From an uncultured Erysipelotrichaceae bacterium (lineage in GTDB: Bacteria; Bacillota_I; Bacilli_A; RF39; UBA660): a stretch of DNA of 41,705 nt. The stretch lies in the NCBI GenBank assembly GCA_902778125.1, contig CACYWH010000014.1:1-41705 (forward strand), in the 5' to 3' direction. The position numbers and the translations under genes were made by a program. Under the pieces are notes generated by a model. The model had not been told where the DNA came from. It ran no database searches and saw nothing but the letters and a program-made list of their open reading frames with translations. This document shows, piece by piece, positions 1 through 41,705 of this stretch; position 1 is the stretch's first letter, and each line of letters begins with the position of its first letter.

Positions 1-261
1 ACTTACACAATATTCTAAACTTGAGTTCCCAGTAAGTGGTAATTTATTTGAACTACTATTAAATGATTGAGGTATTCCTCCACCTAGTAGATATTGTTGC
101 TCTGTTGTTCTTACTAATACATTTACTTCATTTGTAAATGAATCTACTCTTGCTTTTTCAAACATTCTTAAAACTGCTGGTAATGCCATTATTACTAAGA
201 TTGCTAATATTGCTATTACAGCTAATAATTCTACTAATGTAAATCCTTTTTTATTTTTCAT
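1..261 (-). CDS. Type IV prepilin-like protein (3' end outside window)
   Basis: The reading frame stays open to the window edge, so only the first 87 codons are seen. It begins MKNKKGFTLVELLAVIAI, a textbook class III signal: a short basic leader, the G|F cleavage site, Glu at mature position 5, then a hydrophobic helix to about residue 30. Such proteins are cut by prepilin peptidase and assembled as pilins or pseudopilins. An AGGTGAT ribosome binding site lies just before the ATG. The visible part after the helix is polar and ends near LPLTGNSSLEYC. That LPLTG is internal and is not a sortase signal. It may belong with the pseudopilin operon at 6.9-9.7 kb. Major pilin versus pseudopilin cannot be decided from this part. 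Confidence 0.85.
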   Translation of the reverse strand, partial: MKNKKGFTLVELLAVIAILAILVIMALPAVLRMFEKARVDSFTNEVNVLVRTTEQQYLLGGGIPQSFNSSSNKLPLTGNSSLEYCVS

Positions 262-328
262 ATTCTATCACCTATTATTAATTATAATTGTTTTACTTTC
301 TAATATCAATCATTTTTGTGTAAAAAAA

Positions 329-353
329 ATAAGACTTCATATTGAAGTCTTAT
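329..353 (-). terminator. Intrinsic terminator of the cotZ-like gene
   Basis: An 11-bp perfect stem (ATAAGACTTCA / TGAAGTCTTAT) with a 3-base loop is followed on the minus strand by eight T's. The stop codon of the coat gene (350-352) lies inside the stem. Confidence 0.9.
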
Positions 354-784
354 ATACATTCTACATATGTATCATCTAAACATCTTACTGAACATAAGCA
401 ATTGGTATCCATTGTAAATATTGAGTTAGTTGATACATATGGATAAATTGATGTTGTATCTGTATTTGGAGTTAATACTCTAAAAGTACAACAACATCCA
501 TCAACTTTTTCTACTCTAAATACATTACTTGTAGTTGTTTCTGTAGCACTTCTACTTACTGGCATTGCCCAAGGTGTTCCATTTCCACAACAAGTATATA
601 ACATGATTGGTCTAGTATTACAAATTGGACAAGATGCTCCTCCACCTAATGCAGGTCTATCACAAGATAATAAGCAGTTATCTGGGCAAGCATTATTTTG
701 TAAAACATTTATTACTTGTAATATTTCCATTATACAGTTATTACAACAATTTTTTTCATTATTGTTATTATTACAATTACACAT
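350..784 (-). CDS. cotZ: CotY/CotZ family spore coat protein
   Basis: A 144-residue cysteine-rich protein beginning MCNCNNNNNEKNCC, with later CLLSC, CPIC, CC, CCC and CLCSVRC clusters. The C-terminal half has the CotY/CotZ pattern: NTRPIMLYT, VFRVEKVDG..C.FRVL, then TMDTNCLCSVRCL. In Bacillus these crust proteins assemble into disulfide-linked layers on the spore. The start was chosen at 784, not at the longer frame's ATG at 811, because AAGGAG precedes 784 at ideal spacing and the family starts with the Cys/Asn-rich segment. A sigma-K-like promoter lies 30-60 bp upstream and a terminator overlaps the stop, so it is probably transcribed alone late in the mother cell. CotY and CotZ cannot be told apart here. 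Confidence 0.85.
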   Translation of the reverse strand: MCNCNNNNNEKNCCNNCIMEILQVINVLQNNACPDNCLLSCDRPALGGGASCPICNTRPIMLYTCCGNGTPWAMPVSRSATETTTSNVFRVEKVDGCCCTFRVLTPNTDTTSIYPYVSTNSIFTMDTNCLCSVRCLDDTYVECI

Positions 785-814
785 ATAATCCACTCCTTTA
801 TTTCTATTCATTAA

Positions 815-842
815 TAAGTTATGAATTATATTTAATTTTAGT
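815..842 (-). promoter_or_regulatory. Sigma-K-like promoter for the coat gene
   Basis: On the minus strand, AC (841-842) is followed after 17 bp by CATAACTTA (815-823). This fits the AC-N16/17-CATANNNTA pattern of the late mother-cell sigma factor, which controls cotY/cotZ in Bacillus. The predicted transcript would start about 20 bases before the ribosome binding site. Confidence 0.55.
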
Positions 843-879
843 TACATTATTTACCCAAAGAAAAAAACTATTTGAATAA

Positions 880-1878
880 TTACTTATTCTCATAGTTCCA
901 TGAATCTCTAACCATATCTTCAAGTGTTTTTTCACATTTAAATCCAAGTTCTTTTAAAGCTTTAGATGGATCACTATAACATTCATCTATATCACCAGGT
1001 CTTCTAGGAGCAATTTTATAATTTACTTTTACATTATTAACTTTTTCAAATGTATTAATTATTTCTAAGACACTGTATCCTTTTCCAGTACCTAAATTAT
1101 ATATAAATAATCCTTGTTTTTCTTTATTTAATTTTTCTAATGCTTTTACATGGCCGACTGCTAAATCTACAACATGTATATAGTCTCTAACACCAGTACC
1201 ATCTTTCGTATTATAATCATTTCCAAACACATTTAAGCATTCTAATTTACCACTTGCAACTTTAACTATATATGGCATTAAGTTTGCAGGTATTCCATTT
1301 GGTTCTTCTCCAATTAATCCTGAACTATGAGCCCCAATTGGATTAAAATATCTTAGTATACAAATATCCATTGTTTCATCTGATACATATAAATCTTTTA
1401 ATATTCTTTCTACCATTAATTTACTAGTGCCATATGGATTAGTAGTACCACCCACTTCTGCATCTTCTGTAATTGGAACACTTTTAGGTTTACCATATAC
1501 AGTTGCACTACTACTAAAGACTATTTTTTTAACATTGAATTCTTTCATTACACTAAGTAATGTAAGAATAGAAGATACATTATTAATATAATATTCTACT
1601 GGTTTAGATACGCTTTCACCTACTGCTTTAAATGCTGCAAAGTCAATAACAGCATCTATCTCATTTTCTTTAAATATATTTTCTAATGCTTCTTTATTTA
1701 ACATATCACATTCATAAAATTTAAAATCTTTATGAGTAATTTCTTTAATTTTATCTACTACTTCTCTTTTACTATTACTAAAATTATCAAGTCCAACAAC
1801 TTCATAATTATTATCAAGTAATTCTACTACTGTATGACTTCCAATATAACCGGTTGCTCCTGTTACTAAAACTTTCAT
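880..1878 (-). CDS. galE: UDP-glucose 4-epimerase
   Basis: A full-length (332 aa) extended short-chain dehydrogenase that interconverts UDP-glucose and UDP-galactose (Leloir pathway, also surface-sugar supply) in the cytosol using bound NAD. Visible motifs are the Rossmann loop GATGYIG (7-13), FSSSATVYG (121-129) and the catalytic YGTSK (Tyr149/Lys153). C-terminal segments typical of GalE follow, including RRPGDIDECYSDPSKA near residue 292. The ribosome binding site AGGTG lies 5 bases before the ATG. It has moved in just downstream of rpmA, where Bacillus has spo0B-obg. A terminator separates it from rpmA, so it is probably transcribed separately. Confidence 0.95.
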   Translation of the reverse strand: MKVLVTGATGYIGSHTVVELLDNNYEVVGLDNFSNSKREVVDKIKEITHKDFKFYECDMLNKEALENIFKENEIDAVIDFAAFKAVGESVSKPVEYYINNVSSILTLLSVMKEFNVKKIVFSSSATVYGKPKSVPITEDAEVGGTTNPYGTSKLMVERILKDLYVSDETMDICILRYFNPIGAHSSGLIGEEPNGIPANLMPYIVKVASGKLECLNVFGNDYNTKDGTGVRDYIHVVDLAVGHVKALEKLNKEKQGLFIYNLGTGKGYSVLEIINTFEKVNNVKVNYKIAPRRPGDIDECYSDPSKALKELGFKCEKTLEDMVRDSWNYENK

Positions 1879-1916
1879 ATTTCACCTCTATTATTAGTAT
1901 ACTATAAAATTAAGTA

Positions 1917-1941
1917 CAAAAAAAGAACTATTACTAGTTCT
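1917..1941 (-). terminator. Intrinsic terminator after rpmA
   Basis: The minus-strand hairpin AGAACTA-GTAA-TAGTTCT is followed by seven T's. The rpmA stop (1934-1936) lies within the hairpin. Confidence 0.85.
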
Positions 1942-2218
1942 CATAAACACTTACTTGTTTTTTATCTTTTCCTTTTCTTTCATACTTAACTACGCCGCTA
2001 ACTTTAGCATATAGTGTATGATCTTTACCCATTCCTGTATTAGTTCCTGGATAAATTTTAGTTCCTCTTTGACGATAAATAATTGCACCAGCTTTAGCAA
2101 CTTGTCCATCACTTAGCTTAGCACCTAATCTACGTCCAGCAGAATCTCTACCGTTTTTTGTAGAACCAACACCTTTTTTAGATGCGAATAATTGTATATT
2201 TAAATTCATTTTATTCAT
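1934..2218 (-). CDS. rpmA: 50S ribosomal protein L27 with cleavable N-terminal extension
   Basis: A 94-residue bL27 that stabilises tRNA at the peptidyl-transferase centre. After the leader [12 protein letters not shown] comes [20 protein letters not shown], the conserved core. In Firmicutes the leader ending in LFA/FFA is removed by the Prp protease, whose gene lies directly upstream. The start at 2218 is preceded by AGGAGG at 6 bases. The longer in-frame start at 2251 lies inside prp and has no comparable site. The gene overlaps the 3' end of prp by a few bases and ends in a terminator, closing the rplU-prp-rpmA operon. Confidence 0.97.
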
Positions 2219-2525
2219 GGTTTTCCTCCTTAATACTAATATTTTTATCATAATTTTCTTTTAGTTCATATATCATATTAACTAAATTATTAAGTAAACT
2301 ATTTGTTATATTATCTTTCTTGATATTAATAATTTCTAAATTATTATTATCAGTATAACTAATAGCTTTTTTATCAATTTCTAGTATTCCATTTATTGTT
2401 GTAATTATCATAGTACTAAAAGAAGCACATACTATATCTCTTCCATAGTTATCATAATTAGCATGACCACTACAATGAATACTTTCAATGATATTATTGT
2501 TTTTACTAATTGATACTTTAATCAT
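2211..2525 (-). CDS. prp: Prp, ribosomal-processing cysteine protease
   Basis: A 104-residue YsxB/Prp family protein. The conserved catalytic pair is visible as His21 ([13 protein letters not shown]) and Cys33 (DIVCASFS). The family removes the N-terminal extension of L27 before ribosome assembly. The matching extension is present in the next gene. It sits between rplU and rpmA as in Bacillus and Staphylococcus, with its start overlapping the rplU stop, which implies translational coupling. Confidence 0.95.
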
Positions 2526-2824
2526 TATTTTGAAATAGATTTGATAAGTATTTTAGTGTAAGGTTGTCTATGTCCTTGAGTTTTTCTATATTTCTTTTTA
2601 GGTTTATATTTGAAAACTAAAATTTTCTTTTGTTTACCATGTTTTAAAACTTTAGCAACAACCTTAGCTCCTTTAACAGTAGGAGTTCCTACTTTACCAT
2701 CAACATATAAAACTTCATCAAAAACAACTTCGCTATCTACCTCATTATCTAGTTTTTCAACATATAGTTCTTGTCCTTCTTCAACCATATATTGTTTTCC
2801 ACCAGTAACAAATATTGCTTTCAT
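2525..2824 (-). CDS. rplU: 50S ribosomal protein L21
   Basis: A 99-residue bL21, complete. It starts [17 protein letters not shown] and has the C-terminal signature [17 protein letters not shown]. It is a 23S rRNA-binding protein of the large subunit. First gene of the rplU-prp-rpmA operon, with its own sigma-A promoter and a structured leader upstream, and AGGAGG before the ATG. Confidence 0.97.
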
Positions 2825-2920
2825 ATTATTCCTCCTTCAATAAGACTCGCTCCATTAGGTAAAAGATAACTTTATTTATAACCTATATAAGATGCGGTTG
2901 TAGAGAAAGATTTCTACAAA
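2825..2920 (-). ncRNA. Structured rplU leader (L21-leader-like)
   Basis: About 95 nt separate the predicted start of transcription from the rplU start codon. The minus strand contains a stable hairpin (TTGTAGA ... TCTACAA), then a second pairing (AGGT ... ACCT), then GGAGCGAGTC just before the ribosome binding site. Firmicutes rplU is commonly preceded by an autoregulatory L21 leader, and position and size fit. The assignment rests on context and visible hairpins, not on a covariance-model match. Confidence 0.5.
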
Positions 2921-2927
2921 CATGGAT

Positions 2928-2956
2928 ATTTTAGCACATTTACTACTTTGTGTCAA
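2928..2956 (-). promoter_or_regulatory. Sigma-A promoter of rplU operon
   Basis: On the minus strand TTGACA (2951-2956) and TAAAAT (2928-2933) are separated by exactly 17 bp. The -35 box overlaps the last codons of the spoIVFB-like gene. Confidence 0.85.
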
Positions 2957-3674
2957 ACATATTATGTAAAAAATCTCTTTCTAATACATTATTTATAATA
3001 TGGTAATTATCTCTTTTTAATTTATTAATATTTTTAATTATTTTAATGTGTTTAAAATTATATTCATTTAAATATCTTTCTAATATGAATTTATTATATT
3101 TATATTTAATATTATTAGTTTCTATAATTAAACATTTAATTAAAAACATTGATAATATGCATGCAAAAAAAGTCCTTTTAAAGAATATTAAAAAAGTCAC
3201 TGTAATACAAGATATGATAATACTAATAATATTAGATAATTTATAAGAAAATATTTTATCAAATAATATATTCATAAGTTTACCTCCATCAAGTGGTAAA
3301 ATTGGTAAGAAATTAAATGATATTAATAGATAATTAATCCTTTTAATAATTAAAAATACATGTTCAGTTACATAGCCATTAACATATAAGTAATATATTA
3401 AAAGATAAAATAATATTTGGAATGATATTCCCCCTATTAATACAAATAATTCTTTATTAGAAAATATATTTAAGTCTTCATTATATATAGTAATACCACC
3501 AAAGGGATAAATAATTATTTCATCAAATTTAAAATTTATTATTTTAGCAAATATAGCATGTCCACTTTCATGGATAAATATAACTAAAAGTAATAAATAC
3601 ATATATTCAAAATAACCTGCTAAAAAAGAAAAAAGAAGAAAAATATATGTATAATTATGTATTTTAATCTTCAT
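2943..3674 (-). CDS. spoIVFB: SpoIVFB-like intramembrane metalloprotease (M50)
   Basis: A 243-residue polytopic membrane protein with the site-2 protease signatures: HESGH at 35-39 inside a membrane segment and NFLPILPLDGG at 121-131 with the third metal ligand Asp129. In Bacillus, SpoIVFB cleaves pro-sigma-K in the outer forespore membrane and is encoded between spoIVFA and rplU, the order seen here. The start overlaps the spoIVFA-like stop by 11 bp. The basic, Lys/Asn-rich tail beyond residue 190 is where the CBS domain would be, and none is recognisable. Family assignment is firm. The sporulation role is inferred from synteny and the other spore genes. Confidence 0.88.
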   Translation of the reverse strand: MKIKIHNYTYIFLLFSFLAGYFEYMYLLLLVIFIHESGHAIFAKIINFKFDEIIIYPFGGITIYNEDLNIFSNKELFVLIGGISFQILFYLLIYYLYVNGYVTEHVFLIIKRINYLLISFNFLPILPLDGGKLMNILFDKIFSYKLSNIISIIISCITVTFLIFFKRTFFACILSMFLIKCLIIETNNIKYKYNKFILERYLNEYNFKHIKIIKNINKLKRDNYHIINNVLERDFLHNMFDTK

Positions 3675-4227
3675 TTTCTATTAATACAGGTTTATCATCT
3701 TTTAATAAAACATAATAATATTCATCACTAGCAGTTCCAATTATACTTCCACTTTCAACATAGTCATATAATTTAACATTTTCTTTAACATTACCATACC
3801 AAGCATAATAGCCATTACTTTGTTGAATAATAATAGTATTATTATAACCTTCTTTTTCTCCAATATAAGTGACAATACCACTTTCTTTTAAATATATATT
3901 TTCATTTTCTTTTATAAAATATTTAATTCCATCTTTATATTTTTCACTACTAATATTCTCATTTTTAGAAACATTTACAATAGTTTGTTCTCTTTTAAAT
4001 ATATTTGTAACTTTATTTAATGATTTATTAATAAAACTAAAATCAAATGTTGAGTTTAACACTTTATCTATTACAAAAGATTTAAATTTTGGAGAATAAT
4101 TACTAATTATTACTACAAGCATTGTAAAAATTATAATAGTAAAAAACTTATTTAAGATATTGCTTAATATGCCACTACTACTTCTTTTATTGCTAATCCT
4201 TTTATTTTTATATTCTTCATATGTCAT
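3664..4227 (-). CDS. spoIVFA: SpoIVFA-like membrane protein with degenerate M23 fold
   Basis: A 187-residue protein with a basic N-terminus (KNKRISNKRSS), one membrane helix at about 28-46, then an extracytoplasmic part. The C-terminal 80 residues (SGIVTYIGEKEGYNNTIIIQQ, then WYGNV, then VESGSIIGTA) follow the LytM/M23 beta pattern but lack the zinc-binding histidines, as in SpoIVFA. In Bacillus SpoIVFA anchors and inhibits SpoIVFB. Adjacency and overlap with the M50 gene support the same pairing. Sequence conservation is low, so the name rests mainly on topology and synteny. Confidence 0.75.
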   Translation of the reverse strand: MTYEEYKNKRISNKRSSSGILSNILNKFFTIIIFTMLVVIISNYSPKFKSFVIDKVLNSTFDFSFINKSLNKVTNIFKREQTIVNVSKNENISSEKYKDGIKYFIKENENIYLKESGIVTYIGEKEGYNNTIIIQQSNGYYAWYGNVKENVKLYDYVESGSIIGTASDEYYYVLLKDDKPVLIENED

Positions 4228-4235
4228 GTTAAATA

Positions 4236-4937
4236 TTATTCTACTATATTATTTTTATGCATGTTTTCATAAAAACTATAGTAGTTATTTTTTCCAATTA
4301 TAATATGATCTACTACAGGAATAGAAATTAATTTACCTATTTCAAATAAAGAATTAGTAAGAATAATATCTGCTTCACTTGGGCTAACATCACCACTTGG
4401 ATGATTATGCAATACTATTATTGAATAGGCACTTTCTAAAAATGCATGTTTGAATATTTCTCTTGGATGAACGCATGATGTATTAAGTGTACCTTTAAAC
4501 AATGTTTTATAAGATATTATTTTAGATTTAGAATCTAAATAAACTGCAATAAAATTTTCTTGTTTTTCATAGTATAAATAATGTTTAAAGTATTCATATA
4601 CTTTAGAAGAATTATTTAATTTTATACTAAAATCTCTAGTATTTTCATAATATACTCTTTTACCAAGTTCTAATGAAGCAATAATTTCAATTGCTTTAAC
4701 TTTACCTATTCCTTTTATATTAACAAGTTTATTAATTGTGATATCCTTTAAATCAGCAATATTATTTATTTCTGTTAGAACTTGTCTTGCTAAGGTTTTA
4801 ACACTACTATTTTTAGAACCAGTTTTAATAATTATAGAAAGTAATTCTTCATTTGAAAGATTATTTACACCATATTTTAATAATCTTTCTCTTGGACGTT
4901 CTTCTTCATTTATATCTTTTATCATTATATCTTTCAT
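4236..4937 (-). CDS. radC: RadC family JAB-domain protein
   Basis: About 233 residues. N-terminal helix-hairpin-helix segment (RPRERLLKYGVNNLSNEELLSIII, later KGIGKVKAIEIIAS), then a C-terminal JAB/MPN domain with the metal-binding HNHPSGD...SEAD motif. The exact cellular role of RadC is unsettled. Start placed at 4937 because the family begins with I+D..ERPRE, which this ATG matches. The longer frame uses a GTG at 4970 with no family support. Ribosome binding site is weak. radC near spoIVF/rplU reproduces the Bacillus radC-mreBCD-minCD-spoIVFAB-rplU neighbourhood with mre and min genes missing. Confidence 0.92.
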   Translation of the reverse strand: MKDIMIKDINEEERPRERLLKYGVNNLSNEELLSIIIKTGSKNSSVKTLARQVLTEINNIADLKDITINKLVNIKGIGKVKAIEIIASLELGKRVYYENTRDFSIKLNNSSKVYEYFKHYLYYEKQENFIAVYLDSKSKIISYKTLFKGTLNTSCVHPREIFKHAFLESAYSIIVLHNHPSGDVSPSEADIILTNSLFEIGKLISIPVVDHIIIGKNNYYSFYENMHKNNIVE

Positions 4938-4977
4938 ATTATTATAATTAAAAATAATTTTGTAAAACACTACAAAA

Positions 4978-5985
4978 TTATCTATTTTTAAGTTTTTCTA
5001 TTAATTCATGTAAATTACTTGCTTCTATTATTTCTATATCATATTTATTTTTTTCTTTTTCTTTTAATGCTTCTTTATAATTATCACTTGGTACTATAAA
5101 TACAGATGCTTTATTTTTAACTGCACCAGAAAGTTTATATTTTACTCCATCTATTGAACCCACTTTACCATTTTCATCAATACTACCTGTACCAGAAATA
5201 ATATCTCCTTTAGTAATATCATATTCAGTAATTTTATTATATATATCAAGTGCACACATAAGTCCTCTAGAAGAACCACTTTCACTATCTTTAAATACAT
5301 ATTCTACACTTGGTGTACTTACTACATCTTTCATATTTGCAATTAATAAACCAATTACTTTTTTATTGTCTTTTACTATTACTTTAGCATAACAAGATTT
5401 TTCTTTATTATTTCTAATTACATTAAGCTTTATAGAATCATTTTCATTATGATTTGCTAGTACACTAGCAATATCACTAACATTTTCTATTAATTTATCA
5501 TCTATTTTTGTTATAATATCTCCAACTTCTAAATCAGTATCTGCTTCATCAAATACATATGTTATTGTGACATCATTTTTTAATATTTTATATGGAAGAT
5601 TAGCTTCTTTAAATGCTGAAATAATCGCATCATAACTAGTTTCTTTTAAATATATTTTATCACGCTCTAGTATTTCGTTTTTACTTTCATTATCAATTTT
5701 TAAGTTTTCAGATGGTTTTAAATCCCAACCAGGAATTATATATGATAAAAGAATAGTATATATATTTGCATTTCTAACACTTACATAAGTTAAATTAATA
5801 CTTCCTTTTGATTCATAACTATCTTCTACAATTATTCTATCAGATAAATCTACAAGACCTCCACTTGAATAAATATAATAATCAAATGGTATAAATAATG
5901 CTAATAATAATATTAAGTATACAATATATATTTTATAATTAGTTTTAAATTCATTAATAACTTCTTTAAAAACTTTTTTAATCAT
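4978..5985 (-). CDS. ylbL: YlbL-like membrane-anchored PDZ/Lon-type protease
   Basis: A 335-residue protein with an N-terminal membrane helix (about 19-36), a PDZ domain around 135-215 (VFDEADTDLEVGDIITKIDDK) and a C-terminal Lon-like S16 domain. The catalytic serine lies in GSSRG (Ser239) and the lysine in DGVKYK (Lys282), about the spacing of the Lon dyad. No ATPase domain is present. In Bacillus YlbL acts at the membrane and its gene lies near ylbJ. Here ylbJ is divergent, 32 bp away. AGGAG precedes the ATG. It may be co-transcribed with radC (8-bp gap to the longest radC frame). Confidence 0.9.
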   Translation of the reverse strand: MIKKVFKEVINEFKTNYKIYIVYLILLLALFIPFDYYIYSSGGLVDLSDRIIVEDSYESKGSINLTYVSVRNANIYTILLSYIIPGWDLKPSENLKIDNESKNEILERDKIYLKETSYDAIISAFKEANLPYKILKNDVTITYVFDEADTDLEVGDIITKIDDKLIENVSDIASVLANHNENDSIKLNVIRNNKEKSCYAKVIVKDNKKVIGLLIANMKDVVSTPSVEYVFKDSESGSSRGLMCALDIYNKITEYDITKGDIISGTGSIDENGKVGSIDGVKYKLSGAVKNKASVFIVPSDNYKEALKEKEKNKYDIEIIEASNLHELIEKLKNR

Positions 5986-6017
5986 ATTTTTCTCCTAATA
6001 ATAATATTATATCACAT

Positions 6018-6944
6018 ATGAAATCAATTATTAAAAATGTAATATTAACATTAGTTTTATTAATATTTATGCTAAATATTAATATAGTTATTAATTCTAC
6101 TAAGGAAGCAACACTACTCTTCTTAAATAAAATATTTATATCTATTTTTCCATTTATAATATTATGTGATATTTTAATATATTTTGATTACCATATTTTT
6201 TTAAAAAGAATTTTTGGTAAATTCTTATCTAAAATATTTAATATAGATTCTTCTTGCTCTATTATTTTTATATTGAGTTTATTAACATCATCCCCTGCTA
6301 ATAGTATATATATTAAATCTATGCTTGATAAAAAACAAATTGATATAGAAACTGCAAATAAAATACTTAATTTTACATACTTTCCTTCTATTTCTTTTAC
6401 AATTGGAACAATTGGTATTCTAATGTATAAAAGCTTCAAATTTGGGCTATTTTTATGGTTATTTTGTTTATTAAATAATATATTAATTGGAATATTTATG
6501 AGGAAAGAAAATACTACTACTTTTAATATTATAGATGAGAGAAAAATTAATTTTTTTGAAGTATTAAAAAAATCATTTATAAAAGGAATTAAAACATCAA
6601 TAACTATACTAGGAAATTTAATAATATTTACAATAATTTTAAATATTATTAATAAATATTTTACATTCAATAAAGTATTCTATTCTATATTTAGTGGTTT
6701 TATTGAATTAACTAGTGGAATTACATATGTAAATAAATTAAATATTTCTTTAATATACAAATTTATTTTAACTTTCTTTATTTTATCATTTAATAGTTTA
6801 TCAGTAATTTTTCAATCTTTAAGTATACTTTCAAATTATAAAATAAATATTAAAAAAACATTAATTGTTAAATTAATGTTTAGTTTAATATTATCTATAT
6901 TAATGATATTAATTAAAGATTGGCTAAGTTTAATAATTCTCTAG
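6018..6944 (+). CDS. ylbJ: YlbJ-like sporulation membrane protein
   Basis: A 308-residue protein, almost entirely hydrophobic helices, with the nucleoside-transporter-gate-like features of YlbJ: a conserved SSPANSIYIKSML segment near residue 92 and FPSISFTIGTIGIL near 118. In Bacillus ylbJ is a sigma-E gene needed for normal spores. It is the only plus-strand gene in the first 16 kb. No ribosome binding site is visible before the ATG, which follows an AT-only stretch with a TATTAT-like box about 12 bp upstream, so the mRNA could be nearly leaderless. Its 3' end overlaps the convergent pseudopilin gene by 32 bp. Confidence 0.85.
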   Translation: MKSIIKNVILTLVLLIFMLNINIVINSTKEATLLFLNKIFISIFPFIILCDILIYFDYHIFLKRIFGKFLSKIFNIDSSCSIIFILSLLTSSPANSIYIKSMLDKKQIDIETANKILNFTYFPSISFTIGTIGILMYKSFKFGLFLWLFCLLNNILIGIFMRKENTTTFNIIDERKINFFEVLKKSFIKGIKTSITILGNLIIFTIILNIINKYFTFNKVFYSIFSGFIELTSGITYVNKLNISLIYKFILTFFILSFNSLSVIFQSLSILSNYKINIKKTLIVKLMFSLILSILMILIKDWLSLIIL

Positions 6945-8109
6945 CATTATCTAATGATGTTGCTTGATCTATTAATTTTATTATACCAGTAGTACTAGTA
7001 TTATCTAAGTTTCCATCCATAAATCCTTCAGTTGATGATACGTAATAGTTAGTACCATTATAATTAATTATTTGTTCATATGTATATATTTTTGAGGTAT
7101 CATCATCTGAATAAAATGCTACTGAATCAGCAGTTGTTCCAACTAAAATTGGTCCTGTATTTTCAAGTGAAGTATAATAATATCCTACATATGCACTTCC
7201 TGCATATTTTTTATAATAATTTCTACTACCTAGTTTTGCTATTAAAGCATTAGCAGCAGTTATTTGTATATTAGTTGGTTTCCATTTGGCATAAATCGTT
7301 TTATCAGATGTAGCAATGGTAGATGCTGTCACTTGTGTTCCATTAGATAAATTAGTCCACCAGCCGTCAAAAGTCCAATTTGTACGTGTTGGAGTACATA
7401 ATGTACCTAATGCAACTCCATCTTTAATTCTTTTAATTGTACAACCACTTCCACCATTATTATCATAAGTTAATGTATAAAGCGTTGCAGAAGTATCAGC
7501 ATCAACTGAAGATGTTGAATATAAATTTATGTTATATTTAGCATCACTCATTTCAACTGTAATTCTAAAAAATAAATCTTTTAATGAACTATCAACAACA
7601 CTAGGATATTCAAATGAACTTTTAGATAAACTTATAAATTTATAGCCTTGTGTAGATTTACCGCCAGTAGCTTCTCCAGTTTCAGGATCTAAATAATCTG
7701 TCACTATTTGAGATATTGTTTTTAAATATGAATATGTACCAGCAACTTCAGAATACCTTAATGTTGTAATTTGTGCTGTTCTTTGAGCAGTTGGTTGTCC
7801 ATTAGAATTTCTAACATATTCATATGTTTTATCCATAGTTAACAATTCTAATTTCATTTTCTTATTATTTCCAAGAGTAATGTTACAAAGTGTTCTACTA
7901 CAAGTTACACTTTTAACTCCATTGTTTTTCATAAAATGCTCATTTATTACTTTGGAAACTAATGCACTATATGTTCTTGCTTCTACATCTTCATTAATTA
8001 TATTATATGAAGCTTTTAGTCTTATTAAAGTTCCAATCATTGAAATTAAAATTATTCCAACCAAAGTAATACTTATAATTAATTCTACTAAAGTAAAACC
8101 TTTCTTCAT
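6913..8109 (-). CDS. Prepilin-like protein with InlB-type repeat
   Basis: 398 residues. N-terminus MKKGFTLVELIISITLVGII is a class III prepilin signal with Glu5 and one helix. The middle (about 205-280) contains TLTYDNNGGSGC, FDGWW and KTIYAKW, the signature of the InlB B-repeat/Flg_new beta-grasp unit common on bacterial surfaces. A polar C-terminal domain follows with no recognised fold. AAGGAGG precedes the ATG. Last gene of a three-gene pseudopilin operon. A plausible role is a minor pilin or tip adhesin. The fusion of pilin signal and B-repeat is unusual, and no pilus ATPase or peptidase is in the window. Confidence 0.85.
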   Translation of the reverse strand: MKKGFTLVELIISITLVGIILISMIGTLIRLKASYNIINEDVEARTYSALVSKVINEHFMKNNGVKSVTCSRTLCNITLGNNKKMKLELLTMDKTYEYVRNSNGQPTAQRTAQITTLRYSEVAGTYSYLKTISQIVTDYLDPETGEATGGKSTQGYKFISLSKSSFEYPSVVDSSLKDLFFRITVEMSDAKYNINLYSTSSVDADTSATLYTLTYDNNGGSGCTIKRIKDGVALGTLCTPTRTNWTFDGWWTNLSNGTQVTASTIATSDKTIYAKWKPTNIQITAANALIAKLGSRNYYKKYAGSAYVGYYYTSLENTGPILVGTTADSVAFYSDDDTSKIYTYEQIINYNGTNYYVSSTEGFMDGNLDNTSTTGIIKLIDQATSLDNARELLNLANL

Positions 8110-8118
8110 AATTCCTCC

Positions 8119-8613
8119 TTATAATTTCAATGATGCATAATAATACTTACCACTTCTATAAAATACTCCAACTATATATCCAATTGGATTATTACATGTA
8201 CCAGGTGTAGCATCATTACATCTTTTTAATGTCTTTAAATATTCTATTGTTCCACTACTATATCTTGTAGATGCTCCAGTTCTTAAATCATTATATAAGT
8301 TTGGAGTAAATATAAAATATATCATATTATTATCTTTAAATACTTGAGTACAATCACTCATTCTATCAGATAGATATGTTGAGCAATTATTTACATTAGC
8401 CACAAATATACCACTTGCAGAATATTCTGCAGAAGTATCTCCTAGATTTCCAATATTATAAAGTAAATATTTATCAGATGGTAAATCATAATAGTTTTTT
8501 TCTTTTGATTTTCTTACTACTAAAGAATAACTAGACAAAAGAAGTGTTAATGATAAAATTACAACAACTAACACAGTTACACTTTCAACAAACATGAAAC
8601 CATTTTTTTTCAT
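8119..8613 (-). CDS. Prepilin-like protein (minor pseudopilin)
   Basis: 164 residues starting MKKNGFMFVESVTVLVVVILSLTLL: short leader, G|F cleavage site, Glu at position 5, then a hydrophobic helix. After the helix it is a small globular domain with four cysteines (NCSTYLSDRMSDC; RCNDATPGTC) that could form two disulfides outside the membrane. GAAAGGAT lies before the ATG. Middle gene of the operon with short gaps on both sides. It resembles ComG-like or T4P minor pilins in architecture only. Confidence 0.8.
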   Translation of the reverse strand: MKKNGFMFVESVTVLVVVILSLTLLLSSYSLVVRKSKEKNYYDLPSDKYLLYNIGNLGDTSAEYSASGIFVANVNNCSTYLSDRMSDCTQVFKDNNMIYFIFTPNLYNDLRTGASTRYSSGTIEYLKTLKRCNDATPGTCNNPIGYIVGVFYRSGKYYYASLKL

Positions 8614-8624
8614 AATTATCCTTT

Positions 8625-9674
8625 CTATTCTGATAAGAATGTTATTTTAGCATATCCATTACCAGAGTTTCCAACCATAGTACTACTTCCATCATGAGTT
8701 GGCATATTAACCACAGATGCACTCTTAGAAGTTGTCCATTTATATCCATTACCATCAATCATAACAGTATTTATAAATCTTAATCCTGAATAATGATAAG
8801 AGCAAACAATATCATTAGTGTTTTCAAGACATTGTACACCATTTGAATCGAGTCTAGGTGTTGTAGTTAATTCAGAAGCAGATGCTACACAACCTTTATG
8901 ACCAGATATAAATGATGAACCACCACCAGCATTAGAAGCGTTACCGCCTTCTCCGCCATAATATCCGCCTCCGCCTGCAGATGTAGCTATTGCTCCCATA
9001 CCATACGAAGAAGAAGTTTGATGTCCACCTACACCAGTATTTGAGCCACCAACTCCAGAGTAACCATATAATCCACCACCAGCGCCACCAGTGTAATTTG
9101 TCCCGCTATAATAAGCTCCACCACCTCCGGCAGCAACCATAATTCTAGATCTTAAACTATTTGGATTACTCCATTGTCCACCTTCAAGTCTTACATCAGT
9201 GGCGCCTCCACCACCTGAGCAAGTACCAGAAATATTTCCGTTAAATGCAGCATTATTGTTACTAGCCACGCAATTAGATGCAGCAACTGTTGGATATTGA
9301 CCAACATACACATGTAATCTAGTATCTTTTTCTAATTTTATTTCACCTGATGTATAGGCTCCCTTACCACCAATATTTATACTAGTTCCTTTACCGCCTT
9401 GAGCTCCCCATAGTTCTATCTTATAATTACCTGTACATCCTGTAACAAAAGTTTGTTCTTTTCCAGTATAATCAAACACCCATTCTTGACCACCAGCATA
9501 TGGACAATAATCATATTTATTAGGTGTTGTTACAGACACATTAATATGTTCATCTATTGCTTGCAAAAATTTATTTTGTTGTGTATAAGCATTTAAAACA
9601 GCTAACATCAAAAATAAAAATAATACTAAAAATGTATAAACTAATGTCATTGAAACAAAACCTTGTTTTTTCAT
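8625..9674 (-). CDS. Pilin-like anchored glycine-rich surface protein
   Basis: 349 residues. N-terminus MKKQGFVSMTLVYTFLVLFLF looks like a prepilin leader plus helix but lacks Glu5 (Met/Thr instead), so methylation and assembly may differ. From about residue 70 it is a glycine-rich domain (FTGCTGNYKIELWGAQGGKG, GGGGATDVR, AAGGGGAYYSG, AGGGGYYGGEGG, NAGGGSSFISG) matching the bacterial/ALK-type glycine-rich domain rather than simple repeats. Cysteines are spread through it. First gene of the pseudopilin operon, with AGGTGAT before the ATG. Likely displayed on the cell surface. Ligand unknown. Confidence 0.8.
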   Translation of the reverse strand: MKKQGFVSMTLVYTFLVLFLFLMLAVLNAYTQQNKFLQAIDEHINVSVTTPNKYDYCPYAGGQEWVFDYTGKEQTFVTGCTGNYKIELWGAQGGKGTSINIGGKGAYTSGEIKLEKDTRLHVYVGQYPTVAASNCVASNNNAAFNGNISGTCSGGGGATDVRLEGGQWSNPNSLRSRIMVAAGGGGAYYSGTNYTGGAGGGLYGYSGVGGSNTGVGGHQTSSSYGMGAIATSAGGGGYYGGEGGNASNAGGGSSFISGHKGCVASASELTTTPRLDSNGVQCLENTNDIVCSYHYSGLRFINTVMIDGNGYKWTTSKSASVVNMPTHDGSSTMVGNSGNGYAKITFLSE

Positions 9675-9719
9675 ATTATCACCTATTATATAGATAATTA
9701 TATAACAAATAAAAATAAA

Positions 9720-9737
9720 AATCTACAATTGTAGATT
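9720..9737 (-). terminator. Intrinsic terminator after ysxE
   Basis: AATCTAC-AATT-GTAGATT hairpin followed on the minus strand by a T-rich tract. It overlaps the ysxE stop codon. Confidence 0.75.
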
Positions 9738-10554
9738 ATTTATTTTTACTTACAACATTAATTCCGGAATAAATATAATTAATAGTATTTTTAATATTTA
9801 AAGTATTTTCATATTCATTATTAATTTTATCTATTTTAGGTGGAATTGATATTAAAATATTTAATAACATTTTTTCTTCTTTTGAAAGCTCTAAATTTTC
9901 ATTATAAATGTCTAATAAATAATTAAAATCTAATCTATATCCATCTTTTTTATAAAAGTTATATATATCTAATATTGGAGTATCAACCACATGTTTATCC
10001 CAACTTAAAAGATAATTTTTCCCCTTTGATACAAAATGATCTAATGATAAATTATTATGTACAATACACACTCTCTCTTTAGTTTTATTTGATACTATAT
10101 TAAACCATTTCTTTAATTCTCTTTCTGCATATTCTAAACTACTATCTATAGAAGAATAATTCCTAGCAAATAAGTAGTTACTTGGAGACATATATTCTTC
10201 CTCTTCTATTTTAGATATTAATTCTAAGTAATATTGTTTTAAATACCTAATATTACCAAGTATTTTATTATATATTGTTCTATATTTATTTTTACTAACA
10301 TCTTTATAAAATATTGTTTTATTATGAAGAGAGCTTACAGTTTTAATTAATTCTACTCCTTTACTAATTTCATAATAATTTTCACCTTTAATATATTCCA
10401 TGGTATATGTTTCTTCATCTTCAGAAATTATACTTGGATAATTATCAAAATTTCTATATTTTAAATAATCAAATAATTCACTAACATTATTAGTCTTTTT
10501 TTTAGATACACCATCTTCTTTTATTATTACACTATTTCGAATTTTATTATTCAT
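9736..10554 (-). CDS. ysxE: YsxE/CotS-like spore coat kinase-fold protein
   Basis: 272 residues with an aminoglycoside-phosphotransferase-like fold: MEYIKGENYYEISKG (hinge region near 52), VCIVHNNLSLDHFVSKG (162-178, the catalytic-loop position) and LSWDKHVVDTPILDIYNFYKK (metal-loop position). The catalytic loop has lost the usual HGD (HNN), so activity may be reduced or absent. CotS/YsxE proteins are spore-coat associated. Bacillus encodes ysxE directly after spoVID, and here the start ATGAATAA overlaps the spoVID stop. Name rests on this pairing plus the fold. Confidence 0.8.
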   Translation of the reverse strand: MNNKIRNSVIIKEDGVSKKKTNNVSELFDYLKYRNFDNYPSIISEDEETYTMEYIKGENYYEISKGVELIKTVSSLHNKTIFYKDVSKNKYRTIYNKILGNIRYLKQYYLELISKIEEEEYMSPSNYLFARNYSSIDSSLEYAERELKKWFNIVSNKTKERVCIVHNNLSLDHFVSKGKNYLLSWDKHVVDTPILDIYNFYKKDGYRLDFNYLLDIYNENLELSKEEKMLLNILISIPPKIDKINNEYENTLNIKNTINYIYSGINVVSKNK

Positions 10555-11203
10555 TTAAACTAGGTATAATTAGTTTATCATGAACATTTATTTCACTAAG
10601 ATTATTATATGCTTTCAAATCTTCAAAAGAAATATTATATTTTGAACATATACTTTCATATGTATCACCCGCTCTTACAATATAAACTTTATAGGTAAAA
10701 TATTTATTATCTTCATTTAATATATTATTTGCAATATTATTTATATTTGATTCAACATTAATATCATTAGTAACATTAGATATTTCTACCTTATTTTCTT
10801 CTACTTGCTCATCACTTTGAAAATAATTATCAATATAATTATCTAAATCATCAGTAGCTTTATTATCTATTTCACCTTCACTTTCTAATTCCTCACATGT
10901 AAGTTCAAGGTCTATATTAACTTTTAGAGTATCTTTAATTATTTCATATTTAAAGTCATCTATTTCAATTTTAATAGTGTCTTTATTAATTCTTTTAGAT
11001 ATTGAAATAGAAAATGGTATTGTATAAAAAAAATCATCCTCTACTACACTAGCTTCAGTCATTTTGTATGTACCACTTAATGCTACTGTACCAGTAATTA
11101 AATCATCCTGTATTTTATAATCATGGTCAAGATTTAAATTACTAAGTACACCTATTTTAGTTTTAAAAACTATATCTTTTTTTAATGGAATAATTTCTTT
11201 CAT
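10547..11203 (-). CDS. spoVID: SpoVID-like spore coat assembly protein (SPOCS + LysM)
   Basis: 218 residues. The N-terminal ~105 residues (IPLKKDIVFKTKIGVLSNLNLDHDY, later IPFSISISKRIN) form the beta-rich SPOCS domain of SpoVID and SafA-related proteins. A short acidic linker (EELESEGEIDNKATDD) follows, and the last 50 residues are a LysM domain (IVRAGDTYESICSKYNISFEDLKAYNN). Much shorter than Bacillus SpoVID (575 aa) because the linker is reduced. SpoVID drives coat encasement of the spore. It lies between lon and ysxE, preserving a Bacillus neighbourhood. AAAGGAG precedes the ATG. Confidence 0.85.
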   Translation of the reverse strand: MKEIIPLKKDIVFKTKIGVLSNLNLDHDYKIQDDLITGTVALSGTYKMTEASVVEDDFFYTIPFSISISKRINKDTIKIEIDDFKYEIIKDTLKVNIDLELTCEELESEGEIDNKATDDLDNYIDNYFQSDEQVEENKVEISNVTNDINVESNINNIANNILNEDNKYFTYKVYIVRAGDTYESICSKYNISFEDLKAYNNLSEINVHDKLIIPSLNE

Positions 11204-11238
11204 TTCTTATCTCCTTTCAATAATATATATTTCAACAT

Positions 11239-11266
11239 AAAAAAAATATTCTTTTTTTAGAATATT
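11239..11266 (-). terminator. Intrinsic terminator of lon
   Basis: AATATTC / GAATATT stem with an A-rich loop and an eight-T tail on the minus strand. The lon stop (11257-11259) sits in the loop. Confidence 0.75.
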
Positions 11267-13572
11267 TTTTTATATAATTCTTTATAATTACTAATGGTTT
11301 GAAATTCTAATTTTAAAGATAATTCATTATCAAGCCATGTTACATCTTTTGCATTATCTTCAGGAATATAAAGTGTTTTAATATTATTTCTCAAACAAGC
11401 AATAGCTTTTTCTTTGATACCACCAACAGGTAGAATATCACCTTTTAATGTTATCTCTCCTGTCATTGATATTTCATCACTTACAACTTTCTTTTTTAAT
11501 AGTGAAAGTATTGCAGTTGTAATTGCAATACCTGCTGAAGGGCCATCTTTAAAATATGCATTTTCTGTAAAATGTACATGAATATCATTTTCCAAAAAAA
11601 ATGAATCACTAATTTTAAAATATTTAGCATTACTCTTTATATAACTGATTGCTACTTCTATACTTTCTTTTGTTACATCACCAAGTGAACCAGTAAATGT
11701 AAATTTACCATTTCCTTTGAATGATGAAACCTCAATATCTATACTTGTACCACCAGAACTATTACAAGCAACTGCTCGTACTACTCCTGGAACTTTTATT
11801 TCATGTAATTTTTTATTTGTATTAAGTTCTTTTTCTAAATAATGTGGTAAATCATTATCATGAATTCTTACACTGACTATCTTTCTAGATGCTTTTATAT
11901 GTTCAGTAATTACTTTTCTTATTATCTTATTAACACATCTTTCAAGTTCACGAACGCCGGCTTCATTAGTATAATCTTTTATCATTTTTTTAACAGCAGA
12001 AGTTTCAAATTTAATAATATTATTTTTCAAATTATGTTTCTTCAATATAGATGGAATAACATAGTTTTCAGCAATTAAAAGCTTTTCACTATCTGAATAA
12101 CCAGATAAATTAATTACTTCCATCCTATCAAGTAAAGGTGCTGGTATAGATGATATATCATTAGCAGTTAATATAAATAATATTTTGCTTAAATCTACTT
12201 CCTCATCAATATAATTATCTACAAATCTTTTATTTTGAGTAACGTCAAGTATATCAAGCAATGTAGAAGCAGGATCACCCTTATAATCTTTTTTTAATTT
12301 ATCTACTTCATCAAGTAAGAACACTGGATTATTGCTACCACATTTTATTAATGATGAAATAATTTTACCTGGGTTTGACCCAATATATGCTCTTCTGTGT
12401 CCAACAAGTTCAGCAGAATCACTCATACCTCCCAAAGATATTTTAACAAAATTTCTATTAAGAGCATTAGCTATTGAATATGCAAAAGTTGTTTTTCCAA
12501 CTCCAGGAGGGCCTACTAAACATATTATAGGGCTAGGACTATCATTAGTAATGCTTTTAACAGCAATATATTCAATAATTCTGTTTTTAGCAGTTTCCAT
12601 TCCATAATGATATGAATTTAATTTCTTTTCTATTTTTATTAAATCTTTTTCATCTTTAGTTTCTATATTCCAAGGAATAGATAATAAATATTCTATATAA
12701 TTTCTAATTATTCCTGAGTCAGCACTCATTTCTGAAGATGATGCATATCTTTCAAGTTCACTTAATAATTTTGTTTTGATTCTATCAGGAAAGGAATTAT
12801 TTTCTATTCTTTTTCTTAATCCTTCTACATCTTCATCTCTTGTATTAACAGAGCCTAATTCTTCTTTTATTACTTTTAATTTTTCTTTTAGAATAAACTC
12901 TCTTTGAGTTTCATCAAGTCCCTTTTTTATTTCTGTTTCGATATGTCCTTCTAAATCAATAACTGCACTTTCTATAGCAAGTTCACGTATTAATGCTTTT
13001 CCTCTACTAACAGGTGAAGCATCAAGCATTAAATTTAATTTTTTCTCAAATGATAATTGTAAAAAATTAGCAACCAAATCAGTTAATTTATCAAGTGAAA
13101 TATCGCCTTTAATTTGAGACATAATAGCATTAGTTACAAATGGATTTTTATTAACATAACTTTCAATTTCACTAATTAATTTTCTTTGATAAGCAGAACT
13201 TTCTATTTCACTATCAGTTATATCTAGCGAAGTTATAATACTATCTAATATTTCTTTTTCAGATGAATAATTTACATAACTAATTACTTTTACTCTATAT
13301 AATCCTGATATAATAACTCTCATATTACCATTAGGTAATTCTATTACACTTTTAATTTTTCCAACAACACCTATTTTAGGTAAATCAGATGTATCAGGTT
13401 TTTCTTCTAAAACGTTTAAAGGACACACGATTAATACTTCACTATCATGATAAAGTTTAGAAATCTCAGTTACTTTTTTACTTATCTCGCTCTTTATTTC
13501 CACTCTAACTTCTTGATAGGGAAACAAAACAAGATTTTTTAATATTATAACTGGTAAATTACTTTTAATCAT
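11257..13572 (-). CDS. lon: ATP-dependent protease La
   Basis: 771 residues, full length. N-terminal LonB-type substrate domain (1-200), coiled segment, AAA+ module with Walker A GPPGVGKT (354-361) and Walker B FLLDEVDKL, then the S16 protease domain with GPSAG (Ser679) and GGIKEK (Lys720). A cytosolic quality-control and regulatory protease. AGGAGGG precedes the ATG. A consensus sigma-A promoter lies 25-50 bp upstream, and a terminator overlaps the stop, so it is monocistronic. No CtsR or CIRCE operator is visible. Bacillus likewise has lonA in the hemA/spoVID region. Confidence 0.97.
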   Translation of the reverse strand: MIKSNLPVIILKNLVLFPYQEVRVEIKSEISKKVTEISKLYHDSEVLIVCPLNVLEEKPDTSDLPKIGVVGKIKSVIELPNGNMRVIISGLYRVKVISYVNYSSEKEILDSIITSLDITDSEIESSAYQRKLISEIESYVNKNPFVTNAIMSQIKGDISLDKLTDLVANFLQLSFEKKLNLMLDASPVSRGKALIRELAIESAVIDLEGHIETEIKKGLDETQREFILKEKLKVIKEELGSVNTRDEDVEGLRKRIENNSFPDRIKTKLLSELERYASSSEMSADSGIIRNYIEYLLSIPWNIETKDEKDLIKIEKKLNSYHYGMETAKNRIIEYIAVKSITNDSPSPIICLVGPPGVGKTTFAYSIANALNRNFVKISLGGMSDSAELVGHRRAYIGSNPGKIISSLIKCGSNNPVFLLDEVDKLKKDYKGDPASTLLDILDVTQNKRFVDNYIDEEVDLSKILFILTANDISSIPAPLLDRMEVINLSGYSDSEKLLIAENYVIPSILKKHNLKNNIIKFETSAVKKMIKDYTNEAGVRELERCVNKIIRKVITEHIKASRKIVSVRIHDNDLPHYLEKELNTNKKLHEIKVPGVVRAVACNSSGGTSIDIEVSSFKGNGKFTFTGSLGDVTKESIEVAISYIKSNAKYFKISDSFFLENDIHVHFTENAYFKDGPSAGIAITTAILSLLKKKVVSDEISMTGEITLKGDILPVGGIKEKAIACLRNNIKTLYIPEDNAKDVTWLDNELSLKLEFQTISNYKELYKKIF

Positions 13573-13595
13573 GTTTCCCTCCTGTATGAGTCATT

Positions 13596-13624
13596 ATTAT
13601 AAAAGTAATTTAATTAAATGTAAA
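13596..13624 (-). promoter_or_regulatory. Sigma-A promoter of lon
   Basis: TTTACA (13619-13624), 17-bp spacer, TATAAT (13596-13601) on the minus strand. Expected start of transcription lies about 17 bases before the start codon. Confidence 0.85.
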
Positions 13625-13645
13625 CATTAAAAATCAATTTTTCAC

Positions 13646-13679
13646 AAAAAAAGTTATAAAACTTTTTTATAACTTTTTT
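13646..13679 (-). terminator. Strong intrinsic terminator
   Basis: 15-bp stem (AAAAAAGTTATAAAA / TTTTATAACTTTTTT) with a 3-base loop, ending in T's on the minus strand. It ends the 13.7-14.2 kb gene and contains its stop codon. Confidence 0.85.
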
Positions 13680-14214
13680 CTAAACCATTTTTATAATTAT
13701 CAACTAACATTTTATATCCAATTGGACGCATAAAAAATTCAATTTTTCTATTAATATTACGCGCTATAGAATTAATATTTTCAAGACTAGTATCGTTAGC
13801 ATTAGATGCATTTTTAACTGAATCATAAAGGTTTTCTTTTGAGTATCTATTTAATAAAAAACTTGGTTTTTCAAATAATGCCTCATCATCTTTAGATACT
13901 ATACTTAGTATAGATAAGTTTTCTAATAATTGATTCTTATCTAATAAAACAATATGTTTATTTTCATTCAAATATTTAATTGCTTCGTCTTCATTAAATC
14001 CTCTAGATACAAATATTTTTTTAATTAAATTGATAGTTTCCATTATTTTATCAGGAATTGCATTACCAAATTCTATAGCTGCTACTACGGTTCTTGATGC
14101 TTCCCCTTTTCCAAGCACTTGTTCCCAAGCAGCAATTCTCATCTTATACATAGAACGTTCATTTAATAATCTAATATTTCTTCTATATTCTTTTTCCTTA
14201 ACATGATTTACCAT
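13654..14214 (-). CDS. Hypothetical helical protein, unknown family
   Basis: About 186 residues, charged and predicted alpha-helical, without membrane segments or cysteines. It starts MVNHVKEKEYRRNIRLLNERSMYKMR. Later features include a repeated small-residue stretch (EASRTVVAAIEFGNAIPD) and NANDTSLENINSIARNINRK. I do not recognise the family. The start at 14214 is preceded by AAGGGGG and by a consensus promoter. The longer frame from 14307 would run through that promoter and is rejected. It stands alone between ylqF and lon with its own terminator, so it is an independent and probably well-expressed gene. Confidence 0.75.
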   Translation of the reverse strand: MVNHVKEKEYRRNIRLLNERSMYKMRIAAWEQVLGKGEASRTVVAAIEFGNAIPDKIMETINLIKKIFVSRGFNEDEAIKYLNENKHIVLLDKNQLLENLSILSIVSKDDEALFEKPSFLLNRYSKENLYDSVKNASNANDTSLENINSIARNINRKIEFFMRPIGYKMLVDNYKNGLEKSYKKVL

Positions 14215-14251
14215 AAAATAAAACCCCCTTAGTACTCTTAGTACAAGAAGG

Positions 14252-14280
14252 ATTATATCATAATTAAGCATAAAAGTCAA
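14252..14280 (-). promoter_or_regulatory. Strong extended sigma-A promoter
   Basis: TTGACT (14275-14280), 17 bp, TGATATAAT with TATAAT at 14252-14257 on the minus strand. This is among the best promoters in the window. The 5' leader carries a small GTACT/AGTAC hairpin before the ribosome binding site. Confidence 0.88.
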
Positions 14281-14306
14281 ATTTGTAGTATCATTATTGA
14301 TACACA

Positions 14307-15185
14307 CTATAATCTATCAAAAGTAATTCCCTTTATTTTTTCTTGTTTTATTGAATTAACAATTACAAGAGATACTCTTTCATAATCAACTTCACCATTA
14401 ACAGGAATATTTTTATATTTAGAAATTTTTTCAAAGTATTCTTCTACTTCATCATTATTATATTCTTCTATTCCAAATTCTTTTTTTAGTATTTCTGGAT
14501 AATAATCGTTTAGTTTTTTCAATATATGTATTGCAATTTCTTCAATAGTTAATATTTCTTCTTTAATGATAGTCATTGATGCTAAATTATTTGCTATTTC
14601 ATTATTATCAAATTTTGGCCATAAGATTCCTGGTGTATCGAGTAAATCCATATTTTCATTAATTTTGATAACACTCATATTTTTAGTGACACCTGGTTTA
14701 TTACCAATACCAGCTATATTTCTACCGGCAAATTTATTTATAAGTGTGCTTTTACCAACGTTAGGTACACCAACAACTAAGCATCTAGCTTTCTTTGAAA
14801 GAAGACCTTTTTGAATTCTTTTAGAATTTAGATCTTTCATTAAATTATTTACTTCAACTATTATTTTTTTATAATCATTAGTATTTTTAGAATCACATGT
14901 TATTACAATAGATCCTTCATCTTCATATTTTTTTATCCATTTTTCTGTAATAGTTTTATCACATAAGTCATATTTATTAAAAACTATAATACTTTTCTTA
15001 TCTCTAGTAAATTTTTTTAGATCAGGTATTCTTGATGAAAATGGAATTCGAGAATCTACCACTTCTATTACAACATCAACACTAGATATTATATTACCTA
15101 TATCCCTCTTAGTTTTAGTCATATGTCCTGGATACCAATTGATTACGGTTTTTTGAAACTTTTCATTTTCATTTATATTTGACAT
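14307..15185 (-). CDS. ylqF: Ribosome biogenesis GTPase RbgA/YlqF
   Basis: 292 residues. Circularly permuted GTPase: N-terminal INWYPGHMTKTKRDI (15-29), G4 motif NKYD (70-73), then G1 GVPNVGKST (139-147) and G3 DTPG (183-186), with a C-terminal helical RNA-binding part. RbgA acts in late 50S assembly with L16. In many Firmicutes it follows rplS-lepB directly. Here those genes lie 24 kb away at the other side of the accessory region. The N-terminal lead MSNINENEKFQKT before INW is longer than in many relatives. GGAAGTGAT precedes the ATG, partly inside a small ACTTC/GAAGT hairpin. It probably uses the extended -10 promoter inside the recombinase 3' end. Confidence 0.95.
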   Translation of the reverse strand: MSNINENEKFQKTVINWYPGHMTKTKRDIGNIISSVDVVIEVVDSRIPFSSRIPDLKKFTRDKKSIIVFNKYDLCDKTITEKWIKKYEDEGSIVITCDSKNTNDYKKIIVEVNNLMKDLNSKRIQKGLLSKKARCLVVGVPNVGKSTLINKFAGRNIAGIGNKPGVTKNMSVIKINENMDLLDTPGILWPKFDNNEIANNLASMTIIKEEILTIEEIAIHILKKLNDYYPEILKKEFGIEEYNNDEVEEYFEKISKYKNIPVNGEVDYERVSLVIVNSIKQEKIKGITFDRL

Positions 15186-15222
15186 AAAATCACTTCCTTT
15201 TTTGAAGTCAAACTACTAATCT

Positions 15223-15231
15223 ATTATACCA
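15223..15231 (-). promoter_or_regulatory. Extended -10 promoter for ylqF
   Basis: TGGTATAAT on the minus strand with TATAAT at 15223-15228. No good -35 box. It overlaps the recombinase stop codon and lies about 40 bp before the ylqF start, so it could replace the lost rplS-lepB read-through. Confidence 0.6.
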
Positions 15232-16222
15232 TACTTTTGCCAGATTTCAGATACCTGATAGCTTCATTATATTGATCAATGTATTTAAAATCTATTTTTA
15301 TCCTCCTATCTTCATATATATAAATATTCTCAATAAACTCATCTACTATTAATTTATTAATAGAATCTAACTTTTCTAACTTCTTTAAATTGTTTAACCA
15401 ATCTAAATTAAAAGTTTTTTCATTTTGATTTTCAATTTCTTCTTTAGCAAGTTTTAAATTATTGAGTTCATACAAATATTCATTATAAAAATCTTCAAAA
15501 TCTTCTTTATTAATAATATCTAATTGATAATCTTTTTTTAAATCAGAAATTAACTTTTCGTACTTTTCTATATCTTTTTCATATTCAATTATTTTCATGT
15601 TTCTAACTTCACTATTATATTCAATACTTGAAAAAGAAATAATATCATTAATTTTTGCTTTTAAATCTATTAATAATTCAAGATACTTATTCAACATAAT
15701 TAAAACTGTTTTATTTAATTCCTCTTCAGTAATATAATGCTTAGAACAAGTACCAGATTTTATATATGTACCACAATAATAAAATGCTCTTCCAGTATCT
15801 CTTTTAAATCTTCTATATAGATTACAATTACAATCAGCACATTTAATATAACCAGAATATGTATTATAAGAACCACTACTATTTATTTTAATATTTCTAT
15901 TATATAGAATGTTTTGAACTTGCTTAAATATTTTTCTTTCAATAATTCCTTCATGATGATCATTTATATATATCCAATCTTCTTCTGCATTTCTTACAAT
16001 ATTATGGACTTTATAACTAATTCTTCTTGTTTTACCTTGAACTAAGTTACCAATATATGTTTCATTTTTTAAAATAATATCTATAGTTCGAGTATTCCAT
16101 TTTTCACTCAGTCTTCCTACTTTAAGTTTTAATTTTGTTTTAAAATATTGTGTTGGTGTTAATATATGATTATCATTTAAATCATTTATTATTTCTTTCT
16201 TACTATATCCATTTAAAGCCAT
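15224..16222 (-). pseudogene. Large serine recombinase, C-terminal part (frameshifted)
   Basis: 332 residues that continue the resolvase protein encoded just upstream. They hold the recombinase domain (LTPTQYFKTK, WNTRTIDIILKNETYIGNLVQGK), a zinc ribbon (CADCNCNLYRR ... FYYCGTYIKSGTC), a coiled coil (about 215-285, EYEKDIEKYEKLISDLKK) and the usual tail FIENIYIYEDRRIKIDFKYIDQY. Reading continues cleanly from the N-terminal half if one A is removed from a nine-A run (plus-strand T's at 16231-16239): ...IVKKIFDMALNGYSKKEI. The enzyme class integrates and excises IMEs/ICEs through a Ser-DNA intermediate. The 3' end is intact and abuts ylqF. Inactive by decay, or expressed by slippage on the A run. 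Confidence 0.88.
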
Positions 16223-16223
16223 A

Positions 16224-16811
16224 TCAAATATTTTTTTTTACTATTTTAGATGCTTCTGGATCTATTAAAAGTTTATGGCAATCATTAATATCTTTAATAT
16301 ATCCATATGGAGGTAAATTTCCAATATAATTACCACTTTCTTTACTTATTCTTAAAGAACTTCTAATTTTATATGAAATATCTTTAGAATAACCTTCGTT
16401 CATTAAGTTCTTTATTGGTATTTCTATTGACTTGATAGAATCTGGTCTTAAATATGAATCTATTCTTTCATTTATTGATATGAATCTTATATTGTATTTA
16501 GGTATTAATGTTTCTATCAATTCTCCTACTCCTAAATAATCTCTTCCTAATCTAGACAAGTCTTTAACAATTATTGTATTAACTTTTCCATTATATACAT
16601 CTTCTTTTAGTCTTTGAAAACCTGGTCTATTAAAATCTGTTCCTGTATAACCATCATCGGCATATACATCATATATTTTTATATTCTTTTCCTTTTTTAA
16701 ATAATATTCAATTAATTCTTTTTGATTAGTAATACTATTTGACTCATCACCATCTTTAATTTTATCTTCAGATGATAATCTTACATAGATACCAACTCTC
16801 CATTTTGACAT
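16224..16811 (-). pseudogene. Large serine recombinase, catalytic N-terminal part
   Basis: 195 residues carrying the resolvase catalytic domain: VGIYVRLSSED (nucleophile at Ser13/Ser14), ADDGYTGTDFNRPGFQRL, IIVKDLSRLGRDYLGVG (the conserved arginine motif). It ends right after IVKKNI at a stop created by the nine-A run and is followed in the +1 frame by the rest of the protein. Most like TnpX/TndX-type recombinases of clostridial mobile elements. Its start overlaps a remnant of another recombinase gene, as in elements with tandem recombinases. Confidence 0.88.
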
Positions 16812-16990
16812 AAAGCACTCTTCCCTTCTTCTAAATAGTGTAATAGTTCAGTAAATTCATCTTGATATCTAAAAATAATTCTTATATTTCCATCGCTATT
16901 AACATAAATTATTTTGATTAATTCATCTAATACTTCTTTTGTTATTTTTTTTATTTTCCTATTTCTTATATTAAAAGTCCTAATAATAAA
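16781..16990 (-). pseudogene. Second serine recombinase, C-terminal remnant
   Basis: A 70-codon open stretch with no start, reading RKIKKITKEVLDELIKIIYV, then NSDGNIRIIFRYQDEFTELLHYLE. This is the typical last segment of a large serine recombinase (hydrophobic pattern ..I..I.V...G.I.I.F.Y.DE). It overlaps the start of the next recombinase by 31 bp, the arrangement of tandem recombinase genes. Everything before the tail is gone. The sequence switches at about 16990 to a truncated plus-strand membrane-protein gene, so this is a deletion or rearrangement junction. Confidence 0.7.
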
Positions 16991-16999
16991 TTACCAATA

Positions 17000-17860
17000 T
17001 TGATAAGTATTCATTTATTTATAATGGTTATGACTAGACCTGCAGGTATTTATCTATATGGTGCTTATTTAGTTTTTTGGATTTTAAAATTACTTACAGA
17101 GAAGAGTAAATTATTTATTAAGTTTATTAAATATGGATTAGTTTCATTATCAATTACTATTATTTTAATACTTGCATATATGTATCAATTTAAAAATCAA
17201 TTTGGAATGTTTTCTATATCTCGTATTTCTGATATAAATAGTATTGTTTTAGTTATAGATTCTGGAGTTTATTCTAAGAGTAATAATAAAATAATTATTA
17301 AAGATATAGATGAGGTTCTTAATTCAGATATAGAAGTTCCTTTATGGATTGCGGCTGATCATGTTAGATATAATTATTCTATTACTGAGAAGAAAAAATT
17401 CTTAAATAGTGCAAAGAAGAATGGATTTAAAGATTATTCTGAATATTTTATAAATAAGATTATTCTTCTAAGTAAAGATAGTATTGGTGTTATATATGCA
17501 TTTAATTATTATGATTTAAATAAAGATTTAATTATTAATAGTTTTGTTTTTAATTTCTTTCCAGTAACTTTTACATTTGTTTTTTATTTATTAATTATTT
17601 CTTTTATTTATTTATTAATAAAGTTATTTAAGAAAAAGGAAATAGAATGGATAGTTGCAGCATTATTTTCTATAATTGTTGGTAATTTATTCTTATCAAT
17701 ATTTTTTGCTCCTTATGAATGTCAAAGATTAGTTGTTACTTCTATACCTATGGTTATTATATTAATTCCTTATTTATTTATAGAATTATATAATTCATTT
17801 TATAAGAAAAATACAAATGCAGTTAAGGGAAGAACTAAAAAGGGGATTATAAGAAGATAA
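17000..17860 (+). pseudogene. GT-C-type membrane glycosyltransferase-like protein, 5'-truncated
   Basis: 286 codons of a polytopic membrane protein. Helices occur at roughly 1-30 (MVMTRPAGIYLYGAYLVFWIL), 43-63, 190-210 and 218-260, with an extracytoplasmic loop between 64 and 180. The TRPAG motif and the late ECQRLVVTSIPM segment resemble dolichyl-phosphate-mannose-transferase-like (GT-C) proteins of Firmicutes. The first half, with the expected acidic N-terminal motif, is missing. The frame is open upstream into the recombinase junction without a plausible start, so coordinates mark only the recognisable part. Confidence 0.65.
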
Positions 17861-17871
17861 TTACAATGAAG

Positions 17872-17895
17872 AGTATATTTATATATACTTTTTAT
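17872..17895 (+). terminator. Terminator after the truncated membrane gene
   Basis: AGTATAT-TTAT-ATATACT hairpin followed by TTTTTATT, 12 bases after the stop. Confidence 0.6.
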
Positions 17896-17930
17896 TATTA
17901 TATGTTAAAATATAATAGGAGGATGATAAA

Positions 17931-18902
17931 ATGAATTATAAGAATATTGTTATTTCAGGTGGAGGTATTTTAGGTAGTCAAATTGCTTTCCAAAGTGCTT
18001 ATTGTGGTTTTAATGTAACTATCTTAATTAGACAAGAAGATTCTAAGAGTGATGTTGAATCTAAATTAGATAAGTTAGTTAATACATATAAAGAAACAAT
18101 TGAAGTAATGGCTAATGAAGGAGTAGATAGTCCTAATTGGGCTAGAGGTATTTCTAATAAAGATAACTTTAATAAAGAAGAGTGTTTAAATAGAGTAGAT
18201 AATGCTCGTAATACTATAAAGATAGAAACAGATCAACAAGTAGCTTTAGGAGATTCTGATTTAGTAATTGAATCAATTACTGAGAATTTTGATGTTAAGA
18301 CAGCTTTTTATAAGCAAATAGCACCATTACTTCCAGAGAAAACAGTTGTTGTTACTAACTCATCAACTTTATTACCATCTAAGTTATCTAAGTCTACTGG
18401 TAGACCTAATAAATATTTATCATTACATTTTGCGAATTCTATTTGGAAAAATAATATTGCAGAAGTTATGAAACACAGTGGTACAGAAGATAAATATTTT
18501 AATGAATTAATTGCTTTTGCAGAAGCTATTAATATGATTCCACTTGCTGCTAAAGGAGAAAAATCAGGATACTTATTAAATTCTATGTTAGTACCTTTCT
18601 TATTATCAGGAATGGATTTACTTGCTAATGGAATTAGTGATCCAGAAACTATTGATAAAGCATGGACATATGGTACAGGAGCTCCTAAAGGACCATTCCA
18701 AATAATAGATACTGTAGGACTAGAAACTGCAAAGAATATAGTTTTACAATATCAAAAAGTACCTGATGTATTTGATCCATTACTTAAGAAGATGATGTTA
18801 CCATATAATTATGATGGTATGTTAAGAATACTTAATGAATATATAGATGCTGGTAAAAAAGGTAAATCAGTAGGAGAAGGATTCTATAAATATGATGAAT
18901 AA
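17931..18902 (+). CDS. 3-hydroxyacyl-CoA dehydrogenase family protein
   Basis: 323 residues, full length and intact. N-terminal Rossmann fold with SGGGILGSQIAFQSA (9-23) binding NAD, then LVIESITENF (111-120) and the catalytic-His strand YLSLHFANSIW (His166). The C-terminal helical domain includes GEKSGYLLNSMLVPFL and DKAWTYGTGAPKGPFQIID. The family oxidises (S)-3-hydroxyacyl-CoA, for example in butyrate/butanol routes or beta-oxidation. No other gene of such a pathway is nearby. AGGAGG lies 8 bases before the ATG, with a terminator after. It is the only intact gene between the glycosyltransferase fragments, so probably cargo or a survivor of a deleted block. Confidence 0.9.
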   Translation: MNYKNIVISGGGILGSQIAFQSAYCGFNVTILIRQEDSKSDVESKLDKLVNTYKETIEVMANEGVDSPNWARGISNKDNFNKEECLNRVDNARNTIKIETDQQVALGDSDLVIESITENFDVKTAFYKQIAPLLPEKTVVVTNSSTLLPSKLSKSTGRPNKYLSLHFANSIWKNNIAEVMKHSGTEDKYFNELIAFAEAINMIPLAAKGEKSGYLLNSMLVPFLLSGMDLLANGISDPETIDKAWTYGTGAPKGPFQIIDTVGLETAKNIVLQYQKVPDVFDPLLKKMMLPYNYDGMLRILNEYIDAGKKGKSVGEGFYKYDE

Positions 18903-18928
18903 AAGACTAAATTATTAGTCTTTTTTTT
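18901..18928 (+). terminator. Intrinsic terminator of the dehydrogenase gene
   Basis: AAAAGACTAA-ATTA-TTAGTCTTTT stem followed by a T run, beginning at the stop codon. Confidence 0.88.
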
Positions 18929-18947
18929 ATTAATTTGTTTAAAAACT

Positions 18948-18976
18948 TGTATACATTAAAAAAAATATGTTATATT
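18948..18976 (+). promoter_or_regulatory. Sigma-A promoter with extended -10
   Basis: TTGTAT (18948-18953), 17 bp, TGTTATATT with the -10 at 18971-18976. It drives the truncated membrane gene starting at 19008, which has AGGGGG before its ATG. Confidence 0.75.
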
Positions 18977-19007
18977 TAATTTGTATCTTAATTCTAGGGG
19001 GATTCTT

Positions 19008-19328
19008 ATGAGTACTAAGAATAAGTTTATTTCTTTTATAAAAAGTGTATTTAAAAGTCCTTTGACTTATATTTTATTGTTATCTTTTTTTGTACAGTAT
19101 GCAGTTTATAGTAAATATGAAACTTATACATTTTCTGGAGATACTTTATCTTATTTATCTGATATGTATAAAGATAATATATTTTTAGGAAAAGTAAATT
19201 TATTTAGGACACCTGTTTATCCTTATTTTTGCAAGTTTTTCAAAAACTTTAAATCTTTCTCTAATTATTTTTTCAGTATTCATACTCACCACTCTTTCAA
19301 TATATCTATATCAATTGGTGTATTGTAA
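19008..19328 (+). pseudogene. GT-C-type membrane glycosyltransferase-like protein, N-terminal fragment
   Basis: Starts MSTKNKFISFIKSVFKSPLTY, then one membrane helix (21-36), then the lumenal signature FSGDTLSYLSDMY ... LFRTPVYPYFCKF (about 46-80), typical of the start of GT-C mannosyl/arabinosyltransferase-like proteins. After residue ~88 the sequence becomes non-membrane-like. Dropping one T from the six-T run at 19268-19273 restores a helix (SVFILTTLSIYLYQLV), which then runs into the 3' end of the convergent sortase gene. So it is truncated and probably frameshifted. Promoter and ribosome binding site are intact. It could belong to the same gene family as the fragment at 17.0-17.9 kb but cannot be its missing half in this order. 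Confidence 0.65.
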
Positions 19329-19937
19329 TTCGCATATTACAACTATTTGTCTATTTGTATTATGCCTACAAGTCACAAGTGTTAATGTACTTTTATTTTT
19401 TTCTCTTATTATTTCTGCTGTTCCAGTTTTATCTATATCATAAATATCTACAATTTTATAATTATATACTTTTCCCCTATAATTTAATGAAGCTTTATCT
19501 CCTATTACAAGTTGATCTAATTTTCTAAAATAAGATATTCTTGCACTTCCAGAATGTCCTGCAATAATTACATTTCCATTTTCTTGATCGGGCATTGATG
19601 AACCTTTTATAAACTCTAAATTATAATTTACATTATTTAAATAACTATTTGGATCAACAAGACCTCTTTCTAAATTGATTTTAGGGATTTTAAGTACAGC
19701 AATATATTCTATCTTTTTTTGCTCTTTCACTTCTTCTTTTTCTGGTTCTTTATTTGATTCAACATTATTATTTGGCTCTTGTTCTTGAATATAAAATTCT
19801 TTTAATGCATTATCTTCTAAATTATCAAGATGTTTATTAGATGCAATGTAATAAGTAATAACACTTATACCTAAGAACAAAATTAAAAAGCCGATTATTA
19901 TTAACCAGCTTTTATTTTTTTCTTTTTTTATTGCCAT
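19311..19937 (-). CDS. Class D-like sortase
   Basis: 208 residues. N-terminal membrane anchor (11-31), a charged linker (52-75) and the sortase barrel. Catalytic residues are visible as His128 (IAGHSGS), Cys190 (TLTLVTCRHNTNR) and Arg196. Sortases cut a C-terminal sorting signal and attach the protein to peptidoglycan or to a pilin. The start overlaps the end of the adhesin gene by 26 bp, with GGAG 10 bases before the ATG, so the pair is translationally linked and this sortase is presumably dedicated to that protein's VPNTD signal. The LVTC-x5-R spacing suggests class D or E rather than A. Confidence 0.92.
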   Translation of the reverse strand: MAIKKEKNKSWLIIIGFLILFLGISVITYYIASNKHLDNLEDNALKEFYIQEQEPNNNVESNKEPEKEEVKEQKKIEYIAVLKIPKINLERGLVDPNSYLNNVNYNLEFIKGSSMPDQENGNVIIAGHSGSARISYFRKLDQLVIGDKASLNYRGKVYNYKIVDIYDIDKTGTAEIIREKNKSTLTLVTCRHNTNRQIVVICELQYTN

Positions 19938-22692
19938 AAACTATAGCTCCAGCTCCAAGTAAAATTAGAATTACACCACCAACGATAAGCTCTTTTGTAT
20001 CTGTTTTATCAGTATTAGGAACTTCTATAATTTGTTCATCCTTCATAACTGACTTAACAATTTCTCCATCTTCAGTTATTTCAAAATACATTTTTTCAGT
20101 ATTTAATTGATAACCTTCTGGAGCTTCTTTTTCTAAAATATAGTATTTACCATATTTTATTTTTTCTATTACAATCATACCTTTATCATCAGTTTTGCCA
20201 GAGAATATTAATTCATCAGTCTCTGCATTATAGATTTCAATTAAGGTATTTGGTAGTGGTTGATCGGTAGAAAAATCTACTTTTGTAAATTCTAGTGTAC
20301 CTGTAATATCTTCATCCTTCATTGTTGCTTTTATTACTTCACCATTTTCTTTAATCTCAAAAGGCATCTTCTCTTCATTTAACTTATATCCCTCTGGTGC
20401 TTCCTTTTCAAGAATATAATATTTACCTTGAGGAAGTCTTTCAATTACAATTTTTCCTTCTGAGTCAGTTCTTCCAGAGAATACTAATTCATCATCTTCA
20501 GTATAAATTTCAATTAAAGTATTAGGAAGAGTTTTTGACTCAGAAATATCAGTCTTTGTAAATTCCAATTTACCAGTTTTCAAAACATTTTGTATAGCTT
20601 CTGAATAGAAGATTGTTGGTGTATATTGATCTTTATAAACTAATTCAGCTTTGTATGTTTTTTCATCTAATACATAATTTTCTAAAGTTTCAATTTCTTT
20701 TACATAATATTTTCCAAGATATAATTCATTAAATACAATTTTACCTTCTGAATCAGTAAGCTTTTCAGCAACTAGAGAATCTTTGGAATAAATTGTTTTA
20801 CCATTCCAAACTATATCTTCCAAAGCATATAATCCAAATTTTACTCCTTCTAGAGGTTCATTTTTAAATTCAAAACCATTTTCAGTTAGCTCTGCAACTT
20901 CACCAGTTTTTTCAATTCTAATTTCACCTTTTACTCTAGTGTTTTCAAAAGCTGTATCAAATATTATTCCATATTCTGAATCTGTTCTTAATTTAGAATC
21001 TTCATCAATTGAGAATTCATGAGATTGATTATTCCATAAATAACCATCAATTACTTGATCTACTTCTTCAAGTCTATAAGTTCCTGTCATCAATGGATAA
21101 GCTGTAGTAAATTCTCCTTCTGAATCAGTTTCCCATTCACAGATTGTTGTTTTATTTGGATATGTTATTGTTTGACATACATATTCATTGTTTTTAACAT
21201 CAAATATTTTAAATTTAATATTTGCTCTTTTAATTACTTCTTTTGTTTCTGCATCAATTTTAACTACTCTTAATTTAGCTGTAATTGGTGCATTTGAAAT
21301 AACCTTTTTAACAACTTCTCCAACATCTTTTACTTCAACAGTAAAATCTGCTATTTTTTCATGTCCTTTAGTTGTGGTTAATTGTTTAACAGTATATGTT
21401 CCATAAGGTACAGTAAATCTAAATACTCCTTGTGAATCAGTAGTTAATTCCTCAACTAATTCTCCTTTGTTATTATATACTCCAAATTTAATTCCAACTT
21501 CTGGTTCCATGATTTTTGTTTCATCACTAGCATATACTTTAGTGAATTCAAAATCTAATTTTATTACTTGTTCAAAAACTTGTACTGTTGGATTTAAATT
21601 ATCTTCAGTAATTTCAAAATAATATTTTGTACTATCTAATAAATATCCTTCGGAAGCTTTTTCTTCAAGTAAATAAAATCTTCCTAATTCTGGAAGATAA
21701 TCAGATGTATTTGTTCCATCTTCTTTAGTTGTAACAGAACCCATTCTTGTTCCATCTTCTTTGTAAATACCATAAACAGCTCCTCCTAAAGTAGCTTCAC
21801 CTTGAGGAGTATTTGTTCTGCTCTCCATATCTTTTTTCTCAGGTGTAACTTTACCACCTACAATTTTTAATGTAAATTTAGAACGAACTGGATCATAATT
21901 TCCAACTCTCATTACATTTTGTGAATGATCACTAAAATATACAATTGGTGGTATCTCATATTTAGTTGCTTTCTTTTCAAAAGTTATACTTCCTTCTCCT
22001 ACTGCATTTGCTGTAACAGATAAAGTATTTCCATTGATTGAAGCTGTAACATTATTTGTTCCACTTATTTTATAATTACTTAGAACACCATTTGAATCAC
22101 TTAATTCTGTTGTACTTCCAATTGGTACTGTTAATCCACTTTGGAATTGTGGTGTTTTATAATGATTTGATACTAATCTTTCTAATTCAGCAATTTCACT
22201 ATCAAATTTAGAAATTCTACTTCCATTTAAAGTATCAGTAAAGTAAATATCTGATTCTGGATTAGTTGTTCTCCAAATCATTACTTGTGTAATTACATAC
22301 CATTTTTGAGCACTATGATCATATCCATTATCATTATATTGATAACCATAATATGCAAGTAAGGATATTCTTTCCCATTGTGCTTCACTAAACCCTAATA
22401 CTCTAGCATAATCATCTCTTATGACATCATAATAAGGTAAATTATTATCTATATCAGTATAAGGTTGTAAACAATAAACAAATTTATTATCTTCACTTCT
22501 TCTAATAAATCTTGCTTGTTGATATTTTGTATAACCATCTGGTTTTACCTTTTTTATGTAAATGTTGCTGATATATTCACTTGGCCAAATTGCTTGACCT
22601 GTGTATTTTTCAGCATGTACTTCGGTTATACCAAAAATAGTCAATAAAAAAAGTATGCTCATCATAGCACACTTAAATAATTTGTTTTTCAT
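19912..22692 (-). CDS. Cell-wall anchored thioester/CnaB surface adhesin
   Basis: 926 residues. Signal peptide (1-27, ending VHA), then a thioester domain with FVYCLQPYT (Cys74) and WYVITQVMIW (Gln136), the residues expected to form the internal Cys-Gln thioester used for covalent host binding. A Big/BID-like beta segment follows (LSDSNGVLSNYKIS), then about six CnaB/SpaA-type domains, each with EFTK/RVVKID and E-x-APEGY-like ends that can form isopeptide bonds. The last two are near duplicates. C-terminus: VPNTD (891-895), a hydrophobic helix (902-919) and KKRKK, a sorting signal with Val and Asp replacing the usual Leu and Gly. It is followed by its sortase. Common on Gram-positive ICEs as a surface or mating adhesin. 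Confidence 0.93.
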   Translation of the reverse strand: MKNKLFKCAMMSILFLLTIFGITEVHAEKYTGQAIWPSEYISNIYIKKVKPDGYTKYQQARFIRRSEDNKFVYCLQPYTDIDNNLPYYDVIRDDYARVLGFSEAQWERISLLAYYGYQYNDNGYDHSAQKWYVITQVMIWRTTNPESDIYFTDTLNGSRISKFDSEIAELERLVSNHYKTPQFQSGLTVPIGSTTELSDSNGVLSNYKISGTNNVTASINGNTLSVTANAVGEGSITFEKKATKYEIPPIVYFSDHSQNVMRVGNYDPVRSKFTLKIVGGKVTPEKKDMESRTNTPQGEATLGGAVYGIYKEDGTRMGSVTTKEDGTNTSDYLPELGRFYLLEEKASEGYLLDSTKYYFEITEDNLNPTVQVFEQVIKLDFEFTKVYASDETKIMEPEVGIKFGVYNNKGELVEELTTDSQGVFRFTVPYGTYTVKQLTTTKGHEKIADFTVEVKDVGEVVKKVISNAPITAKLRVVKIDAETKEVIKRANIKFKIFDVKNNEYVCQTITYPNKTTICEWETDSEGEFTTAYPLMTGTYRLEEVDQVIDGYLWNNQSHEFSIDEDSKLRTDSEYGIIFDTAFENTRVKGEIRIEKTGEVAELTENGFEFKNEPLEGVKFGLYALEDIVWNGKTIYSKDSLVAEKLTDSEGKIVFNELYLGKYYVKEIETLENYVLDEKTYKAELVYKDQYTPTIFYSEAIQNVLKTGKLEFTKTDISESKTLPNTLIEIYTEDDELVFSGRTDSEGKIVIERLPQGKYYILEKEAPEGYKLNEEKMPFEIKENGEVIKATMKDEDITGTLEFTKVDFSTDQPLPNTLIEIYNAETDELIFSGKTDDKGMIVIEKIKYGKYYILEKEAPEGYQLNTEKMYFEITEDGEIVKSVMKDEQIIEVPNTDKTDTKELIVGGVILILLGAGAIVYGNKKRKK
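20032..20574 (-). repeat. Tandem duplicated CnaB domain units
   Basis: Two ~270-bp in-frame units (20305-20574 and 20032-20301) encode residues 707-796 and 798-887 of the adhesin. Shared blocks include LEFTK, LPNTLIEIY, GKYYILEKEAPEGY and an MKDE end. The copies have diverged at many third positions, so the duplication is not recent. Confidence 0.85.
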
Positions 22693-22708
22693 ATTATTTT
22701 TCCTTTCA

Positions 22709-23308
22709 TTAATATTTTACTCTGAGCATATCTCCTAAATAATCACCCGAATAACTATTAATATTAGTACAAGAAAAACTTATAATATCTTCCATATTAT
22801 TTCCAGCATCAATACAAGCTTGATGTGTTTGCTCAAAGTTTCCATAATTTTTAACAGAATAATCTACTCTAGCCCAACTCCACATTGGGGAATTATAATA
22901 ATCGTATTCACTTATCCCTAAACTCTCCCATGCTGTCTGTTCTTTTTTTGGTGGTTCAGTTGTATTATTTACTACTGGTGTAGATTCTTCTTTCTTTTGT
23001 TCCTCTTTTACTTCTATTTTTGCTTTATTATTTACGACATTAGAGTTACTAACATTATTGCTCTCCATATTGTTTTTATTAGCATTATCATTAACATTAG
23101 AGATATTTTCATTAGATTTAATATCATCTTCAATAATTTCTGTAATAGGTTCATTTTCTATATCCTCCTTAGCTTCAAAATCATCACTCATTTCTGATTC
23201 AATCACTTTATTATCTATTTTTTGTTCTTTATCTTCTATTCTATAATAGTATAAAAATCCTCCTGCCATAAAAGATGTTAAAAACAAGAATAAAATAAAT
23301 TTTTTCAT
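22709..23308 (-). CDS. Membrane-anchored hypothetical protein upstream of the adhesin
   Basis: 199 residues: an N-terminal helix (about 3-22), a long acidic then Asn/Ser/Lys-rich spacer (25-125), and a C-terminal ~70-residue domain (WESLGISEYDYYNSPMWSWA, later two cysteines, ending GDYLGDMLRVKY). The spacer looks like a wall-crossing linker, placing the small domain outside the cell. The domain is not recognised. The two cysteines (CIDAGNN ... FSCTN) could form a disulfide. It lies 16 bp before the adhesin and with it forms an operon ending in the sortase. Confidence 0.75.
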   Translation of the reverse strand: MKKFILFLFLTSFMAGGFLYYYRIEDKEQKIDNKVIESEMSDDFEAKEDIENEPITEIIEDDIKSNENISNVNDNANKNNMESNNVSNSNVVNNKAKIEVKEEQKKEESTPVVNNTTEPPKKEQTAWESLGISEYDYYNSPMWSWARVDYSVKNYGNFEQTHQACIDAGNNMEDIISFSCTNINSYSGDYLGDMLRVKY

Positions 23309-23363
23309 ACTATTTCACCTCTTACATTAATTATATAAATAGTAAAGCAGTTATTGTAGGGTG

Positions 23364-24242
23364 CTAAATTTCTAAATCATTTTGATCACCCCTCTCTAAT
23401 GCTAAGGTCTTAGAGTAATTTTCAATAGCTTTAATGACAAATTCTTCAATCTTATAGTCTTTAATATTCTTAGGTAAAACACTTCTAATTTTATTTTCAT
23501 TAAAGCTTATTCTTTTTTCTTGATTCGGTTTCTGTTCTGAAAAAATAGACTCTAATGTATCAGAGTCCAATTTTCCTTGTTCACTTAACTCTCTAATTTT
23601 TTTTGCTTGAAAATGTGATGGAGTTAAATCTTCGTAACTAATTTCTTCATAAACCATTTCTTGTTCTTTTTTTGGTAAGAATGATAATTCTACAGCAGAT
23701 CTTAATCCCATTGTTAAAATAGATCTCTTATCCTTTAAAACTGTATCATCTACTAATTGTAATAATTCTGGAATAAGATAATTTAATCTAATATATCTTT
23801 TTATTTGAGTAGCACTATCTCCTGTATCTTTTCCAACTTCTTCTATGCTTAACTTTGGACCCAATGGGTCAGAAGTTTTACCTTGATGTTTTATTGCATC
23901 GTATTTCATTTTATAAGCTAGTGCTTTTTCACTAGGTAATATTTTTTCTCTTTGAAGATTTGAATCAACCATTAAAATTATTGCTTCATCATCAGTCATA
24001 TTTTTTACAATACAAGGTATTTTTTGTATTCCTTGTTCTTCACATATTCTTTTTCTTCTATGACCAGATAACATTTCATATTTTCCATCATCTTTTTGTC
24101 TAACGATTGTAGGAACTAAAACTCCATTATCAATAATACTATTTTTTAGTTCTTCATAATTTAAATCATTATTAATTTTAAAAGGATGATTTTTAAAATC
24201 CGAAATATCTTTTATATCTATTTCTATAACTTCTTCTTTCAT
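23364..24242 (-). CDS. ParB/RepB/Spo0J-like partition protein
   Basis: About 292 residues. N-terminal ParB/Srx CTPase fold (FKINNDLNYEELKNSIIDNGV, MLSGHRRKRICEEQ at about 58-71, NLQREKILPSEKALAYKMK), then a helix-turn-helix (LSIEEVGKDTGDSATQIKRYIRLNYL) and a basic C-terminus. Such proteins occur on conjugative elements and plasmids next to sortase/CnaB genes. Chromosomal Spo0J sits with Soj, and no ParA is here. Start at 24242 chosen for AGGAGG upstream; the longer frame would begin inside a terminator hairpin. Likely part of a former conjugative element with the surface-protein block. Confidence 0.88.
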   Translation of the reverse strand: MKEEVIEIDIKDISDFKNHPFKINNDLNYEELKNSIIDNGVLVPTIVRQKDDGKYEMLSGHRRKRICEEQGIQKIPCIVKNMTDDEAIILMVDSNLQREKILPSEKALAYKMKYDAIKHQGKTSDPLGPKLSIEEVGKDTGDSATQIKRYIRLNYLIPELLQLVDDTVLKDKRSILTMGLRSAVELSFLPKKEQEMVYEEISYEDLTPSHFQAKKIRELSEQGKLDSDTLESIFSEQKPNQEKRISFNENKIRSVLPKNIKDYKIEEFVIKAIENYSKTLALERGDQNDLEI

Positions 24243-24267
24243 ACTTTTTCCTCCTATTTTTAGACAC

Positions 24268-24293
24268 AAAAAAACACACCTAAAAAGATGTGT
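24268..24293 (-). terminator. Terminator or attenuator in front of the ParB gene
   Basis: ACACATC / GGTGTGT stem and seven T's on the minus strand, ending only ~25 bases before the ParB start codon. It would stop transcription coming from the repeat/methyltransferase side and also lies in the ParB leader. No separate promoter is obvious between it and the gene. Confidence 0.65.
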
Positions 24294-24324
24294 AATTTAA
24301 TTATATTTTATGTAGTTTCACCTG

Positions 24325-24524
24325 TCGTAATCAGTTGTCTAATTCCTAGTCAAAAAAGTAGTAATTTTTGCCATTTTTATCATTTTTTTGTGATTTTTGA
24401 TGATTTTTTATTAAAATCATGCAAGATCAAATTCTCTTCAATCCCTTTATTTATGGGCTTTTCCAAAGGAGTTTCTATAAATCGTAATCAAACAGTTTAT
24501 ATTAGTTTTATTTTCATTATTCAT
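24325..24524 (-). repeat. Cassette-end repeat, copy A (after methyltransferase)
   Basis: About 200 bp, similar to copy B over its whole length by eye. Shared blocks (plus strand) include CTAATTCCT (24339), TTATTAAAA (24408), GCAAGAT (24421) and CAGTTTATATTAGTTTTATT (24493). The plus-strand word TCGTAATCA followed by CAGTT/GTT occurs near both ends (24325-24336 and 24482-24497). Between repeat and ParB gene lies only the terminator. Confidence 0.75.
24447..24524 (-). CDS. Short ORF in copy A (MNNENKTNIN peptide)
   Basis: 25 codons: MNNENKTNINCLITIYRNSF, then GKAHK. Its ATG overlaps the end of the methyltransferase gene, whose last codons supply an AGGTGAT ribosome binding site. The first 14 residues match the short ORFs of copies B and C. 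Could be a real small peptide, or the 5' stub of a gene (YlqF-like N-terminus) cut off by an insertion. No known family. Confidence 0.45.
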   Translation of the reverse strand: MNNENKTNINCLITIYRNSFGKAHK

Positions 24525-25098
24525 GCTTATCACCTACTTTTTTCTGTGCTATTATATCATAAAAGTGCCACTTTTTATTATCACTTTCTCTAACATATTC
24601 AATTTCTTCTAATTTGATTATATTATAATTTTTTAAATACTCTTTTACTTTATCTATTGAAAATGTATTAATTGATTCGACAACATTCCAAGCGTCTCTA
24701 TCACCAAATAATTGCCCTACAAAATAGCCATTGTTTTCAATTGAATTATAAATTTTATTCCATAGTTCATCAAAATTGTTAGGATTACAAAATGGGATAC
24801 TAAAAAATGCTGTAAGTAATTGAGTCTTAGGTAATTCTATATTTTCAAAACTACCTTCTTTAAATGAGATTAGTTTTTTTTCATCATCTGATAATCTATT
24901 TAAAATGAAATCTTTATTTAATTGTCTATCTATAGCTAAAACTTCAATTCCACTTTTAACCATATAAACAGTTTCATTACCACTACCGCATCCTAAATCA
25001 ATTGCATTATCTACTTTACATTTATCTAAAAAATCAATAAGTAATTTACACACATCATCACCATAAGTTTTAGTTTGATAGTTTGTCCAATCTTTCAT
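24517..25098 (-). CDS. Class I SAM-dependent methyltransferase
   Basis: 193 residues. Motif I AIDLGCGSGNETVYM (32-46), motif II VLAIDRQL, then ELPKTQLLTAFFSIPF near post-I/motif IV. Resembles small TehB/thiopurine-type methyltransferases. The substrate is not predictable. AGAAGTGA precedes the ATG. It is the third of three one-gene units, each ending in the MN(N)ENKTNIN repeat. No obvious partner. Confidence 0.85.
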   Translation of the reverse strand: MKDWTNYQTKTYGDDVCKLLIDFLDKCKVDNAIDLGCGSGNETVYMVKSGIEVLAIDRQLNKDFILNRLSDDEKKLISFKEGSFENIELPKTQLLTAFFSIPFCNPNNFDELWNKIYNSIENNGYFVGQLFGDRDAWNVVESINTFSIDKVKEYLKNYNIIKLEEIEYVRESDNKKWHFYDIIAQKKVGDKHE

Positions 25099-25140
25099 AT
25101 TTTCACTTCTTTTTATAAATATTAAAATGTGTCGGCATAT

Positions 25141-25324
25141 TACAAGCCAGTACCCTAATTCCTCTCAAAAATGAGTAATTTTTACCTCATTTTTGTAATT
25201 ATTTCTTTTTTTTATTAAAACTTGCAAGATATCATTTCTCACAAACTACCATTTTATAAGGCTTTAAGTGATTGTCGCCATAAATACAAGACAGGCAGTT
25301 GATATTAGTTTTATTTTCATTCAT
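25141..25324 (-). repeat. Cassette-end repeat, copy B (after HD hydrolase)
   Basis: Same organisation as copy A: CTAATTCCT (25155), TTATTAAAA (25212), GCAAGAT (25224), CAGTTGATATTAGTTTTATT (25296). Its own variable word TACAAG...CAGT appears at both ends (25141-25152 and 25285-25300). It contains a perfect 10-bp hairpin CAAAAATGAG / CTCATTTTTG (25166-25195). The methyltransferase leader follows directly. Confidence 0.75.
25232..25324 (-). CDS. Short ORF in copy B (MNENKTNIN peptide)
   Basis: 30 codons: MNENKTNINCLSCIYGDNH, then LKPYKMVVCEK, with a CxxC and a third Cys. The ATG overlaps the HD gene stop (ATGAATGA). AAAGGAG inside the HD coding end is at good distance. Same first nine residues as copy C and, with one extra Asn, copy A. 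Real peptide or truncated gene start; undecided. Confidence 0.45.
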   Translation of the reverse strand: MNENKTNINCLSCIYGDNHLKPYKMVVCEK

Positions 25325-25862
25325 CCCACTCAACTCCTTTTTTTAATACTAGTTTTTTATGCATTTCATCAATATATTTTTTTCTCTTTTCTAATTTATC
25401 TGGATGATGTGCTAATGCATCGCACTTTTGTATTTTTAATAACTTTAAACATAAATAATAGTCATTTACAATTTGTTCATTACTAATTGGAGTATCATGA
25501 TGTTCAATTAGATAACAGATATATTTTATATAGTCATCATCAAATCCTAACCTTTTTAATATTATCTTTGACATATTAGCTGATACTACTGCGTGATTTC
25601 TAAAATGTCTTACTTCTTCATCTTGATAAGAAAATGGTTTACCAATATCATGAAGTAATAAACATAACCTTATATCAAAATCATTTTCAGATAAGCTTAA
25701 TGCCAATAGAGTGTGATTCCATACATCTAAATGATGATGGGGATGATTATGCTCAAAGCCAATCATATTTTTAATTTCTGGAATAATTAATAATAAATCA
25801 TCCATATTATCATTTATAGATTTAACTATATCATCTGTTAATAGTATTTCTTGCAAAGACAT
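25317..25862 (-). CDS. HD-domain phosphohydrolase
   Basis: 181 residues. HD motif set: HHHLDVWNHT (42-51), LLLHDIGKP (68-76, His71/Asp72), HFRNHAVVSANM and IEHHDTP, as in tRNA-nucleotidyltransferase-type HD domains acting on phosphodiesters or nucleotides. The start follows the short ORF of copy C by 7 bases with no ribosome binding site of its own, so translation may depend on re-initiation after that peptide. Middle unit of the three-cassette array. Substrate unknown. Confidence 0.85.
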   Translation of the reverse strand: MSLQEILLTDDIVKSINDNMDDLLLIIPEIKNMIGFEHNHPHHHLDVWNHTLLALSLSENDFDIRLCLLLHDIGKPFSYQDEEVRHFRNHAVVSANMSKIILKRLGFDDDYIKYICYLIEHHDTPISNEQIVNDYYLCLKLLKIQKCDALAHHPDKLEKRKKYIDEMHKKLVLKKGVEWDE

Positions 25863-25869
25863 GTCTTAA

Positions 25870-25914
25870 CTAAATTGTTATCAACCAGTTTATATTAGTT
25901 TTATTTTCGTTCAT
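25870..25914 (-). repeat. Cassette-end repeat, copy C (short), with 14-codon ORF
   Basis: Only the first ~45 bp of the repeat are present. They encode MNENKTNINWLITI followed by a stop, with AAGGATG in the preceding gene end as ribosome binding site. The ~150-bp downstream part found in copies A and B is missing, and the HD gene starts at once. This copy keeps Trp where A and B have Cys, giving INW as in the INWYPGHM start of YlqF. Confidence 0.7.
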
Positions 25915-25919
25915 TTGGA

Positions 25920-26684
25920 TTACATCCTTGTTCTACTTAATATTTTAACAAATTTTTGAGGAATTTTTTCATTAACTTTTTCAATTAATTCACTATTAAT
26001 TCCATACATAGCTTCAGCCATACTTCCAACTATAGCACAGTTTGTATCTGTATCTCCACCCATCAATAATGTTTTTCTAATAGCATCTTCAAAACCATTT
26101 GAATTATACAGTGCATATAAACAATTCCCTATAGTTTCTTCACAAGTCGTATTAAATTTAGTAAATGGAATATATTTTATATCAATATTCATCATTTTAA
26201 ATATTTCATCTTTTGTATAGCCTTTTCTAGAATAATATATTATTAATGCCACCATGGTAGCTGAATCAATTGCTTCATTTGAATTATGTGAAGGTATAGT
26301 TGCAAGTCTTACATTTTCTATCACTTCTTTTTTGCTATCAAACATGTATCCTACAGGAGATATTCTCATCATAGCACCATTGCCATGACTAGTACCAACT
26401 ACATTTGATTTGCTCCATTTTATCAAGTTAGGTGAAAATGATGATTTAAAATATGGATTAAAATCAGGTTTATAGTCACTATATTCTTGAATATATTTTC
26501 GTAAATAATAATCATAATCTTTGTTATTAAGTATCGCATCCAGTATAGCAATAGTTAAAATTGTATCATCACTATAGAAAGCATTATCCTCAATTAAATT
26601 ACTCATTTGGACACTATGAATTTTTTTTAATTGATCAAATTCATATATACTACCCGCTAAATCTCCAACTATAGTTCCATACAT
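25920..26684 (-). CDS. ADP-ribosylglycohydrolase family protein (DraG-like)
   Basis: 254 residues. MYGTIVGDLAGSIYEFD at the start, FYSDDTILTIAI (36-47, metal-binding Asp39/Asp40/Thr41), GNGAMMRISPVG and a late MGGDTDTNCAIVGSMAEA: the binuclear-magnesium motifs of ADP-ribosylhydrolases. The family removes ADP-ribose from proteins, DNA or small molecules. GGAAGTGAT precedes the ATG, with an extended -10 promoter ~120 bp upstream. It lies next to a TIR-domain gene (TIR domains can make ADP-ribose products from NAD), a suggestive but unproven pairing. First unit of the repeat array. Confidence 0.92.
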   Translation of the reverse strand: MYGTIVGDLAGSIYEFDQLKKIHSVQMSNLIEDNAFYSDDTILTIAILDAILNNKDYDYYLRKYIQEYSDYKPDFNPYFKSSFSPNLIKWSKSNVVGTSHGNGAMMRISPVGYMFDSKKEVIENVRLATIPSHNSNEAIDSATMVALIIYYSRKGYTKDEIFKMMNIDIKYIPFTKFNTTCEETIGNCLYALYNSNGFEDAIRKTLLMGGDTDTNCAIVGSMAEAMYGINSELIEKVNEKIPQKFVKILSRTRM

Positions 26685-26802
26685 ATTATCACTTCCATAC
26701 TCAAATTATTTCTTATTATTAGGTGGCGTAATTTATTAATTTATATTTTTTGTTGAATCACCAATTAAAATAACTCCTTTTTATAATAAACTTTGCCAAT
26801 CA

Positions 26803-26811
26803 ATTATATCA
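26803..26811 (-). promoter_or_regulatory. Extended -10 promoter in the 26.7-26.9 kb gap
   Basis: TGATATAAT on the minus strand, TATAAT at 26803-26808, no clear -35. It gives the ADP-ribosylglycohydrolase gene a ~115-nt leader, which contains an AAAAGGAG followed by TTG codons but no convincing ORF. The rest of this 243-bp gap shows nothing else recognisable. Confidence 0.55.
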
Positions 26812-26927
26812 TGAAAAAATAAATTTCCTATCTATTTAATAATCACAATATCTTTTTTCCTATCAGTAGCCTATTACAAAATAGTTTGGAATTTTAAAAA
26901 CCTCCATTCTTTTAAATAAATTATTAA

Positions 26928-28004
26928 TCAGTTGATTTTTTTTAATTCCAAATAATCCTTTCCTTTTTTTATTATTTCTTTTTCATTATATTTTGGTACT
27001 TCATAGTATTCTTTTCCTAAAAGAACAATGAATTTACCATCTTTATAGTCACACAATCCATTTACATAAGCAATTATTTCAAAATCTTTATTTAATACAT
27101 AGCCAAAATTACTATGTGATTTAATAATATACTCATCATCATTAGTCATGGTAACAAAGTGATTGGTAGAACTATTAATATTCTTAACTGTTTTAATTAA
27201 ATCTTTATTTTTAGTATTATATATTTCTAATACATTATTTTTATAAACGATAAAGAGTAATTTTTGATCATCGGAATAGAACATATTTGTTACTAACCCT
27301 TTATTAGTAATATTGTATTCTTCTATTAATGAATCCTTTTCTTTACTTTCTAGAGTAGTTAATTTTCTTTCAGTAAAATCTATTTTTTGATAATCATTAT
27401 TTATTAACTTATTATATACTATAATCCTATTATCAGTAGATGAATATCCTAAATATCCAATACTTGTAAATAAAAATCCTGAATAGCGATTTAAATGTAA
27501 GTTAAAGTATCCTGAATTTTTCAAATTAAGGATCCATGAATAAATAGTATCAGAATTCTTTACCCATATAACATCTCCATCATAAGTAAAGATTAAATAG
27601 GTACCAGAATATGGTCTTATATATACTACGTTTCCAACTGCTATTTCTTCTAATATGGTTTTACCAGTTTTAAAATCTATTGTGAAGACATGTTCTCCTT
27701 TAGCAATCAATATTGTTCGATCATCTTTACCATTTGAAACAGTTGTTTCCATATCATTAGATAATCCTCTGTATACTTTTTGATAGTTTATTTTACCTAT
27801 TTTAAAATTATAATTTGTTAATACTGTATTAGATACTAAATTACTAACATATTCAGTTGCTAATACTATAACACTATCACCAACTATAGACATTTTTTTA
27901 ATATTATAAGCATTAATTTTTATACTATTAATAACCTTATTCTTTTTAATATTATATGTCATTAATGTGATTTCATTGGTATAAGTATTATTATCAGATG
28001 CTTT
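26928..28004 (-). pseudogene. Propeller half of TIR protein, out of frame
   Basis: About 358 open codons, with no good start or ribosome binding site for the internal ATG at 27962. Repeating beta-strand units (ITLMTYNIKKNKVINSI, VLEIYNTKNKDLIKTV, YVLNKDFEIIAYVNG) continue the beta-propeller begun in the upstream frame. The two frames overlap only at 27994-28004, where the minus strand has a five-A run. One A fewer joins them as FAIK-ASDNNTYTNEITLMTY. So this is the C-terminal half of one ~800-residue TIR-TM-propeller protein broken by a single base, or read by +1 slippage. Confidence 0.8.
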
Positions 28005-29367
28005 TTATCGCAAATATTAAATTTTCTTCCTTTTCATCGAAATAATGATTATTTGTAATAATTTTCATTCCTTTAGGGACATTATAAGTATCTACTACTG
28101 TGTAATTCTCAGTTTCATAAATATCTATTTTTTCATAATCATATACTTCTAGATATTTACCATTATCACTAGCATTTAATGAACATCCATATTCTTTAAT
28201 TTTTATTTCTTTAATAGTTTTTCCTTCAAGATTATCAACTACTATTTTCTTATCAAAAACACCATTATCAACTATATATGCAAAACCTTTTTTACCAATA
28301 AATGTTGATTGCTCTTCTAAATCAACATAAGAATCTTTTTTTATTGTTTTAATTCTTTTTTCATTTTCTAAATTCCATAAAACCAATTCTCCAGAATTAT
28401 CCGTTGATAATAAATATTTGCCCTCTATATCTTTTCTAATGCTATCGATTACTCCTTTAGTTTCTAATTGTGATATAGCACTATAAGTACTAGGCTGAAC
28501 ATTATAAACGCCTAAGCTTTGAGTTAAGGTATAAATGCCTTTAGCTGTAACTGGAAGAGAATTACCATTATAACTGGTTACTGATTGATATGCTTTTTCT
28601 ATTGCACCATCACGATTATCGTTGTTATATAGTGATGATGCTTCACTTGCCAAATTCATTGATTGATCATATTTTAATTGCTTATTTGATGAATAAATTT
28701 TTGAAAACAACATAAAACTATATATTGCAAAAATACAACTAGCAATAGCAATTATTTTAAAAATATTTGCTTTTCTTTTTAATTCACGTTCTTCATGTCT
28801 TCTTTTAATATCATCGTAATCTAAGTTATACATTGGGGCGATAGCCCTTATTAATTCTTTCTTTAAATTAGCTCGTATTTCTTTTTTATCTTTACCTCTT
28901 ACATCCATAGCAAGTGGTTCACAAGGAATTTTCTTAATTCGCTTTTTACCAGTTTTGGTAATAATATTTTCTTCGTGATATCTTAATATTTCCGGAAATG
29001 ACTCATCTGGCTCCCCTTCAACTAAAACACAAAGAATACTATTTCTCCCATGCATTTTAATATAACTTTCAATTTCTTTTTTACACCATTTAGATTCTTT
29101 TAATCTAGGTGAACAAATTACAATTAAATACTTTGATTCTTTTAATGCTTCAATAATTGGATTTTCAAGATTGGATGACAATGGCAACTCTTCTTGATCA
29201 CGAAATACTCTACGAAAATTATTATCTGTAATTTTATATTTTTCTACAACAGATGCAGGCATTTTATATGTTTCAATTAATCGATGCAAGTTCTCTGCAA
29301 CATATTTATCCAAATCACTATGACGATAACTTATAAAAGCATTATATTTAAAATTTTTACTATCCAT
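27994..29367 (-). CDS. TIR domain / transmembrane / WD40-like protein, N-terminal part
   Basis: 457 residues before the frameshift stop. TIR domain (1-140): YNAFISYRHSD, FRDQEELPLSS, LIVICSPRLKESKWCKKEIESYI, where Glu98 matches the catalytic glutamate of TIR NADases. Linker to ~200, one membrane helix (about 205-225), then repeat units and the start of a propeller (SGELVLWNLENEKRIKTI). Firmicutes carry such TIR-TM-WD40 genes. Some TIR proteins act in anti-phage defence by consuming NAD, and a role here is inferred only. The TIR would face the cytosol and the propeller the outside. AAAGGAAAGGG precedes the ATG. Neighbour of an ADP-ribosylglycohydrolase and of membrane-anchored wall enzymes. 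Confidence 0.88.
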   Translation of the reverse strand: MDSKNFKYNAFISYRHSDLDKYVAENLHRLIETYKMPASVVEKYKITDNNFRRVFRDQEELPLSSNLENPIIEALKESKYLIVICSPRLKESKWCKKEIESYIKMHGRNSILCVLVEGEPDESFPEILRYHEENIITKTGKKRIKKIPCEPLAMDVRGKDKKEIRANLKKELIRAIAPMYNLDYDDIKRRHEERELKRKANIFKIIAIASCIFAIYSFMLFSKIYSSNKQLKYDQSMNLASEASSLYNNDNRDGAIEKAYQSVTSYNGNSLPVTAKGIYTLTQSLGVYNVQPSTYSAISQLETKGVIDSIRKDIEGKYLLSTDNSGELVLWNLENEKRIKTIKKDSYVDLEEQSTFIGKKGFAYIVDNGVFDKKIVVDNLEGKTIKEIKIKEYGCSLNASDNGKYLEVYDYEKIDIYETENYTVVDTYNVPKGMKIITNNHYFDEKEENLIFAIKSI

Positions 29368-29417
29368 ATATACCCTTTCCTTTTATTATTCAATTTTATC
29401 TTTTAAAAATTTAATAA

Positions 29418-31178
29418 TTATTTATTAGTCAAAATACAATTTTTAACTTTGTTATAAATATATTTATAACCTGAGTTAGTATAATGAATTCCATCTTCTT
29501 GAATATAATTATATTTATCCCATCTTTCAAGTGGTAATGCATTATATACATCGCAATAATGAATGTTACTTCTAATGCTTTGAAGTCTATTCATACATGT
29601 ATTTTGCATGTAATTATTAAACTCTAATATATCACTGTTTTTTACATTTTTACTTTTATTATCATCAACTGGATTGACTGAAACAATATATATATCATCA
29701 TCATTTTTCATATTGTTGGCTAGCTTTAAATATCCATCACAATATTCTGAATAATTATTAATATCATTAATTCCATAATTTAGTACTATTGTATTTTTTT
29801 CATTTTTAGACATTGTATCTACAGCTTTATTTATTTGATCATTAAAGTACATATCATGTGTAGTTTTATATCTTGCTATGACATTTTCCTTATCTTTGTT
29901 TAAATTTATTTTTTTACTTAAGACTTTATATGCAAATGTTCTACCATCTCCCATATATATAGTAGGATTTAAAACATCTGAATTTTGTATTCCAATATTA
30001 CCAGTTTCTAAATTTCTACAGTCATAAACTCTAGCAGTTTTATAAAAACGTGAATCATCATTTCCACTCTTAATTACATCTTCTAATATTGTTTGATAAT
30101 CCATTCCCTCTTTACCAGCTTTTTCAATTGCTTGTTCTATTCCAGTATAACTATGATAACGGGCATCTGTTGTTTCACCAGTATCTTCATTAGCTAAAAC
30201 AAGATACTTTGTAACATCAACAGCATCATCAATTTCTGACTTATATTTACCACTATCATATTTAGACCTTCTTTGCGAACTTCTATAATTTTGTGCACAT
30301 GATCCTGCTGAATATGTTATTTCAGCACCAGTAAGAGGATCTTTGAGAGCTCTTAATGCATAATGTACAGTATTATGAAGAATAACAGTTTTGTATATTA
30401 TCATAAATGCATACCTAGATTCTGGCGCAACTTCAATCTTTTCCTCTCCAAAAAACACACCTTTTTGATATTCAAACAAAGAAATGGTTTCACGCGCTTT
30501 TGCATTACCAGCAGATAATTCAACAGCTCCGCCTGGTAGTTCAACTTCAGGATTTGGGTATCTATGTTCTTCATTTAGACATGTTTGTAATCTGATTTTA
30601 ACTTCTTCTTGATTTAAAACCCATTTACATGCCTCAATCAAGTCTTCTTGAGGAACTATATCCATGCCTAATCCAGTTGTTGATCCTTCATCATTTTTTC
30701 TAAATTCATCTATTAGGCCTTTCATTTCTTCCAACCTTTTTGCAAATGATTCTCTTTTTTCACTATCTTTTACATGCGTTAAATATTTTTTAGCTGCAAT
30801 ATAATCATTTATATCTAATGTTTCTTCAGTTTTAAGAACTAATTTCTCAATTTTTTCATCATATAATTCTTGTATTTGATTTTCTGAAATATATTCTAAA
30901 CAAGTACTATAATCATTATTAGGAAACGCTAGTGAAACCAAAATATTTATTACTGGGGGTACTACAAATATTAATGCAGCTGCTATTATACTTGGCACTG
31001 CTTTCTTTTTTATAGATGCTATTGCATCTTCATTTCCCTTTGTACTTGCCTGTATAAATTTAAACACAAGTGAAAAAAGTAGTATTATTGGTACCACTAT
31101 TCTTAATATATTAATAATTTTTACAATTATATTCATTACAATCATTGATTGTGGAGTATCACATATTCCTAATATCAT
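29418..31178 (-). CDS. TrbC-like anchor fused to SpoIID-like and SGNH hydrolase domains
   Basis: 586 residues. 1-90: two hydrophobic helices (NIIVKIINILRIVVPIILLF; SIIAAALIFVVPPVINILVS) with a basic loop, as in TrbC/VirB2-type proteins. 95-160: charged coiled segment. About 200-395: a stretch resembling SpoIID lytic transglycosylases (FEYQKGVFFGEEKI ... TGIEQAIEKAGKEGMDYQTIL), moderate confidence. 404-586: SGNH/GDSL-type esterase with NYGIND (467-472) and DGIHYTNSGY (Asp562, His565). Block I reads GDGRT (410-414), so the nucleophilic Ser is Gly. Start at 31178 fits both ribosome binding site and the paralogue at 34.2-35.2 kb; the GTG at 31187 is rejected. Probably a membrane-tethered peptidoglycan-modifying enzyme. 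Confidence 0.75.
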   Translation of the reverse strand: MILGICDTPQSMIVMNIIVKIINILRIVVPIILLFSLVFKFIQASTKGNEDAIASIKKKAVPSIIAAALIFVVPPVINILVSLAFPNNDYSTCLEYISENQIQELYDEKIEKLVLKTEETLDINDYIAAKKYLTHVKDSEKRESFAKRLEEMKGLIDEFRKNDEGSTTGLGMDIVPQEDLIEACKWVLNQEEVKIRLQTCLNEEHRYPNPEVELPGGAVELSAGNAKARETISLFEYQKGVFFGEEKIEVAPESRYAFMIIYKTVILHNTVHYALRALKDPLTGAEITYSAGSCAQNYRSSQRRSKYDSGKYKSEIDDAVDVTKYLVLANEDTGETTDARYHSYTGIEQAIEKAGKEGMDYQTILEDVIKSGNDDSRFYKTARVYDCRNLETGNIGIQNSDVLNPTIYMGDGRTFAYKVLSKKINLNKDKENVIARYKTTHDMYFNDQINKAVDTMSKNEKNTIVLNYGINDINNYSEYCDGYLKLANNMKNDDDIYIVSVNPVDDNKSKNVKNSDILEFNNYMQNTCMNRLQSIRSNIHYCDVYNALPLERWDKYNYIQEDGIHYTNSGYKYIYNKVKNCILTNK

Positions 31179-31213
31179 ATGTTTCACCTCAATTATAATT
31201 TTAACATTTTTTT

Positions 31214-31271
31214 AACTATAAGTATAGTTGTCAATTGAACAGACTAGATTATCTACTATAGTTATCAAATT
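31214..31271 (-). promoter_or_regulatory. Operator-like repeats before the SpoIID/SGNH gene
   Basis: A perfect inverted repeat AACTATA-AG-TATAGTT (31214-31229) lies 36 bp before the start codon, next to a TGTTAAAAT extended -10 box. TATAGTTGTCAATT (31223) is repeated as TATAGTTATCAAATT (31257) about 34 bp away, in phase on the helix. This suggests a regulator binding site. No regulator gene is adjacent. Confidence 0.4.
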
Positions 31272-32041
31272 AAATTTTCAAACAATTTAATAATAATTTT
31301 AGGAATTATTTTATATTTTGATTTACGTTTGTTTTCGGAATCATTTTTATCCCTTCCACTATATAATGATTTATTAAGTATAGTATTATCAGATACACAA
31401 AGTAAACTAGTTATATTAATATCTAATAAATTGCCACACTTAAATAAACAGGCTGTTTCCATCTCAATTGTTTTAGATCCAGACTCTAATATTTTATCTA
31501 TATGATAAAATTGAGCAAATATAGTATCCACGCTAAAATTAAGTACATAATGATATTTAATTCTTTCTTCATTTAATACTTTAATCATAGAATCAGTAAT
31601 TTCTTTTGAAGGGTATTCTTTTTTTAAAAACTCATCTTCTAAATTTTTATTCAAATATCTTGATGCTCCATCACCGCAAATAGAACATTTTGGAACAATA
31701 ATATCACCAATTTTAATGTTTTTATTTAATGATCCACAGGAACCTATAAATATTAAATTTTTACATTTAGTAATTCCCAATGGTAAAACGTTATCCATTA
31801 TTGTAGGAGCTCCAACACCTTTTAACTCAATATAAGAAAATGATGTTTTATCACCATAAAAATTAAATATTTTTTCATTTATTTGTTCAACCTTGAAGTC
31901 TTCACCTTCGAATATGTCATGACTCCACCATGGAGCAATTACAACATTTTCAAGAATTCTATCATACCCATTTCTTGAAATAATATCTGAACTTTTAGTG
32001 CCATATTTTAAATGAGAATTTAATAAATCGTTATAATTCAT
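31265..32041 (-). CDS. Purine/uridine nucleoside phosphorylase family protein
   Basis: 258 residues of the PNP/UDP phosphorylase fold: LIFIGSCGSLNKNIKIGDIIVP (97-118, phosphate/ribose site), KTIEMETACLF (the MET motif near 195) and LLCVSDNT (base-site Asp). Such enzymes cleave nucleosides with phosphate to base and ribose-1-phosphate; nucleosidases share the fold, so the exact substrate is open. AAAGGAG precedes the ATG. It follows the 32.1-32.5 kb gene by 25 bp. Related folds occur as effectors in some defence systems, but here salvage is the simpler reading. Confidence 0.88.
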   Translation of the reverse strand: MNYNDLLNSHLKYGTKSSDIISRNGYDRILENVVIAPWWSHDIFEGEDFKVEQINEKIFNFYGDKTSFSYIELKGVGAPTIMDNVLPLGITKCKNLIFIGSCGSLNKNIKIGDIIVPKCSICGDGASRYLNKNLEDEFLKKEYPSKEITDSMIKVLNEERIKYHYVLNFSVDTIFAQFYHIDKILESGSKTIEMETACLFKCGNLLDINITSLLCVSDNTILNKSLYSGRDKNDSENKRKSKYKIIPKIIIKLFENLI

Positions 32042-32066
32042 ACTATTTCTCCTTTAATACATTTGA

Positions 32067-32546
32067 TTAATTATTATTTAAATATTTTCTTTTATATTCA
32101 GGACATACAAAATCTTCAAAATTTGTTTTGTAATATTCTGTTTTAATTACTCTTTTACATTTTAACCATTCAATAGTGTTTTCATATTCTTCATCACTAT
32201 AATTTTTACACTTTATATAAACATCTGCATTCCATTTATCATCTTTAACATATCCATATATTGCTGCTTTACAATAACTTTTGTTATCAATATCTAGTAA
32301 AATGTTTTTATCAGCACCTCTATATAAAGGATTGGTAATATCATCATCATATAAGTATTCTTCTTTACGATCTAAACTTTCTGTTAAAGTTAGATATTCT
32401 ATTGCTTCCTTTTTAACACTTTCTCTAATTTCTTCATATCTTTTAACTTGATTTAATAGTTTTACACGATTGAAATACCAAACAGAAAATAAAGTGCCAA
32501 TAAAAACTGTAAATATTGTTATACATATTATTATTACTTTTTTCAT
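32067..32546 (-). CDS. Membrane-anchored hypothetical protein
   Basis: 159 residues. An N-terminal helix (3-25, MKKVIIICITIFTVFIGTLF) with basic N-terminus leaves the rest outside: a helical segment (QVKRYEEIRESVKKEAIEYL) then a small domain (CKAAIYGYVKDDKWNADVYI, later C residues near 125-150). Four cysteines outside the membrane may pair. I do not recognise the family. GAAGGGGAG precedes the ATG. Likely co-transcribed with the nucleoside phosphorylase. Confidence 0.7.
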   Translation of the reverse strand: MKKVIIICITIFTVFIGTLFSVWYFNRVKLLNQVKRYEEIRESVKKEAIEYLTLTESLDRKEEYLYDDDITNPLYRGADKNILLDIDNKSYCKAAIYGYVKDDKWNADVYIKCKNYSDEEYENTIEWLKCKRVIKTEYYKTNFEDFVCPEYKRKYLNNN

Positions 32547-32620
32547 ACTTTTCTCCCCTTCACAACTTACTACTTAGCTTAATGAGTAAATATATTTCTG
32601 ACAATATTAAAATTCACTAA

Positions 32621-33100
32621 TTATAATTCTATATTAATTTTTCTTCCTTTTAATTCATATTTAGTATATTTTACCCCACACTTATCAAGCATTTTTTTAG
32701 ATGCAATATTACTTGGAGTACCATCATATTTATCACTTAAATATACAAGTTCTTTTATACCAGATTGAATTATTGCTTTAGCACATTCATTGCATGGAAA
32801 TAATGTAACAAATATTTTACAATCTCTTACTGGAGTTCTTGAATTTAATATTGCATTTAATTCTGAATGACAGACATATGCATATTTGGTATCTAAAAAG
32901 TCTCCTTCTCTTTCCCAAGTCATATCTTTATCATCATCGTAACCAATTGGTGCTCCATTATATCCTACTGAAATTATTTTATTGCTATTATCAACTATAC
33001 AAGCTCCTACTTGACTATTAGGATCCTTACTTCTTTGTGCAGACATTATCGCAAGTCCCATAAAATATTCATCCCATGTTAAATAATCTTTTCTTTTCAT
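32621..33100 (-). CDS. comEB: Deoxycytidylate (dCMP) deaminase
   Basis: 159 residues. Zinc deaminase motifs CHSELNAIL (His78/Glu80) and PCNEC (Cys103/Cys106); N-terminal WDEYFMGLAIMSAQRSKDPNSQVGA is typical of dCMP deaminases. Makes dUMP for thymidylate synthesis. It starts 3 bp after the HD gene, with AAAGGAG inside that gene's end, so the two are an operon. Phage-defence deaminases share the fold but carry extra NTPase domains, absent here. Confidence 0.93.
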   Translation of the reverse strand: MKRKDYLTWDEYFMGLAIMSAQRSKDPNSQVGACIVDNSNKIISVGYNGAPIGYDDDKDMTWEREGDFLDTKYAYVCHSELNAILNSRTPVRDCKIFVTLFPCNECAKAIIQSGIKELVYLSDKYDGTPSNIASKKMLDKCGVKYTKYELKGRKINIEL

Positions 33101-33103
33101 ATA

Positions 33104-33532
33104 TTACTCCTTTTCCAAATATTCTATCGCTTTAGAATATTTTCCTTTTCTTTCTATATCTTCGGGTGTTACTTTTTCTAAACGTGTTATATCTGAATTA
33201 TGATTCAAATCTGCAAGTTTAACTTTTCTAGCTATATTATTATTTTTTATTGTTTTTATGTATTCCATATAATCAATATCTTTATTATGCGTTAATAGCT
33301 TTAAAGCATCAATTATTTTCTTTGGAAACTCTTTTTCTAGTTCTTCCATAGTGACAGTGGTATCTTCAACAACATCATGTAATAATGCAACAATACATTC
33401 TTCTTCACTATCCATTTGCTCAGCTAAATGAATTGGATGATAAATATATGGAACATTAGATTTATCAAATTGATTATGATGAGCATTATAAGCAATAATC
33501 ATAGCTTTTCTAGTTAAATTAGTATTTATCAT
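33104..33532 (-). CDS. RelA/SpoT-type HD hydrolase (small)
   Basis: 142 residues. HD motifs in the RelA/SpoT order: VPYIYHPIHLAEQM, CIVALLHDVVEDTTVT, then ARKVKLADLNHN. This is the stand-alone hydrolase half (MESH1-like) without synthetase or TGS domains. It could cleave (p)ppGpp or a related nucleotide. Start at 33532 chosen for GAGAGGTG upstream; the longer frame starts in the promoter region. First gene of the operon with dCMP deaminase. Confidence 0.88.
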   Translation of the reverse strand: MINTNLTRKAMIIAYNAHHNQFDKSNVPYIYHPIHLAEQMDSEEECIVALLHDVVEDTTVTMEELEKEFPKKIIDALKLLTHNKDIDYMEYIKTIKNNNIARKVKLADLNHNSDITRLEKVTPEDIERKGKYSKAIEYLEKE

Positions 33533-33557
33533 TTTACACCTCTCTAATACCAAAATT

Positions 33558-33566
33558 ATTATAACA
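33558..33566 (-). promoter_or_regulatory. Extended -10 promoter of HD-deaminase operon
   Basis: TGTTATAAT on the minus strand (TATAAT 33558-33563), immediately after the upstream terminator. No -35 consensus. Confidence 0.65.
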
Positions 33567-33567
33567 T

Positions 33568-33594
33568 AAAAGAAGTGACTTTTTATTCACTTCT
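33568..33594 (-). terminator. Terminator after the lipoprotein gene
   Basis: AGAAGTGA / TCACTTCT stem, 8-base loop containing the gene's stop codon, then a short T tract (TTTAT) on the minus strand. Confidence 0.65.
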
Positions 33595-34191
33595 CTTTAA
33601 AAAATATATAACTACCCATGCAATTGAAATAATAAGTATAACAATAATTATTTTTAGCACTATAGATACTCTTGAATATTCAATTTCAATATATGCTTCA
33701 TCACTACATTTTTGAATATTATATTTCCATGTATACTTATTATTTTCTGTAGATATTGCATTTGTTTTAGAAACATTATATGGAATATCAACATTAATAA
33801 TTATTTCATCGTTAGTTGTATATTCTCCTCCATCAGAAAACATAAATATACATTTATCATAATCAGGCTTAAATGAAATTCTATTTTTAGAAATAGATAT
33901 TACACCAAAACTATTTTTAATCTCATAATTATCGTTTAAATCATAATAATTATCAGTTTTTCTATTTATTATTAAATCAGACATGTTGATTTCATAGTCA
34001 ATATTTTCTTTATTTACAAATGTTTCTGAAATTATATCATCTATTGAATCAGTTTGATAATAATAGTCAACATCTTTAATAGTTATTTTTTCATTTGCAC
34101 TATTATCTTTTTTTATTTCTAAATCATATGTGGCAGAACATCCGCAAGTAAATAATATTAGTATTAATAAAGTAATAATTTTATATTTCAT
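33583..34191 (-). CDS. Putative lipoprotein with C-terminal membrane helix
   Basis: 202 residues. Signal peptide with a lipobox-like TCGC (MKYKIITLLILILFTCGCSATYDLEI), then an extracytoplasmic beta-rich domain (LEIKKDNSANEKITIKDVD; ISFKPDYDKCIFMFSDGG), and a C-terminal helix (about 176-196) followed by KRSE. The double anchoring is typical of LppM-like lipoproteins of Gram-positives. Starts 2 bp after the NlpC/P60 gene, with GGTGA at its start, so the two are co-expressed and may act together at the envelope. Exact role unknown. Confidence 0.75.
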   Translation of the reverse strand: MKYKIITLLILILFTCGCSATYDLEIKKDNSANEKITIKDVDYYYQTDSIDDIISETFVNKENIDYEINMSDLIINRKTDNYYDLNDNYEIKNSFGVISISKNRISFKPDYDKCIFMFSDGGEYTTNDEIIINVDIPYNVSKTNAISTENNKYTWKYNIQKCSDEAYIEIEYSRVSIVLKIIIVILIISIAWVVIYFLKRSE

Positions 34192-34193
34192 AA

Positions 34194-35165
34194 TTATTCA
34201 CCAACTTTCATTGGCCTTGCACATGCAAGTGGCATAGCCGTACGATATATTTTATCAATTGCTCTATATCTTACAATATGATCTTGTTGATTAGAATCAA
34301 TTATCATATGTGCACCATTTTCATAACCTGCATATATAACTACATGTTTTACACAATCATTAGCACCATATGAGTAGAATATTAAGTCACCTGGCATACA
34401 ATTACCAGGAAATGTTGTTATAGAATTTGTTGGCGTAGTAGCATTTGATGGTCTTTCCCACATAATTCTTCCCATAGATACATATTTTTTATACATTCCA
34501 TAAGAACCTCTTGATTTACCATCACAATATCCAGAGGTCGAACCAATTCCATCTTCTAAATATCCAAGTGGCTGTAATACTTTCTTTTTAACAAAACCGC
34601 TACAATCAGTTCCACAATCTTTAGAGACATATGATCTTGCAGTTTCAACTATTTCACTTGATCCTTGATATGGTATTTCTGGCTCGCGTGAACCATCTAT
34701 TTTTTCTTTAACATCGGCAAGTCTTTTTTCAAATTCTTCTCTTTTTACTTTACTTTTAACATTTACTAAATAATTTTTAGCACTTATATAATCAGATATG
34801 TTTAATGTTTCTTCTACTTTACTTACTAAGCTTTCTGCTTTATTGTTGTACATAATGGCGATTTCTCCGCTTGACACTTCAACTAAACATTTTGAATAAA
34901 CACTATTTGGAAATGACATTTGTACAATGAGTGCTACAACTGTTGGTATTATATAAATTAGTACTGAAGCAATGATATTTGGCACTGCTTTCTTCTTTAT
35001 TGTAGCAAGTGCATCATTATCATTTTTAGTGCTTGCCTGTATAAATTTAAATACAAGTGAAAACAATAAAATAGAAGGAACAACTATTTTAATAATATTT
35101 ATAATTCTATTTACTATATTCATCACTTCTATTACTTTTGGTGAATCACATATACTTAATATCAT
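34194..35165 (-). CDS. TrbC-like anchor fused to NlpC/P60 endopeptidase
   Basis: 323 residues. Residues 1-160 are a close paralogue of the N-terminus of the 29.4-31.2 kb protein: the same ICD.P start, LLFSLVFKFIQASTK, IKKKAVP, two helices and the ETL.I.DY..AK.YL segment. Residues ~165-323 are NlpC/P60: TDCSGFVKKK (Cys188), KHVVIYAGYENG (His274) and HMIIDSN as the third site. A membrane-tethered peptidoglycan hydrolase. ICEs use NlpC/P60 enzymes to open the wall for type IV secretion, but no T4SS ATPase is present. AGAGGTAAG precedes the ATG. The lipoprotein gene follows. Confidence 0.88.
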   Translation of the reverse strand: MILSICDSPKVIEVMNIVNRIINIIKIVVPSILLFSLVFKFIQASTKNDNDALATIKKKAVPNIIASVLIYIIPTVVALIVQMSFPNSVYSKCLVEVSSGEIAIMYNNKAESLVSKVEETLNISDYISAKNYLVNVKSKVKREEFEKRLADVKEKIDGSREPEIPYQGSSEIVETARSYVSKDCGTDCSGFVKKKVLQPLGYLEDGIGSTSGYCDGKSRGSYGMYKKYVSMGRIMWERPSNATTPTNSITTFPGNCMPGDLIFYSYGANDCVKHVVIYAGYENGAHMIIDSNQQDHIVRYRAIDKIYRTAMPLACARPMKVGE

Positions 35166-35192
35166 ATACTTACCTCTAAATTAATTATAACA

Positions 35193-35918
35193 TTATTTTA
35201 TATCTATACCAAAAAATATTTTTCCTACTGTTTTCTTTTCTGGATAATTAGCATCTTGAAATAATCTTTCAAATTTTTCTCTATCATAGAACAAACTAAC
35301 TTTTCTAATTTTTAATTTATTATCTTTTAAAGATAATATTGTATAAAATGTATGTTCATTTTTAGTACATCCACTACTTCCAACATCAATAAGCATTTTA
35401 TTTTCATTTCTTATTATTTTCATAGCTTTATGTTCATGACCTATAAAGATAATGTTAGAATCTATATTATCTATTTTTTCGTTAATATCACGTTCATATA
35501 ACACTTTTATTGGTTCATATGGATATGCAAGACTTTCTTTTTTAAATAAAAAGTGCTGCATAGTTATCTTATAATTAGAAAGTTTAAATTCTATTTTTAA
35601 GGGACAATTATTTAAAAACTCTTTATATTTTTCATTAAGAGTATTATAAACCCAATTATTATGCTCTTTTTGTTCTGAATCTGCTTTTTTATCTATTACA
35701 GTTCCTCTTAAATAATATAATTCATGATTACCAAGAATCATATTTACATTATTTTTAATTATTAAATCCAAACATTCCTTAGGATTGGGTCCTATTCCTA
35801 TAGTATCACCTAAACAATATACCTTTTTAATATTTCTTTTTTTAATATCATTAAGTATTGAAATCAGTGCCTCTTTATTTCCATGTATATCTGAAAAAAT
35901 TGCTATTTCTTCTTCCAT
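35193..35918 (-). CDS. Calcineurin-like metallophosphoesterase
   Basis: About 241 residues with the full motif set: IFSDIHGNKEAL, YCLGDTIGIGPNPKEC, ILGNHELYY, FIGHEHKAM. YfcE/DiaA-like fold hydrolysing phosphodiesters or nucleotides. Start at 35918 (ATG) has AGGTGA upstream; the longer GTG start at 35930 lies in the acyltransferase gene. It follows that gene with a 1-bp gap, so the two are co-translated. Confidence 0.9.
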   Translation of the reverse strand: MEEEIAIFSDIHGNKEALISILNDIKKRNIKKVYCLGDTIGIGPNPKECLDLIIKNNVNMILGNHELYYLRGTVIDKKADSEQKEHNNWVYNTLNEKYKEFLNNCPLKIEFKLSNYKITMQHFLFKKESLAYPYEPIKVLYERDINEKIDNIDSNIIFIGHEHKAMKIIRNENKMLIDVGSSGCTKNEHTFYTILSLKDNKLKIRKVSLFYDREKFERLFQDANYPEKKTVGKIFFGIDIK

Positions 35919-35919
35919 A

Positions 35920-37026
35920 CTAATCTTCACCTACCACCTTATTTAAACACTTATTTATATAATTAACTATCTTTTCTGATAATTCATTTATCTTACAAAT
36001 TTTAAAAATAAATATTCTAAATTTATCTATAAGTATTGATAAAATAACAAATATTATTGAAAATCCAATTACATAAAAAATTATTTTAAATATTGAATCA
36101 TTTGCTATACCTACAAATAGATTTGTCATAATTAATTTTTTGACAAGTTTATGTTCATTAATTATATAAATTGCAAATGATGAAGAAGCTAAAAAAGCAA
36201 TAACTTTATTTATCTTTTCATTGAATTTAAATTTAGAAAACAAAAGGACATATAATATAGATACACCTACCATTGTAGGAGATATATAAGAAACGAATAA
36301 ACTTTTTGTAATTTCTATATTTAAAACTTTATAATCAAATCCATATATTCTATATAAATAAGTTGTTAAATATAACAGAACAATTCCAATTATTATCTTA
36401 CTTTTACTAAGGTTAGATCCAATATTACATTTTTTCATTATCATACCTAAAATATATAATAGTGTTATCCATATAAATGAATATCCTCTATATAATTCAA
36501 AATTTTCAAAAACAACACCAAGCAATGAGAAGAAAACAAATATTATGACAAAAACTTTTTTTAACATATTATTATCTAAGTTACGAATTCCTTTATTTAT
36601 TATTGGCATTAAAATAAACAATCCAGTATATGCAGTAAAATACCAATAAAGTTCATAAGAAACTGGAAATAAAACTTTTATATAGTCAGTTATATGAACG
36701 AAGTTTATATTAATCAAGTTAAATATTATATTGATTAATAATCCATAAAATACAACTTCAAGCCATAATTTAATATAATTAGAATATTTAACATCTTTTT
36801 CTTTATCAGTGTATGCAACATATCCACTTATTATTGCAAATATATCTACAGCACAATAAGCAATTATTTCCATTATCCAAGCAACTTTATATTGAGGACT
36901 ATTAACAATTGCTGTTTTTAATATACCACCATGTCCTAGCGAATGTAACACTATAACAAAAAGCATAGAAATAACCCTTAATATGTCTATTCCATAATTT
37001 CTATTATTTATAATTTTATCTTTCAT
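35920..37026 (-). CDS. Membrane acyltransferase (acyltransferase 3 family)
   Basis: 368 residues, about ten membrane helices. The conserved start NYGIDILRVISMLFVIVLHSLGHGG includes the R and H motifs of OafA/WecH-type O-acyltransferases, which acetylate surface sugars or peptidoglycan. AAGGAG precedes the ATG. It forms an operon with the phosphoesterase. Substrate not predictable. Confidence 0.9.
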   Translation of the reverse strand: MKDKIINNRNYGIDILRVISMLFVIVLHSLGHGGILKTAIVNSPQYKVAWIMEIIAYCAVDIFAIISGYVAYTDKEKDVKYSNYIKLWLEVVFYGLLINIIFNLININFVHITDYIKVLFPVSYELYWYFTAYTGLFILMPIINKGIRNLDNNMLKKVFVIIFVFFSLLGVVFENFELYRGYSFIWITLLYILGMIMKKCNIGSNLSKSKIIIGIVLLYLTTYLYRIYGFDYKVLNIEITKSLFVSYISPTMVGVSILYVLLFSKFKFNEKINKVIAFLASSSFAIYIINEHKLVKKLIMTNLFVGIANDSIFKIIFYVIGFSIIFVILSILIDKFRIFIFKICKINELSEKIVNYINKCLNKVVGED

Positions 37027-37200
37027 TTTTGCTCCTTATTAATAATATTAAAAGATAATGTAGTTTCAATTAATCCTCTTTTTTTCATATTATTCCCTAC
37101 TTGAAATATCACTATATTATATTAATTTTATCATAGATAATATCTTATTACAATTGTAGATTTTTAGAATTTTATATTTTATAATTATATAGGTGATTTT

Positions 37201-38595
37201 ATGTATGATGTTATTATAGTAGGAGCTGGTCCTGCTGGATTATTTGCGGCCTATGAACTAATTTCTAATAATAAGAAATTAAAAGTAGCTATTCTAGACA
37301 GAGGAAACGATGTAAAAAACAGAGTTTGTCCAATGAACAAATTTGGTGTCCCTTGTAAAAATTGTAATCCTTGTGCTATATTATCTGGATATGGTGGAGC
37401 TGGAACATTTTCTGATGGAAAGCTTAACTATATTCATAAATTAGGAAAAAGTGATTTAACTAAATATATGAGTGAATCTGAAGCAATAAAATTAATTGAT
37501 GATACAGAAAAAATATTTAATAGTTTTAAAATGGATGCTGAAGTATATCCCTCAAATATGAAAGAAGCAGAAGAAATTAAGAAGAAAGTGGCAGTTGCAG
37601 GTGCTAAATTACTTATTATTAAACAAAAACATTTAGGTAGTGACCATTTACCTGAATATATTGATGGAATATGCGATTATTTAAAACAACAAGGTGTTGA
37701 ATTAATATCAAGAGCAAATGTTATAGATATTAAAACTTTAAATGAAAATAAACATGAAATAACATATGAATATAATAATGAATGTAAAACTTTAAGTTCT
37801 AAATATGTTATTGTTGCTCCTGGTAGAACTGGTGCCAAGTGGGTACAAGAACTTGCTGATAAATATGATATTCCTTATTTTTCACAAAGCATTGAAATTG
37901 GTGTTAGAGTTGAAGTTAGAAAAGATATTATGGAAGACATAACAAATGTTATTTATGATCCAACTATATTTATAAAAACAAAAACATATGGAGATGAAAT
38001 TAGAACATTCTGTACTAATCCAGGAGGATTTGTAGCAAAAGAAAATTACTATGGATATATTTGTGTTAATGGACATGCTTTAAAAGAAATTAAATCTAAT
38101 AATACTAACTTTGCATTTATATCAAAAGTTAATCTAACTGAACCAGTTACTAATACGAGATTATATGGTGAAAGTATTGCAAAAATTGCTAATGTTTTAG
38201 GTGATTCAAAGCCAATAATACAATCTCTTAAAGATTTAAAAAGTGGTAGAAGAAGTGAATGGCATAGATTAAATAAAGGTTTTATAGAACCAACACTAAA
38301 AGATTGTGTTGCAGGAGATTTAGCACTTGTAATGCCACATAGAATTATAACTAATATATTAGAAGGCTTAGAAACATTAGATAAAATTATACCTGGTGTT
38401 AACAACGATGATACTTTACTTTATGGGCCAGAAATTAAATTTTTCTCAAATGAAATAGAAACAGATAATAATTTTAAATTAAATAATGATAATATTTATT
38501 TTGTGGGAGACGGAGCTGGCAAAGCTGGTAATATTGTTACAGCAGCAGCTACTGGACTTATTGCTGCAAGAGATATATTGAATAATAAAAAGTAG
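37201..38595 (+). CDS. FAD-dependent dehydrogenase (COG2509 type)
   Basis: 464 residues. FAD-binding VIIVGAGPAGLFAAYEL (4-20), a cysteine cluster CPMNKFGVPCKNCNPC (43-58) followed by SGYGGAGTFSDGKLNY, and the C-terminal FAD motif IYFVGDGAGKAGNIVTAAATGL. The cysteine cluster and length match the uncharacterised FAD dehydrogenase family widespread in Firmicutes. AGGTGAT precedes the ATG; TATAAT (37180-37185) is a possible -10. Plus strand, convergent with the DUF7666-like gene, sharing one terminator. Confidence 0.9.
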   Translation: MYDVIIVGAGPAGLFAAYELISNNKKLKVAILDRGNDVKNRVCPMNKFGVPCKNCNPCAILSGYGGAGTFSDGKLNYIHKLGKSDLTKYMSESEAIKLIDDTEKIFNSFKMDAEVYPSNMKEAEEIKKKVAVAGAKLLIIKQKHLGSDHLPEYIDGICDYLKQQGVELISRANVIDIKTLNENKHEITYEYNNECKTLSSKYVIVAPGRTGAKWVQELADKYDIPYFSQSIEIGVRVEVRKDIMEDITNVIYDPTIFIKTKTYGDEIRTFCTNPGGFVAKENYYGYICVNGHALKEIKSNNTNFAFISKVNLTEPVTNTRLYGESIAKIANVLGDSKPIIQSLKDLKSGRRSEWHRLNKGFIEPTLKDCVAGDLALVMPHRIITNILEGLETLDKIIPGVNNDDTLLYGPEIKFFSNEIETDNNFKLNNDNIYFVGDGAGKAGNIVTAAATGLIAARDILNNKK

Positions 38596-38625
38596 GATTT
38601 TTAAATTTTTAAATCCTACTTTTTT
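38587..38625. terminator. Bidirectional terminator between convergent genes
   Basis: 14-bp perfect stem (AAAAAGTAGGATTT / AAATCCTACTTTTT) with T runs on both strands. The stop codons of both flanking genes (38593-38595 plus, 38616-38618 minus) lie inside the stem. Confidence 0.9.
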
Positions 38626-39095
38626 AATGCATAAACATCTGTTTTATTTTCTTGATAATATAAAATACATTTCAATATATCTTCATTATCTTTAAATAAG
38701 TTTTTGATTTCTTCAAGTTCATTTTGAGTAAGTTTCATGAGTGATATGAATCTTTTTAATCTATAATCACTTAATCTTTTTGCATACTCGAATATCTCTT
38801 CTCTACTAAGTTTTTTTATAATTTTCATATATTCAAATGCATACATATCATAATATCCATAATATTCATCATTGTATAAAGAATTATCTCCATAACAACA
38901 AACTAAACAAATATCTACTTCATTATTAAATGCATCAAAATATCTTAATGTATCTTCTAGATTTGTACATATATGAAATCCATTTCCATTATTGCCAAAC
39001 TTTATTTCACTTTCTGCATGATATGTTTTACCTATTTCAAATTTATGTCCATATCTATTAATTAATCCTTGATTAAAACATTTATATCCATACAT
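38616..39095 (-). CDS. DUF7666-like protein
   Basis: 159 residues. MYGYKCFNQGLINRYGHKFEIGKTYHAE, then NGFHICTNLEDTLRYF, the pattern of the small DUF7666 proteins (often in phage or mobile regions), whose function is unknown. C-terminal half is helical (LSREEIFEYAKRLSDYRLKRF). Start overlaps the lepB stop (TAATG). It marks the lepB-side edge of the accessory region. Confidence 0.7.
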   Translation of the reverse strand: MYGYKCFNQGLINRYGHKFEIGKTYHAESEIKFGNNGNGFHICTNLEDTLRYFDAFNNEVDICLVCCYGDNSLYNDEYYGYYDMYAFEYMKIIKKLSREEIFEYAKRLSDYRLKRFISLMKLTQNELEEIKNLFKDNEDILKCILYYQENKTDVYALKK

Positions 39096-39598
39096 TATTC
39101 TATTTTACCTATTTCATCAAATGGATATAATCTAATATTTACGCTCCCTAAAATATCTTTTCTATTAAATGGGCCAAAATATCTACTGTCTTTGGAAACT
39201 TCCCTATTATCTCCTAAAACATAATATTCATTATCTTTAAGAGCATAATTAAAATCACTTGTATATCCATGATTATAATTTTCTTCCACTAGTTCATCAT
39301 TTATATATAACTTATTATCTTTATATTCGACCTTTTCTCCAGGTAATCCAATTATTCTTTTAATAATTCTATCATGATCTATATCATTTTTTAGAACTAC
39401 TATTTGAAATCTAGATGGTTTGTTTATAGTTAAATCTATTTTATTCAAAAGAACTATTTGACCATCTTCTAGTGTTTTATCCATACTTGCACCATTTACT
39501 CTTGCAGGAGTAATTATAAATGTTCTTACTAAAACAACTATTATTAAAATAATAATATAATCTTTAATACTATATAAAAAATCCCAAACTTTTTTCAT
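39095..39598 (-). CDS. lepB: Signal peptidase I
   Basis: 167 residues: N-terminal membrane helix (about 12-31), PARVNGASMDKTL with nucleophile Ser38, HDRIIKRIIGLPGE with general base Lys80, and YVLGDNREVSKDSRYFG. Removes signal peptides outside the membrane. It follows rplS with a terminator between, the usual Firmicutes order (rplS-lepB-ylqF); ylqF is now displaced by the island. Confidence 0.95.
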   Translation of the reverse strand: MKKVWDFLYSIKDYIIILIIVVLVRTFIITPARVNGASMDKTLEDGQIVLLNKIDLTINKPSRFQIVVLKNDIDHDRIIKRIIGLPGEKVEYKDNKLYINDELVEENYNHGYTSDFNYALKDNEYYVLGDNREVSKDSRYFGPFNRKDILGSVNIRLYPFDEIGKIE

Positions 39599-39615
39599 AT
39601 TTTAGCTCCTTTAAT

Positions 39616-39643
39616 AAAAAATTAGGTTTATACAACCTAATTT
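39616..39643 (-). terminator. Terminator between rplS and lepB
   Basis: AAATTAGGTT / AACCTAATTT 10-bp stem, 5-base loop, five T's on the minus strand. It contains the rplS stop. It would reduce lepB expression relative to rplS. Confidence 0.85.
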
Positions 39644-39975
39644 CTTTCTTTGATTTTAAAACTTCCACTAAGATTTTTTAAGAAAGTAAGTTTTGCTCTA
39701 CGAACTTTACCTTTTTTAACAACAGTAATCTTATCAATTATTGGACTATTAACTGGGAAAATTCTGTTAACAGCTACATTTCCACTTTTCTTTCTAACTG
39801 TAAAAGTTTCAGATACACTTCCACCCTTACGAGCTGTAACAACACCTTCAAATGCTTGAATTCTTTCTCTTTTACCTTCTCTAATCTTAACATCAACTCT
39901 AACTGTATCTCCTACTTGAAAATTAGGAACATTAGGATTGATTTGTTTCTTATTAATCATATCGATTAAATTCAT
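39637..39975 (-). CDS. rplS: 50S ribosomal protein L19
   Basis: About 112 residues. [29 protein letters not shown] and [24 protein letters not shown] are diagnostic of bL19 at the subunit interface. Start at 39975 is preceded by AAGGAGG; the longer frame is in the leader. Own promoter and structured leader upstream. trmD and rimM, its usual neighbours, are not in view. Confidence 0.97.
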
Positions 39976-40031
39976 ACTATATTCCTCCTTTTTGCGCATA
40001 TTTAATCATGCATAAATGCAGCGGATTAAGC
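39976..40031 (-). ncRNA. Structured rplS leader (L19-leader-like)
   Basis: On the minus strand nested pairings are visible: ACGC ... GCGC outside, TTAATC ... GATTAA inside, and TGCA ... TGCA at the tip, directly before the ribosome binding site. Firmicutes rplS often has an autoregulatory L19 leader of this size. Not confirmed by a model search. Confidence 0.5.
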
Positions 40032-40037
40032 GTATTA

Positions 40038-40066
40038 ATAATAACACAAAAAGAAATTATTGTCTA
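40038..40066 (-). promoter_or_regulatory. Sigma-A promoter of rplS
   Basis: TAGACA (40061-40066), 17 bp, TGTTATTAT with -10 TATTAT at 40038-40043 on the minus strand. It lies just before the FtsW-like gene's 3' end. Confidence 0.82.
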
Positions 40067-40073
40067 GTTATTT

Positions 40074-41273
40074 TTATATTTTTTGATTATTAACAATATT
40101 TTTGATTTCTCTATTATTTTTTTCTCTAACATTTTCTATATGTATTCTTTGTACTACCGCAAGAGAACATATTAATGTCATACAGAAACTACCTCCATAA
40201 CTTAAGAATGGAAGTGGTACCCCGGTTAATGGAATAATTCCAAGAACACCACATAGATTTACAAATATATGTAATAATAAATATATTCCAATTCCATAGC
40301 ATATTAATGAATTTTGAAGCTTATATGTATTAGTCGCGACTTTAAATATTAAATATAAAATATAAATATAACCACCAATTATTAGTACACCAAATAATAG
40401 TCCTAATTCTTCAACTATTATAGGGAATATAAAATCTGTATGACTAGCAGGCAAATATAAATATTTCTGAACAGAAGCCCCTATTCCTGATCCAAAAACA
40501 CCGCCATTATTTATAGCAATATACCCATTACATACCTGATACCCAGAGCTTTCTTCATATCTATCACATGGACTTTTATATACAAATCTATTAAATCTTC
40601 CAGATTCTAACATTTTATCAGGTAATATCTTATAACCCATTTTTAAAAATAATATTGAAAATAACAAGCCAACTACAGCTATTATTTTTAGTATATTAAC
40701 CACTTTTTCTTCTTTATTTGATGGGACTGCGATAAATATTAGAGCAAACAAAGCAATCATGATTGCGGCAGAACCAAAGTCACCACCTAATGCTATTATT
40801 AAAACCGCTATCATACATAGAACAAGAGGAATCATAAATGAACCTTTTCTATGTTTTATATTTGCCCATGTTCCATAAAAAGCTCCCATATACATAACTA
40901 AAAATACTTTCAAGAATTCCGCAGGCTGCAGGCTACCACCAAATAATGAAAGTTTAACTTCTTGTACACCAGACCTAATTAAACTACTTCCATAAGCGGT
41001 AATTAATAAAAAGAAAAACGTTAATGTTGCAAGTAAAGATAATGCTTTATAATATCCTGTGGGAATCTTAATTATAATATATGATAATGCTAAAGAAAGA
41101 CCAATTATTAATAATTGTCTTTCAAAAAAATAATATGGTGTATCGGTTCCATAGACTAATACAGACGAAATAGAAGATGCATCTAAAATAAGAAATGCTC
41201 CTCCTATAGCATATATTAATGTTAGTATTAACAATGGTTTATTTAAATTTTTAAGTTCACTATTTTTCTTCAT
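40074..41273 (-). CDS. FtsW/RodA/SpoVE family peptidoglycan polymerase
   Basis: 399 residues, ~10 membrane helices. SEDS motifs: LQPAEFLKVFLVMYMGAF near 117, a long outer loop (GRFNRFVYKSPCDRYEESSGYQVCNGYIAINNGG) and PASHTDFIFPIIVEELG, then GVPLPFLSYGGS at the end. Lipid II polymerase for division, elongation or spore cortex. Which of the three cannot be told here. Ribosome binding site is weak. The loop carries two cysteines that could pair. Confidence 0.9.
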   Translation of the reverse strand: MKKNSELKNLNKPLLILTLIYAIGGAFLILDASSISSVLVYGTDTPYYFFERQLLIIGLSLALSYIIIKIPTGYYKALSLLATLTFFFLLITAYGSSLIRSGVQEVKLSLFGGSLQPAEFLKVFLVMYMGAFYGTWANIKHRKGSFMIPLVLCMIAVLIIALGGDFGSAAIMIALFALIFIAVPSNKEEKVVNILKIIAVVGLLFSILFLKMGYKILPDKMLESGRFNRFVYKSPCDRYEESSGYQVCNGYIAINNGGVFGSGIGASVQKYLYLPASHTDFIFPIIVEELGLLFGVLIIGGYIYILYLIFKVATNTYKLQNSLICYGIGIYLLLHIFVNLCGVLGIIPLTGVPLPFLSYGGSFCMTLICSLAVVQRIHIENVREKNNREIKNIVNNQKI

Positions 41274-41355
41274 TATCTATCATATTTATTATACATAAAA
41301 ACTTATTAATTGTCTATTATATCGTTATATAGTTGTGTCAATTAATAACTACTTC

Positions 41356-41364
41356 CATAAAATA
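41356..41364 (+). promoter_or_regulatory. Possible sporulation -10 element
   Basis: CATAAAATA 24 bp before the YjcZ-like start fits CATANNNTA of mother-cell sigma factors. No matching AC is 16-17 bp upstream, so this is weak. Confidence 0.3.
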
Positions 41365-41387
41365 ATATAGATATAGGAGGTAATAAT

Positions 41388-41576
41388 ATGTATTATTATG
41401 GATATAATGGTGGATATACTCCTGGAACTGGTATGAGTTATACATATCCTGGATATTATACAACTGGATATGGTTATGGACCTGCTATAATCCTTGTATT
41501 ATTCATCTTACTTGTAATTATTTTTGGTGTAGGATTTGTAAATAATGGAAATAATAGTTGCGGCTGTAATAATTAA
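41388..41576 (+). CDS. YjcZ/SscA-like small spore peptide
   Basis: 62 residues: Tyr/Gly-rich start (MYYYGYNGGYTPGTGMSYTY), a hydrophobic helix (AIILVLFILLVIIFGVGFV), and a CGCNN end. This is the layout of YjcZ/SscA-type small spore proteins. AGGAGGTAAT is at ideal distance. A long terminator follows. Genuine despite its size. Confidence 0.75.
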   Translation: MYYYGYNGGYTPGTGMSYTYPGYYTTGYGYGPAIILVLFILLVIIFGVGFVNNGNNSCGCNN

Positions 41577-41588
41577 TTACTAAATAAA

Positions 41589-41650
41589 AAGTACTTTTAA
41601 AAGTACTTCAGACTGTAGACAAACCCCAGTTTTTAAAAACTGAGGTTTTT
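41589..41650 (+). terminator. Inverted repeat and intrinsic terminator after the small spore gene
   Basis: AAGTACTTTTAAAAGTACTT (41589-41608) is a perfect palindrome. It is followed by a stronger hairpin AAACCCCAGTTTTT / AAAAACTGAGGTTT (41621-41648, one mismatch) with a T-rich tail. Confidence 0.82.
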
Positions 41651-41705
41651 GTTTGGAATAATTTTTGAAGAAAAAACAATATTTTTATAAAAATATCAGT
41701 AAAGT

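Follow-up and report, generated by a model that had tools for sequence, protein, structure and literature searches.

The window (the whole 41,705-nucleotide stretch of DNA analysed) contains, on the minus strand between positions 6913 and 9674, three successive open reading frames with prepilin leaders, P3, P2 and P1, with intergenic gaps of 11 bp (P3/P2) and 9 bp (P2/P1). A leader filter (short, net positive, Gly-Phe and then 21 hydrophobic residues) is passed by exactly these three among the 42 ATG open reading frames of at least 120 amino acids in the window, and by 12 of 84,000 shuffled N-termini, which bears out the initial annotation in its claim of three adjacent genes with prepilin-like leaders. 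They are a conserved K-I-J minor-pilin cassette, in which P3, P2 and P1 are the equivalents of PilK, PilI and PilJ and of ComGG, ComGE and ComGF, respectively (Table 1). We use "minor pilin" as the better term because "pseudopilin", the name first given to these genes, is called a misnomer in the accessible part of PMC10191384. Among the three, PF07963 (N_methyl) is above its Pfam cut-off only in P1 (E 3.2e-5), whose leader is also found by NCBIfam at 22 bits (cut-off 16.3); P3 has no Pfam N_methyl match. Glu5 is present in P1 and P2 and, as already remarked from the sequence, absent from the glycine-rich protein P3, the mature form of which begins F1 V2 S3 M4 T5. Promoter-like sites around the trio are not in excess (34, versus 35.4 in shuffled sequence), and the two terminator-like sites (0.6 in shuffles) are located within P3 and P1; neither a promoter nor a terminator is claimed, since the former sites are at shuffle level and the latter are inside genes.

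Table 1. Features of the minor-pilin locus (a slash marks the start of the mature protein)
Feature	Position	Strand	Remark
YlbJ-like (sporulation) convergent neighbour	6018..6944	+	TIGR02871, 145.1 bits, below cut-off 304.65
P1, J-type minor pilin with InlB-type repeat, 398 aa	6913..8109	-	leader MKKG/FTLVE
P1 C-terminal region, residues 280-398	6916..7272	-	low model confidence
P1 InlB-type B-repeat, residues 211-275 (PF09479)	7285..7479	-	sequence and fold
P1 pilin module, residues 1-203: long alpha1 helix (7-61) and beta-sheet (65-203)	7501..8109	-	AlphaFold2 model
P2, I-type minor pilin without added head, 164 aa	8119..8613	-	leader MKKNG/FMFVE
P3, K-type minor pilin with glycine-rich head, 349 aa	8625..9674	-	leader MKKQG/FVSMT, no Glu5
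P3 head, residues 60-349: ALK/LTK-type glycine-rich domain	8628..9497	-	PF12810; fold match to ALK/LTK chains
P3 stalk, residues 1-50: prepilin leader and alpha1 helix	9525..9674	-	part kept in all 15 aligned genus K proteins; model helix 9-43
YsxE-like (spore coat) upstream neighbour	9736..10554	-	TIGR02904, 96.1 bits, below cut-off 263.55

Domains of the three proteins

The Pfam family ALK_LTK_GRD (PF12810) covers residues 81-347 of P3 (E 1.7e-40), and the model of its head matches ALK/LTK chains over residues ~60-349 with fold Z scores of 12.6-14.2; the sequence itself gave 0 matches to solved structures in the PDB at E 0.01. The head model also matches phage fibre and tail-tip proteins (Pam3, Z 10.1; Bxb1, Z 9.3), and because these have the same fold, close kinship of the P3 head to the animal receptor is not required. 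Viral sequences scanned for this domain yielded one relative from 17 candidate stretches, and by our reading it adjoins phage-like structural genes. In the P3 model helix 9-43 leads into the glycine-rich domain without a pilin sheet, and residues 43-54 have a pLDDT below 50. Our literature search found no ligand for any bacterial glycine-rich head and no work joining glycine-rich domain, pilin and ALK, and for PF12810 it returned mention of a fungus only.

P1 matches the Listeria-Bacteroides repeat family (Flg_new, PF09479; E 4.1e-13), found also as NCBIfam List_Bact_rpt (29.7 bits, cut-off 20.95). Its repeat resembles the InlB B-repeat of PDB entry 2y5p in sequence (E 0.0032) and in fold (Z 9.7) and is InlB-like in the strict sense; leucine-rich repeat and wall-anchor families are unmatched in P1 in Pfam. 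We note that InlB, B-repeat and pilin do co-occur in the literature. The P1 pilin module has a weak structural match, among unrelated rows, to Streptococcus sanguinis PilB (Z 5.4 over residues 40-207, 3.5-3.7 Å, 107-108 residues), which was seen by VIA-align only; the 50 best Foldseek rows for the P1 model include no type 4 pilin. P2 matches nothing above cut-off in Pfam, and its I-type profile, run against the PDB with E values of 1 or less accepted, found 12 chains but no pilin. P3 and P1 are thus modular pilins, each joining a pilin part to a domain that is not pilus-specific (PF12810 and PF09479, respectively), and Pfam upholds the earlier assignment of a glycine-rich domain and an InlB-type repeat to two of the three proteins.

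Pilus machinery and neighbouring genes

The pilus machinery sought elsewhere in the genome of the window (G000, 87% complete), whose absence would have refuted the initial reading, is all present there. It comprises a PilB-type extension ATPase (PF00437, 410.8 bits), a platform protein with two PF00482 domains and, at 56.7 bits to PF01478, a type IV prepilin peptidase, G000 being the only genome searched for the last enzyme. The ATPase is found at no less than 385 bits in 17 of the 18 genomes of the genus and the platform protein in all 18. G000 has 19 N_methyl matches, and one further PF00437 match above cut-off besides PilB, on C37 in a Tad-like cluster.

The main rival to the adhesive tip complex proposed below is a Com-type DNA-uptake pilus, in which the trio would be ComGG-ComGE-ComGF and its heads would contact DNA or biofilm, not host. 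A ComEC-type protein is present in 16 of the 18 genus genomes, G000 included, and neither PilT nor a PilM match was found in G000 (87% complete), a result that fits the eight-protein Com machinery without PilT and PilMNO described in the accessible part of PMC10191384. The best NCBIfam pilin equivalog for both P1 and P2 is ComGE, but weakly (20 and 17.6 bits, cut-off 49; ComGF gives 14.8 and 14.1 bits, cut-off 80), and every ComG match is far under cut-off. Nor do the pilins belong to a comGA-comGG operon, pilB, pilC/pilD and the trio being on separate contigs in G000, and PilM_2 matches are found in all 17 relatives, above cut-off in ten, though with low scores and in frames about as long as FtsA; our guess is that they are possibly FtsA. 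Glycine-rich and InlB-type heads are not known to bind DNA. We regard DNA uptake as an unlikely function of the trio.

The genes around the trio raise the question of a sporulation- or spore-surface-linked pilus or secretion-type pseudopilus, decorated by the trio in place of a vegetative adhesive pilus. The end of the YlbJ-like gene overlaps that of P1 by 32 bp, a SpoVID-like gene is also among the neighbours, and YlbJ-like and YsxE-like homologues adjoin the trio in most loci of the genus; outside the genus, J is often followed by a convergent gene for a hydrophobic protein of ~300 aa, which is called YlbJ-like only from its position and our reading. Both tabulated neighbours, however, score well under the cut-offs of their sporulation models, YsxE/SpoVID-like genes are absent between lon and the pilins in genus genomes G009 and G010, K is elsewhere in G002, and in one relative from another genus I-J is divergent and next to a pilB that shares 63% identity with its G000 counterpart. 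A sporulation link therefore seems distinctly improbable.

Stalks and heads among relatives

A K match is present in 15 of the 18 genus genomes; the first ~50 residues are conserved in all 15, and position 5 is T or A, never E, in every one (alignment A1). Position 5 is E in all 13 genus I proteins and in all nine J rows. A missing Glu5 is, according to the accessible parts of PMC10191384 and PMC9934059, the mark of a capping tip subunit, and its absence in K is thus expected of a subunit capping a type 4 filament. These stalks also bear on whether the leaders are membrane anchors only, P1 and P3 being singly displayed surface adhesins that never polymerise. The modelled K, whose head would merely be tethered by a helix without a pilin beta-sheet, would suit such a role, but the Gly-Phe leader, the conserved helix, the prepilin peptidase in the genome, the loss of Glu5 only in K with its retention in I and J, and the beta-sheet of the modelled J pilin module make it very improbable.

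The heads differ on the same K stalk: they are glycine-rich in four genomes and an unrelated "YWTMSP" domain in 11, the latter counted by alignment A1 and not by a family model. PF12810 was found on K of the window and of G003, and the K proteins of G006 and G013 align with these throughout. Pfam at E 0.01 returned no match for the "YWTMSP" protein L060; for L058 the sole match was DUF1189 (15.8 bits, cut-off 28), which lies in the helix and not in the head. In NCBIfam at E 1 three members gave nothing. The four genomes with glycine-rich K form one clade in the Lon tree (100/100), apart from G015 and G017; these two have a "YWTMSP" K and carry a glycine-rich head on the I stalk, after an InlB-type repeat (PF12810 and PF09479). 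In G014 a pilin stalk of the major type bears a glycine-rich head, so decoration is not necessarily confined to tip pilins. InlB-type repeats are matched over five stretches in the J protein of G003 and over four in that of G013, versus the single copy in P1.

Gene clustering is kept in the genus with exceptions, K lying elsewhere in G002 and I not being found in G005. J adjoins I in seven of the 14 genus genomes in which I was read (the L060 locus was covered incompletely) and was not seen beside I in the other seven, so that a complete K-I-J set was not found throughout the genus. Decorated I proteins occur in none of the seven genomes with J beside I and in four of the seven without, a hint that decoration of I may be restricted to genomes lacking J, in counts that come from related genomes, include only I-adjacent J, and take in the G015 locus, which ends soon after I, and the rearranged G017.

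Outside the genus the I profile is matched in 167 of 386 family genomes and 79 of 150 genera. Of 27 loci read there, 26 have a J-type leader after I and the other is ended by its contig; in eight of the 27 a K-type leader with Ser5 lies upstream of I. Thirty family loci of the glycine-rich domain were read, best matches taken one per genome; ten begin outside the available DNA, and of the 20 that can be judged 13 have a prepilin leader (12 by the filter and L170 by eye) and seven have none. The co-occurrence with prepilin leaders suggested for checking is therefore borne out for this domain.

A putative tip complex and its counterparts

We favour, at a probability of roughly 60%, a K-I-J tip complex of modular pilins in a monoderm type 4 filament, displaying exchangeable binding heads. 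The P3, P2 and P1 leaders would be cut by the G000 prepilin peptidase, and the I-J-K complex would initiate filament assembly on the PilB-type ATPase and platform protein. K, without Glu5, would cap the filament tip, its glycine-rich head sitting directly on the predicted helix; J would present its pilin module, then the InlB-type repeat and then a further region. The heads at the tip would most likely bind neighbouring cells, mucus or plant fibre. The stalks would be a chassis that, like its locus, is for the most part constant, with heads swapped between species and between stalks. The decorated pilus tip proposed at the outset is accordingly supported: the leaders, the cluster, the machinery genes, the conservation, the different heads on one stalk and the predicted folds are shown, and leader processing, assembly, tip position and binding are inferred. 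Points against a tip complex are the weak J-module match, the lack of type 4 pilins among the best Foldseek rows, the failure to find an H (ComGD) equivalent, the glycine-rich head on the G014 major-type pilin, the leaderless family genes, the seven genus genomes in which no J was seen next to I, the sporulation-like surroundings and the placing of the trio on a different contig from pilB and pilC/pilD.

More tentatively, and at somewhat less than even odds, K, I and J may be a fixed three-stalk chassis at one conserved chromosomal site, with heads swapped among K, I and other pilins and the K head set directly on its helix without a pilin sheet, by which lineages of a small-genome gut bacterium retarget one pilus. 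Modular pilins have already been described; what is new here is that stalks at a single conserved locus exchange their heads. If true, small-genome uncultured gut Bacillota would diversify attachment by keeping the tip assembly parts and exchanging binding modules between subunits at the same site, and the glycine-rich head, with a fold common to ALK/LTK receptors and phage fibres, would be a concrete protein for a ligand search.

The glycine-rich domain of ALK/LTK, which the P3 head resembles in Pfam family and fold, sits on a receptor kinase, whereas the P3 version rides on a pilin helix. The repeat of P1 is likewise close to the internalin B B-repeat in sequence and fold, but is a single copy on a pilin, with no matched leucine-rich repeat or wall-anchor family. 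With PilHIJK, GspHIJK and ComGD-G the trio has in common the K-I-J set, the conserved cassette, a K without Glu5 and, in the model, the J pilin module; it differs in that no H (ComGD equivalent) was found beside it, a pilin sheet is missing from the K model, and K, J or I carries an added head. The accessible text of PMC8179133 names neither PF12810 nor PF09479, and its Dataset S1 (264 architectures) may contain them. The Streptococcus sanguinis PilABC tip complex, as described in the accessible parts of PMC9934059 and PMC8179133, likewise has three minor pilins, one plain (I-like) and two modular with adhesive domains, one Glu5-less subunit and a monoderm host. There, however, it is the plain PilA that lacks Glu5, whereas in the window the Glu5-less K itself has a head, and the S. 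sanguinis heads are vWA and lectin domains, whereas those of the window are glycine-rich and InlB-type and change between relatives and stalks.

A trio of pilin-like genes and its predicted folds

The window is the whole of contig C14 (25% G+C) of genome G000, a 1.27 Mb assembly in 50 contigs that is 87% complete. Three adjacent genes, P3, P2 and P1, lie in that order on the minus strand with intergenic gaps of 11 and 9 bp, and they alone among 42 ATG open reading frames of at least 120 amino acids pass a prepilin-leader filter that passed 12 of 84,000 shuffled N-termini, bearing out the three prepilin-leader genes of the initial annotation. The InlB-type repeat and glycine-rich domains that it named correspond to PF09479 in P1 and PF12810 in P3, and the glycine-rich protein indeed has no Glu5; mature position 5 is Thr in P3 and Glu in P1 and P2.

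The P3 model (mean pLDDT 64.3, pTM 0.68, 7 sequences) has a helix at residues 9–43 followed by the glycine-rich domain, which matches ALK/LTK chains (Z 12.6–14.2), a cyanophage fibre (10.1) and a phage tail tip (9.3). A phage-like structural protein on a viral contig (L144, 2965–4605) begins with a glycine-rich stretch, which agrees with the fibre match. In the P1 model (mean pLDDT 73.2, pTM 0.44, 9 sequences) a helix (7–61) is followed by a sheet (65–203), the repeat and a poorly modelled tail; the repeat matches InlB with Z 9.7 and a Treponema sialidase domain with Z 10.1, and for the pilin module the score against S. sanguinis PilB is only Z 5.4, near unrelated entries.

Positions of the pilin genes and possible promoter features (C, contig; L, locus read)
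Feature	Position	Strand	Description
P3	first of trio, window 9674-6913 block	-	349 aa; PF12810, E 1.7e-40
P2	middle of trio, window 9674-6913 block	-	164 aa
P1	last of trio, window 9674-6913 block	-	398 aa; PF09479, E 4.1e-13, and PF07963
Dispersed pilin copies	window 1-261 and 12 other G000 sites (L008-L013, L015-L017, L019, L021, L023)	- (window copy)	shared N-terminus
G-tract sites	L021 1453-1481 (G000:C19:20366-20394); G000:C30:10254-10283 (L015, L146)	n/a	G10 and G5-A-G5; 17-base spacer with G10

A conserved cassette and its distal domains

A search with P3 gave matches in 15 of the 18 genomes of the genus. The order in most of the genus loci, taken from reading them (one, L060, in part), is lon, SpoVID-like, YsxE-like, K, I, J and a convergent YlbJ-like gene, where K, I and J are the PilK, PilI and PilJ (ComGG, ComGE and ComGF) equivalents, here P3, P2 and P1. 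G002 has K by itself and I and J elsewhere, G009 and G010 have no SpoVID- or YsxE-like genes between lon and the pilins, G010 has I ahead of K, no I was found in G005, and G003 has two copies of J. J is absent beside I in G016, G017, G015, G012, G007, G009 and G010, and the YlbJ-like neighbour was not seen in G017, G009 and G010; the G014 and G015 loci stop at a contig edge. In G009 the expected J position is taken by a protein of 1028 aa whose N-terminus is plain and signal-like (L064, 872–3958).

Beyond the genus, an I profile matched 167 of 386 family genomes, many weaker matches covering only part of the profile and some lying in frames of more than 500 aa. Among 27 loci read from these matches (L117–L143, of which L117 is that of G002), J follows I in 26 (L130, L135 and L138 called by eye) and a K with Ser5 precedes I in eight. 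In one relative the I-J pair is next to, and divergent from, a pilB with 63% identity to the G000 gene; this links the cassette with the PilB machine. L070, a K-I-J contig from this lineage, is filed under a Methanobacteriaceae archaeon genome (RUG12825), probably through a binning error.

The first ~50 residues are conserved in an alignment of the 15 genus K proteins, and two unrelated distal parts, or heads, follow: the glycine-rich domain in four (the window, G006, G003 and G013; Pfam-tested for the window and G003) and a different domain in 11. L070 encodes a fifth glycine-rich K. In a Lon tree the four genomes with a glycine-rich K group together as one clade (100/100), and because the next branch, G004 (90/92), bears the other head, we infer that the K head changed, in either direction, while its stalk kept its place. 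The glycine-rich domain is also found on the I stalk, behind an InlB-type repeat, in G017 and G015; in G014 a major-type pilin stalk carries it, with 40% identity to the P3 head. J has one matched InlB-type stretch in the window, four in G013 and five in G003; further J heads are Gly_rich_2 (G003) and DUF285 (G004), and the leader model is the sole match of the G005 J. The G012 I carries a choline-binding-like repeat, below cut-off, and the G007 I resembles it by reading. Since the I proteins of the 27 loci are 147–248 aa long, against 588 aa in G017 and 542 aa in G015, heads grafted on I look derived, judging by these lengths.

PF12810 was matched in 174 of the 386 family genomes; the 14 named controls gave no match. 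The co-occurrence with prepilin leaders raised by the initial annotation is seen in 13 (12 by filter, one by eye) of the 20 judgeable loci among 30 read, the best matches with one per genome; seven have no leader, and three leader-bearing loci (L168, L171 and L172) are K-type by reading.

Pilus machinery and a dispersed pilin family

The pilus machinery on which the annotation depended is present in G000: a PilB-type ATPase with an adjoining pilin gene on C2 and, on C5, a platform protein of two domains with a prepilin peptidase next in line. Immediately after the peptidase lie two TasA-like secreted proteins, so named by reading (L007, 2032–3276). C37 has a separate Tad-like cluster (L005) with a CpaF-type ATPase over the PF00437 cut-off, its other genes being named by reading alone. 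Second-rank PF00437 matches like this one are seen again elsewhere in the genus. The platform protein occurs in all 18 genus genomes and the PilB-type ATPase in 17, the exception, G011 (76% complete), being also among the three without a K match (with G001 and G008).

Thirteen of the 19 prepilin matches in G000 share a near-identical N-terminus (LVELLAVIAILA[IV]LVIMAL). Nine of these copies run past a contig end, including the window's left end, and the family may break the assembly. At least five have ~50 bp of upstream DNA in common with the window copy, and flanks beyond 100 bp look unrelated. G-tracts (G10 and G5-A-G5) lie between TTGACC and TATAAT ahead of two of the genes, the second of which (C30) reads as a 33-aa fragment; the pattern has two sites in G000 and none in 17 relatives or in the reversed control. 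The tracts may point to promoter phase variation.

A probable modular tip complex and the Com-pilus alternative

In the type 4 filament model outlined in PMC10191384 and PMC9934059, a minor-pilin tip complex with a cap subunit lacking Glu5 starts assembly, and by its sequence features and conservation the trio fits this model. Modular pilins, in which a domain grafted on the pilin directly mediates adhesion, are described as common (PMC8179133). On these two grounds the best reading is that P3, P2 and P1 would form a modular tip complex of a type 4 filament; adhesion by the trio is suggested by analogy. A Com pilus, whose tip has four minor pilins, ComGD-G (according to PMC12153270), would use the same chassis for another purpose. 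ComEC is present in 16 of the 18 genus genomes including G000, where no PilT was seen and PilM_2 had no match, and this machinery leans, if anything, towards a Com pilus, but no ComG model scored over its cut-off and the genes are scattered, which points the other way. PilM_2 had low matches in 17 of 17 relatives, 10 over cut-off, in frames of 413–426 aa that may, at a guess, be FtsA.

Public records label the relatives Bacilli, Tenericutes, Clostridia, Clostridiales or Erysipelotrichaceae bacteria. Some of them come from goat gut or, judging from the isolate name "Lapin", from rabbit. The lineage may belong to order RF39, which is described as thin-walled, with sporulating and non-sporulating species (PMC10868615), and is mentioned as genome-reduced (PMC12306168).

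The modular tip complex, the idea of the initial annotation, is the best-supported reading. The finding is real, and the trio is a new variation on modular pilins, not a new sort of system.
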